Source of the DNA: Clostridiales bacterium CHKCI006
Lineage (GTDB): Bacteria > Bacillota_I > Bacilli_A > Erysipelotrichales > Coprobacillaceae
Assembly (NCBI GenBank): GCA_900018345.1
Contig: FCNA01000036.1
Span: 1-42,573, forward strand
Direction: 5' to 3'
Length of the DNA stretch: 42,573 nt
This document shows, piece after piece, positions 1-42,573 of this stretch. The position numbers and the translations under genes are program-made. Under the pieces are notes generated by a model. The model ran no database searches and was not told the origin of the DNA. It was given only the letters and a program-made list of their open reading frames with translations. The first letter of the stretch is position 1, and each line of letters opens with the position of its first letter.

Positions 1-148
1 CACGAAACTTGAACAATGTCAAGCAAAAAGTGCAAAAAAGGAAATAAAATTTTGGAGGGAAACAAAAACTAAACAAATTAAAAAAGTGCCTCTAAGACAC
101 TATAAATAGTTTCCGAGAGTGCACTAATTGAAAAAGGAGGGGACGACC

Positions 149-940
149 ATGACGAAAATATTATTCTCAGATTTAGATGGGACATTGATCGATCATCAGG
201 GTGAGCTGATCCATTCTCAGGATCTGAATGCTTTATCCCAACTACGCCAAAACGGGCATTTAGTCGCCTTGTGTACCGGACGAAACAATATTGATTTAAT
301 TCCAACTTTAAAAAAGATTGTCATTCCATATGATTACCTGGTGCTTTGTAATGGGGCTTATATTCAGGATGCGCAAGGACATGTTTTAAAACGCAGCGAT
401 ATTCCTTTAGATGTCGCCGCTTCTTTGTTGAAGGCCTTTCGCTCATATCCACCGCTTGTCACTTATTTTTGTGATGAAGCCCATTGTGTATTCCGGGATA
501 GCCAGGGGGTGCATGTGTTAGATGAGAGTGGGGTCTTCAAGGATAGCAGCATGACTTTTGAAAAGTGGATGGATGCAGCAAGATGTTTTACCATCATCGG
601 TGTTCATCAGGAAGATCGACAGACAGATATCCTAGATCACGCAGTTCAAAGCATCCTGCCGGCTTATCAAAAGGCGGTCAGCTGGTCTTACAATACGGCT
701 TATGTGGATATCATGGCACATGGTTCCAGTAAGCAAAGCGGGCTGGTCTGGTTATGTAAGCATTTGGGCATTCCTTTAGAAGATAGTTATGCGATTGGGG
801 ATTCTTTTAATGATCTAGGCATGTTGCAGGCAGCCGGCCATGGCTTTACCTTTCAACATGCACCTTCTTCCTTAAAAGAAGTGGCCGAAAGCATCGTGGC
901 TGGGGTCTATGAAGTTGCGCAAAAGATACATAACGCCTAA
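149..940 (+). CDS. Cof-type HAD family phosphatase
   Basis: Probable cytosolic phosphatase of the Cof/YidA HAD subfamily, which usually acts on sugar phosphates, nucleotides or phospho-cofactors; the substrate cannot be read from sequence. The protein is 263 aa, normal for the family. Motif I is SDLDGTL (Asp8 nucleophile, Asp10 acid/base). The C-terminal metal-binding motif is GDSFNDLGML, and the region between them (about 80-190) is the Cof-type C2 cap. ATG 149 was chosen because AAAGGAGG lies just upstream; an in-frame TTG at 128 would put that ribosome site inside the gene. No partner gene is close enough to suggest a pathway. Confidence 0.9.
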   Translation: MTKILFSDLDGTLIDHQGELIHSQDLNALSQLRQNGHLVALCTGRNNIDLIPTLKKIVIPYDYLVLCNGAYIQDAQGHVLKRSDIPLDVAASLLKAFRSYPPLVTYFCDEAHCVFRDSQGVHVLDESGVFKDSSMTFEKWMDAARCFTIIGVHQEDRQTDILDHAVQSILPAYQKAVSWSYNTAYVDIMAHGSSKQSGLVWLCKHLGIPLEDSYAIGDSFNDLGMLQAAGHGFTFQHAPSSLKEVAESIVAGVYEVAQKIHNA

Positions 941-1010
941 ATGTCAGGCCATGTTCAAATAGAAGTCATAAAAGCGGCTTATAATATTTGAATGTAGAAA
1001 GGATGATTGT

Positions 1011-2045
1011 ATGTCTCAAGTGGAGGACATTATCTCTCAATACCATCATAACCAGGAACTTTACGGACATATGGTAGATGATATTGAAGATATCATTGGG
1101 CGAATTCTCTCATCAAATCAGATCAAGGTCTCTAATTTTGCTATTCGTATTAAAAGTGAGGAAACATTACGTAAAAAGATCATGTATAAACACAAATATC
1201 ATCGGATAGAGGACATCACGGACGTGGTGGCCTGTCGTTTGATTACTTTGTTTGAAAGTGATCTGGATCTGATCGTGAAATTGCTGTTTGAAAATTTTGA
1301 TGTGGTTGAGTTTTTAGACAAGCGACAAAAGCAGCAAGACGATTATGTGGGCTTTGGCTATAATTCTATTCATATGATCGTGCGTTTCACAAAGGAACGC
1401 TGTGCGTTGGTGGAATATGCGCCTTATCGTGACATTTGTTTTGAAATACAGCTGCGCACGGCCTTACAGCATGCCTGGGCTGAAGTAGAACACGGGCTTG
1501 GGTATAAGAATGAATATGAGATTCCTTCCGAAATCAGACGGCGCCTGAATCGTCTGTCTGCTTCGCTGGAACTGTTAGATGAAGAATTTGTTCGTATCAA
1601 TGAAGATATTCAGGTCTATAATCAGAGTCTGGAAAGAGAAGAAAAAGTCTTAAAAACAGATATTAACCGTCATTCGCTGGAAACCTATGCCCTGCACTGT
1701 CCGAATTTAAAGAAGCTGGTGAATGAACTTGCCGATATGCATGCACTGACGGTTTACGAAGATCCGCAGATGATCTCAGAACTGCGCATCGTGCGTCGCT
1801 TTCATTACTTAGGTTATCTTTATATTCATGAGGTCGATGAGCTGGTCCAGAAGCATGCGCAGCAGCTAAAGATGATTGGCAAAGAGTGGATCCGCCTGAT
1901 CTCTAATAAGGAACATCAGCTGAATTATTTTGCCTGCCTGGTTTGGGTGAGCATGATGGCGATGATTGAAAATGGAAAAGATGATCCGGACGAGATCCTG
2001 GATCAGGATGCCCGCAACAAGATTGCTAACTATGCCTTAAGTTAA
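1011..2045 (+). CDS. RelA/SpoT-domain (p)ppGpp synthetase-like protein
   Basis: Contains a RelA/SpoT nucleotidyltransferase domain that would transfer pyrophosphate from ATP to GDP or GTP to make the alarmone (p)ppGpp. Visible signatures are DITDVVACRLI (about 69-79), the YNSIH segment (117-121), and EIQLRTALQHAWAEVEH (145-161), the usual synthetase block. There is no N-terminal HD hydrolase domain and no TGS or ACT domain, so it is not a full-length Rel. At 344 aa it is longer than SAS proteins of the RelP/RelQ type (about 210-270 aa); the extra C-terminal 150 residues are helical and unassigned. The start has AAAGGATG 7 bases upstream. Its stop lies inside an intrinsic terminator. Confidence 0.85.
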   Translation: MSQVEDIISQYHHNQELYGHMVDDIEDIIGRILSSNQIKVSNFAIRIKSEETLRKKIMYKHKYHRIEDITDVVACRLITLFESDLDLIVKLLFENFDVVEFLDKRQKQQDDYVGFGYNSIHMIVRFTKERCALVEYAPYRDICFEIQLRTALQHAWAEVEHGLGYKNEYEIPSEIRRRLNRLSASLELLDEEFVRINEDIQVYNQSLEREEKVLKTDINRHSLETYALHCPNLKKLVNELADMHALTVYEDPQMISELRIVRRFHYLGYLYIHEVDELVQKHAQQLKMIGKEWIRLISNKEHQLNYFACLVWVSMMAMIENGKDDPDEILDQDARNKIANYALS

Positions 2046-2066
2046 GGTTGTTAGCAGTCTTTTTTT
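2025..2066 (+). terminator. Intrinsic terminator of the RelA/SpoT-domain gene
   Basis: A long stem (GCTAAC and CCTTAA pairing with TTAAGG and GTTAGC) is followed by a run of seven T. It overlaps the last codons of the upstream gene. Confidence 0.85.
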
Positions 2067-2126
2067 GCTTATATCGATAATGATTTATGAATTTGTGAAA
2101 AAACTAAATTATTATTTCTTATTCTA

Positions 2127-2155
2127 TTGATTTTTTTATTGAAATTAGATAAACT
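2127..2155 (+). promoter_or_regulatory. Probable promoter of the MATE gene
   Basis: TTGATT, a 17-base spacer and TAAACT lie in a very AT-rich stretch 25 bases before the MATE start codon. The -10 match is partial. Confidence 0.5.
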
Positions 2156-2179
2156 TGTTTAAAGGGAAGAAGGGGAGAT

Positions 2180-3553
2180 ATGTTAGCGAGTTTAAAAAAG
2201 AAGTATGTAGCGCCGGCGAGCTTTTATCGACGTGTCGGAGTGGTTGCGATTCCAATTGCCTTACAGCAGATCCTGAATCAGGCAGCCGGCTTTGTAGACA
2301 CGATCATGGTTAGTTCGATTGGCGGGGTAGCGGCCGTCGCGGTTGCGACCCAATTGGATACCATTATGGCGAATGTAGGCTTTGGTATCAATTCAGGAGC
2401 GAGTATTTATGCCGCTCAGTTTTATGGGGCTGAGGATTATCAAAGCTTAAAGAAAGTCTTTGGTCTGGAGATCATGATCAATATGATCAATGCCCTTTTT
2501 TTTATGGCAGTGGCGATCTTTTTTGGTTCAAGCGTATTGGCTTTCTATAGTGGAGATGCCGAAGTAGTCAAAGTCGGGTTAAGTTATTTATCCATATCCT
2601 GTCTTGCGTATGTGTTTTCTTCACTGACCAACGCGTACAGTTTTGTCTATCGTTCGATCCAGAAGACACATATCCCGATGTACATAGGGATCCAGGTGAT
2701 GATCGTCAATATCATTTTTAACTACTTGCTGATTTTCGGTAAATTTGGTTTTCCCGCTATGGGAGTAGCCGGAGCAGCTTTAGCGACCCTGATTGCCACA
2801 GTCAGTGGAACATGTACGCATGTGATCTATGCCTGGAAAACGAAACAGCCGTTTTTAGGAACGTTCCAGGAGATGTTCCATCAGCGTATGAGTTTTGTCA
2901 AACCGGTTGTCAAAAGAATGTTTCCATTGATTTGTAATGAAGCGTTCTTTGGATTTGGAACGAGCTTATATGTGAAGGCTTTTGGTATGCTGGGCAGCCG
3001 TTCACTGGAGATCTATAAGATTGGAAATACGGTGGCCAATTTCTTCTTTATTTTTGCGGCAGGTCTGAACAATGCTACCAGTCTGATGCTAGGATCTGTA
3101 CTTGGTAAGGGAGATATTAAAGAGGCCCAAAAATATGGCAACTATTTTGTTTTGATGGCATGTGTTTTTGCGGTCGTCGCCGGTGTGGGCATTATTGTCT
3201 TTGCTGATCCAATGGTCGGATTATTTGGAATGTCCGATCCAAGCATGCATGAAGGTGCCGTGTTGATCGTTCGTCTCTTCGCGATCCGTATCGCTTTCCG
3301 CATGTTCAATGTCATCATTATGGCGAGCCTGAGAGCCGGGGGAGATTCTTTATTCCTGATGTTCTTAGATGGTGGGATCATGTGGACCGTCGGTTTACCA
3401 TTGGCTTTTATTTCAATCATTTTCTTCCATGTGACAAGTTACGCTGTCTTGTTTGTGATCATTCAGGTCGAACAATTGGCGCGTCTGATTGTGGGCATCA
3501 TTCGTTACCGTCAGGGCAAATGGATGCGTAATCTGACAGAGGAAACAAAGTAA
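2180..3553 (+). CDS. MATE family efflux transporter
   Basis: Multidrug and toxic compound extrusion type transporter of 457 aa, the usual length, with about 12 hydrophobic membrane segments arranged as two six-helix bundles. These proteins export organic cations, drugs or metabolites using Na+ or H+ gradients. The opening segment (VVAIPIALQQILNQAAGFVDTIM, read here in two parts around residues 22-44) has the typical MATE helix 1 pattern with conserved Pro and Gln/Asn. AGAAGGGGAG precedes the ATG. It appears monocistronic: its own promoter is upstream and a strong terminator follows. The substrate is unknown. Confidence 0.9.
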   Translation: MLASLKKKYVAPASFYRRVGVVAIPIALQQILNQAAGFVDTIMVSSIGGVAAVAVATQLDTIMANVGFGINSGASIYAAQFYGAEDYQSLKKVFGLEIMINMINALFFMAVAIFFGSSVLAFYSGDAEVVKVGLSYLSISCLAYVFSSLTNAYSFVYRSIQKTHIPMYIGIQVMIVNIIFNYLLIFGKFGFPAMGVAGAALATLIATVSGTCTHVIYAWKTKQPFLGTFQEMFHQRMSFVKPVVKRMFPLICNEAFFGFGTSLYVKAFGMLGSRSLEIYKIGNTVANFFFIFAAGLNNATSLMLGSVLGKGDIKEAQKYGNYFVLMACVFAVVAGVGIIVFADPMVGLFGMSDPSMHEGAVLIVRLFAIRIAFRMFNVIIMASLRAGGDSLFLMFLDGGIMWTVGLPLAFISIIFFHVTSYAVLFVIIQVEQLARLIVGIIRYRQGKWMRNLTEETK

Positions 3554-3576
3554 AAAAGGTCTGCGGACCTTTTTTA
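3552..3576 (+). terminator. Terminator after the MATE gene
   Basis: AAAAAAGGTC, loop TGCG, then GACCTTTTTT starts immediately after the stop codon. The stem is symmetric enough to work in both directions. Confidence 0.85.
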
Positions 3577-3611
3577 TTTACAAGCTAGCCAGAATGATGA
3601 TACAATCAAGG

Positions 3612-3647
3612 CACCAGTTCGCAAGTCAACCTGGGATAAAAAACTAA
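3612..3647 (+). promoter_or_regulatory. preQ1-I riboswitch aptamer
   Basis: The 3' tail GATAAAAAACTAAGGA matches the highly conserved A-rich tail of preQ1 class I aptamers. It follows a P1 stem, CCAG (3614-3617) with CTGG (3631-3634), enclosing a short loop beginning TTCGC. The next gene encodes a QueT-type transporter, the classic preQ1-controlled function. Downstream are two more hairpins: GATCCCG/CGGGATC (3649-3667) and CTTCTAA/TTAGAAG (3671-3691). The second runs into the purine-rich ribosome site GGGAAAGGAA. Neither hairpin has a long T run, so control of translation looks more likely than termination (inference). Confidence 0.85.
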
Positions 3648-3704
3648 GGATCCCGTGAAACGGGATCGGTCTTCTAACTGTTCTTTAGAAGGGAAAGGAA
3701 AGAA

Positions 3705-4163
3705 ATGCAAAACACAAAATTGAAGATGCTGCTTGAAAATGCCATGCTGGCAACCATCTATGCCTTGTTGACGGTGGTCATCTCACCACTGTCATATGGC
3801 GGGATTCAGATGCGGCTGTCAGAAATACTGCTTTTTTGCGCCTTTTATCGATCACATGATATTCCTGGTCTGGTATTAGGCTGTCTGATTGCCAATTTGT
3901 TTTCACCGATGGGGCTTCCGGATGTTATTTTCGGCTCTTTTGCGACGCTAGTGGCGTGTCTTGGGATGTGGAAGCTTCATAACCTCTATCTGGCTGCCGT
4001 TGCGGCAAGTCTGGTCAATGGCTTGATCGTCGGTCTGGAGTTGCATTGGATCCTGGGCCTGCCATTTTGGATCAGTCTTGCCGAAGTAGCGATAGGTGAA
4101 GGAATTGTTTTATGGATTGGTGCGACGATCTTTCAGAAGATCGGTCAGCGTCTCTTTCGTTAA
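3705..4163 (+). CDS. queT: QueT-type queuosine precursor transporter
   Basis: Small integral membrane protein (152 aa, about five membrane helices) of the QueT family. It is the substrate-binding S component that works with a shared ECF transporter module to import a queuosine precursor such as preQ1. The segment YGGIQMRLSEIL near residue 31 and the following Gly/Pro-rich region are typical of QueT. The preQ1-I riboswitch directly upstream strongly supports the substrate. No ATPase or T component lies nearby, as expected for a group II ECF transporter. Terminators bound it on both sides. Confidence 0.88.
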   Translation: MQNTKLKMLLENAMLATIYALLTVVISPLSYGGIQMRLSEILLFCAFYRSHDIPGLVLGCLIANLFSPMGLPDVIFGSFATLVACLGMWKLHNLYLAAVAASLVNGLIVGLELHWILGLPFWISLAEVAIGEGIVLWIGATIFQKIGQRLFR

Positions 4164-4187
4164 GTCAGCGCTAAGCTGACTTTTTTT
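4164..4187 (+). terminator. Terminator after queT
   Basis: GTCAGC, loop GCTAA, then GCTGAC and seven T follow directly after the stop codon. Confidence 0.88.
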
Positions 4188-4308
4188 GGCACAAATAGGA
4201 TGCAGATTGTTTGGAATGAATCCGGGTAATGAATCCGGGTAAGAAAAACGGCTTTACTTTTCAGGCTCCTCTCCTTTATAATTATCATAAGGAAAGAAGG
4301 CTGAAAAT

Positions 4309-6546
4309 ATGCGAAGCCCTAGAAAAGCACAACGTGCGATCAACCAGATGGTACTCTATTTAGGTGTTGCTGTTATCGTTGTTTTTATGGTTCTTTATTT
4401 GCTGTTTCATTCATTTCATCATTCCCGGATGGCAACGATGGAGAAATTAGTGCAAAATATTGCTGATCAATATGAAGCCAGCATAGATTTAAAAATGACC
4501 GGTGATTTGAGGATCCTTGAGACACTGGGAAGTCTTTTAAATATCAGTGATCCTTTAGCGATGGAAGAGACCCTGCGCGCACAGACGCTGGATGATGACA
4601 TCAACACATTTGTTTCGATTGGCTATATCGACAGTCAGTATCAGGCGATGTTATGTTACCAGACAGACGATTCCACCCACCAGGTAGATATGCAGGATTA
4701 TCCGGAGGTCACAAAGGCCTTATCCGGAAAGACTGTCATAACGGATCTGATACTGGATCCTTATACCGACACATATATGAGTTATTATCTTGTTCCTGTC
4801 AGGCGTGATGAGCAGGTCGTTGGTGCGCTGATCGCAAGTAATCATGTCATTGTCTTGCATGAAATTATCGAGGATCCAATCTTAAATAGTGGGGGACTTG
4901 TTCATTTGATTCATGATGACGGAACGTATATCTTGCCGCCTCGTGAGACCCTGGTCCCCAATCAAACAACCAATGTTTTTGAAACCTATGGTGCCCAACA
5001 GCAAGTATTGGATCGATTGTCCAACCATCAGGATGATATCGAGCCCTTTCATTATATGAATGAAGATTACTTAGTCATGTTTAAATATCTGAATATCAAT
5101 GACTGGTATCTGATCTGTGTGATCCCGCAATCCGCTTTAGGAACGAATTATTTTGTCTTATTCTTACTGATCTTGCTTCTTTCGATTGTCTTGCTGATTA
5201 TCTTTGGCTTATTTGCTTTTTATATGTATCGGACCCTGACCGCTAACTCCAAAGAATTATCCCGTCTGGCCTTACATGATCAATTGACTGGTCTTTACAA
5301 TACGTATCGATTCAAGCAGGAAGTGAAAGCACGCTTAGACAAGCGACCATCCGGTGTAGTGATCCTGAATATTTATCATTTTCGTTTTGTGAATGAGCTT
5401 TTGGGCTATAGTCAGGCCAATGAAGTTTTGATGATGATCGGTCAAAAATTACTGACGATGATCGATCCTGAGCGGGAAATTGTTGCGCGGGATACTAAAG
5501 ATCATTTTCTGCTTTTTTTACAGGGAGATGAATTAAGTATTGAAGAGCGCCTGATAAGCGTGATGGAAGATCTGCGCACTTACTATCACCTGCATTTAAA
5601 AAGCAATCTGCTTCATTTCAATGCCGGCGTCAAAATGATTGGTGATGGAGAAGAAGATGTCGACGCCTTGCTCAGTCATGCCCTGTTTGCTTTGAATGAA
5701 GAAGGGGATGATCCGGAACGTGAGATCCATTTCTATGATGCCAGCCTTCAGGATGAGGAAAATCTGGCGAATTACGCTGAAACTTATATGTACGAAGCCT
5801 TGCGCGAAGGTGGCTTTGAGCTGTTCTTGCAGCCTCAGCTCGATATGCATACGAAGCGGGTGATCCGCGCCGAAGCGCTCGTTCGCTGGAAACTGAAAAA
5901 CGGCACCTATCTGAAGCCCAATCAATTTATTCCGGTATTTGAACGCAATGGCTTTTGCTGCGAGCTAGATCTGTACATGTTTGAAAAGGTGTGTCAGCTC
6001 ATGGCTCGTTGGCATAAGGAAGGCCGGCAGATGTTGGGCATTTCGATCAATCAGACGCGCTTGCTCTTTTATCGCGACGATTACGTCCCACGTTTAAAAG
6101 CGCTGGTGGCGCATTATGAGATCGATCCTCGTTGGATCACGATTGAGATGATTGAGAGTCTGATGGCTGATTTACCTGATAAGATCATGCAGGTCGTGGA
6201 TCAGCTACGGGAAGTTGGATTTAGGATCTCTTTAGATGACTTTGGACATGGCTACTCCAATTTTAATACGTTGCAGAATTATCGTGTTGATGAATTGAAG
6301 CTGGATAAGGGTTTTTTATCGAATGATCGCAGTGATACAAAACGGCGGGAACTGATTGTCGGGGGACTCGTACGCTTATCCCGTGGCTTACATATTCAAA
6401 CAGTCATGGAAGGCATTGAAAACCAGGCGGATGAAGATTTCGTCCAAATTGTCGGCTGTGATATTGGGCAAGGCTATTACTATGATGCCCCATTAGCGGT
6501 ATCTGAATTTGAAAAGAAATATCAGGAAAAGGTCGTTTCTCAGTGA
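4309..6546 (+). CDS. Membrane-anchored GGDEF-EAL protein, probable c-di-GMP phosphodiesterase
   Basis: A 745-aa sensor-effector protein. Layout: transmembrane helix about 15-36; extracytoplasmic dCache-like sensor about 38-275; second helix about 280-306; GGDEF-like domain about 315-475; EAL domain about 490-740. The cyclase signature is lost: TKDHF (396-400) stands where GGDEF should be, so cyclase activity is unlikely. The EAL domain keeps AEALVRW (EAL 522-524), the SINQT asparagine, TIEMIES, the DDFGHGYSNF loop, DELKLDK and EGIEN, so c-di-GMP hydrolysis to pGpG is plausible. A degenerate GGDEF often acts as a GTP-sensing regulator of the EAL domain. TTTACT and TATAAT lie upstream around 4255-4280. 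The gene is monocistronic, with its own terminator. Confidence 0.88.
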   Translation: MRSPRKAQRAINQMVLYLGVAVIVVFMVLYLLFHSFHHSRMATMEKLVQNIADQYEASIDLKMTGDLRILETLGSLLNISDPLAMEETLRAQTLDDDINTFVSIGYIDSQYQAMLCYQTDDSTHQVDMQDYPEVTKALSGKTVITDLILDPYTDTYMSYYLVPVRRDEQVVGALIASNHVIVLHEIIEDPILNSGGLVHLIHDDGTYILPPRETLVPNQTTNVFETYGAQQQVLDRLSNHQDDIEPFHYMNEDYLVMFKYLNINDWYLICVIPQSALGTNYFVLFLLILLLSIVLLIIFGLFAFYMYRTLTANSKELSRLALHDQLTGLYNTYRFKQEVKARLDKRPSGVVILNIYHFRFVNELLGYSQANEVLMMIGQKLLTMIDPEREIVARDTKDHFLLFLQGDELSIEERLISVMEDLRTYYHLHLKSNLLHFNAGVKMIGDGEEDVDALLSHALFALNEEGDDPEREIHFYDASLQDEENLANYAETYMYEALREGGFELFLQPQLDMHTKRVIRAEALVRWKLKNGTYLKPNQFIPVFERNGFCCELDLYMFEKVCQLMARWHKEGRQMLGISINQTRLLFYRDDYVPRLKALVAHYEIDPRWITIEMIESLMADLPDKIMQVVDQLREVGFRISLDDFGHGYSNFNTLQNYRVDELKLDKGFLSNDRSDTKRRELIVGGLVRLSRGLHIQTVMEGIENQADEDFVQIVGCDIGQGYYYDAPLAVSEFEKKYQEKVVSQ

Positions 6547-6557
6547 ACGACCTTTTT
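6529..6557 (+). terminator. Terminator after the GGDEF-EAL gene
   Basis: AAGGTCGTT and AACGACC form a stem around the stop codon, followed by five T. A weaker T run on the other strand could also help end the convergent minus-strand operon. Confidence 0.75.
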
Positions 6558-6583
6558 AATGGATCATTGATAAAAAACATGTG

Positions 6584-6988
6584 CTAGGTCTGGGATGCCG
6601 ACTTGAAAACTGTGTATCTGAAGCCAATGCTGGGTGCAAGCAGACTGGTGAGAACAACGAGGACCCAGAGATTTCCGCTGCTTAGGTCGAATGTCTGCAA
6701 ATAAGCCCAAAATGATTGTCCTTCCATGAGGTACATGGATAAATCAAATAGATTCGTTAAACAGAACCAGATGGCACCCATAAGCCAGGTATCCCTTGCC
6801 TGCAGACCCGGAATTCTTGGTATGAGCTGAATTGCGATGCATAGAATGCAGGCACAAAGCAGCAGGCCGCTGACAGGCAGGGAGAAGGCGCCTAAAGGCT
6901 GGAGCAGCGTTTCTCGTAAAATACCATTGAGAATGGCTAAAGGCACGATGAGAAACCAGATACCAATACTAAAGAGATATTTTTTCAT
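6584..6988 (-). CDS. Small four-helix membrane protein, unknown function
   Basis: A 134-aa protein with four predicted membrane helices (about 4-22, 36-54, 68-88, 103-122). Recognisable landmarks are NGILRE (about 21-26) in the first loop, RIPGLQARD before helix 3, and an SFWAYLQTFDLSSGNLW segment before helix 4. I do not recognise a named function. It is the third gene of the MarR-flavodoxin operon, and its start overlaps the flavodoxin gene's end by 20 bases, so translation is probably coupled. The context suggests a role under the control of the MarR regulator. Confidence 0.7.
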   Translation of the reverse strand: MKKYLFSIGIWFLIVPLAILNGILRETLLQPLGAFSLPVSGLLLCACILCIAIQLIPRIPGLQARDTWLMGAIWFCLTNLFDLSMYLMEGQSFWAYLQTFDLSSGNLWVLVVLTSLLAPSIGFRYTVFKSASQT

Positions 6989-7520
6989 GGCTGTGTTCCT
7001 CCAGATAGTTCAGGATCGGCTGCAGATAAGCTGGATCGGTCCAGTCGCATGATCTTCCCATTGCTTCCATCAAGGCTTTTTCCCATGGCTCATAATCAGC
7101 AGGATCCTTCTTGGCCACCATGCGCTTCAGCAGTTGACATAAGTGGCGATCGACCCAGGTCATCCTGTCTTCATGCCATGCCCCGCGGCAGTAGAAGCAC
7201 GGGATCCCTTCTAAGCGGTCTTTAAAATGCCGCTGATATAATTGGTCAAAGGCTGTGGGGTCATAGGGTGAAGCCCCAACGGCAAAGACGAGGATGTTTT
7301 GCTGAGGAAGATGAGCAATGTATTTCTTAAGAAAATTGAAGCCGGCAATGCCCGAAGCATAGATGCCGCCGCCTAAGATCAGGATCTCATAATCTTTGAT
7401 CTGATGAAACGATGTGTGCCGAATTTCCTGACAGTCAAACCCTGTTTTTTCCTGTAACCAAAGGGCATATTGTTTGGTTGCACCGTATTTGGATTGATAA
7501 AGAATGATTCCTTTACGCAT
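6969..7520 (-). CDS. Flavodoxin-domain protein (HemG/Flavodoxin_5-like)
   Basis: A 183-aa protein with an N-terminal flavodoxin fold. The FMN phosphate loop is LYQSKYGATKQYA (about 6-18), and ILGGGIYASGIAG (about 48-60) is the next nucleotide-facing loop, followed by VFAVGASPYD. This arrangement resembles flavodoxin-like proteins annotated as menaquinone-dependent protoporphyrinogen oxidase, but no haem genes are nearby, so its redox partner is open. ATG 7520 is preferred over ATG 7526, because AAGGAG sits 8 bases before the former and only 2 before the latter. It overlaps the MarR stop region and is co-transcribed with it. Confidence 0.82.
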   Translation of the reverse strand: MRKGIILYQSKYGATKQYALWLQEKTGFDCQEIRHTSFHQIKDYEILILGGGIYASGIAGFNFLKKYIAHLPQQNILVFAVGASPYDPTAFDQLYQRHFKDRLEGIPCFYCRGAWHEDRMTWVDRHLCQLLKRMVAKKDPADYEPWEKALMEAMGRSCDWTDPAYLQPILNYLEEHSHEKISL

Positions 7521-7522
7521 GA

Positions 7523-8002
7523 TCATCTCTCCTTGATATTTTCCATATTTGTCTCAATCTGAATAATGGTCTGGATGGTCATCTTCAGCTGTTCTTCCGA
7601 AATGCCATGGAACATCTGCTGCATTAACCGGCTGGTGTGTTCATCATTTTCCTGGCAGAAAGCAAGACATTCTTCTGTCAGCAGGATGCGCTGTTTGCGG
7701 CGGTCATGCTGATCTGGGGCAAACTTGACGAACCCCTTCTTTTCAAGTTTATTGAGAATGGTCTTCACATTCTGATGAGAACTGCCCATGATCATGGAAA
7801 GTTCTTTGAGGGTAGGGGGGTCTTTGCACAGTTGAATGCAGATGATGGTGAAAAATTGTTTCCAGCTGATGATTTTTATGGTCTTATCGGCCATCGCCTG
7901 AAATCGATTATCAAAGGCGCTCAACAAACCAATCAAAAAATAAGATGAGGCAATTCCACTAAAATCAATTTTGTCATTTTGCATGACTTCCTGGATATTC
8001 AT
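7523..8002 (-). CDS. MarR family transcriptional regulator
   Basis: A 159-aa winged-helix DNA-binding protein of the MarR type. The HTH is visible as PTLKELSMIMGSSHQNVKTI (about 63-82), followed by the wing KGFVKFAPDQHDRRKQRILL, with the conserved DxRxxxxxLT-like stretch. Dimer helices lie at both ends. It heads an operon with a flavodoxin-like and a membrane protein. Two 12-bp palindromes overlap its promoter, so it very probably represses its own operon. The ligand or oxidant that releases it is unknown. AAGGAGGAAAAG precedes the ATG. Confidence 0.9.
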   Translation of the reverse strand: MNIQEVMQNDKIDFSGIASSYFLIGLLSAFDNRFQAMADKTIKIISWKQFFTIICIQLCKDPPTLKELSMIMGSSHQNVKTILNKLEKKGFVKFAPDQHDRRKQRILLTEECLAFCQENDEHTSRLMQQMFHGISEEQLKMTIQTIIQIETNMENIKER

Positions 8003-8018
8003 CTTTTCCTCCTTATGA

Positions 8019-8067
8019 GTAATATATTACCTAATTAAATAGTAACATATTACTTATTATGGGTCAA
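8019..8067 (-). promoter_or_regulatory. MarR operon promoter with two palindromic operators
   Basis: On the minus strand TTGACC (8062-8067), a 17-base spacer and TACTAT (8039-8044) form the promoter. Two near-identical 12-bp palindromes, GTAATATGTTAC (8042-8053) and GTAATATATTAC (8019-8030), sit 23 bases apart. One overlaps the -10 and the other lies just after the expected start point. That is typical of MarR autorepression. Binding itself is inferred. Confidence 0.78.
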
Positions 8068-8073
8068 TGAAAA

Positions 8074-8106
8074 TAAAAAAATCTTCAAGCGTTTCACGCC
8101 TGAAGA
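8074..8106 (-). terminator. Terminator after tRNA-Ser
   Basis: On the minus strand a CTTCAGGCG/CGCTTGAAG hairpin is followed by ATTTTTTT, starting shortly after the tRNA 3' end. Confidence 0.8.
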
Positions 8107-8116
8107 CTGAATTGGC

Positions 8117-8205
8117 TGGCGGAGACGATGGGATTCGAACCCATGCGCCCTTGCGGACCTATTGCATTTCGAGTGCAACCTCTTAGACCACTTGAGTACA
8201 TCTCC
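8117..8205 (-). tRNA. tRNA-Ser(CGA)
   Basis: On the minus strand the sequence folds as a class II tRNA. The acceptor arm is GGAGATG pairing with CGTCTCC (one mismatch or wobble). The anticodon stem TTGCA/TGCAA encloses loop CTCGAAA, giving anticodon CGA, which reads the Ser codon UCG. There is a long variable arm (GGTCCGCAAGGGC region) and a T arm ATGGG-TTCGAAT-CCCAT. Discriminator G and an encoded CCA end are at 8117-8120. The long variable arm is diagnostic for tRNA-Ser. Confidence 0.96.
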
Positions 8206-8276
8206 AAAGTAGTCTTATTGTAACGCAAAATCTAAAGAAAATCAATGACTTTCCAAAAAGGAATGCATTTAGGAAA

Positions 8277-8306
8277 ATAAAAGATTGTCGGAGAGCTCCG
8301 ACAATC
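8277..8306 (-). terminator. Terminator of the nrdG-nrdD-ferritin operon
   Basis: A perfect 11-bp inverted repeat, GATTGTCGGAG/CTCCGACAATC (8283-8306), is followed on the minus strand by TTTTATTTT. Confidence 0.88.
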
Positions 8307-8327
8307 TTTATGAGCATGGTTGATTGC

Positions 8328-8843
8328 TTAATCCAGGGTCAATGAAGGTGCCGTATATGTACGACCGGCTAATTCCTGATCGAGCATATATAAGCTTTTT
8401 GGATCATTGCCAAACAGATCGTATTTCGTAATCATATCATGTGCATTCTTTTCTTCTTCGCCCTGTTCTTTGACAAACCAGTCTAAGAACTGCATGGTTC
8501 TAAAATCTTTGATATCATAAGCGGCACCATAGATGGTGTGGATCAGGCTTGTGACATATTCTTCATGTTCTAAACCATAGATGAGTGGATCTTTGGCACT
8601 GTGGTAGGTCTTGTCCGGTTTAGCGATGGCCTCAAGCGCCACTTTTTCACTGTTATTTTGCAGGTACTGTAAAAATAACAGGGCATGGTCTCTTTCTTCC
8701 TGGGCCTGGATCATATACCAGTTGGCAAATCCGTCCAATCCGATATCCTTATAGTAATTCGAAAAATCTAAATAGAGGTAAGCGGAATAAAATTCCTTGT
8801 TGATTTGATCGACTAATAATTCAGTCACTTTTGGATCGAGCAT
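8328..8843 (-). CDS. ftnA: Ferritin
   Basis: Bacterial non-haem ferritin of 171 aa, which oxidises Fe2+ and stores it as a mineral core in a 24-subunit shell. The ferroxidase residues are recognisable in NKEFYSAYLYLDFSNY (Glu17 region), QAQEERDHALLF (Glu49/Glu50, His53) and the later VKEQGEEEKNAHDMI (Glu/Gln cluster). ATG 8843 is chosen because AAAGGAG lies 9 bases upstream; the open frame runs further back into nrdD without a ribosome site. It follows nrdD by only 16 bases and shares its operon and terminator. Linking iron storage to the anaerobic reductase and its Fe-S activase is unusual but sensible. Confidence 0.93.
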   Translation of the reverse strand: MLDPKVTELLVDQINKEFYSAYLYLDFSNYYKDIGLDGFANWYMIQAQEERDHALLFLQYLQNNSEKVALEAIAKPDKTYHSAKDPLIYGLEHEEYVTSLIHTIYGAAYDIKDFRTMQFLDWFVKEQGEEEKNAHDMITKYDLFGNDPKSLYMLDQELAGRTYTAPSLTLD

Positions 8844-8859
8844 GTTCAGTCTCCTTTCT

Positions 8860-11244
8860 TTATATATGATGCTGATCGATAAAGGCTTTGATCTCAGAGA
8901 GATTTGCGTATTTTGCAACCTTGCCGTCTTCGACTACGACTAAGGTTGGCGCTTTATAAATTTCATATTCTTTGACTAGTGGCACATTCTTTTCTGCTTC
9001 CATCACGGCATACGGAATGTCCGATTCCTTCAGCATGCGTTTGGCGACACGGCAGTTTGGACAAGTGCTGGTCGTAAAGAGCATGATCTGACTGTTGGAT
9101 GTCTGAGGCTTGACTTCGGTCACGGCTTTGTCCTCTTTAGGCATTTCGGTCTCTTTTTTAGGGGTGAAGCCAGAATGCATCACATCATAGACTTTTCTCT
9201 CTTTAAATTCCTGTGCCTTCCCATCATTCCAGTTTTGAACCGGACGGTAGTAACCGGTAATACGGCTATATACTTCCGTTGTCTTGCCGCATATTGGACA
9301 GGTATACTGTTCACCTGCAAGATAACCATGATCCTTACAAACAGAATAAGTGGGTGAAAGAGTGTAGTAAGGCAGCTCGTAGTTCTCAGCGATCGTTCTG
9401 ACAAGTTTTGCAGCCGCCTGCCAGTTAGGTAATTTCTCACCCAGGAAGGCATGGAAGACCGTACCTGAAGTATACAGCTTCTGCAGCGGATCCTGAATAT
9501 CCAAAGCGGCAAAGATATCATCTGTAAAGCCGACTGGTAAATGGGAACTATTGGTATAGTAAGGGGTGTTGCCGTTTTCGGTGGCTGTGATAATGTCCGG
9601 GAATTTTTCTTTGTCATGCTTAGCAAAACGATAAGCGGTTGATTCGGCCGGCGTTGCCTCTAAATTGTACAGATCTCCATATTCTTCCTGGTAATCAGAT
9701 AAACGTTCACGCATATGATTGAGTACTTCAATGGCAAACTGTTGTGTTTCAGGATGACTCATGTCGGCTCTTAACCATTTCGCATTCAAACCGGCTTCAT
9801 TCATGCCCACCAGTCCGATGGTTGAGAAGTGATTATCGAAGGATCCCAGATAACGTTTGGTATAAGGATAGAGCCCTTCATCCAGCAGCTTGGTAATCAC
9901 GGTTCGTTTCACTTTCAGAGAACGGGCGGAAATATCCATCAGGTAATCCAGACGTTTAAAGAAATCCTTTTTGTCTTTAGCCTGATAGGCAATCTTAGGC
10001 AGGTTGATCGTAACGACACCGACGGAACCAGTGCTTTCACCGCTGCCAAAGTAACCACCGGATTTCTTGCGCAGTTCACGCAGATCTAAACGCAGACGGC
10101 AGCACATGGAACGGACATCGCTAGGCTCCATATCACTATTGATATAGTTCGAGAAATAAGGGGTTCCGTATTTAGAAGTCATCTCAAATAAGAGACGGTT
10201 ATTTTCAGTGTCGGACCAGGCAAAATCCTTGGTGATCGAATAGGTAGGGATCGGATACTGGAATCCGCGGCCGTTGGCATCGCCTTCGATCATGATTTCG
10301 ATAAAGGCCTTGTTGACCATATCCATTTCAGCCTGACAGTCCTTGTATTTAAAATCCATTTCCTTACCGCCGACGATCGCATTCAAATTCGCCAGATCAT
10401 CCGGTACGCGCCAGTCTAAAGTGATGTTCGTGAATGGGGATTGCGTTCCCCAGCGGCTTGGCGTATTGACACCATAAATAAAGGACTCGATGCAACGTTT
10501 GGTTTCTTCATAGCTGAGATGATCGGTCTTGACAAAAGGTGCGAGGTAGGTATCAAAGCTTGAGAAAGCCTGTGCACCGGCCCATTCATTTTGCATGATG
10601 CCTAGAAAATTGACCATCTGATTGCATAATGAGGCTAAATGTTTGGCAGGTTTGGAGGTGATCTTACCTGGAACACCGCCCAGGCCCTCCTGAATCAGCT
10701 GCTTCAATGACCAGCCGGCACAATAGCCTGTCAGCATGGAGAGATCATGAATGTGAATATCGGCATTTCGGTGGGCGGTCGCAATCTCATCATCATAAAT
10801 TTCAGAGAGCCAGTAATTGGCAGTGATCGCTCCGCTGTTGCTGAGGATCAGACCACCCACTGAATAGGTCACGGTTGAGTTTTCTTTGACACGCCAGTCA
10901 TTGACCTTTAAATAATTATCGACGATTTCTTTATAGTTTAAGAGCGCCGATTTGGTGTTGCGGATCTTTTCGCGTTGACGACGATAAAGGATATAGGCTT
11001 TGGCGACATCGCCATATCCGGCTTGGATCAAGGTGTCTTCGACGCTGTCCTGAATATCTTCGACACTGATCATACCATCTTTGATCTTGTCTTCAAAAGC
11101 GCTGGTCACTCTTAAAGCCAGTAAATCAATAATGCTTGGATGATACTCTTTTTGGGTTGCTTCAAAGGCTTTGGTGATGGCTGATGCGATTTTCTGAATA
11201 TTGAATTCGGCAATCGTGCCATCTCTTTTCATCACACGATACAT
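8860..11244 (-). CDS. nrdD: Anaerobic ribonucleoside-triphosphate reductase with fused C-terminal redoxin domain
   Basis: Class III ribonucleotide reductase, which makes dNTPs from NTPs without oxygen using a glycyl radical. Layout of the 794 aa: ATP cone about 1-95 (YRVMKRDGTIAEFNIQKIA); catalytic barrel about 110-640 with radical-relay cysteine in SMCCRLRLD; zinc-site cysteines in CKDHGYL and CPICGK; glycyl-radical motif RITGYYRP (Gly664). After a linker, residues 719-794 form a thioredoxin/glutaredoxin-like domain with CPNC (728-731) and a cis-Pro APTL motif. Ordinary NrdD ends near residue 690. The fused redoxin suggests the thiol-reduced NrdD subclass rather than the formate-using one (inference from family knowledge). 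It sits 16 bases downstream of nrdG in the same operon. Confidence 0.93.
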   Translation of the reverse strand: MYRVMKRDGTIAEFNIQKIASAITKAFEATQKEYHPSIIDLLALRVTSAFEDKIKDGMISVEDIQDSVEDTLIQAGYGDVAKAYILYRRQREKIRNTKSALLNYKEIVDNYLKVNDWRVKENSTVTYSVGGLILSNSGAITANYWLSEIYDDEIATAHRNADIHIHDLSMLTGYCAGWSLKQLIQEGLGGVPGKITSKPAKHLASLCNQMVNFLGIMQNEWAGAQAFSSFDTYLAPFVKTDHLSYEETKRCIESFIYGVNTPSRWGTQSPFTNITLDWRVPDDLANLNAIVGGKEMDFKYKDCQAEMDMVNKAFIEIMIEGDANGRGFQYPIPTYSITKDFAWSDTENNRLLFEMTSKYGTPYFSNYINSDMEPSDVRSMCCRLRLDLRELRKKSGGYFGSGESTGSVGVVTINLPKIAYQAKDKKDFFKRLDYLMDISARSLKVKRTVITKLLDEGLYPYTKRYLGSFDNHFSTIGLVGMNEAGLNAKWLRADMSHPETQQFAIEVLNHMRERLSDYQEEYGDLYNLEATPAESTAYRFAKHDKEKFPDIITATENGNTPYYTNSSHLPVGFTDDIFAALDIQDPLQKLYTSGTVFHAFLGEKLPNWQAAAKLVRTIAENYELPYYTLSPTYSVCKDHGYLAGEQYTCPICGKTTEVYSRITGYYRPVQNWNDGKAQEFKERKVYDVMHSGFTPKKETEMPKEDKAVTEVKPQTSNSQIMLFTTSTCPNCRVAKRMLKESDIPYAVMEAEKNVPLVKEYEIYKAPTLVVVEDGKVAKYANLSEIKAFIDQHHI

Positions 11245-11260
11245 ATCTTTCCCTCTCTTT

Positions 11261-11953
11261 CTATAGACCCCTCAGATATGTATGGGGGATCTTTGTCTGT
11301 AGTCTTTTCTGAAAAAGTAAAATATCTTCACGCGTTGGGGCATGCAGACCTTGTTGAATCACAGTATCCCGATCTTCAAAACATTGAAGATAGTAGGGAC
11401 TATCTCCTTCCAACCAGCTGGCAATGGCCTCGATGGCTTCCATATCATGGAATTCGGCGACCAGCGTTGTCCGAAATTCATAAGGGACCACTCCCTGTTT
11501 TAAAAAGGCTATACTTCTTTGAATTGGGGCGAGATCGAGCTCTTTCAGACCGGCTGTCATGGCATAGCGATCCGGGGCATTCTTAATGTCCATCGCGACA
11601 TAATCGACCAGTTTCTGATTGACCAGTTGCTCCAGGCGTTCGGGGTAGCTGCCATTTGTATCCAGCTTGACTAAATAACCGAGCGCTTTGATCTTGCTGA
11701 TCAAAACAGGCAGATCGGCATGCAGCAAAGGCTCTCCACCACTGATGCAGACCCCTTCCAGGATGCCCTGACGTTTTTTTAAGAGTGAAAAAAAATCGTC
11801 CTCGTCAACAGTCGGTGCCTGGGGATCCACATTGACAAGATCACGGTTATGACAGAACGGACAGCTAAAATTACATCCGCCAAGAAAGATCGTACAGGCT
11901 AGATGTTCCGGATAATCCAGTAAGGTCAGTTTTTGTAATCCCATGATCTTCAT
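11261..11953 (-). CDS. nrdG: Anaerobic ribonucleotide reductase activating protein, radical SAM
   Basis: Radical SAM activase (230 aa) that uses a 4Fe-4S cluster and S-adenosylmethionine to put the glycyl radical onto NrdD. The cluster motif is CNFSCPFC (Cys27, Cys31, Cys34), followed by the GGEPLLH SAM-binding segment. The sequence and length fit the NrdG2-like group (opening MGLQKLTLLDYPE) better than the short E. coli NrdG. ATG 11953 was chosen over an upstream ATG at 11998, because GAGG lies 8 bases before it and the family begins at KIMGLQKL. It leads the nrdG-nrdD-ferritin operon. Confidence 0.92.
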   Translation of the reverse strand: MKIMGLQKLTLLDYPEHLACTIFLGGCNFSCPFCHNRDLVNVDPQAPTVDEDDFFSLLKKRQGILEGVCISGGEPLLHADLPVLISKIKALGYLVKLDTNGSYPERLEQLVNQKLVDYVAMDIKNAPDRYAMTAGLKELDLAPIQRSIAFLKQGVVPYEFRTTLVAEFHDMEAIEAIASWLEGDSPYYLQCFEDRDTVIQQGLHAPTREDILLFQKRLQTKIPHTYLRGL

Positions 11954-11977
11954 TGTGCTCGCCTCTTTTCTAAACTC

Positions 11978-12006
11978 ATTATAGGACCGATCTTTCAAAA
12001 CTTCAA
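11978..12006 (-). promoter_or_regulatory. Promoter of the nrdG-nrdD-ferritin operon
   Basis: On the minus strand TTGAAG (12001-12006), exactly 17 bases, then TATAAT (11978-11983), about 25 bases before the nrdG ATG. I saw no clear NrdR box around it. Confidence 0.78.
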
Positions 12007-12085
12007 CCGGGATGTTTCATTACTGAGCCCTTTTTATTTTGGACTCCGTTTTGACGGACCTTAAATGTTTTTGCCTGAAAATAGC

Positions 12086-12114
12086 TTGACACTAATGCGT
12101 ATCTGTGATAATAG
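12086..12114 (+). promoter_or_regulatory. Orphan promoter-like sequence on the plus strand
   Basis: TTGACA (12086-12091), 17 bases, then TAATAG (12109-12114); alternatively GATAAT with a 15-base spacer. No plus-strand gene follows. A transcript would meet the 12144-12168 hairpin after about 45 bases. It may be chance or a very short RNA. Confidence 0.3.
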
Positions 12115-12143
12115 CGGCATTTGAAAAGGGGATGGCAGCAAAA

Positions 12144-12168
12144 TAAAAAAACGCCTCAAGGCGTTTTT
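12144..12168 (-). terminator. Terminator after the GumN-like lipoprotein gene
   Basis: AAAAACGCC/GGCGTTTTTTT hairpin overlapping the stop codon, with T-rich flanks on both strands, so it can act in both directions. Confidence 0.85.
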
Positions 12169-13054
12169 AGGCAGTCACGAGCTGAAGCGTATAGCCGCTT
12201 TGATCGAGCTTTTCATAGATTCCGCCGGGCAAAGCGAAATGTTCGATGCTGATGACATAGAGACAATCCTCTTGGGCGTTTGTTTCAAGGTGACTGAAGA
12301 TCGGCGCAATGATCTGTGCCTGGGTAAGCGCCAGGTATGTATCTGAACCAAAGGCCTGATAGGTAAGAAGGTGCATAGCAATCTCTTTTTGCAGGGCAGG
12401 GATATCTCCGCTTTGATATGCCTCTTTTAAGGTGTTCAGATATTGATCATAAACGGCTTTATCCTGCATTTCGGCTAAGGTGTAATCCGCACAGCTTTGG
12501 GACAGGGCGACCATATAATCCTGATAATCGGCCAGAGTGAGATAGCTTTGATATTGCTCGCTGCAATAGACCGGTAAAGCCTGCATCAGACTCAATTGCA
12601 GCAAACCTTCCCGATGATTGAGGGCATCCATCTGCCCGTAGAAGGCATTGTATTCACTGAGGTTTTCTTCAAAATACTGATGTCCGATCGTGTCGATCTG
12701 TTCCTGGCTGAACTGGCTGGCATAACAAGCGGCAGGGTAGCCATAGAAATGGTCGAGCGCCGGAGAATTATCTCGGGTCAGTTCATAATAGGCAATGGTG
12801 TGATCCTGGACGTAGGGCAGCCCATAAACCGGTTTGTCGGCTGCCAGGATCGTTTCCATTTCTTCTGAAAAGCTGTTGGCCAGATCATTGGAGCGATAAG
12901 GGTCAGAAACGGCCAGATAGAAGTGCTGATCCTCCCTGGTCACTTCAAAAAGCATTTTTTCATAATCATAGGGATTGTCTGCCGCGTTGCCTTTGGGCTT
13001 TGCCTGACAGCCCAAAAGATTAAAGACAAGACAGCATAGTAAAAAGTAACGCAT
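12167..13054 (-). CDS. Lipoprotein, divergent TraB/GumN-like
   Basis: A 295-aa lipoprotein precursor: a hydrophobic signal ends in the lipobox LLGC (Cys16 lipidated), so the mature protein sits on the outer face of the membrane. The body resembles the TraB/PrgY/GumN fold in pattern: an early strand LFEVTREDQHFYLAVS, then SFSEEMETILAADKPVYGL. Late in the protein LKEAYQSGDIPALQKEI matches the family's W-x2-GD helix, followed by a terminal strand-helix-strand ending GIYEKLDQSGYTLQL. However, the family's GxxH and GxGH motifs are absent (SDP and SIEHF instead), so catalysis is doubtful. The family call is by eye and tentative. It has its own promoter and terminator. Confidence 0.6.
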   Translation of the reverse strand: MRYFLLCCLVFNLLGCQAKPKGNAADNPYDYEKMLFEVTREDQHFYLAVSDPYRSNDLANSFSEEMETILAADKPVYGLPYVQDHTIAYYELTRDNSPALDHFYGYPAACYASQFSQEQIDTIGHQYFEENLSEYNAFYGQMDALNHREGLLQLSLMQALPVYCSEQYQSYLTLADYQDYMVALSQSCADYTLAEMQDKAVYDQYLNTLKEAYQSGDIPALQKEIAMHLLTYQAFGSDTYLALTQAQIIAPIFSHLETNAQEDCLYVISIEHFALPGGIYEKLDQSGYTLQLVTA

Positions 13055-13081
13055 ATTGTTTCTCCTTTATCACTTGCCTTC

Positions 13082-13111
13082 ATTATAGGTGGCGATCACT
13101 GCGTCTGTCAA
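13082..13111 (-). promoter_or_regulatory. Promoter of the GumN-like lipoprotein gene
   Basis: On the minus strand TTGACA (13106-13111), 18 bases, TATAAT (13082-13087), directly after the asnS terminator and 27 bases before the start codon. Confidence 0.8.
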
Positions 13112-13112
13112 A

Positions 13113-13138
13113 CAAAAAAACGTCAGTTGCCTGACGTT
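13113..13138 (-). terminator. Terminator of asnS
   Basis: ACGTCAG, loop GCAA, CTGACGT and a run of T on the minus strand, 5 bases after the asnS stop. Confidence 0.88.
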
Positions 13139-13142
13139 GTGC

Positions 13143-14528
13143 TTAGAGCTTTAAGTTCTTAAAGGTTCTTGGGAATGGCAGGACATCACGGATGTTTTCC
13201 ATACCGGTGATGTACATCAGGAAGCGTTCAAATCCGATCCCGAAACCGGCGTGTGGTGGATTACCATACTGACGGGTCTCCAGGTACCAGTCTAAAGAAT
13301 GACTTTCCAGCATATTCAGCTCTTCCATGCGCGCTTTGAGTTTCTCGTAACGGTATTCACGTGCTGAACCGCCGACCAGTTCACCGATGCCTGGGACCAG
13401 CAGGTCACAAGCGGAAACAGTCTTGCCATCTTCGTTTTGCAGCATGTAGAACGCTTTGATCTCTTTTGGATAGTCCGTGATAAAGACCGGTCCGGCGACG
13501 ATCTTTTCGCAAAGGAAGCGTTCGTGTTCTTTAGCCATATCGATGCCCCAGTAAGGTTCGATCTCAAACTGATCTTTATGGGCCTCTAAGATCTCGATGG
13601 CTTCTGTGTAAGTCATGCGTCTAAAGCTGGAGTCAAGGATATGGGTGAGGCGTTCTTTCAAGCCTTTATCGACAAACTGATTGAAGAAGTCGATCTCTTC
13701 TTTACCGTGTTCCATAACATAACGGATACAGTATTTGATGCAGCTTTCAATCAGGTTCATGTTGTCTTCCAGGGTCGCAAACATGAATTCTGGTTCGATC
13801 ATCCAGAATTCGGCGGCATGCGTCGTCGTGTTGGATGGTTCGGCTCTTAAGACCGGACCAAAGGTGTAGACCTTATTGAAAGCTAAAGCAAACTGTTCGA
13901 CATGGAGCTGTCCGGTGACGTTGATCAAGGCTTTTTTGCCAAAGAAGTCTTTTTCATAGTTGCCGTCTTCACGCGTCGTGAGCACAAAGGTTTCCCCGGC
14001 GCCTTCACCATCATTGGTTGTTACGATTGGGGTGTGCACATAAACGAAATCATTGGACTGGAAAAATTCGTGGAATGCCATCGAAAGCAAAGAACGTACT
14101 TTAAATACCGCCATGAAGGTGTTGGCGCGAGGACGAATATGCGGGATCTCACGCAAGTATTCAAAACTGTGACGCTTTTTTTGCAGCGGATAATCCGAAG
14201 AACATTTAGCGGTGATCTCAAGATGCGTGATATGCATTTCGTAAGGCTGCTTGGCCTGTGGGGTCAAGACGATCTTTCCTTCTACGATCAAGGCATCCCC
14301 GTTGCCAACCTTGCTGCAGCATTCATATTCATGCATATCCAGTTGTTCTTTTTCATAGACCAGCTGTAAAGTAGGAAAGACACTGCCGTCGTTAAAGGCG
14401 ATAAAACCAATCTTTCCGTTGTTGCGGTTTGTACGTGCCCATCCTTTCAGGGTGACCAAGCAACCATCCAATTGACTTTGATCTTCTAAAAAACGGTTTG
14501 TGAGTGCATGTAGTGAGATTTCTTCCAT
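13143..14528 (-). CDS. asnS: Asparaginyl-tRNA synthetase
   Basis: Class IIb aminoacyl-tRNA synthetase (461 aa) that charges tRNA-Asn. An N-terminal OB-fold anticodon-binding domain (about 15-105, LKGWARTNRNNGKIGFIAFNDG) is followed by the class II catalytic domain. Motif 2 is in the FGPVLRAEPSNTTTHAAEF region and motif 3 in GFGIGFERFLMYITG near the C-terminus. VTGQLHVEQFALAF and HAAEFWMIEPE are typical of AsnRS rather than AspRS. AAGGAAGG precedes the ATG. It is controlled by two tandem Asn T-boxes, so expression should rise when tRNA-Asn is uncharged. asnA, 13 kb away, supplies asparagine. Confidence 0.97.
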   Translation of the reverse strand: MEEISLHALTNRFLEDQSQLDGCLVTLKGWARTNRNNGKIGFIAFNDGSVFPTLQLVYEKEQLDMHEYECCSKVGNGDALIVEGKIVLTPQAKQPYEMHITHLEITAKCSSDYPLQKKRHSFEYLREIPHIRPRANTFMAVFKVRSLLSMAFHEFFQSNDFVYVHTPIVTTNDGEGAGETFVLTTREDGNYEKDFFGKKALINVTGQLHVEQFALAFNKVYTFGPVLRAEPSNTTTHAAEFWMIEPEFMFATLEDNMNLIESCIKYCIRYVMEHGKEEIDFFNQFVDKGLKERLTHILDSSFRRMTYTEAIEILEAHKDQFEIEPYWGIDMAKEHERFLCEKIVAGPVFITDYPKEIKAFYMLQNEDGKTVSACDLLVPGIGELVGGSAREYRYEKLKARMEELNMLESHSLDWYLETRQYGNPPHAGFGIGFERFLMYITGMENIRDVLPFPRTFKNLKL

Positions 14529-14549
14529 TTTTTCATCCTTCCTTTCGTT

Positions 14550-14745
14550 AAAAAAACATGAATGATGTAAGGAACGACTTTCGCCGCGGTGCCATCCTCA
14601 TTCATGTTGCCATGCGCTTTATTTCATTCGTTTTAGTTGTGATACATCAGGTGTTCCAGTCTACCAACCACATCTCCTGCTTCCACCCTCCAGGATTCGC
14701 TTGCTGCTTTATGCTAGACCAGTCCGTCAGCCTTACCCAACGATA
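14550..14745 (-). promoter_or_regulatory. Proximal Asn T-box leader of asnS
   Basis: On the minus strand a T-box leader: the stem I segment with GGTGGAAGC, specifier AAC (14653-14655) in GGAACACC, and the antiterminator T-box AGGATGGCACCGCGG (14584-14598). The terminator ACATGAATGA/TCATTCATGT is followed by seven T (14550-14556). TGGC in the T-box complements GCCA, the 3' end expected for tRNA-Asn with discriminator G. Uncharged tRNA-Asn would stabilise the antiterminator and allow asnS transcription. Confidence 0.95.
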
Positions 14746-14748
14746 AAC

Positions 14749-14938
14749 AAAAAACATGAATGATGTAAGGAACGACTTTCGCCGCGGTGCCATCCTCATT
14801 CATGTTGCCATGCGCTTTATTTCATTCATTTCAGTTGTGATACATCAGGTGTTCCAATCAGTCAACCACATCTCCTGCTTCCACCCTCCAGGATTCGCTT
14901 GCTGCTTTATGAATGATCAGTCCTCATGCCGTTGGATT
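14749..14938 (-). promoter_or_regulatory. Distal Asn T-box leader of asnS (tandem copy)
   Basis: A second complete T-box directly upstream of the first, nearly identical over its length: specifier AAC (14851-14853), T-box AGGATGGCACCGCGG (14782-14796), and terminator ACATGAATGA/TCATTCATGT with a six-T run (14749-14754). Differences are concentrated near the 5' part and the apical stem I region. All functional elements are intact, so both units are probably active and must both be opened for readthrough. Confidence 0.95.
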
Positions 14939-14944
14939 AATGCC

Positions 14945-14973
14945 ATTATATAGGCAGATACGTTAAATGTCAA
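14945..14973 (-). promoter_or_regulatory. Promoter of the asnS leader
   Basis: Consensus promoter on the minus strand: TTGACA (14968-14973), 17-base spacer, TATAAT (14945-14950). The start would fall near 14938, right at the 5' end of the distal T-box. No other consensus promoter is visible between the two T-boxes. Confidence 0.9.
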
Positions 14974-15066
14974 TGAAAAATGATTGCCAAAAAGAAAGAA
15001 AAATTGACCGCTTTCATTCTTTTTCAAATTAATACAAAAAGAAGTGAGATTTTGCTGGAAGTATAG

Positions 15067-15072
15067 TATAAT
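15067..15072 (+). promoter_or_regulatory. -10 element of the RpiR-type gene
   Basis: TATAAT 19 bases before the start codon; no good -35 at the expected distance, so it may need an activator. Confidence 0.45.
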
Positions 15073-15091
15073 AAGCGTAGGGTGATTAGGG

Positions 15092-15898
15092 ATGAAGTAT
15101 TTATTTTATCGATTGATTATATATCTGGATACAGCCAGTGAGAATGATACAAACTATAATATTGCCTGGTTTATGGCGAATAACTTTAAACGTGTCGCCA
15201 AGATGGGAATCAGTGAGCTGGCCAAAGCCTGCTTTGTGTCACCGGCAACGATCAGCCGCTTCTGTCGTGCGATCGGATATGAAAATTTTGCACATCTCAA
15301 ACAGGAGTGTACCTTGTATCGTACCAATTCCAATCGTTATACGAGTTTAGCGAACGTGCCTGAAAAAGATATTCTGAAAAATCCTGCCCAGGCCACCAAG
15401 GAATATACCCAAATGGTTGCCAGGACGATTGAAGAGATGAATCAGCATTTGGACTGGCATGAGATCGATGCCTGTTTGAAACTGATTCATGATTCAGACA
15501 ATGTTTCTTTTTTTGGCACCCAGTTTTCTCATAGTGCGGCTCTGCATTTTCAGACAGATCTGATGATGATGGATAAATTTGTGGTTGCACATATGGATGT
15601 CGATCGACAGATAGAATGCGCCAAAGGACTGGATCAGAATGCCGTTGCCATTATTATTTCAGTCAATGGTAACTATGAGCGTACCTGTCCAAAAGCTTTA
15701 AGCTTGATTCGTAAGAGTGGGGCTAAGTCGGTTCTGATCACTTCCAACCCAACGATCGATCTGGTACGTAAGGTCGATCATGTGATTAGGATAGGAGATA
15801 AGGCACATATGAAAATGGGAAAACATACACTGCTGACGGTGATCGAACTGATGGCCTGTCGTTATTTTGCCTTATACTCCCATGAAAACCGCGTTTAA
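15092..15898 (+). CDS. MurR/RpiR family transcriptional regulator
   Basis: A 268-aa regulator with an N-terminal RpiR-type helix-turn-helix (about 25-80: NYNIAWFMANNF, MGISELAKACFVSPATISRF, IGYENFAHLK) and a C-terminal SIS domain (about 110-255) that binds phosphosugars. The SIS core is seen as VSFFGTQFSH and later AIIISVNGNY and SVLITSNPT. Family members sense sugar phosphates and control sugar uptake or catabolism genes. The glycoside hydrolase gene 0.8 kb downstream is a possible target, but a terminator and a nitroreductase gene lie between, so that is only a guess. Confidence 0.87.
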   Translation: MKYLFYRLIIYLDTASENDTNYNIAWFMANNFKRVAKMGISELAKACFVSPATISRFCRAIGYENFAHLKQECTLYRTNSNRYTSLANVPEKDILKNPAQATKEYTQMVARTIEEMNQHLDWHEIDACLKLIHDSDNVSFFGTQFSHSAALHFQTDLMMMDKFVVAHMDVDRQIECAKGLDQNAVAIIISVNGNYERTCPKALSLIRKSGAKSVLITSNPTIDLVRKVDHVIRIGDKAHMKMGKHTLLTVIELMACRYFALYSHENRV

Positions 15899-15919
15899 AC
15901 ACCCACTCGGGTGTTTTTT
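15898..15919 (+). terminator. Terminator after the RpiR-type gene
   Basis: AACACCC, loop ACTC, GGGTGTT followed by TTTT, overlapping the stop codon. Confidence 0.82.
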
Positions 15920-15940
15920 GTTAAATGAAGGAGGGAAAAC

Positions 15941-16675
15941 ATGGCGACCATTGATGAACTTTATGCACGAAAGTCCTGTCGTGCCTTTACGGAGGAACCG
16001 TTGACGGACCGGGAAAAAGAAATGATCCTGCAAGCCAGTCTGCAGGCGCCTACCGCAGGGAATATGGCTTTGTATGAAATGATCGAAATACGTGATCCGA
16101 AGATCAAGTCACTGTTAGCTAAACGTTGTGACGATCAGCCATTCATTGCCAAAGCGCCCTTTGTGGTGCTCTATGTCGCTTCTTATCAGAAATGGTTTGA
16201 TCTGTGTCAGGGGTACGGAATCGCTATTCCGGCACTGGGTGAAGCAGATCTGATCCTGGCGATCGAGGATACCATGATTGCCGCTCAAAATGCGGTGGTT
16301 GCAGCCTGGTCCATGGGGATCGGCTCTTGTTATATCGGGGATATTTTAGAAAATTATGAAGCGAATCGGGAACTTTTTGGTTTACCGCAATATGCCATGC
16401 CGGTCAGCCTGGTCGTCTTTGGACGTCCGACTAAAGCGATGACACAGCGTCCAAAGCCGGCGCGTTTTGAGCTAAAAGACATGGTCAGTGTGGATACTTA
16501 TGCCAAGCGAGACTTTCAGACGACCGAAAAAATGGTCGCGAAGGTTCATCCGGAAGTCGAGACCTTTGTGCGCGGGCTCGCCTCACGTAAACTACAGGCT
16601 GCTTTTCATCAGGAAATGAATCGTTCAGTCAAAAAAATGCTAAGCGTATGGCTGGAAGGAGAGAAGACGAAATGA
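15941..16675 (+). CDS. Nitroreductase family FMN-dependent oxidoreductase
   Basis: A 244-aa flavoprotein of the nitroreductase superfamily, using NAD(P)H to reduce an unknown substrate. Typical opening ELYARKSCRAFTEEPL (FMN phosphate contact at Arg/Lys-Ser-x-Arg), then LQASLQAPTAGNMALYEMIEI. The glycine-rich AWSMGIGSCYIGDILEN near 122-138 also binds FMN. AAGGAGGG precedes the ATG. Its stop codon overlaps the start of the glycoside hydrolase gene (ATGA), so the two are translationally coupled. Confidence 0.9.
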   Translation: MATIDELYARKSCRAFTEEPLTDREKEMILQASLQAPTAGNMALYEMIEIRDPKIKSLLAKRCDDQPFIAKAPFVVLYVASYQKWFDLCQGYGIAIPALGEADLILAIEDTMIAAQNAVVAAWSMGIGSCYIGDILENYEANRELFGLPQYAMPVSLVVFGRPTKAMTQRPKPARFELKDMVSVDTYAKRDFQTTEKMVAKVHPEVETFVRGLASRKLQAAFHQEMNRSVKKMLSVWLEGEKTK

Positions 16676-18177
16676 AACAGATAGAAAGATGGGATTTTAT
16701 TGAACTGCGCTTAAAAGCTAAAAATAGCGATCATCCGTACCAGAAGAAGGTACAGGGACTTTTTGAGCATGCGCAGGAGAGCGTGACCGTGGACGGCTTT
16801 TATGATGGGGATGATGTCTATAAAGTGCGTTTTATGCCACGCTTTACAGGGGTGTATCAATATACGATCAGCGGTGATGATATGCCGACTCAAACCGGCA
16901 GCTTCGAAGTGGTCAAGGCCACAGGAAATAATCATGGACCGGTGCATGTCGCTAATCAATATCACTTTGCTTATGAGGATGGCACCCCGCATTATTCGAT
17001 GGGAACCACCTGCTATGCCTGGATGCATCAAAATGAACATTTGCAGTTAGAGACCCTGAAGACATTGCAGACAGCCGGTTTCAACAAGATTCGCTGCTGC
17101 ATCTTTCCTAAGCATTATGATTATAATCTGGCTGAGCCACTGACTTATCCGTTTTTAAGGGGACATAAAGAAGGACTGGACGAAGCGCAGGTCAAAAAAG
17201 CCATCATGATGCCGCCGGTGGAAAATCCGGACATGAATTTTGATTTTTTCAGTTATAATGTCAAGCATTTTCAGCGCATTGATGAACGCTTAAAACAGCT
17301 GCGTGATCTGAATATTGAAGCGGATCTGATCCTGTTTCACCCATACGATCGCTGGGGCAATAGTAAGATGACGGCTGCAGCAGATGATGCTTATCTAAAA
17401 TATGTGGTGGCGCGTTTTGCGGCCTATCGTAATGTCTGGTGGTCACTGGCCAACGAATACGATCTCATGCCTCAGAAAACCACTGCTGACTGGGAACGCT
17501 TTGCTTCGATCATCGTCCAGCATGATCCGTATGGGCATTTGCGTTCGATCCATAACTGTATTCCTTTCTATGATCATTCACGTCCTTGGATCACGCATTG
17601 TTCTTTACAGCGTCAGGATCTCTATCGCCATGTAGAGTATACGGATGAATATCGTGAACGCTGGCAAAAACCGATCGTCTGGGATGAGATTGCTTATGAA
17701 GGAAATATCAATCACGGCTGGGGCAATATCAGTCCGATGGAACTGACCCGGCGTTTCTGGGAAGCGTGCCTGCGCGGTGGATATGCCGGCCATGGTGAGA
17801 CCTACATGCATAAAGACAATATTCTCTGGTGGTCCCATGGCGGTCAGCTGCATGGGCAAAGTGCCCCGCGTATCCAGTTCTTGCATCGCATCCTGAAACA
17901 GACACCGGGGCCAGGCTTGAAGCGCCTGCCGGGAAACTTTGATGAGCTGGTGGCCGGAACGGATACCATGATGGATGATGGCTATCGGTTGTATTATTAT
18001 GGATTTGGGCGTCCAAGTTTCCGTGAATTCTATTTTGATGAAGACACACGCTATGAAGTGGAAGTCATTGATACCTGGGAGATGACCATTACCTTCCGCG
18101 GGATCCATCATGGACACTTCAAGGTCGAATTGCCGGGGAAAGAGTATATGGCAATCCGTATCAAAAAAGTAGATTAG
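16672..18177 (+). CDS. Putative intracellular glycoside hydrolase with DUF5060 domain
   Basis: A 501-aa protein without signal peptide. Residues about 1-85 form a DUF5060-type beta-sandwich (VDGFYDGDDVYKVRFMPRF). Residues about 95-430 form a (beta/alpha)8 barrel like the DUF4038/DUF5605 group. Two glutamates fit clan GH-A chemistry: WWSLANEYDL (Glu262, acid/base candidate) and PIVWDEIAYEG (Glu339, nucleophile candidate). HPYDRWG and the WWSHGG segment line the likely pocket. Relatives act on small glycosides or plant-derived oligosaccharides; the substrate here is not known. Start 16672 follows GGAGAG and overlaps the nitroreductase stop. Cytosolic location implies that oligosaccharides are imported first. 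Confidence 0.8.
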   Translation: MKQIERWDFIELRLKAKNSDHPYQKKVQGLFEHAQESVTVDGFYDGDDVYKVRFMPRFTGVYQYTISGDDMPTQTGSFEVVKATGNNHGPVHVANQYHFAYEDGTPHYSMGTTCYAWMHQNEHLQLETLKTLQTAGFNKIRCCIFPKHYDYNLAEPLTYPFLRGHKEGLDEAQVKKAIMMPPVENPDMNFDFFSYNVKHFQRIDERLKQLRDLNIEADLILFHPYDRWGNSKMTAAADDAYLKYVVARFAAYRNVWWSLANEYDLMPQKTTADWERFASIIVQHDPYGHLRSIHNCIPFYDHSRPWITHCSLQRQDLYRHVEYTDEYRERWQKPIVWDEIAYEGNINHGWGNISPMELTRRFWEACLRGGYAGHGETYMHKDNILWWSHGGQLHGQSAPRIQFLHRILKQTPGPGLKRLPGNFDELVAGTDTMMDDGYRLYYYGFGRPSFREFYFDEDTRYEVEVIDTWEMTITFRGIHHGHFKVELPGKEYMAIRIKKVD

Positions 18178-18178
18178 C

Positions 18179-18218
18179 CAAAAAAATGAGATGAGCGAAG
18201 GAAAGCTCATCTCATTTG
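18179..18218. terminator. Bidirectional terminator between convergent genes
   Basis: AAATGAGATGAGC and GCTCATCTCATTT form a 13-bp stem between the plus-strand hydrolase and the minus-strand HAD gene. The T run on the minus strand is strong (TTTTTTT) and on the plus strand short. Confidence 0.85.
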
Positions 18219-18862
18219 AGTAACGTGATGACATGATCGAGGGAATCGACCAGGCATAAACAATGCGCCCGAATGTCCTTTGGCGGCATGATCATATCAG
18301 GGACACAGATCACAGGAATAGCGGCTGCCCGGCTGGCTTTGATGCCATTGATGGAATCTTCCAGGACCAACGCATCGCTAGAGGACACTTTTGCCTTTTC
18401 CAAAGCCTTCAGAAAGATATCCGGATTTGGCTTAGACAGGTTGACTTCATCGCCACCGACAATAAACTGAAAATAATCCTGGATGCCGGCAATTTGCAGA
18501 TAGTTCTCGACACCGGCGTGACGGGTCGAACTGGCTACACAGCAAGGAATCTTTTCCTGTTTAAGAAAAGCCAGCAGTTCCATGAGCCCGGGTTTGATTT
18601 CTAAACCATGTGTCTTGATCTCTGATTGCATCAGATCGTGCGTCTGGTGGGCTAAAAGATCATGGGGATAGTCTTCACCAAATTCAGCAAACTGCATTGC
18701 GCGGGTGATCTTGCCGCTGCTGCCCACCATTTTTAAATAGAATTCATGGGTCAGGGTATAGCCGTGTTGAGCCAAGACGGTGCGCATACAGCGCTCGCCT
18801 AATGCTTCCGTATTAAACATCAGTCCATCCATATCAAAGATGACATAGGCAGTTTTTTTCAT
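18212..18862 (-). CDS. HAD family phosphatase, beta-phosphoglucomutase-like
   Basis: A 216-aa HAD subfamily IA protein with an alpha-helical cap (about 15-85). Motif I is IFDMDGLMFNTEA (Asp10, Asp12), motif II CVASSTR (Ser/Thr), motif III lysine in SKPNPDIF, and motif IV LEDSINGI. Such proteins are phosphosugar phosphatases or phosphoglucomutases. Asp12 as second catalytic Asp is compatible with both, and substrate specificity cannot be told. AGGTGAAAG precedes the start. It is divergent from the fumarase operon. Confidence 0.9.
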   Translation of the reverse strand: MKKTAYVIFDMDGLMFNTEALGERCMRTVLAQHGYTLTHEFYLKMVGSSGKITRAMQFAEFGEDYPHDLLAHQTHDLMQSEIKTHGLEIKPGLMELLAFLKQEKIPCCVASSTRHAGVENYLQIAGIQDYFQFIVGGDEVNLSKPNPDIFLKALEKAKVSSSDALVLEDSINGIKASRAAAIPVICVPDMIMPPKDIRAHCLCLVDSLDHVITLLK

Positions 18863-18898
18863 ATACTTTCACCTCATCGCTATTATAGCATAGCCCCT

Positions 18899-18928
18899 TT
18901 TGACTAGTCCAGGCGGTTTATGGTAGAA
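18899..18928 (+). promoter_or_regulatory. Promoter of the fumarase operon
   Basis: TTGACT, 18 bases, TAGAAT, followed by AAGAAGGTG before the ATG at 18954. A TATAAT on the minus strand at 18881-18886 probably serves the divergent HAD gene. Confidence 0.65.
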
Positions 18929-18953
18929 TGAAGCTAAAGAAGGTGAAAAAAAG

Positions 18954-19799
18954 ATGCGAGAAATCAATGTCAATTTGATTACCCAAACGATTGCTTCTTT
19001 ATGCCGCAGCACCTGTACGGATCTGCCTCAGGATGTCTACGATCGGCTCAAGGAAGCTAGAGCGGCTGAAAAAGGCGGCATGGCGCAAAAGACGCTCGAT
19101 ATTTTAATTGAAAATGCGGATATCTCCAAACAAAAAAAGATACCCATCTGTCAGGATACCGGCATGGCCTGCATTTGGCTGAAGGTCGGACAGGAGGTTC
19201 ATTTTGTCGGTGGTGATCTGAATGAAGCCATTCAGCAGGGTGTCCGACAGGGCTATGAGGAAGGGTATTTGCGAAAGTCCATTGTCTATGATCCGGTGTT
19301 TGATCGGGTGAATACCCAAGACAATACGCCGGCTATGATTACCTATGAGATCGTACCCGGAGACAAAATAGAAATAACATTAGCGCCAAAGGGCTTCGGT
19401 TCGGAGAACATGAGTCAGATCAGGATGCTCAAGCCTAGTGATGGTGTCGAAGGAATCAAGTCTTTTGTTTTGAATGTGGTCGAAAGTGCCGGTGCAAATG
19501 CCTGCCCACCGATGGTCATTGGGGTTGGCATCGGTGGTAACTTCGATAAAGTGGCCCTGTTGGCCAAGCAGGCGATGATGGCCCCTATCGAGGCACACCA
19601 TCCTGACAAGCGTTATGCCGATCTGGAAGATGAACTCTTAGAACGCATTAATCAGCTAGGAATCGGTCCGGCTGGTTTTGGCGGGGGCACGACGGCACTG
19701 GCCCTGCATATTGAAACGGCACCGACCCATATTGCCGGCATGCCGGTTGCGGTAGCTATTTGCTGCCACGTATCTAGACATGAGAAGGTGATCCTATGA
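18954..19799 (+). CDS. fumA: Class I fumarate hydratase, alpha subunit
   Basis: N-terminal subunit (281 aa) of the oxygen-sensitive, 4Fe-4S class I fumarase/L(+)-tartrate dehydratase family, which interconverts fumarate and malate. Cysteines that can hold the cluster appear in ICQDTGMACIW (about 63-73), the NACPPMVIGVGIGGNFD stretch, and near the C-terminus (AICCHVSRHEK). The KGFGSENMSQIRML segment is also typical. The two-gene arrangement is characteristic of anaerobes. The stop overlaps the beta subunit start by 4 bases (ATGA), so subunits are made in equal amount. Tartrate dehydratase activity cannot be excluded. Confidence 0.92.
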   Translation: MREINVNLITQTIASLCRSTCTDLPQDVYDRLKEARAAEKGGMAQKTLDILIENADISKQKKIPICQDTGMACIWLKVGQEVHFVGGDLNEAIQQGVRQGYEEGYLRKSIVYDPVFDRVNTQDNTPAMITYEIVPGDKIEITLAPKGFGSENMSQIRMLKPSDGVEGIKSFVLNVVESAGANACPPMVIGVGIGGNFDKVALLAKQAMMAPIEAHHPDKRYADLEDELLERINQLGIGPAGFGGGTTALALHIETAPTHIAGMPVAVAICCHVSRHEKVIL

Positions 19800-20356
19800 T
19801 AAAGAAAATAACGACTCCCTTAACTAGCCAAGTGGCTAGATCCTTGCGCGCGGGCGATCAGGTGCTGATCAGCGGCACGATCTATACGGGTAGAGATGCT
19901 GCCCATCGCCGTTTAGTGGAAATGTTGGATCGTCAGGAACCGCTGCCTTTCGATGTGACGGATGCCATCATTTATTATGTCGGACCGACCCCAACACCGC
20001 CGGGTGCTGTTTTTGGCAGCGGTGGCCCCACCACATCGGGTCGTATGGATGCTTATGCGCCCCGCTTACTGGCGTTAGGCTTACGGGGCATGATCGGCAA
20101 AGGCTATCGCTCTAGTCAGGTGGTGGAAGCCATGAAAGCGAATGATGGGGTTTATTTTGGTGCCATCGGAGGCGCTGGGGCTGTGATCGGTGCTTCCGTG
20201 AAGAAATGTGAGATCATTGCCTTTGAAGATCTTGGACCGGAGGCCATCCGACGTCTGGAAGTGGAAGATTTCCCGGCTGTCGTTGTAATCGATCATGAAG
20301 GCAACAATTTATACGAGCAGGGGCGTCAGGCATACCTGGATTCGCTGGCAAAATAA
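19796..20356 (+). CDS. fumB: Class I fumarate hydratase, beta subunit
   Basis: C-terminal swivelling subunit (186 aa) of the two-part class I fumarase. The conserved GPTPTPPGAVFGSGGPTTSG block (about 62-82) and the MIGKGYRSS segment (about 99-107) contribute to substrate binding. IYTGRDAAHRR is the usual N-terminal motif. It begins in the ATGA overlap with the alpha subunit and is followed at once by a terminator, so the operon is just these two genes. Confidence 0.92.
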   Translation: MIKKITTPLTSQVARSLRAGDQVLISGTIYTGRDAAHRRLVEMLDRQEPLPFDVTDAIIYYVGPTPTPPGAVFGSGGPTTSGRMDAYAPRLLALGLRGMIGKGYRSSQVVEAMKANDGVYFGAIGGAGAVIGASVKKCEIIAFEDLGPEAIRRLEVEDFPAVVVIDHEGNNLYEQGRQAYLDSLAK

Positions 20357-20380
20357 AAACGGGTCATCCCGTTTTTATTT
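20355..20380. terminator. Bidirectional terminator after the fumarase operon
   Basis: AAAAACGGG, loop TCAT, CCCGTTTTTATTTT. T-rich on both strands; it also ends the convergent minus-strand membrane protein operon. Confidence 0.87.
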
Positions 20381-21119
20381 TATGCTGTTGTATCCAGCCA
20401 GCGATGAAACTCAGCATTAGAGGAAAGAACAAACGCAGGCTTTCAATGATCAGGGTCATCCCGGAAAGCTGCGAATGATTGCAGATCAGCAGGATCTCAT
20501 TGATCAGAACTCCCACAATGATCACGCTCATCAAAAGCAGACTTTTTTTGTCATCGACCCTGCTTGTCGCATGATATATAAGACCAGCAGCCAGACAGAG
20601 GAAGATCTGAAAATAAAAATCAGGATAAAAATGATCTTCCAAAAGGATTTCGTGTGTCGGTTGTCCCAAAGCACGCCAATGATAAAAGAAGAGAAGCACG
20701 ATGACGCCTATTGCCGGAAGATAAAATGATGGCCTTAATGCGCTCAGGCGACTGCCCAAGGCAAGATAGACGACCTGCGTCAATACATCGATAAAAAAGA
20801 CGGTCTCCAAATTGATAGATGGTTCATGGTTGATCGGCAGATCCATGAAGGTCAGCTGCTGGGTGATGTGAAAGAGAAAGACACAGCCCAGGATCATCTT
20901 GAAGATCTGATCGTAGTTGTTGTTGGAAAAACGATGGATGCAGACGATCAAAATGGTCGTCATCAGCCAGCTGAGGATAAAGAGAAGAGCCAGACAAAGC
21001 TGGAGATTTTGACTATGATATGTGTTCAGCAGTTCCCCCACCAACAATAATATCCGCGAGCCTAGCGCCATGACGATAAAATAGATGATATAATGCCGTA
21101 TATATTGTTTGAATACCAA
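20364..21119 (-). CDS. Multi-pass membrane protein, unknown function
   Basis: A 251-aa, very hydrophobic protein with about seven or eight predicted membrane helices and no soluble domain. I recognise no family. The charged loops are short (for example RFSNNNYDQIF near 67-77 and TSRVDDKKS before the sixth helix). It is the last of three membrane protein genes on this strand, 57 bases after the previous one, and its stop lies within the shared terminator. Confidence 0.65.
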   Translation of the reverse strand: MVFKQYIRHYIIYFIVMALGSRILLLVGELLNTYHSQNLQLCLALLFILSWLMTTILIVCIHRFSNNNYDQIFKMILGCVFLFHITQQLTFMDLPINHEPSINLETVFFIDVLTQVVYLALGSRLSALRPSFYLPAIGVIVLLFFYHWRALGQPTHEILLEDHFYPDFYFQIFLCLAAGLIYHATSRVDDKKSLLLMSVIIVGVLINEILLICNHSQLSGMTLIIESLRLFFPLMLSFIAGWIQQHKIKTG

Positions 21120-21176
21120 GATGATCCCTCCTTCTTCGATTGTTTCTATTGATGAGTGTTCTGCAGTGATCGGCTG

Positions 21177-21581
21177 TCAATGGGTCGGATCTTCTTTTGG
21201 CAGCTTTCGCATACGTGAAAATAAACCAAAGTAATTGTGGAAAAAAAGTAGGCAGAGGATTTCGTCCAACCAGGTTAAGTGAACGAGATCTTGATAATAG
21301 AAAGGCAGGATCAACCAGGCCGGCGATACGATCAAAGCAAGTGCCATATATTTGCGTTTGGTACCAAACCAGCCTAAAAAACTCAACAGCGTACCCCCAA
21401 TTTCCGAAAGGGTCAGCAGGGTTCGCTCAGGACCGGCAAAGATCGCATCTAGTTTGTTACCATTTGGCTCGTCAACGATTTCACTGACTGGGGTTACCTC
21501 TTTGGATTTGGCATCCACTCTCTCAAATGACAGACATAGACCGAATATCAATACACATAACAGCAGACATTTTTTAGTCAT
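21177..21581 (-). CDS. Small membrane protein with signal-like N-terminus, unknown
   Basis: A 134-aa protein. ATG 21581 was chosen because GGAGGG lies 7 bases upstream; the open frame extends further back inside the previous gene. The first 22 residues (TKKCLLLCVLIFGLCLS) look like a signal peptide or signal anchor, followed by a charged stretch KSKEVTPVSEIVDEPNGN and two or three membrane helices. No family recognised. It overlaps the end of the upstream gene by 8 bases, pointing to coupled translation. Confidence 0.6.
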   Translation of the reverse strand: MTKKCLLLCVLIFGLCLSFERVDAKSKEVTPVSEIVDEPNGNKLDAIFAGPERTLLTLSEIGGTLLSFLGWFGTKRKYMALALIVSPAWLILPFYYQDLVHLTWLDEILCLLFFHNYFGLFSRMRKLPKEDPTH

Positions 21582-21924
21582 CTGTAAGCCCTCCATTGCA
21601 GGAATGGATCGCAGGGTTGTCCTTGGCTCGTTTGAACTGGTACTGTTCATAGAGGGTCTCCTCTAAGAAGAGAAGAAATGCCGTTATAAACATCTGAGCA
21701 AAAATATCGATATCCAGATTGGGTTCGTTAAAATGGAAAAGGAAGAGGACCAACACAGCCAAACCTGCTAGAAGTAGTGATCGAAACTTGTTTTTGGCTT
21801 TTTTTGAGAATCCACCAATCAAACAAATCCCTATCCCAATGATCTTTAAAAGCATGAGGATATTGTATTGATCAGACGGGGATAGCGCCAGGACGATGGA
21901 CGATGTGGATCTTAATAGCATCAT
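21574..21924 (-). CDS. Small membrane protein, unknown
   Basis: A 116-aa protein with three predicted membrane helices (about 24-38, 50-63 and 72-88) separated by a basic loop KKAKNKFRS. GGAGGGA lies 6 bases before the tandem ATG ATG start. It heads a three-gene operon of uncharacterised membrane proteins. No homologous family comes to mind. Confidence 0.6.
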   Translation of the reverse strand: MMLLRSTSSIVLALSPSDQYNILMLLKIIGIGICLIGGFSKKAKNKFRSLLLAGLAVLVLFLFHFNEPNLDIDIFAQMFITAFLLFLEETLYEQYQFKRAKDNPAIHSCNGGLTDD

Positions 21925-21965
21925 ATGTGCTCCCTCCTTTGTGTGGACAACATCTGCTTTTCTTT

Positions 21966-21996
21966 ATTGTACCATATTCTTTGCATTATTTGACAA
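21966..21996 (-). promoter_or_regulatory. Promoter of the three-gene membrane protein operon
   Basis: On the minus strand TTGTCA (21991-21996), 19 bases, TACAAT (21966-21971) preceded by TGG as an extended -10. Confidence 0.6.
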
Positions 21997-22207
21997 AAAA
22001 ATGATATTTCAACTGTTTTGTGCGATATATTTTATGGTGCAGGCTGACTTGGTTTTTGTGGAGTCATATCCTGGTTTTCCATGGGACGCTTTTCTTACAA
22101 CATTGTCTTCTCTAAATGAAGCGGAATGACAGGCTTTAAGACTTGGCAGATCGTCTGTTGGGTTTGACTTGGAGACCAGGAATTTATTTGACCAGGTACC
22201 ATATTAT

Positions 22208-22237
22208 TTGCTTGCTTTTATGCGAATTTGTTATAAT
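22208..22237 (+). promoter_or_regulatory. Promoter of the NrdD-like gene
   Basis: TTGCTT (22208-22213), 18 bases, TATAAT (22232-22237), 20 bases before the start codon. Confidence 0.7.
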
Positions 22238-22257
22238 AGATAGCAGAGGTGAGACAA

Positions 22258-24282
22258 GTGGAATATATACGTAAAAGAGATGGCCGACTGATGGCTTTTG
22301 ATAGTGAAAAAATTGCTTCTGCCATCTACAAAGCCTTCAAAGCGACGGACAGTCAGCAGACCCGTCAGGTCGCACGCAAGATTGCCGAGGAGGTCGTGGC
22401 ACGTCTGAATGAGGCGGGATCCAGTCTGCCGACAGTGGAACTGGTTCAGGATATGGTTGAAGAGGTATTGATTGAAAAGGGATATATCCGGGCGGCAAAG
22501 GCTTATATCTTGTATCGGGCAGAGCGCAGCCGCAGCCGTGAGATGAACAGTCGTCTGATGAAGACCTTTGAATCCATTACGTTATCGAAACGTCAGGTGA
22601 CCCATAGCGGCAACGCGAACATCAATGGGGATGGTCCGATGGGGACCATGCTGCGGTTTGGCGCCGAAGCGGCGAAGACCTTTAATGAGATGTATGTCTT
22701 AAAGCCGAGTCACGCGCGCAGTCATCAAAAGGGCGAGATCGATATTCATCATATGGATTTTCTGACACAGACTACCGCCTGCTGTCAAATTGATCTGTCT
22801 GATCTGCTTGTGGGAGGCTTTTCGACTGGGCGAGGGATCTTACGTGAACCTAATCATATTACCGCTTATTCTGTTTTGTGCTGCATCGCCCTGCAGTCCA
22901 ATCAGAATGATCAGGATGATGGACAATCCATCGTCAATTTTGATATGACCATGGCGATGGGAGTCAAGAAAAGCTATCGCCACCATTACTACGATCATGT
23001 TCGACAGGCACTTGTCCTGTTATGTCCGGACTGTGATGCCGATACACTCGTGAATCAAATGCAGCGAGATCCAGCCATCCAGCCTGATCTGGCGCATTCT
23101 GAAATGTCTCAAGCTCACTCTTTTTTACGTGAAAATGGCATCAGCGCAGCACTCACCAAACGCATCCTGGATTATGCTTGCAGTGAAGCAGTTGTTCGAA
23201 CTAATCATGAAACCTATCAGGCTATGGAGGCTCTGATTCATAATTTGAATACGATCTACTCCCGAGCAGGCGCGAGGGTACCTGAATCCACGATTAATTA
23301 TGGTTTAGATACCAGTCTGGAAGGACGGATGGTCATGGAAAATCTGCTGAAGGCGACCATGGCAGGTATCGGTCAGGGGACAAGTGCTCCATTCCCGGTA
23401 CAGATCCTGCGTTTAAAAAAAGGAATCAATCTGGAGCCAGGCGATCCAAATTATGATCTCTATCAATTGGCCCTGCAAGTGATTCAAAAACGGCGGATGC
23501 CCTATCTGGCCTTTGCCGATGCGCCTTATAATCAAGAGGATGTGGCTTATTTTGGAAATGGGATCCGTGTTTATGAAAATGTTCATGATCCTCTACATCA
23601 AGGACCGGCCAAACGGGGGATGTTAGCCTATACTTCTATTAATCTGGTGCGGATTGCCTTACGTGCCAAAGGGGATATGGAATGGTTTTTTGAAGAGCTC
23701 GATCGCAAGCTCGAACTCGTTCAAAAGGAACTGATGGAGCGCTATACCATCCTTTCTCAGATCAAGGCTTATTACTATCCCTTCCTGATGGGACAGCATG
23801 TCTGGTTAGGTTCAGAGAAGCTCGAATCAGCTGATCCGGTCGGTGCTGTGTTGAAGGAAGGTATTCTGGGAATAGGTTTTATTGGTCTTGATCAGTGTCT
23901 GGAGACGATGCAGATGAAAGATGAAGAATCGGCTTATAATTTAGGAATCTCCATCGTTTCACATATGCGTCGTTTTGTCGATTCGCTGAATGCGTCGCAG
24001 GAGTTGAATTATGCGCTGATATCGTCCATGGACAAGGAAGCCTGTGAGCGCCTGTGCGAATTAGACCGCAAGGCTTTTAAACATCATTTTGATCATTATG
24101 ATCCCGGTTTTTGTCTTAGCCATGTGACTGATCCAATCAAAAGGGTTCAGGCAGAAGCACTTTTTCATGAGTTTTGTTCTGGCGGGCACATCAGCTGTCT
24201 GGAACTGGATGCCAAAATGGATCTGGAAGCAGTTGTGAAAGCGCTGAGAGAGACACCGATTGGGCTTTTAAGTTTCAAATAA
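22258..24282 (+). CDS. NrdD-like pseudoenzyme lacking the glycyl-radical domain
   Basis: A 674-aa paralogue of E. coli-type NrdD, clearly a different lineage from the 8860-11244 gene. It keeps an ATP cone (about 1-90, YIRKRDGRLMAFDSEKIASA) and most of the catalytic barrel: TTACCQIDLSDLL, QSNQNDQDDGQSIVNFD, MEALIHNLNTIYSRAGARVP, INYGLDTS, YTSINL, YYPFLMGQ. Two essential elements are missing. The radical cysteine normally in MGCRTRV is replaced in YFGNGIRV (Asn434). The protein also stops at GLLSFK, just before the zinc and glycyl-radical domain, with no remnant of it downstream in any frame. Start GTG 22258 fits AGAGGTGA; GTG 22249 is the alternative. The frame is otherwise intact, so it looks selected rather than decaying. 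A regulatory or nucleotide-binding role is inference. Confidence 0.9.
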   Translation: MEYIRKRDGRLMAFDSEKIASAIYKAFKATDSQQTRQVARKIAEEVVARLNEAGSSLPTVELVQDMVEEVLIEKGYIRAAKAYILYRAERSRSREMNSRLMKTFESITLSKRQVTHSGNANINGDGPMGTMLRFGAEAAKTFNEMYVLKPSHARSHQKGEIDIHHMDFLTQTTACCQIDLSDLLVGGFSTGRGILREPNHITAYSVLCCIALQSNQNDQDDGQSIVNFDMTMAMGVKKSYRHHYYDHVRQALVLLCPDCDADTLVNQMQRDPAIQPDLAHSEMSQAHSFLRENGISAALTKRILDYACSEAVVRTNHETYQAMEALIHNLNTIYSRAGARVPESTINYGLDTSLEGRMVMENLLKATMAGIGQGTSAPFPVQILRLKKGINLEPGDPNYDLYQLALQVIQKRRMPYLAFADAPYNQEDVAYFGNGIRVYENVHDPLHQGPAKRGMLAYTSINLVRIALRAKGDMEWFFEELDRKLELVQKELMERYTILSQIKAYYYPFLMGQHVWLGSEKLESADPVGAVLKEGILGIGFIGLDQCLETMQMKDEESAYNLGISIVSHMRRFVDSLNASQELNYALISSMDKEACERLCELDRKAFKHHFDHYDPGFCLSHVTDPIKRVQAEALFHEFCSGGHISCLELDAKMDLEAVVKALRETPIGLLSFK

Positions 24283-24305
24283 ACGCTTACATTGACTAAA
24301 AAGTG

Positions 24306-24345
24306 GGGATGATCCATCAATAAATATGGATTGTCTCTTTTATTT
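24306..24345 (+). terminator. Probable terminator after the NrdD-like gene
   Basis: GATGATCCAT and ATGGATTGTC form an imperfect stem followed by TCTTTTATTTTA. Confidence 0.55.
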
Positions 24346-24361
24346 TAGGCGCGAATTGTTA

Positions 24362-24367
24362 TATAAT
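24362..24367 (+). promoter_or_regulatory. -10 element of the tldD operon
   Basis: TATAAT 31 bases before the start codon; no convincing -35 box. Confidence 0.45.
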
Positions 24368-24398
24368 GAGAGTATCTATAATGAAAGAGAAGTGAGAA

Positions 24399-25826
24399 AT
24401 GATGAAAATACAATGTTCGGACTTTATACGTGACAAAATTGAAGAAATGCAGGAATTCATTGATCGCTTGTCCGGCAAGTTTGAAAGAGTCAGTATTTTA
24501 GGGACGGATGTCAGTGGATTAACCTTTAGAGTTTCACGCACAGGCACACAGCTTTCAGATTATGGTTTTAAAGAAAGAGGTTTTGTGGTGCGCGTTCTGA
24601 AGAATGGTCATTATTTTGAATACTCTTTTAACGAGTGGGATGAAATCGATCACCTGGTAGAGACATTCATGGATGCTTTTCGGGCAAATAATGATCTGGT
24701 CAAAGAAGCTGAACTGAACTATTTTGATGAGCTCGGGGGCGATGATCAGATGGAATACGAAAGCATGGAAACAGAGGTCAAAACGACACTGGATGATCTC
24801 TCTTCTGCAGAGATCATGGAAAGACTCACCCATTTAAGAGACTGTGTGCTGGCCATCGATGAACGCATCCTGGATGTGGTCTTTGTCATCAACAATGTCC
24901 ACACTTCAAAAGCCTATACCTCAAGCCTCAAGGCTTTAAGCCAATCGTATATGCTGACAGATGCTATGGTGCAGGTGACGGTCAAAGAAGGTAATCAAGT
25001 ACAGGCTGAAATGCAGGCGACCAGCGGCATGAAGGGAATGGAAGTCATTGATGAGTTGGAAAAACTGGCTCAAAAAGCACTCAACGGCGCTTTGGAACTG
25101 CTGGGGGCCAAACGGATGAAACCGGGTGTGTATGATGTGATCACCGCTCCTGAAGTGAGCGGTCTGATTGCACACGAAGCCTTCGGACATGGCGTGGAGA
25201 TGGACATGTTTGTCAAGAACCGGGCCAAGGCCAAGGATTATATGGGCAAACGGGTGGCTAGTGATCTAGTCACCATGATCGATGGTGCCAATGGCGTTGA
25301 GCAGGTAGCCAGCTATCTCTTTGATGATGAAGGAACGCTAGGACATCAGACGGTCCTGATCAAAAACGGGATCTTACAAAACGGAATCAGCGATCGTGCT
25401 TCGGCCTATCGTCTAGGTAAGGAACCGACGGGAAATGGTCGTCGAGAGTCTTATGAGCGCAAAGCTTATGCCCGTATGACAAACACGTATTTTGAAAAAG
25501 GTACTTCGAAATTAGATGAGATGATCGCATCTATTCAGTACGGTTTTTTATTGGAAGGCATGTTCTCGGGAATGGAAGATCCTAAACATTGGGGAATTCA
25601 ATGCATTATTGCCAAAGCCAGAGAGATCGTTGATGGGAAACTGACGGGAGAAATCTATTCACCGGTCATTCTGACAGGGTATGTTCCAACGCTCTTGCAG
25701 TCCATTTCGATGGTTTCCGATGAAATTCAGTTATCCGGTACAGGCTATTGCGGTAAAGGACATAAAGAGTGGGTTCGCGTTTCGGATGGTGGACCTTATC
25801 TCAAAGCGAAAGCGAGGTTAGGTTAA
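24399..25826 (+). CDS. tldD: TldD metallopeptidase
   Basis: Catalytic zinc subunit of the TldD/TldE heterodimeric protease (475 aa), known for degrading unfolded peptides and trimming leader peptides of modified peptides such as microcins. The metal motif HEAFGH (259-264) with the following GVEMDMF is intact, as is the glycine-rich C-terminal region (SGTGYCGKGHKEWVRVSDGGPYLK). ATG 24399 or 24402 may be used (two in a row after GAAGTGAGAA). The stop overlaps tldE in TAATG, so the partners are coupled. No modified-peptide precursor is visible near it. Confidence 0.93.
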   Translation: MMKIQCSDFIRDKIEEMQEFIDRLSGKFERVSILGTDVSGLTFRVSRTGTQLSDYGFKERGFVVRVLKNGHYFEYSFNEWDEIDHLVETFMDAFRANNDLVKEAELNYFDELGGDDQMEYESMETEVKTTLDDLSSAEIMERLTHLRDCVLAIDERILDVVFVINNVHTSKAYTSSLKALSQSYMLTDAMVQVTVKEGNQVQAEMQATSGMKGMEVIDELEKLAQKALNGALELLGAKRMKPGVYDVITAPEVSGLIAHEAFGHGVEMDMFVKNRAKAKDYMGKRVASDLVTMIDGANGVEQVASYLFDDEGTLGHQTVLIKNGILQNGISDRASAYRLGKEPTGNGRRESYERKAYARMTNTYFEKGTSKLDEMIASIQYGFLLEGMFSGMEDPKHWGIQCIIAKAREIVDGKLTGEIYSPVILTGYVPTLLQSISMVSDEIQLSGTGYCGKGHKEWVRVSDGGPYLKAKARLG

Positions 25827-27100
25827 TGGAAACACTATTACAATGTTTAAAAGAACTCCAGGTCAGTGACTATCGTCTGGTAGAGACGATCTGTCATTCA
25901 AAAGAATTGTTTTTTATCACCAAAAAACTCGATTTGTCCAGAGCCAAACAGGTGCGCAAATGGACGGTAACGGTCTATGAAGATCATGACCTGGACGGCA
26001 AGATGTATCGTGGCAGTGCGACCATGCAGTTTTATCCAACCATGACTAAAACCGAGATGGAAGCTGGGCTGCAGCAATTAAAAGAGATGGCGCGTCTTGG
26101 TCGCCAGGACCCTTATCGTCTGCCTTCTGGCAGCACTGTCAGCCAGACACCCCCTAGTGAAGTGGAACTGATGCCTGATGTTTTGAAGATGATGCTTGAG
26201 CTGCCTGAAGAAAACGGTATCAGCATCAATTCATTTGAGATCTTTAGCCAGCATTACACCAGGCGCATTATTAATTCACGAGGTGTGGATGTGACTTTCT
26301 ATTATACTGATCATGAAGTGGAGCTTGTCTTGAATGCGCGCAATGACAAAGAGGAAGTCGAAATCTACGAGGATTATCGTTTTGGAAAACCAAGCGAGGT
26401 GGTCTTATCACGAGCGATGACAAGGGCCATGCGTCAGGCGGCAGATCGTCTGCAGGCTCGTCCATGTACTGCGATGCCGGAGGGAACGTCGATCGTGCTT
26501 TCCGGTAAGGATGTCGTGACGCTGTTCTCTTTTTATCTGAATCAGTTATCGGCAGCCAGGATCTATCAGAAATACAGCCATCAGCAGATTGGACAGCCAA
26601 TCACTGAGCAGATGGCAGTGGAGCCATGGCAGCTGGAAGGTTTAAAACAGCTGGAAAATTCCAATCAGAATTTTGCTTTCGATGATGACGGGCGTCCGGT
26701 CAAAGATGTGCTGCTGGTCAAGGATGGCATTGTTGAACATTTCTTTGGCAGCCACCAGCATTTGAGCTATCTTGGTATTCAGGATGGTACCTCAGTCTAT
26801 AATTTTAAGGTCAGTGGCGGCAAGCTGAGCCGTGAAGAACTGGAAGCCATGCGCTATCTGGAAATTGTGGACATCTCCAGCTTCAGCGTGGATCCTCTGA
26901 CCGGCGATTTTGCGGGTGAGATCCGTTTAGCTTATTATCATGACGGGAATGGACAGACAATCGCTTATACCGGTGGTTCCTTCTCCGGAAACCTTAAACA
27001 GATGGGGCATTTGATGCGTTTGAGCCAGGATCTGACGAAATATAATTGTGCCGTTGTGCCTGAGTTTGTGGTGCTGCCTGATGTCAACCTGGCAGTTTAG
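25826..27100 (+). CDS. tldE: TldE/PmbA family protein, TldD partner
   Basis: The 424-aa non-catalytic partner, which lacks a HExxxH motif and shapes the peptide channel of the TldD/TldE dimer. ATG 25826 overlaps the tldD stop; upstream frame extension would run inside tldD. Typical features are the central NSRGVDVTFYYTDHEVELVL segment, the FDDDGRPVKDVLLVKDGI loop, and the C-terminal FSVDPLTGDFAGEIRLAYY. In many Firmicutes the pair is annotated as modulator of DNA gyrase homologues. Confidence 0.92.
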   Translation: METLLQCLKELQVSDYRLVETICHSKELFFITKKLDLSRAKQVRKWTVTVYEDHDLDGKMYRGSATMQFYPTMTKTEMEAGLQQLKEMARLGRQDPYRLPSGSTVSQTPPSEVELMPDVLKMMLELPEENGISINSFEIFSQHYTRRIINSRGVDVTFYYTDHEVELVLNARNDKEEVEIYEDYRFGKPSEVVLSRAMTRAMRQAADRLQARPCTAMPEGTSIVLSGKDVVTLFSFYLNQLSAARIYQKYSHQQIGQPITEQMAVEPWQLEGLKQLENSNQNFAFDDDGRPVKDVLLVKDGIVEHFFGSHQHLSYLGIQDGTSVYNFKVSGGKLSREELEAMRYLEIVDISSFSVDPLTGDFAGEIRLAYYHDGNGQTIAYTGGSFSGNLKQMGHLMRLSQDLTKYNCAVVPEFVVLPDVNLAV

Positions 27101-27509
27101 TTCGATTGAGAAAGCGGACCTGGCCTGCCTGGCGGATATCTATTGTCAGGCTTTTGGTCAGGAGCCGTGGCATGAGTGTTGGACGCAAGAGATGGCGCTT
27201 ACACGTTTGACTTATTTTTACAAAACACCAGGCTTTGTCGGCTGGAAAGCCACAAAAGGGGATATGATCGGCGGCTTTGTGCTCGGTCATCGCCTGCCTT
27301 ATGTGGATCGTTGGATCTTTGATGTCAAGGAGCTATGTGTCTTGCCTTCGATTCAGGGACAGCATTTAGGTAGTCAGTTGTTTGAATATATGGAAAAAAG
27401 CGTGGCATTGCCTTTATCGCTCTATACGCATCCACAGCTGAAAGGCTATTATGAGCGTTTGGGTCTGCAGCAGGATCCTTATTTGATGATGTCTAAAAAG
27501 ATCGGTTAA
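27081..27509 (+). CDS. GNAT family acetyltransferase
   Basis: A 142-aa GCN5-related N-acetyltransferase. FSSIEKADLACLADIYCQAFG at the start is the usual beta1-alpha1. The acetyl-CoA loop is ELCVLPSIQGQHLGSQLFEYM (beta4 to alpha3, Q/RxxGxG/A pattern relaxed to QGQHLG), and YYERLGL is the C-terminal alpha4. ATG 27081 lies inside the last 20 bases of tldE, so it is the third gene of that operon. The substrate (small molecule or protein amine) is unknown. Confidence 0.85.
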   Translation: MSTWQFSSIEKADLACLADIYCQAFGQEPWHECWTQEMALTRLTYFYKTPGFVGWKATKGDMIGGFVLGHRLPYVDRWIFDVKELCVLPSIQGQHLGSQLFEYMEKSVALPLSLYTHPQLKGYYERLGLQQDPYLMMSKKIG

Positions 27510-27525
27510 TCAACTGGTCTTTTTT
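27500..27525 (+). terminator. Terminator of the tldD-tldE-GNAT operon
   Basis: GATCGGTT, loop AATC, AACTGGTC (two G-T pairs) and six T, overlapping the stop codon. Confidence 0.75.
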
Positions 27526-27535
27526 GCGTGCAAAG

Positions 27536-27560
27536 CAAAAAAAGTCAGCTTGGCTGACTT
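27536..27560 (-). terminator. Terminator of asnA
   Basis: On the minus strand AGTCAGC, loop CAA, GCTGACT followed by TTTTTT, at the asnA stop codon. Confidence 0.85.
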
Positions 27561-28578
27561 AGAGTAAATGAATATCATGAAGACGACAGATATCTCTTGT
27601 CTTCTCATCCCATAAGGAAGCCTGCACTTCTCCGATATGGGCTTTCTTAAGAAAATACATGCATAAGCGTGATTGACCGATCCCGCCGCCGATCGTTAAT
27701 GGCAATACCTGATTCAGAACTTCCTGGTGATAAGGAAGCTGGAGTCGATCCAGGGCATTGGCTTTGGCTAGCTGCTCACGCAAGGCTTTGGCATCGACAC
27801 GAATACCCATGCTGCTCAGCTCTAAAGCGCAGTCCAGCAACGGGTACCAGACAAGGATATCTCCGTTCAAAGACCAGTCATCATAATCTGGCGCGCGGCC
27901 ATCATGCGGTCTTCCGGATTTAAGAACATCCCCGATCTGAGACAGGAAAACGGCACCGTGTTTTTTGGTGATAGCGCGTTCACGCTGTTTAGGGGTCAGT
28001 TCTGGATACATATCCTCGAGTTCCTGACTTGTCATAAAAGTAATGGCACCAGGCAGACGGTCATCGGCCTGTTCGAGCTGCGGGTAATAGCGATGCATCA
28101 GGTATTCGATCTCCAGGAGGACATTGTAGATCTTATTAACAACATATTTCAAAAAGTCCATGCAGCGATCCTCTTCATTGATCACCAGCTCCCAGTCCCA
28201 TTGATCGACATAGACCGAATGTAGATTGTCCAGTTCTTCGTCACGTCGGATCGCATTCATATCGGTGTAGAGACCTTCCAGCACGCCAAAGTGATAACGA
28301 TGGAGTGCGTAACGTTTCCATTTGGCCAGAGAATGTACGATCTCGATGTGGTTTTCCTGAATATCCGGTATGTCAAATTGAACTGGTCTTTCGATACCGT
28401 TTAAATTGTCGTTCAGTCCGGTCCTGGCATTCACGAATAGTGGCGCAGAAACACGTGTCAGACGCAGCGATTCACCCAGCCGTCTTTCAAAGGTGTCTTT
28501 GATCAGCTTGATGGCCATTTCCGTTTGTAATAGATCCAGTTTTGGCTCGTAATTATCTGGAATCTTAATTTCACTCAT
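27559..28578 (-). CDS. asnA: Aspartate--ammonia ligase
   Basis: Ammonia-dependent asparagine synthetase of 339 aa, structurally a class II aminoacyl-tRNA synthetase relative: aspartate + NH3 + ATP gives asparagine + AMP + PPi. The N-terminal KLDLLQTEMAIKLIKDTFE, the VSAPLFVNARTGLNDNLNG block, and the C-terminal LTIGGGIGQSRLCMYFL (motif 3-like) identify AsnA. GGGGAGGGG lies before the ATG. It has its own TTTACA/TATGAT promoter. No T-box is seen here, in contrast to asnS. Confidence 0.97.
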   Translation of the reverse strand: MSEIKIPDNYEPKLDLLQTEMAIKLIKDTFERRLGESLRLTRVSAPLFVNARTGLNDNLNGIERPVQFDIPDIQENHIEIVHSLAKWKRYALHRYHFGVLEGLYTDMNAIRRDEELDNLHSVYVDQWDWELVINEEDRCMDFLKYVVNKIYNVLLEIEYLMHRYYPQLEQADDRLPGAITFMTSQELEDMYPELTPKQRERAITKKHGAVFLSQIGDVLKSGRPHDGRAPDYDDWSLNGDILVWYPLLDCALELSSMGIRVDAKALREQLAKANALDRLQLPYHQEVLNQVLPLTIGGGIGQSRLCMYFLKKAHIGEVQASLWDEKTRDICRLHDIHLL

Positions 28579-28607
28579 TGGATCCCCTCCCCTGTTGACT
28601 AAGAATA

Positions 28608-28636
28608 ATCATAAAGGATGAGAAAAGAAATGTAAA
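28608..28636 (-). promoter_or_regulatory. Promoter of asnA
   Basis: On the minus strand TTTACA (28631-28636), 17 bases, TATGAT (28608-28613), 29 bases before the start codon. Confidence 0.7.
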
Positions 28637-28697
28637 GCAAAAGTGGCTTGAAAAGGAAATCTGTTTTCATGAGCGGCCACAGAAAGATCAATCAAGC

Positions 28698-28720
28698 AAA
28701 AAAGAGGTCTGACGACCTCT
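28698..28720 (-). terminator. Terminator of the ChbG-like gene
   Basis: On the minus strand AGAGGTC, loop GTCA or GTC, GACCTCT and six T, overlapping the stop codon. Confidence 0.83.
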
Positions 28721-29477
28721 ATTGATGTTTGAGTGTACTGAAGTTCACCAGTTCGATCTCGTGCGCCTTTAACCAAGAGGCAACGCGTGGATCCCGTAAA
28801 GTAGCCATTTCCTTGGTTCTAGGCAGAGCGTAGGAGCTGATATCCCGCAGTCTTTGATCCACAAACGCAGGATGACACATGAGCTCGCAGATCCCATCCT
28901 GTTCTAAAAGGGCACCGCGATCTTCCAGAAAGTATACCGGATCAGCGCTGTCTTCATAAAAGTTGCGTACAGCCCGTGCGACCTCGAAAGGATAATCCTT
29001 CAGCGGGGTATCCATGCCGAGTCTGACAGGAATGTCGTATTCTTTGGCCAGTTGAAAGACAACGGGCAGATGATGTTCGACCAGATGCACGTGGTGATGT
29101 GAATCCAGGTGGGTTGGTTTGCGTCCCATCAGGGCAATGAAACGTTCGATCTGTGCTTTCCATTCCTGGTAAAGTTCGTCCAGATCGGCATGTGGTTTAC
29201 CGGTCGGATAGGTAGCCGGACGTCTGAAATTCCCGTTTTCATCCGTATAGCTTTTGGCACCTTCTACCAGCGGACGACCAATCGTCAAAACCAGATGGCA
29301 TCCTACCCCTAGATCAGGATGTGCCTTTGCTAGCTGGCAGGCCAATTCACAAAATGGCATATTGACCATCAGGGTCGTTGAAGTGACGATCCCGTCTTCG
29401 TGAGAGCGAATGATCCCTAGTGTTGAGCCTTCTGTCAAGCCGAAATCATCGGCGTTGACAATGAGTTTTTGAAGCAT
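28719..29477 (-). CDS. chbG: ChbG/YdjC family carbohydrate deacetylase
   Basis: A 252-aa metal-dependent deacetylase of the YdjC/ChbG family, which removes an N-acetyl group from chito-oligosaccharides or related sugars. Metal and catalytic motifs are VNADDFGLTEG (Asp-Asp near the N-terminus), VGCHLVLTIGRP (His about 60) and THLDSHHHVHL (about 122-132). GGAGG precedes the ATG. It stands alone between terminators, without adjacent phosphotransferase genes, so the physiological substrate is uncertain. Confidence 0.87.
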   Translation of the reverse strand: MLQKLIVNADDFGLTEGSTLGIIRSHEDGIVTSTTLMVNMPFCELACQLAKAHPDLGVGCHLVLTIGRPLVEGAKSYTDENGNFRRPATYPTGKPHADLDELYQEWKAQIERFIALMGRKPTHLDSHHHVHLVEHHLPVVFQLAKEYDIPVRLGMDTPLKDYPFEVARAVRNFYEDSADPVYFLEDRGALLEQDGICELMCHPAFVDQRLRDISSYALPRTKEMATLRDPRVASWLKAHEIELVNFSTLKHQ

Positions 29478-29629
29478 GTTAGAAACCTCCTTTATGCTGC
29501 TTTCTTCTCTATTATAGATGAAAGCGATTTATTTTTCTTGGCTTTTTAGTTTTATGAAAAATATATTCATTTATACTTTTCAAAACTGAAAGTTATGATA
29601 AAATAGATAAAGTATTGAAGGAGGTAACT

Positions 29630-30229
29630 ATGAAAGAAATCGTAATGGCAACCAATAACGCAGATAAAGTCAAAGAGATGCAATCTTTATTTGCGGATTT
29701 AGATATTGAGGTCAAAGCATTAAAAGACGTTTTTGAAGAACCTATCGAAGTGGAAGAAACAGGAACAACGTTTGCCGAAAATGCGAAGCTGAAAGCGGAG
29801 ACGATCTCCCGTCTGTTAGATCAGGTCGTTATTGCGGATGATTCCGGTCTGGAAATCGACGCCTTAAATAAAGAACCTGGTGTACATTCAGCTCGCTTTT
29901 TAGGCCATGACACTTCTTATGATATGAAAAATAGTTATTTGATCGAATTATTGCGTGGTCAGACCAATCGTGCAGCACGTTATGTTTGTGCGATCGCCAT
30001 GGCGATCCCAGGTCAGGAAACCATCATTTGTCAGGATACGATGGAAGGCGAGATTGCCTTGAAACCGGAAGGGAAAAATGGCTTTGGCTATGATCCGATC
30101 TTCTTTTTCCCACCTGCCAATAAAACCGCAGCGATGATGGATCTGGCTGAAAAGAATCAGTATTCCCATCGGGCGAAGGCGACGCGCCAGCTTTTGGCTA
30201 AAGTAAAGGATCTGATGAAAGATGCCTAA
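29630..30229 (+). CDS. rdgB: Non-canonical purine NTP pyrophosphatase (RdgB/HAM1)
   Basis: A 199-aa house-cleaning enzyme hydrolysing ITP, dITP and XTP to monophosphates. The opening is MATNNADKVKEM, the catalytic metal-binding motif is VIADDSGLEIDAL (about 71-83), followed by GVHSARFLG. NGFGYDPIFF (about 150-159) and the SHRAKA segment are also characteristic. ATG 29630 follows GAAGGAGG; an ATG at 29615 would precede its own ribosome site. It overlaps trmL by 8 bases and starts a three-gene operon. Confidence 0.95.
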   Translation: MKEIVMATNNADKVKEMQSLFADLDIEVKALKDVFEEPIEVEETGTTFAENAKLKAETISRLLDQVVIADDSGLEIDALNKEPGVHSARFLGHDTSYDMKNSYLIELLRGQTNRAARYVCAIAMAIPGQETIICQDTMEGEIALKPEGKNGFGYDPIFFFPPANKTAAMMDLAEKNQYSHRAKATRQLLAKVKDLMKDA

Positions 30230-30731
30230 TCATATTGTTTTAGTTCATCCTGCGATTCCGCAGAATACCGGTAATATCATGCGCAGCTGTGTTGCAGGCA
30301 AGGCAACGCTGCATTTGATCAAGCCGCTTGGCTTTTCTTTGGATGATAAACACATGAAACGTTCAGGATTGGATTATGTGCAATATTTGAAGATGTATGT
30401 CTATGAAAACTGGGAAGAGTTTGTCCAAAAAAATCCTGGGGAATATTATTTCCTTACCCGCTATTCCAAGAAGGCTTACAGTGATTTTGATCTGAGTGAT
30501 GCCAGTAAAGAGAATTACTTTATCTTAGGGCATGAACACGACGGGATCCCACATGAGATCCTGAAAGCACATCTGGATCGCTGTATGCGTATTCCGATGA
30601 GCGAAGAAGTGCGCAGTCTGAATTTATCTAACTGTGCCATGATGATCTTATATGAAGCTTTAAGACAACAGGATTTTCCGGGCTTGTCTAAGGTTGAAGT
30701 CCAGAAAGGAGAAGATTTCCTCTATGAGTAA
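30222..30731 (+). CDS. trmL: tRNA (cytidine/uridine-34-2'-O)-methyltransferase
   Basis: SPOUT-class methyltransferase (169 aa) that methylates the ribose at wobble position 34 of certain tRNA-Leu, using S-adenosylmethionine bound in a C-terminal knot. HPAIPQNTGNIMRSC at the N-terminus, YFILGHEHDGIPHEIL (about 104-119) and the knot segment IPMSEEVRSLNLSNCAMMILYE (about 126-147) are diagnostic. The ATG overlaps the rdgB stop; its own stop overlaps the next start. Confidence 0.95.
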   Translation: MPNHIVLVHPAIPQNTGNIMRSCVAGKATLHLIKPLGFSLDDKHMKRSGLDYVQYLKMYVYENWEEFVQKNPGEYYFLTRYSKKAYSDFDLSDASKENYFILGHEHDGIPHEILKAHLDRCMRIPMSEEVRSLNLSNCAMMILYEALRQQDFPGLSKVEVQKGEDFLYE

Positions 30732-31371
30732 AAAACTTAGGGATATTCTCCTTTCTTTCGATTGCTGTTTGTTTTTGCTTTTGACGGCCGTCTTTGTGAC
30801 CATCCTCGTCTGTCCTGTGATTCATCATTGGGATATTGAACGCTATGGTCTATGTGAATTGAGCGGCTTGTCCAAAGAGATGATCCAGGCGGATTTTCAT
30901 CGTCTGACCAGCTATCTTTGGATCTGGCATCGCGAACCGCTGCGTCTTGCTTATTTTCCGATGAGTGAGCAGGGGGCGATCCATTTTGCCGATGTGAAGG
31001 CGCTGTTAGATAGTCTGCAGCTGATCTGGCTGGTCAGCGGTATTGGCAGTCTTATCTTTGGGTATCGTCATATTCGCAGACACGAATATGAATTTATCAA
31101 ATATACGGCATGGCTGGCGATCTTTGGACCGATTGGGCTGGCGCTGGTTGCCTCGATCAATTTCAATGCAGCTTTTACGTTATTCCATCAAATCTTCTTC
31201 TCGAATGATTACTGGATCTTCGATGCGCGCGTGGATCCCGTGATCCTGATCTTACCAGAAGGCTTTTTCATGCATTGTTTTCTGGCGATTATCCTGGTTG
31301 TTGTCCTTTTGGCAGCTGCTATGTTATGGCTGTATCGTTATTATGGGCGCAAGGAACTCAACGCTGTGTGA
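30724..31371 (+). CDS. TIGR01906/DUF1461 family membrane protein
   Basis: A 215-aa integral membrane protein with about four helices (14-36, 100-117, 125-147, 181-205). The extracytoplasmic part between helix 1 and 2 carries MSEQGAIHFADVKALLD (His-x2-Asp-Val), a pattern typical of the DUF1461/TIGR01906 family of Firmicutes; function unknown. ATG 30724 lies in the trmL stop region after AAAGGAG. It closes the rdgB-trmL operon and is followed by a strong terminator. Confidence 0.8.
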   Translation: MSKKLRDILLSFDCCLFLLLTAVFVTILVCPVIHHWDIERYGLCELSGLSKEMIQADFHRLTSYLWIWHREPLRLAYFPMSEQGAIHFADVKALLDSLQLIWLVSGIGSLIFGYRHIRRHEYEFIKYTAWLAIFGPIGLALVASINFNAAFTLFHQIFFSNDYWIFDARVDPVILILPEGFFMHCFLAIILVVVLLAAAMLWLYRYYGRKELNAV

Positions 31372-31390
31372 GCCACAGCGTTTTTGTTTT
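31360..31390 (+). terminator. Terminator of the rdgB-trmL operon
   Basis: AACGCTGTG, loop TGAGC, CACAGCGTT followed by TTTGTTTT, overlapping the stop. Confidence 0.87.
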
Positions 31391-31403
31391 AAAAAGGTTG
31401 TCC

Positions 31404-31438
31404 AAAAAAAAGAGCGTCCCCGTTTTGAGAGGACGTTC
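31404..31438 (-). terminator. Terminator of the thioredoxin-like gene
   Basis: On the minus strand GAACGTCC and GGACGCTC (one mismatch) flank a loop, then seven T. Confidence 0.75.
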
Positions 31439-31455
31439 ATTCTTGCAATCGTGTT

Positions 31456-31878
31456 TTAGTTTGCCTGTTCTTTGAAATTGGACATGACTTTATCAAAGGT
31501 GAAATAACCAATGCTACCGTCACGTCTTTCTGTCATTGTTCCGTCAACATAGATGTAGGTATGCGGATTGGTGGTATCGGAATTCATCCCATCTGGCAAG
31601 ACGGTGCCTTCCGCCAGGCTTGACAGATCCAGGTAGTAGACATGTGTCCCGCGATGCTTCAGTAAATAGGTTTCGATTGTGGTTTGGTAGACAGTATCTG
31701 CAGCACCCGTCACCAGTACGAAGTCATCACCATTGGCGATCTTTGTTTCAAGCTTATCTAAAGAGATCGTTGTATATTCAGCGCTCGTTGCCAGACGGTA
31801 GAGATACAAACCTAAAATACATACGATGACAATCCCGAAGACGCTTAATTCCTTCCAGAATTTCTTTAAAATTTTCAT
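31456..31878 (-). CDS. Membrane-anchored thioredoxin-like protein without cysteines in the fold
   Basis: A 140-aa protein with an N-terminal membrane anchor (about 12-29) and an extracytoplasmic domain. The domain pattern resembles a thioredoxin fold: SLDKLETKIANGDDFVLVTGAAD, then HVYYLDLSSL, then PHTYIYVDGTMTERRDGSIG as the last hairpin. The position where CxxC should stand reads TGAADTVY, and the mature part has no cysteine except the anchor's. It therefore cannot be a dithiol oxidoreductase. The fold call is by eye. ATG 31878 follows GGAGG; a longer upstream frame has no ribosome site. Confidence 0.6.
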   Translation of the reverse strand: MKILKKFWKELSVFGIVIVCILGLYLYRLATSAEYTTISLDKLETKIANGDDFVLVTGAADTVYQTTIETYLLKHRGTHVYYLDLSSLAEGTVLPDGMNSDTTNPHTYIYVDGTMTERRDGSIGYFTFDKVMSNFKEQAN

Positions 31879-31900
31879 AGAGTCAGCCTCCTTAGTTGTA

Positions 31901-31929
31901 ATCATACCAAATAGTCTATTGAATTTCAA
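31901..31929 (-). promoter_or_regulatory. Promoter of the thioredoxin-like gene
   Basis: On the minus strand TTGAAA (31924-31929), 17 bases, TATGAT (31901-31906) preceded by TGG. Confidence 0.7.
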
Positions 31930-32010
31930 CCGCAAAAAGATGTGAAATGCCAGGAAGCACATTATTTTGAGTCCGGCATTCCTGTTTTGAAGGGAGAGAA
32001 GGAATCGTGG

Positions 32011-32039
32011 TTGCCAAGAAATCGGGCCTATGGTAAAAT
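32011..32039 (+). promoter_or_regulatory. Promoter of the 198-aa membrane protein gene
   Basis: TTGCCA (32011-32016), 17 bases, TAAAAT (32034-32039) with extended -10 TGG. Confidence 0.65.
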
Positions 32040-32063
32040 GGAAAAAATGAAAGTGGTGAGAAA

Positions 32064-32660
32064 ATGTTTGATATACTTGTGGATACACGACGCAAACGTC
32101 TGGGATTAGTCCTGCTGGTGATGGCGGTCTTATTGTTTTTTTTAATGGCCAGTGATCTGTTTTATGTGACAGGTATCTTCAGTAGCCGCTCGACCAGTGC
32201 CTTATTGGCCAGGATGGACGGTTCATCGACGAGTTTTTATGCTCGTTTGATTGTTTTTTTATTGAATTCCAGTCTGACATCGCTTAGCTCCTGGTTGGCA
32301 ATCGGTTTAGAATATCTCTTTGTTTTGCTGCGTTCATTGACCAATCTGGAATGGCTGTTAGTGATCGGACTGCTGCTATTCGTTCTCAGCCATCAGGAAC
32401 GCATCAGTCGTTTTATGTTGTATATCCTGACACTGCATTTTATCCTGCGTTTTATTCTGGCAGGGGCGCTGACCCTGGTTTTTGGTGAGATCCTGGCAAC
32501 CAATGATATCCATCTGTTGCTTAACGGGGTACACTATCTTTCTTTGGCGGCCATGATCATCCATGCCGGTATGTTGGTCGTGCTGGGTTATTATATCTAT
32601 ACGGTATGGATGCATGTGTATTTAGCTGCATTTAGAAAAAAGGATGCCTCTAATGGTTAG
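32064..32660 (+). CDS. Multi-pass membrane protein, unknown function
   Basis: A 198-aa protein with about five membrane helices (13-33, 61-90, 93-108, 115-140, 150-180) and a Ser-rich outer loop SSRSTSALLARMDGSSTS. No family recognised. A basic start (DTRRKRLG) suggests the N-terminus is cytosolic. AAAGTGGTG lies before the ATG. It has its own promoter and converges on a minus-strand gene with which it overlaps by 11 bases. Confidence 0.65.
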   Translation: MFDILVDTRRKRLGLVLLVMAVLLFFLMASDLFYVTGIFSSRSTSALLARMDGSSTSFYARLIVFLLNSSLTSLSSWLAIGLEYLFVLLRSLTNLEWLLVIGLLLFVLSHQERISRFMLYILTLHFILRFILAGALTLVFGEILATNDIHLLLNGVHYLSLAAMIIHAGMLVVLGYYIYTVWMHVYLAAFRKKDASNG

Positions 32661-32675
32661 AGGGATCCTTTTTTA
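32636..32675. terminator. Bidirectional terminator
   Basis: AAAAAGGAT and CCTCTAA pair with TTAGAGG and ATCCTTTTTT. It spans the stop codons of both convergent genes. Confidence 0.87.
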
Positions 32676-32853
32676 AGAGTGCGCGTGAAAGCTGATTGAC
32701 ATAGACGTCGGTCGAGTCCATGACATGCAGAAGATCCGGGTCGAAAAATTCACTGGCTGTTTCCAGATCCAGCTCATGCTGCTGGTTTGTTTCTAACCCG
32801 ATAATATGTCCGCGTGCATCTCTTTTAATGCATGTAATTCTTTCTTTTTTCAT
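32650..32853 (-). CDS. Small DUF3892-like protein
   Basis: A 67-aa soluble protein. RITCIKRDARGHIIGLETNQQ has the pattern of the DUF3892 family (a strand, Lys-Arg-Asp, Gly turn, strand). The rest (ELDLETASEFF, STDVYVNQLS) is a helix and a final strand. ATG 32853 follows GGAGGTG; the frame extends to 32883 without a better start. Function unknown. Confidence 0.6.
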   Translation of the reverse strand: MKKERITCIKRDARGHIIGLETNQQHELDLETASEFFDPDLLHVMDSTDVYVNQLSRALLKKDPSNH

Positions 32854-32927
32854 AACTGCACCTCCATGCTTAGTGTGCGCCATTTTTCATTTTTTTTACA
32901 GATTTTCTTTTTCTTTTAGTTATCTTT

Positions 32928-32936
32928 TGGTATAAT
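32928..32936 (+). promoter_or_regulatory. Extended -10 promoter of ridA
   Basis: TGGTATAAT, an extended -10, 22 bases before the GTG start. The -35 region is only a T/C-rich stretch. Confidence 0.6.
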
Positions 32937-32958
32937 AGAATTAAATGGAGGTGTTAGT

Positions 32959-33339
32959 GTGAAAGAAAGAATTCTAACTGATAAAGCACCGGGTGCCATT
33001 GGACCATATAGTCAAGGCATGAAGGTAGGGGACTTAATCTTTTTTTCAGGACAAATCCCTTTGGATCCAAAAACAGGCGAAATGCCTGCAGGAATTGAAG
33101 CACAGACAAAACAGTCTTTAGAAAATGTCAAAGGTTTATTAGAGAGTCAGGGGCTGAGTTTTGCGGATGTAGTGAAGACGACCGTTTACCTTGATAGTAT
33201 GGATGATTTTGGAACCATGAATGACATTTATGCGACCTATTTTGTAGAGCCATATCCTGCAAGATCTGCAGTAGAAGTTGCGAAACTACCAAAAGGCGCT
33301 CTGGTCGAGGTAGAAGTCATTGCTTATACTGGAAAATAA
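32959..33339 (+). CDS. ridA: RidA family reactive intermediate deaminase
   Basis: A 126-aa RidA/YjgF protein that hydrolyses reactive enamine/imine intermediates made by PLP enzymes, forming a trimer. Family signatures are APGAIGPYSQGMKVGDLIFFSGQIPLDP (split here over 10-37), the catalytic Arg in PYPARSAVEVAKLPKGA, and the closing EVEVIAY. Start is GTG 32959, with GGAGG 7 bases upstream. A terminator follows at the stop. Confidence 0.96.
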   Translation: MKERILTDKAPGAIGPYSQGMKVGDLIFFSGQIPLDPKTGEMPAGIEAQTKQSLENVKGLLESQGLSFADVVKTTVYLDSMDDFGTMNDIYATYFVEPYPARSAVEVAKLPKGALVEVEVIAYTGK

Positions 33340-33361
33340 AAAGAGCGCCAGCTCTTTTTTT
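33337..33361 (+). terminator. Terminator of ridA
   Basis: AAAAAGAGC, loop GCCA, GCTCTTTTTTT immediately after the stop codon. Confidence 0.87.
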
Positions 33362-33421
33362 GCTTATGGTCTAACGCCTATCGATATTGTGGCACCGCAT
33401 CCCGGGGGAGGATGTGATATC

Positions 33422-33805
33422 GTGATGGGTCAGCAGGTCTATCATGATCCGGCTTCGGCACCGGGAACCTTCATGGAAAGCTTATGTTTGAAAAATGGGA
33501 CAACCCTGGAAGGCAGTTATGCCTCGAGTGGTTATTTGCTGGAGGGCAGTTATAAACGTCCAATTTATATAGGGGGTAGCTGTAATCAGATTTTTATCCC
33601 AACCAGTTCACCGAAAGATGATCATTGTACCTGGCTTAGTTTAAATTATTGTTTAAAGGCGCCTTTAGAGGCCTATAATAATTTAGGGTATAGAAAAATA
33701 AGTGCGCGTTGTTGGCAAAAACATGTAAGTGACGGCATTCGCTTACAGTATGCCATTTTTAGACAAAAAGAAAGGACAGATGAGCATGTTGAGAATTTTA
33801 ATTAA
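33422..33805 (+). CDS. ComK-like competence regulator, N-terminally short
   Basis: A 127-aa protein resembling the core of ComK, the DNA-binding activator of competence genes. NQIFIPTSSPKDDHCTWLSL matches the ComK block (NxIxFPTxSPxxxxCxWIS), preceded by LCLKNG and a Ser-Lys-x-Pro stretch in the expected order. B. subtilis ComK is 192 aa; here the first 40 or so residues are missing. GTG 33422, 10 bases after GGGGGAGG, is the best start; the frame runs back through the ridA terminator without a good one. A possible promoter is TTGCTT-17-GATATT at 33360-33388. The sequence repeats LEGSY twice within ten residues. Its end overlaps the amidase gene by 20 bases. Homology is judged by eye. Confidence 0.65.
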   Translation: MMGQQVYHDPASAPGTFMESLCLKNGTTLEGSYASSGYLLEGSYKRPIYIGGSCNQIFIPTSSPKDDHCTWLSLNYCLKAPLEAYNNLGYRKISARCWQKHVSDGIRLQYAIFRQKERTDEHVENFN

Positions 33806-34334
33806 TCCTGCTCATGGTGGAAATGACTTGGGGCATCGATCTTTTCAGGCTTACAGCTTGATTTGCGAGAAAGACTATGTACTTCGTTTATCCCAAAAAC
33901 AGCAGGAAAGTCTAAAGGAGGCTGGCGCTCAGGTATTTTTAACACGGGACAAGGACGTAGCGATGTCAATTCCGAGCCGTCTGGCAATGACTGATCAAAT
34001 GGATGTGTTTATTTCAAACCATTTAAATATGGGACGTAAGCGGGGCATCGAGATCTATTATTCCGTTCATTCTGACGGCAAGCTTGCGAACCGCTTGAAA
34101 AAAGGGTTTGAAGAGAAGGGCTTTTTAGTTCGTCAGTGCCATGCTCGCAGTATGACAAATGATAAAAATGAAGACTACTATTCATTGCTGAAGGATTCAA
34201 AGGCTAAAGAAAGCGTCATGATCATGTATGGTTATGTGGATAGCGATGATATATCGCGTCTGATGACCTGTGAAAATGAGTATACAGAGATCGTGACCGA
34301 TGCGATCATGCAAACGCAAACCGTTCAGGTGTGA
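33786..34334 (+). CDS. Amidase_3-fold protein, catalytic Glu missing
   Basis: A 182-aa protein of the N-acetylmuramoyl-L-alanine amidase (CwlD/LytC catalytic domain) fold. The three zinc ligands are in place: LINPAHGG (His10), ICEKDYV (Glu28) and ISNHLN (His79). The final motif, normally VExGFxxN with the catalytic Glu, reads VMIMYGYVDSDD, with Met147 at the Glu position. There is no signal peptide, so it is predicted to be cytosolic, which is odd for a wall hydrolase. ATG 33786 has AAAGGA 9 bases upstream; ATG 33780 is an alternative. It is translationally coupled to the ComK-like gene. Confidence 0.75.
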   Translation: MLRILINPAHGGNDLGHRSFQAYSLICEKDYVLRLSQKQQESLKEAGAQVFLTRDKDVAMSIPSRLAMTDQMDVFISNHLNMGRKRGIEIYYSVHSDGKLANRLKKGFEEKGFLVRQCHARSMTNDKNEDYYSLLKDSKAKESVMIMYGYVDSDDISRLMTCENEYTEIVTDAIMQTQTVQV

Positions 34335-34361
34335 GGACAGCTTAGGCTGTCCTTATTTTTT
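34334..34361 (+). terminator. Terminator after the amidase-fold gene
   Basis: AGGACAGC, loop TTAG, GCTGTCCT followed by TATTTTTT. Confidence 0.85.
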
Positions 34362-34461
34362 GGGTATTCTTTTTTAATCGACAAAATCAACACTTACCTT
34401 CTGCGATAATCAGTTGAGAGGGTCTAAGACGCAGCTTGCGACATAGAATAGAGTGGTGATC

Positions 34462-34659
34462 ATGGTGAGAAAGTGGGTCCTTTTTCTTTTTGGTTTAATC
34501 TTTTTTTTAGAGGGAATAATCACAATAGGCCTGTATTTATGGCTGATTCGTCCTTTGAGCTTGCTGCGTGTCATGCGTTCAAAGGAATTTTTGGAAATCA
34601 TTTTTGGCCTCTTTCTCATCTATATGGCCATAGGAAGAAGGGATGATCATGAAAGTTAA
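34462..34659 (+). CDS. Small membrane protein (about 65 aa)
   Basis: A 65-aa protein with two membrane helices: RKWVLFLFGLIFFLEGIITIG and the ELLLF-like EIIFGLFLIYMAIG, joined by a basic loop. The start is uncertain: ATG 34462, or one of two GTG codons at 34453 and 34456, none with a strong ribosome site. It overlaps the next gene by 11 bases, which supports it being real. Function unknown. Confidence 0.5.
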   Translation: MVRKWVLFLFGLIFFLEGIITIGLYLWLIRPLSLLRVMRSKEFLEIIFGLFLIYMAIGRRDDHES

Positions 34660-35230
34660 ACAGATTTTAGTCAACTGGTCAATGGACGATGAGGAGCTCT
34701 GGGAACCTTATGAGTGGGAAGATGACGATGATCTGGAGATGCTCAGTGAGATCACTTGTCTGCATGTCAGTGAGGCTTGTATGCAGGATCTGGTCTATGG
34801 ACAGCTAAAGATGGTTTCGCCGGTGGATACGCTTTGCGTTTTCAGTGATGGTATGCATGGACTTGTCGCAGAGTTTGATGAGGAAGGGAAGCTGATCTAT
34901 CGCAGTTTGCTTCTGTTTGAGTATCGTGAAACACTCAATACGCTGATTGCACGACTGCCGCTGACAACGCTCACCTATCAGATCATGGATATGGCAGAAC
35001 CTAAAGAGTATGGGCTAACACGTCTTGAAAAAGAAAAAAAACAATTTGTCCTGGAAACATTGGATCATCTGTACCACTACCAGAAAGAACAGTTGACTTA
35101 TCTTTATCGACAGTATTTTATTGAAAATTGTTCGGTAAAGCGCATGTATGAGAAGCTTTCGGATAAATTAAAAGAAGGGTACGCGCCCCTTCATGAGATG
35201 ATCTATCACGATTTGCTTAAATATATTTAG
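34649..35230 (+). CDS. DUF3603/UPF0736-like protein
   Basis: A 193-aa soluble acidic protein. The opening KVKQILVNWSMDDEELWEPYEWEDDDDLEML recalls the DUF3603 (YjbA) family start (strand, VNW, Glu/Trp-rich turn), and CVFSDGMHGLVAEFDEEGK matches its second block. The C-terminal third is helical (KKQFVLETLDHLYHYQKEQL). ATG 34649 has GAAGGG 6 bases upstream and overlaps the preceding gene. Function of the family is not known. It converges on the next gene with a 14-base overlap. Confidence 0.6.
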   Translation: MKVKQILVNWSMDDEELWEPYEWEDDDDLEMLSEITCLHVSEACMQDLVYGQLKMVSPVDTLCVFSDGMHGLVAEFDEEGKLIYRSLLLFEYRETLNTLIARLPLTTLTYQIMDMAEPKEYGLTRLEKEKKQFVLETLDHLYHYQKEQLTYLYRQYFIENCSVKRMYEKLSDKLKEGYAPLHEMIYHDLLKYI

Positions 35231-35690
35231 TCCAGACAAGAAGTTCCACGATGCCATCGAAGATCAGGATGATGCCTAAAAGCGTGAAGAGATTGATGAC
35301 TGCGCCAAAAGGATCGAGGAGTAACAGTACACCCAGGATAGTCAGCAGTAAAGCAAAGATGAATGGCATATAGGTAACTTCACGGATCTTCCAGGAGCGG
35401 ACGAGCTTACCAACACCATCGATGGTAATGATGCTCCCTAAAACGATTGGAATGATCGAGAGAATCGCTGTTGGCGCGACCAGGCAGATTAGCCCGAACA
35501 AGAATAGACCGGCTGAGCTGATGAGGTCCGCATCCATTTGATGCAGCTGATAATCCTGATAGAGTCGATAACCGCCTAAAAACAGGGCGAGCATACCAAC
35601 GACCCGGCAAATCAGGGTGCTCGAAGCGACTGGAAAAAGCACAAAGATAAAGCCTAAGATCAAATAAAGCCAAGGGCTGTATCGTCGCAT
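35217..35690 (-). CDS. HdeD/DUF308 family membrane protein
   Basis: A 157-aa protein built of short paired membrane helices with repeated glycine/proline pattern (LGFIFVLFPVASSTLICRVVG, LFLFGLICLVAPTAILSIIP, FIFALLLTILGVLLLLDPFG), the three-fold repeat of HdeD-like DUF308 proteins. In enterobacteria HdeD is linked to acid resistance; the role in Firmicutes is unclear. ATG 35690 has AAAGGAGG upstream. The promoter is probably TATACT at about 35714-35719 on the minus strand, with a poorly spaced TTGACT. Confidence 0.8.
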   Translation of the reverse strand: MRRYSPWLYLILGFIFVLFPVASSTLICRVVGMLALFLGGYRLYQDYQLHQMDADLISSAGLFLFGLICLVAPTAILSIIPIVLGSIITIDGVGKLVRSWKIREVTYMPFIFALLLTILGVLLLLDPFGAVINLFTLLGIILIFDGIVELLVWTKYI

Positions 35691-35741
35691 AAAATGACCT
35701 CCTTTCATAGATAGTATAGCACAAACAAGTGGTTTTCAGTC

Positions 35742-35771
35742 AAAAAACAAAGGGAATCGTCAGGATTCCCT
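35742..35771 (-). terminator. Terminator of trpS
   Basis: On the minus strand AGGGAATC, loop CTGAC, GATTCCCT then TTGTTTTTT, overlapping the trpS stop. Confidence 0.83.
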
Positions 35772-36756
35772 ATTTGTAGATCGTAATACCGATCTTTCTT
35801 TCTACCTTAGCCAACGTTTTTCTGGCAACCGGTGTCGCTTTGCGCGCCCCTTCTTTGAGGATATCATCAATGTAGCTTCCCTGGGTCACTTCTTTGTAAC
35901 GGGTCTGGATATCTGTCAGATATTGACCGACGATCTCAGCCAGATCCTTTTTAAAGGTACCGTAACCGGCCCCGACATAGCGCTGTTCCAGTTCTGGAAT
36001 GGTCCTGCCTGATAAAGAAGCATAGATCTCTAACAAATTGGAGATGCCCGGCTTGTTTTCAGGGTCAAAACGGATCGAGCCTTCACTGTCCGTCACCGCT
36101 GACATGATCTTTTTCTTGGAGAGATTGACATCATCCAGAATATAGATGCAGCCCTTACCATCAGAAGAGGACTTAGACATTTTTTTGGTTGGATTCTGCA
36201 GATCCATGATGCGGCCACCGACTTTAGCGACCAATGGTTCAGGCAGAACGAAAGTCTCACTATAACGTCGGTTGAAACGATCGGCCAGATCACGTGTCAA
36301 TTCAACATGCTGTTTCTGATCTTCACCGACAGGGACATATTGTGGATTATAAAGAAGGATATCGGCAGCCATCAGCGTTGGATAGACATAGATGCCTGTC
36401 CCGATGCTTTCTCCTTTGGCAGCCTTATCTTTATACTGGGTCATGCGATAGAGCTCACCCATGCCTGAAAGGCAAGTCATATACCAACCGAGCTGTGCAT
36501 GCTCATGCACATCGGACTGCAGGAAGAGGGTCACTTTTTCTGGATCCAGACCGGCGGCCAGATAAATGGCAATCAGATCCCGGGTATTCTTGCGTAATTC
36601 TTTAGGTTCCTGTGTGATGGTCATTGAATGCAGATTGGCGATGAAGATGAACATTTCATATTCATCCTGATAGCTGATAAAAGGTTTAATGGCGCCAATG
36701 TAATTTCCTAATGTGACGCGTCCTGTTGGCTTGATGCCACTTAACATTCTTTCCAT
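35770..36756 (-). CDS. trpS: Tryptophanyl-tRNA synthetase
   Basis: Class I aminoacyl-tRNA synthetase (328 aa), charging tRNA-Trp. The HIGH-equivalent lies in GIKPTGRVTLGNYIGAI (about 7-23) and the KMSKS loop in NPTKKMSKSSSD (about 188-199). The tryptophan pocket block VGEDQKQHVELTRDLA is also clear. GGGAGG precedes the ATG. The leader is a Trp T-box, so expression responds to uncharged tRNA-Trp. Confidence 0.97.
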   Translation of the reverse strand: MERMLSGIKPTGRVTLGNYIGAIKPFISYQDEYEMFIFIANLHSMTITQEPKELRKNTRDLIAIYLAAGLDPEKVTLFLQSDVHEHAQLGWYMTCLSGMGELYRMTQYKDKAAKGESIGTGIYVYPTLMAADILLYNPQYVPVGEDQKQHVELTRDLADRFNRRYSETFVLPEPLVAKVGGRIMDLQNPTKKMSKSSSDGKGCIYILDDVNLSKKKIMSAVTDSEGSIRFDPENKPGISNLLEIYASLSGRTIPELEQRYVGAGYGTFKKDLAEIVGQYLTDIQTRYKEVTQGSYIDDILKEGARKATPVARKTLAKVERKIGITIYK

Positions 36757-36792
36757 ATTTTTTCCTCCCTTTTAGAAAAGCAAATCGGAAAT

Positions 36793-37035
36793 AAAAAACA
36801 CTTCCTCCTGCAAAGGACGAAGTGATCGTTGTGCCACCTTTTTGGGTTTGTTTTCTCGAGATACAAACATATCTCTAGCCCGTTAACGCTGGCTTGCGGC
36901 TCGACTACTGCTCGTTCATCTCGCAACTATAAGGCCCATTCACACTCACGTCATCATTTCGTTCCACCAACCCGAAATTCTCTAGAGATGCCCGGTGCGT
37001 GCTACTCTTCCTTAATCATCGTATTTGCTTTCTAT
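36793..37035 (-). promoter_or_regulatory. Trp T-box leader of trpS
   Basis: On the minus strand: GGAAGAGTAGCACG at the 5' end (AGTA element), GGTTGGTGGAACG in stem I, and specifier TGG (36936-36938) in GAATGGGCC. The variant T-box AAAGGTGGCACAACGA spans about 36826-36841. The terminator CACTTC..GAAGTG (36799-36824) has six T. TGGC pairs with the GCCA end of tRNA-Trp. The T-box departs from the usual ACCGCG by reading ACAACG. Confidence 0.93.
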
Positions 37036-37041
37036 AATTTT

Positions 37042-37070
37042 AGTTTAGCACTGGCCTTGACACTTGTCAA
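37042..37070 (-). promoter_or_regulatory. Promoter of the trpS leader
   Basis: On the minus strand TTGACA (37065-37070), 17 bases, TAAACT (37042-37047). Confidence 0.7.
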
Positions 37071-37211
37071 TAAAAATGGGAAAATAAAAATATTAGGAAT
37101 GTTAAGCTAATTCACATTAAGTTTATTTTTCACGGATATAATGATTGTCATAGAATAAAGAGTCGTCATACCATCTTAAATATTAGATGATGAAAAAAAG
37201 GAGCTGGTAAT

Positions 37212-37649
37212 ATGATAAGAATCTATACTGCACCTAGCTGCGCTTCCTGTCGTAAGGTTAAATCATGGCTAAAAGAACATAATATTGCTTATGTTGAGAA
37301 GAATATATTTTCTACCATTTTACGTAAGGAGGAGTTAAGGGAATTATTGGAACGTTCTGAAAATGGGACAGATGACATTATTTCAAAGCGTTCCAAGGTG
37401 ATTAAAGAGGGAAATGTGGATCTGGAGTCAATGACGGTCAATGAGCTGATCCAGTTTATTCAGGATCATCCGTCTGTCTTAAAACGTCCGATCATTATGG
37501 ATGAACGACGTTTCCAGGTCGGCTATAACTCGGAAGAGATCCGAGCCTTTATTCCGCGTGAATTAAGACATCTGGCTGATTGTGAAAACACCAAATGTCC
37601 GCCTTTTGAAAAATTGAAGATCAAAGAAAAAGTTTCTCCCTCAGCCTAA
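37212..37649 (+). CDS. spx: Spx-type redox regulator
   Basis: A 145-aa ArsC-like protein that binds the RNA polymerase alpha C-terminal domain and redirects transcription under thiol or oxidative stress. The redox switch is SCASC (Cys10, Cys13). Gly52, essential for contacting alpha, falls exactly at NGTDD, and Arg92, the sulfate/redox-state residue, at KRPII. Length and these positions fit Spx rather than arsenate reductase. AAAGGAG precedes the ATG. ClpXP control would need a free C-terminus; here it ends SPSA, slightly longer than the B. subtilis protein. Confidence 0.93.
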   Translation: MIRIYTAPSCASCRKVKSWLKEHNIAYVEKNIFSTILRKEELRELLERSENGTDDIISKRSKVIKEGNVDLESMTVNELIQFIQDHPSVLKRPIIMDERRFQVGYNSEEIRAFIPRELRHLADCENTKCPPFEKLKIKEKVSPSA

Positions 37650-37676
37650 AGAACATCGATGACGATGTTCTTTTTT
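37650..37676 (+). terminator. Terminator of spx
   Basis: GAACATCG, loop ATGA, CGATGTTC followed by six T. Confidence 0.87.
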
Positions 37677-37714
37677 CATAGGTGCCTTCATAGCATGATA
37701 GCAGGAGGTGCAGT

Positions 37715-40174
37715 ATGGAAATAAAAACGAAAATGGGCTTGAGCCAGGAGGAAGCGCGCCGGCGCTTGAGGCGGGATGGCTACAATGTTCTCGAAGAAAA
37801 GAAAAAACCGCATCCGGCTGTGCTTTTTGTCAACCAACTGAAAGACCCGCTGGTATTGATCCTGTTGGTGGCGACTATCATGAGCATGCTCTTGGGAGAG
37901 GTCTTAGATGCCCTGATCATGATTGCCGTGGTCATGATCAATGCAGTGATCGGCATCTGGCAGGAAATGAAGGCTGAACGTTCGCTGGCAGCCTTGCGGC
38001 AGCTGAATTCACCGACGGCACTTTGTTTGCGGGATGGGAAGCTGATCCAAATTGACAGCCGGGAACTGGTCAGAGGGGACGTGGTCTACCTGCGGACAGG
38101 GACTTACATTCCGGCGGATATGACGCTTTTGGAAAGTCAGTCGCTGGCGGTCGATGAGTCCAGCCTGACAGGGGAAAGTGAGCATGTCAGTAAACGTCTG
38201 GGGGACGCGGTGTTCATGTCTACATATGTCACTTATGGCAGTGGCTGCGGCCGGGTGGAAAAGACCGGCATGCAGACGGAAATGGGACAGATTGCCAGCC
38301 TTTTGAATCACCGTGAACGTCAACTGACGCCATTAGAGCAACGGATGGCCAGCCTGAGTCAGAAGCTGGGCTTATTATGTTTAGGGATTTGTATAGGGAT
38401 GTTTCTATTTGGACTGCTTCGCGGGCATGATTTCTTTGGCATGCTGTTGACGGCAATCAGTCTCGCGGTGGCGGCCATTCCTGAAGGCCTGGTGGCCATT
38501 GTCAGCATTGTTTTGGCGCTTGGCACCGTGCGCATGGCCAAACAAAATGCCATCATGCGCCGGCTGGATGCCATTGAGAGCTTAGGCAGCGTGAATATGA
38601 TCTGTTCGGATAAGACCGGGACGCTGACCCAAAACAAGATGCAGGTCGTGCGGACCTATCCGCATGTGACCGCCGAACTGAGCGAAGGGATGGTCCTTTG
38701 CAACAATGCAGTGGCATCCGAAAAGGGGTATCAGGGCAGTGCAACCGAAAAAGCGTTGTTAGCATATTTTCAAAATGAAGACAAGCTGTCTGAACGCTAT
38801 CCCCGTGTCAAGGAGTGGCCCTTTGATTCTGAACGTAAAAGAATGAGCACGCTCCATCGTTATCAGGATCATTACCGTCTTTATACAAAGGGCGCCTTGG
38901 AAGTCGTGCTTGCACGCTGTGATTACATCTTGCAGGAAGGGCGGGTCTGTATCCTTGAGGAAAAGCATCTAGCGATGATTGAAAAGGCCGGCAATGACAT
39001 GGCGGAAGGTGCCCTGCGTGTTTTGGCATTGGCTTTTCGGGATGTGATTGACCCTGCAGATCAGCTCGAAGAGCATTTAGTATTTGTTGGCATGGTCGGG
39101 ATGATCGATCCGCCGCGTCCGGAAGTGAAAGATTCGATTCGACAGTGTCGCCAGGCCGGTGTCGAAGTGACCATGATCACCGGTGATCATGAGAAGACGG
39201 CCTTTGCGATTGCTCGTGAACTGGATATCACCCATAATGTGCATCAGGTGATGAACGGCGCGACCCTGGCGACGCTCAGCGACGAGGAGCTCTATCGCAA
39301 AGTCGCCTCGATCCGGGTCTTTGCCAGAGTCAAGCCTTCTGATAAGGTGCGTATTGTCGAAGCCTGTCAAAAGCATGGCTGGCTTGTGGCCATGACCGGG
39401 GATGGGGTCAATGATGCGCCGGCTCTAAAAAAAGCCGATGTCGGGATCGCCATGGGAAAAACAGGTCTGGATGTTGCCAAGCAGGCCAGTGATATGGTCC
39501 TGGCTGATGATCATTTTGAAACCATTACGCGTGCCATTGAGGAAGGAAGGCATATCTATGGCAATATTCGCAAAGCGATCCTATATTTACTTTCCTGTAA
39601 TTTAGGTGAGATCATGTCCATCTTTGGTGCTTTACTCTTTTTTGGTGAAGAGATGACCATTTTGACACCGGTCATGATCCTTTGGGTCAATCTGGTCACC
39701 GATTCTTTTCCGGCGCTGGCCTTAGGTGTTTTGCCTGAGTCAAACGACCTGATGAAAGAAAAGCCGCGCCCTAAAGAGGAAAGCTTATTCAGTCATGGCG
39801 GGCTTGTCTTCACGATCCTGAATGGACTGGTCATTGGACTGATGACACTGGTGGCTTTTCGCTATGGCCTGAATGAAAGTGAAAGCTGCGGACGCACGAT
39901 GGCCTTCATGGTCTTGTCGCTCTCACAGCTGGCGCATACTTTGAATCTGGTGAGTGAGAAAAAAAGCCTGTTCCAGGAAAAAGGGGAAAGGCTGAAGCTG
40001 GTTATCATAGTGATCCTCGCTTTGACTGTTCTGCAGCTAGCCGTAGTGAATCTCGGTATCTTCTGGCGGCTGTTAGGCACATTGCCGCTTAGCTTTGACC
40101 AATGGTGTGTGGTCATTGGTCTTGCTTTAAGTCTGATCGGGATCAATGAATGTGTGAAATGGTTTGGTCGTTAA
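37715..40174 (+). CDS. P-type Ca2+-transporting ATPase (P2 class)
   Basis: An 819-aa cation pump of the SERCA/PMR1-like P2 group, exporting Ca2+ (or a similar ion) at the cost of ATP. Visible parts: N-terminal cation ATPase segment; actuator motif LTGES (151-155); M4 site AAIPEGL (about 253-259); phosphorylation site CSDKTGT (297-303, Asp299); MITGDH; and the hinge TGDGVNDAPALKKADVGIAMG (read in part). M6 carries NLVTDSFPAL, with the Asn and Asp expected for Ca2+ site II. Ten membrane helices are expected. AGGAGG precedes the ATG. There is no cytosolic heavy-metal domain. Confidence 0.92.
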   Translation: MEIKTKMGLSQEEARRRLRRDGYNVLEEKKKPHPAVLFVNQLKDPLVLILLVATIMSMLLGEVLDALIMIAVVMINAVIGIWQEMKAERSLAALRQLNSPTALCLRDGKLIQIDSRELVRGDVVYLRTGTYIPADMTLLESQSLAVDESSLTGESEHVSKRLGDAVFMSTYVTYGSGCGRVEKTGMQTEMGQIASLLNHRERQLTPLEQRMASLSQKLGLLCLGICIGMFLFGLLRGHDFFGMLLTAISLAVAAIPEGLVAIVSIVLALGTVRMAKQNAIMRRLDAIESLGSVNMICSDKTGTLTQNKMQVVRTYPHVTAELSEGMVLCNNAVASEKGYQGSATEKALLAYFQNEDKLSERYPRVKEWPFDSERKRMSTLHRYQDHYRLYTKGALEVVLARCDYILQEGRVCILEEKHLAMIEKAGNDMAEGALRVLALAFRDVIDPADQLEEHLVFVGMVGMIDPPRPEVKDSIRQCRQAGVEVTMITGDHEKTAFAIARELDITHNVHQVMNGATLATLSDEELYRKVASIRVFARVKPSDKVRIVEACQKHGWLVAMTGDGVNDAPALKKADVGIAMGKTGLDVAKQASDMVLADDHFETITRAIEEGRHIYGNIRKAILYLLSCNLGEIMSIFGALLFFGEEMTILTPVMILWVNLVTDSFPALALGVLPESNDLMKEKPRPKEESLFSHGGLVFTILNGLVIGLMTLVAFRYGLNESESCGRTMAFMVLSLSQLAHTLNLVSEKKSLFQEKGERLKLVIIVILALTVLQLAVVNLGIFWRLLGTLPLSFDQWCVVIGLALSLIGINECVKWFGR

Positions 40175-40210
40175 AAAAAGCGTCCTGCTAGTCTAAAGCT
40201 TGCAGGGCGC
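40173..40210 (-). terminator. Terminator of the CYTH gene
   Basis: On the minus strand GCGCCCTGC and GCAGGACGC (one mismatch) enclose a loop and are followed by seven T; it overlaps the stop codon. Confidence 0.8.
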
Positions 40211-40760
40211 GTGTCATTTTCGCGGGACAATTCTGTTGATAGCTGTAACCGTAAGTGTGCATCAGATCCTGAAAGATCAGGCGGCCTTCCGCTTCGTTAT
40301 CGACTTCAAATTCGACCTCGTAGTCCTGATGCTTGCCATAACGATTGGCATCCAGAAAAAGTGTTCCATTGGCATAAGGAAAAGTGTAGCGTGTCGTGGT
40401 CAGGGTCGTGATGGCCTCAAGATCCTGGATGTGCACACCTTCTTTAGCCAGTTCATCTAAGACAGGACTAGGAAAAGAGACCTTTTGCTTGAATTTCTGA
40501 TAGGTATCTGCGTCAAGCATCTGGTTGAATTCCAGTTTGGCAAAGCCCTGGGGCTTCTTGAGCGTCAGCTCATAAGTGCCATCGAGATGACGGATGCGTA
40601 AGGAGCAGTAGTGGGCTTTAAGGATCCCTTGCCGGTCCTGAAAATATTCGTTGGTCTGTACGATGGGCGCTCCATGGACGCTCTGAAAAGCCAGGAGCAT
40701 TTTTTGATAAGTGTTTTTTTCGATAAGTATCTTAAATTCGGTTTCTAAATGGGTCGACAT
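40188..40760 (-). CDS. CYTH domain protein (triphosphate tunnel enzyme, YjbK-like)
   Basis: A 190-aa CYTH/triphosphate tunnel metalloenzyme. These hydrolyse inorganic or organic triphosphates inside a beta-barrel. The signature ExExK is at ETEFK (Glu6, Glu8, Lys10), followed by EYFQDRQGILKAHYCSLRIR (basic residues that hold the phosphates), YELTLKKP, and the acidic DYEVEFEVDNEAEGR near 150. Firmicute YjbK-type proteins are often near RelQ; here the alarmone synthetase is 38 kb away. ATG 40760 has AAAGGATG upstream; the frame continues back through the repeat region without another good start. Confidence 0.88.
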   Translation of the reverse strand: MSTHLETEFKILIEKNTYQKMLLAFQSVHGAPIVQTNEYFQDRQGILKAHYCSLRIRHLDGTYELTLKKPQGFAKLEFNQMLDADTYQKFKQKVSFPSPVLDELAKEGVHIQDLEAITTLTTTRYTFPYANGTLFLDANRYGKHQDYEVEFEVDNEAEGRLIFQDLMHTYGYSYQQNCPAKMTRALQALD

Positions 40761-40784
40761 AAAAACATCCTTTCTTTTGTTTTC

Positions 40785-40954
40785 ATTGTACGAAATCGCA
40801 CCTATGGTACTCTTTCGTACAATGGGTGTGAAACTAACGTTTTCTTGCACGAAAATCTTGCGATTTCGTACAATCAAACTAAAGCGTCCTTTGCATCGCA
40901 TGAGAGAATATATGATATTCTCCATGCAAAGCACGCTTTAGTTTCACACCCATT
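40785..40954. repeat. Nested inverted repeats upstream of the CYTH gene
   Basis: Three perfect or near-perfect inverted repeat pairs interlock. ATTGTACGAAATCGCA (40785-40800) pairs with 40859-40874 (16 bp). AATGGGTGTGAAACTAA (40821-40837) pairs with 40938-40954 (17 bp). AAACTAAAGCG plus CTTTGCAT (40876-40896) pair with ATGCAAAG plus CGCTTTAGTTT (40924-40944). A shorter hairpin, ATTGTACGAAA/TTTCGTACAAT, spans 40785-40823. The pairings compete with each other. This is not a recognised family; it may be a structured 5' leader of the CYTH gene or an invertible segment. Confidence 0.85.
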
Positions 40955-40980
40955 ATATCACAGTTTCCCTGACTGACCAA
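40952..40980 (-). promoter_or_regulatory. Probable promoter of the CYTH gene
   Basis: On the minus strand TTGGTC (40975-40980), 17 bases, TATAAT (40952-40957). It would give a leader of about 185 bases covering the nested repeats; the -10 itself touches the outer repeat arm. Confidence 0.6.
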
Positions 40981-41031
40981 AAGAATTGACGTGACGAAAG
41001 AGGGGGAATCGTTTATAATGAGGATGAAATA

Positions 41032-41053
41032 GGCGAAGTCTAAAGACCTCGCC
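41032..41053 (-). ncRNA. Group II intron domain VI
   Basis: Stem GGCGAGGTC, loop TTTA, GACTTCGCC (one G-T pair) 7 bases after domain V. I could not place the bulged branch-point A with confidence. Confidence 0.7.
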
Positions 41054-41060
41054 CCTTCCC

Positions 41061-41094
41061 GAACCGTACGGGCACCTTTCAATGCATACGGCTC
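41061..41094 (-). ncRNA. Group II intron domain V
   Basis: A 34-base catalytic domain V on the minus strand: GAGCCGTATG..., GAAA tetraloop, ...CGTACGGTTC. This is the standard bacterial form. It starts 8 bases after the maturase stop. Confidence 0.93.
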
Positions 41095-41101
41095 TCCATT
41101 T

Positions 41102-42573
41102 CTAAGTGAGTTTTCGTTTTGTAATTTGATTGAACTCTAAAAGGTTTTGACTGACCTTTATAAAACATTCTCTACATAGACATATCTGCCTACGGTTTAT
41201 TCTTATCATTTCTTTGATGATATTTGAATAAGGCATATGCAGTGAACTTATCCTTTTTCTATGAAACATGACATGATGTTGTGGATTGCCACATATGTAA
41301 CAGTTTCTTTTGAGAGGATTCGTATCTCTATATTTGTATTCTACAGTTTTTTTGATCTTGTTATTCCACTGTGGAAAGAATGTCTTATCTCGTTTGAATG
41401 AAGGATATAAAGCTAATCTGATTGTTTTAGCTTTTCCTCTGTCATTCATATACGAATAAATCAGTTCTGCATGATATTTCTTAAAAACCTTCTTTATTGA
41501 AATATCACATTTACGTGCAATCGTATAGGCAATGGAATATTGGATGATGTATTGGATCCTATGCATGACATAGTCATTCCTACAGCCTTGATTATTGTTG
41601 ACCAGCCCTCTAAGAACCTGATTCATAGGTAGTGATGTCCTCTATGGGTTTGCATAATAATCGTTTTATGGAAGTAGGATATCCAAAGGCATCGCACATT
41701 CCGTTGTCACGCAGTTTGTGTATGAGTTTTTGATTGTCAATGAGGATGTCAATGTTAGGGAAATCTCCTGTTGATGAGATACCCAAGAAAGTGTGCTTTT
41801 TCATTTTTCGCATGTGTGATGAGAGTCTTTTCTTCGCTGAGCCTTAAATGAAGTTCGTTTTCAAGAAAATATTTGATTTCCTGTTTGAGCTGTTGAGCAT
41901 ACGCTCTTGAAGAAATGGTTCCCACCAAGAAATTATCTGCATAGCGTACATAATGTACTCTGCGGAAGTTAGGGTCAAAAACATCAATTGAAGGAGTTGC
42001 TTTCAGCTCTTTCCTTAATCGTTTGATTTCTTTGGTGTCATGTATTGAGCTGATATCTTAACTTGGCATGTTTTGGATTTTGTTTACGATATTTACCTTT
42101 CGTATCCCTTTGGATGATATTTTCCATGAATCTATCCAGTTTATCAAGATAGATATTGGCAAGAATTGGACTGGCACAAGAGCCTTGAGCGTTACCTTGT
42201 TTCGTTGTTTGGAAGTTATGTTCCATGTCGAAGTAGCCAGCCTTCAGTAGTTTATTGATGAGGCGAATAAAACGTTCATCATCAATCCTTTCACGAAGAA
42301 TAGACTCTAGGATACGATGATCCATTTCGTCAAAACATGCAGAGATATCGCCCTCAATAAACCAAACAGTAGACCGCCAGGTTTCTACTTGAGCCAATGC
42401 ACTGTGCACACTACGATTGGGGCGAAAGCCATGAGAAAGATTTGAGAATGTAGGTTCATAGATACATTCAAGTATGATACGAATACATTCTTGAACTAAC
42501 TTATCTTTACCATTAGGAAAACTAAGTTTACGCATCTTTCCGTTTTTCTTGGGAATGTAAGTGATTCTGTTCG
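41102..42573 (-). pseudogene. ltrA: Group II intron reverse transcriptase/maturase, frameshifted and 5'-truncated by the window
   Basis: LtrA-type maturase pieces in successive frames. Piece 1 runs from the window edge to 42038: YIPKKNGKMRKLSFPNGKDK, then GDISACFDEMDHRIL, then QGSCASPILANIYLDKLD. Piece 2 covers about 42050-41790 and includes YVRYADNFLVG. Piece 3 covers about 41790-41610, with GDFPNIDILIDN. Piece 4 covers 41626-41102, with MNQVLRGLVNN and a cysteine-rich NCYICGN...CLCREC tail like the HNH/En region. Three frameshifts (near 42050, 41785 and 41625) join otherwise continuous homology. The RT active site reads YADN instead of YADD, so even the repaired protein would probably lack reverse transcription. 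Confidence 0.88.

Follow-up and report, generated by a model that had tools for sequence, protein, structure and literature searches.

Ribonucleotide reductase is essential, and the ATP cone is its textbook dATP brake. In the stretch of DNA analysed here (the window, 42,573 nucleotides from Clostridiales bacterium CHKCI006), a class III reductase gene, nrdD, encodes a protein that keeps the cone and neither radical residue. What, then, is such a gene kept for, and is it being kept at all? An initial annotation had proposed that the protein cannot reduce ribonucleotides but is probably maintained for another job, nucleotide sensing through the cone being one option; death of the enzyme, its maintenance and the cone as the likely cause are supported by cone retention, by a simulation of neutral drift and by the forms of the protein found in relatives.

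The protein has lost the residues and the domain of catalysis

The 674-aa open frame (Table 1), the change of the radical Cys to Asn434 and the end of the chain ahead of the zinc/glycyl-radical domain, all described in the initial annotation, were confirmed. By score and by fold, the closest known system is the PRK07111 type of NrdD: the best-scoring curated family is NF005497 (PRK07111-type NrdD; 652.9 bits, below the cut-off of 764), TIGR02487 is reached at 328.6 (cut-off 326.35), the Pfam NRDD match spans profile positions 2-502 out of 562, and the closest solved structure is P. copri NrdD (PcNrdD, 8p23), with which a fold search agrees. A predicted model (pLDDT 64, built on 9 sequences) supports an NrdD-like fold only.

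We mapped residues by aligning the dead NrdD to PcNrdD (with a 4-residue tag offset), taking the roles of PcNrdD residues from PMC11226230. N434 aligns with the radical Cys416, and a Cys stands at this position in all 36 homologues aligned with the dead NrdD. The triphosphate motif HxHD, HIHD in PcNrdD (157-160), reads DIHH (H162D, D165H); the ATPAE substrate loop (PcNrdD 577-581, including Glu581) reads SSMDK (589-593); and the formate-site Asn435 is M455. Still present are the two Asn residues of the NxN flap (N119, N121), a second Cys (C175) and the specificity-site Asn (N329). The earlier statement that most barrel motifs are kept is somewhat generous: 61% of the strictly invariant barrel columns are retained, and the columns that bind substrate are among the losses.

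At the C-terminus, intact homologues continue past the end of the dead NrdD with GYGAINHPVDRDPVCGY...CPxCGR...RIRRITGYLVG. This domain (NHPVDRD...CPxCGR...RITGY) was encoded in none of the three frames downstream of the stop; the C-terminal loss is therefore real, and a single frameshift does not account for it. The nrdG activase gene, which adjoins intact orthologues, was absent beside the dead nrdD. Judged from its residues, catalysis by the 674-aa protein is impossible on known chemistry.

The good promoter reported initially was borne out in part: the extended -10 element is perfect and the Shine-Dalgarno good (Table 1), while the consensus promoter scan listed no sigma-70 pair upstream of the gene. 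The -35 candidate found by eye, TTGCTT, is weak (18-nt spacing), and the extended -10 pattern has 6 sites in the window versus 1.9 expected.

Table 1. Features of the window, and glycyl-loop proteins of related genomes
Feature	Position	Strand	Remarks
Apparently active NrdD, PRK08270 type	8860-11244	-	Glutaredoxin-like tail; SRITGY glycyl-radical motif kept; possible partner
Radical-SAM protein	11261-11998	-	PF04055, PF13353; probable activase of the adjoining 8860-11244 NrdD
RpiR-type regulator	15092-15898	+	Conserved upstream neighbour, synteny cluster c1; type judged from sequence
Fumarase alpha subunit	18954-19799	+	Conserved upstream neighbour, PF05681, synteny cluster c3
Fumarase beta subunit	19796-20356	+	Conserved upstream neighbour, PF05683, synteny cluster c4
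Extended -10 element TGTTATAAT	22229-22237	+	Perfect by pattern search
Shine-Dalgarno AGAGGTGA	22245-22252	+	5 nt ahead of the GTG start; read directly
Catalytically dead NrdD	22258-24282	+	674 aa, GTG start, no internal stop; orthologue by position of intact nrdD
ATP cone, aa 3-91	22264-22530	+	Pfam PF03477, E 3e-23, 86 bits
Degenerate NRDD barrel, aa 119-671	22612-24270	+	PF13597, E 4e-108
Asn434 codon AAT replacing the radical Cys	23557-23559	+	YFGNGIRV where homologues have YMGCRTRV
Terminator-like hairpin	24305-24338	+	22 bases past the dead-nrdD stop, in place of the coding sequence for the zinc/glycyl-radical domain
Separate glycyl-loop ORF, L008	2509-2690		Approximate
Separate glycyl-loop ORF, L011	4171-4350		Approximate
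Separate glycyl-loop ORF, L007	10300-10450		Approximate
Separate glycyl-loop ORF, L009	10310-10450		Approximate
Separate glycyl-loop ORF, L006	2940-3090		Approximate
Free glycyl-loop proteins			L086 (G036), L087 and L094 (G034), L088 (G042), L089 (G316)

The gene is a decayed orthologue of an nrdD with an adjoining nrdG

In genus g20 the gene order is rpiR-fumA-fumB-vanY-radicalSAM-nrdD-nrdG, where vanY and radical SAM are what we take these genes to be from their sequences. In the window, rpiR, fumA and fumB lie upstream of the dead nrdD, nrdG is gone, and the next gene downstream encodes a TldD-type protease. On sequence and gene order, the dead NrdD is the decayed positional orthologue of the PRK07111-type NrdD of an NrdD-NrdG pair. 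It was first annotated as an NrdD paralogue, but is not a recent paralogue of the 8860-11244 NrdD, as the two share 23% identity and belong to different subfamilies; pairing with that enzyme is accordingly only one option for the dead copy. A full-range homologue or clear decayed form was found in 25 of the 43 family genomes besides the window's, and most of the family homologues are intact (~767 aa, ~50% identity to the dead NrdD).

The genome encodes two other NrdDs, on C87 (8860-11244) and C112, to which the dead NrdD gives partial matches at 22-31% identity; these carry ATP cones of their own. A ferritin frame (8328-8918) overlaps the end of the 8860-11244 NrdD. None of the 43 family genomes, the window's included, has an NrdR that reaches the TIGR00244 cut-off (controls were positive), nor did these genomes show any further non-enzymatic protein with an ATP cone.

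The ATP cone is conserved while the barrel diverges

All mapped ATP/dATP ligand residues are kept in the cone of the dead NrdD (K6, R7, Q64, Y86, R90, R94), as are 48 of 51 family-invariant cone residues. K6, R7, Y86, R90 and R94 correspond to the PcNrdD ligands Lys7, Arg8, Tyr83, Arg87 and Arg91 (PMC11226230), and Q64 corresponds to Gln79, a ligand in the S. thermophilus enzyme (PMC12662201).

As the comparison covered one species of the window's genus, constraint on the window copy was read from trees, retention and simulation. With invariant residues defined from the 24 family homologues in which the catalytic Cys is present, retention falls from N- to C-terminus: 94% in the cone, then 72, 68 and 57% over barrel residues 101-520 and 40% over 521-674 (chi-square P 4e-10). 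A copy from another genus, G025, gives nearly the same profile (cone 92%, then 67, 62, 60 and 39% along the barrel). In the full-protein tree, the branch of the window copy measures 2.85 and that of G025 3.72, against a median of 0.11, so that the window copy's branch is more than 20 times the median; in the cone-only tree the two branches (0.68 and 0.44) lie within the range of intact lineages (G007 0.85).

Could the gene simply be a pseudogene in decay, the enzyme having become redundant and the cone being merely the last part to go? The genome does have two other NrdDs, the decay is C-terminal-first with nrdG lost, and the gene is missing from several related genera, among them G006, the nearest by RpoB. 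Against this, 674 codons stay open where neutral drift gives many stops: when we simulated neutral drift of an intact orthologue, 8, 0 and 0% of frames were open at 95, 90 and 80% barrel identity, with a mean of 8.6 stops and none of 60 runs open at 80%, and the excess divergence of the window copy is far beyond this simulated drift. By this simulation an open frame at such divergence is not neutral, and the tests together, although indirect for the window copy itself, argue against its simple decay. Moreover, the codon-position G+C of the dead nrdD resembles that of normal genes, the extended -10, Shine-Dalgarno and terminator are all retained, constraint differs strongly by region, and the cone-only forms of relatives show purifying selection (see below). 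Altogether we consider decay unlikely.

Other cone-retaining dead forms occur at the same locus

The G025 copy, 666 aa at the same locus, has SGLNTRV for MGCRTRV and ends at the identical point, and the truncation is therefore not limited to one strain, a case that the initial annotation had raised against maintenance. In genus g9, five species (L042-L045, L051) have cone-only proteins of 172-174 aa at the same locus, 55-59% identical to the window's cone and 68% to an intact g20 cone; their tail is helical and unrelated, and a domain search of it gave no significant family. The g9 cones have dN/dS of 0-0.2 in measurable pairs (the closest pair, with dS 0.26, has dN = 0) and, by these ratios, are under purifying selection. 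A class-wide search (395 genomes; a 168-aa frame in G526 was left out) found cone-plus-tail proteins in g9 only, and no other full-range homologues shorter than 700 aa. At the same locus, G024 encodes a 374-aa protein made of the cone and about 250 unrelated residues; we claim no barrel remnant in it, as profile comparison aligns only the first ~120 residues.

An RpoB tree places the window genome with G006 (99/99), which lacks the gene, and G025 with g9 (88/82), beside intact g20; G024 is unplaced. The tree thus separates the two barrel-bearing dead copies, which speaks against a single origin shared with G025, and it implies that cone-retaining dead forms arose independently at least twice and probably three times. 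The protein tree joins the window copy with G025 only as two long branches, and of the 80 barrel positions that are novel in both copies only 9 have the same residue, versus 4.7 by permutation (P 0.04). On the permutation and the RpoB tree together, the window and G025 copies are largely independent.

These copies also bear on a second alternative, in which the barrel was repurposed for a new ligand or partner, its fast change being adaptive and the cone regulating the new activity. The barrel keeps more than half of its invariant residues up to position 520, the window copy and G025 lose the same positions above chance (odds ratio 4.5, P 7e-11), an NrdD-like fold is predicted to persist, and the allosteric-site Asn (PcNrdD Asn298) is kept together with the NxN flap, all of which would fit a barrel still in use. 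However, the active-site losses differ between the copies (the flap is kept in the window copy and lost in that of G025 only), g9 dispenses with the barrel altogether, and the structure model is of modest confidence. A repurposed barrel thus seems doubtful to us.

An assembly or sequencing artefact is very improbable: the genome is a draft in 164 contigs, but AAT is two base changes away from either Cys codon, a clean stop is followed by the terminator-like hairpin with no remnant of the domain in any frame, family synteny is preserved, and an independent genome (G025) has the same architecture. Least credible of all is the idea that a glycyl-radical spare part makes the reductase active in trans, as YfiD does for pyruvate formate-lyase, a complement considered in the initial annotation, since free NrdD-type glycyl-radical proteins are present in relatives but a search of the window's genome found none, and no spare part restores the Cys, HxHD and ATPAE that are also gone.

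Split class III reductases in relatives

The relatives contain further unusual class III reductases. In the MAGs L006-L009 and L011, an NrdD of the same type keeps the Cys and the Zn site and ends before the glycyl-radical loop, which is found on a separate ORF of about 50-60 aa (FERIRRITGYLVGTVDRFN..KH) between nrdD and nrdG (Table 1). Elsewhere, including in genus g20, free proteins of about 90-100 aa have an NrdD glycyl-radical loop as their last 32-35 residues, and by analogy with YfiD these are putative NrdD spare parts. Two g20 NrdDs, L021 (G039) and L038 (G042), have an intact Cys and Zn site, while the radical Gly has gone from each in a separate event (their ends read RISRITNYLAKK and GLERIPRINLESE); a free putative spare part is present in G042, and none was found in G039. 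Since the only validated spare parts are YfiD and Y06I of PFL (PMC8683613), split or spare-part class III reductases merit separate study.

A maintained pseudoenzyme may act as an ATP/dATP sensor

The reading that we favour, with a probability of roughly 0.55, is that the window protein is a pseudoenzyme that has been maintained and serves as an ATP/dATP sensor. What the analysis shows is a PRK07111-type reductase that no longer has an activase partner, either radical residue, the glycyl-radical domain or the substrate-binding loops, whose ATP cone and cone ligands are retained, whose frame is open and ready for expression, and whose locus has given rise to cone-retaining dead forms repeatedly; constraint on the cone has remained normal. 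Because the allosteric sites are kept and substrate binding and chemistry are lost, the protein is best read as a sensor, and we infer that ATP or dATP still binds to its cone and that selection acts on this sensing. The ATP/dATP ratio would most likely be reported in trans, to the remaining NrdDs or to another protein of the dNTP pool. Contact with the NrdDs could be cone-cone or cone-core, as in PcNrdD tetramers, where dATP causes cones to pair with each other and to dock onto the core of a second dimer (PMC11226230); in this manner, dATP inhibition of an active NrdD could be conferred or adjusted by a dead NrdD or by a cone alone. A direct heterodimer with the 8860-11244 NrdD seems less likely, given their low identity. 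Two points temper the sensor reading: the other NrdDs carry their own cones, which makes the need for an extra sensor less than obvious, and relatives with an intact NrdD are also without NrdR, so its absence alone gives no reason to expect a substitute.

More tentative, and in our view possible without being probable, is the wider proposal that in this NrdR-less family dead class III reductases have repeatedly become dedicated ATP/dATP sensors, with the barrel still present in the window species and G025 and only the cone left in g9. If true, these proteins would be allosteric regulators of a new, reductase-derived class, observed at several different stages of reduction. With catalysis lost and the brake alone kept, they would demonstrate that a cone can work as a signalling module by itself. 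The forms also make up a natural reduction series, which runs from the intact enzyme through loss of the Gly and loss of both Cys and Gly to the cone only, and in which the partner of the cone might be sought.

Comparison with known systems

In the literature that we searched, whose coverage is incomplete, we found no description of a catalytically dead NrdD. Dead reductase subunits with other roles are already known, and it is the repeated occurrence of dead class III enzymes with a preserved cone that is apparently undescribed. The betaherpesvirus R1 proteins (e.g. M45) are catalytically dead class I subunits that do other work (PMC12282084); like the dead NrdD, they are reductase large subunits maintained without catalysis, but they are viral, class I and aimed at host factors, and their retention is not centred on an ATP cone. 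The YfiD/GrcA system with truncated pyruvate formate-lyase (PMC8683613) likewise involves a glycyl radical enzyme minus its glycyl-radical C-terminus; in contrast, the window genome has no spare part and the dead NrdD also lacks the Cys. Closest in build is the PRK07111-type NrdD itself (PcNrdD, 8p23), which the dead copy resembles in domain order, cone ligands, NxN flap and part of the barrel, and from which it differs in having no radical Cys, HxHD, ATPAE, Zn/glycyl-radical domain or adjoining nrdG. Finally, NrdR, the ATP-cone repressor of reductase genes, has a zinc ribbon followed by the cone, whereas in the dead NrdD, where no zinc ribbon or DNA-binding domain was found, an N-terminal cone is followed by a dead barrel; the two are nevertheless alike in being non-enzymatic and in having the ATP cone as their conserved part.
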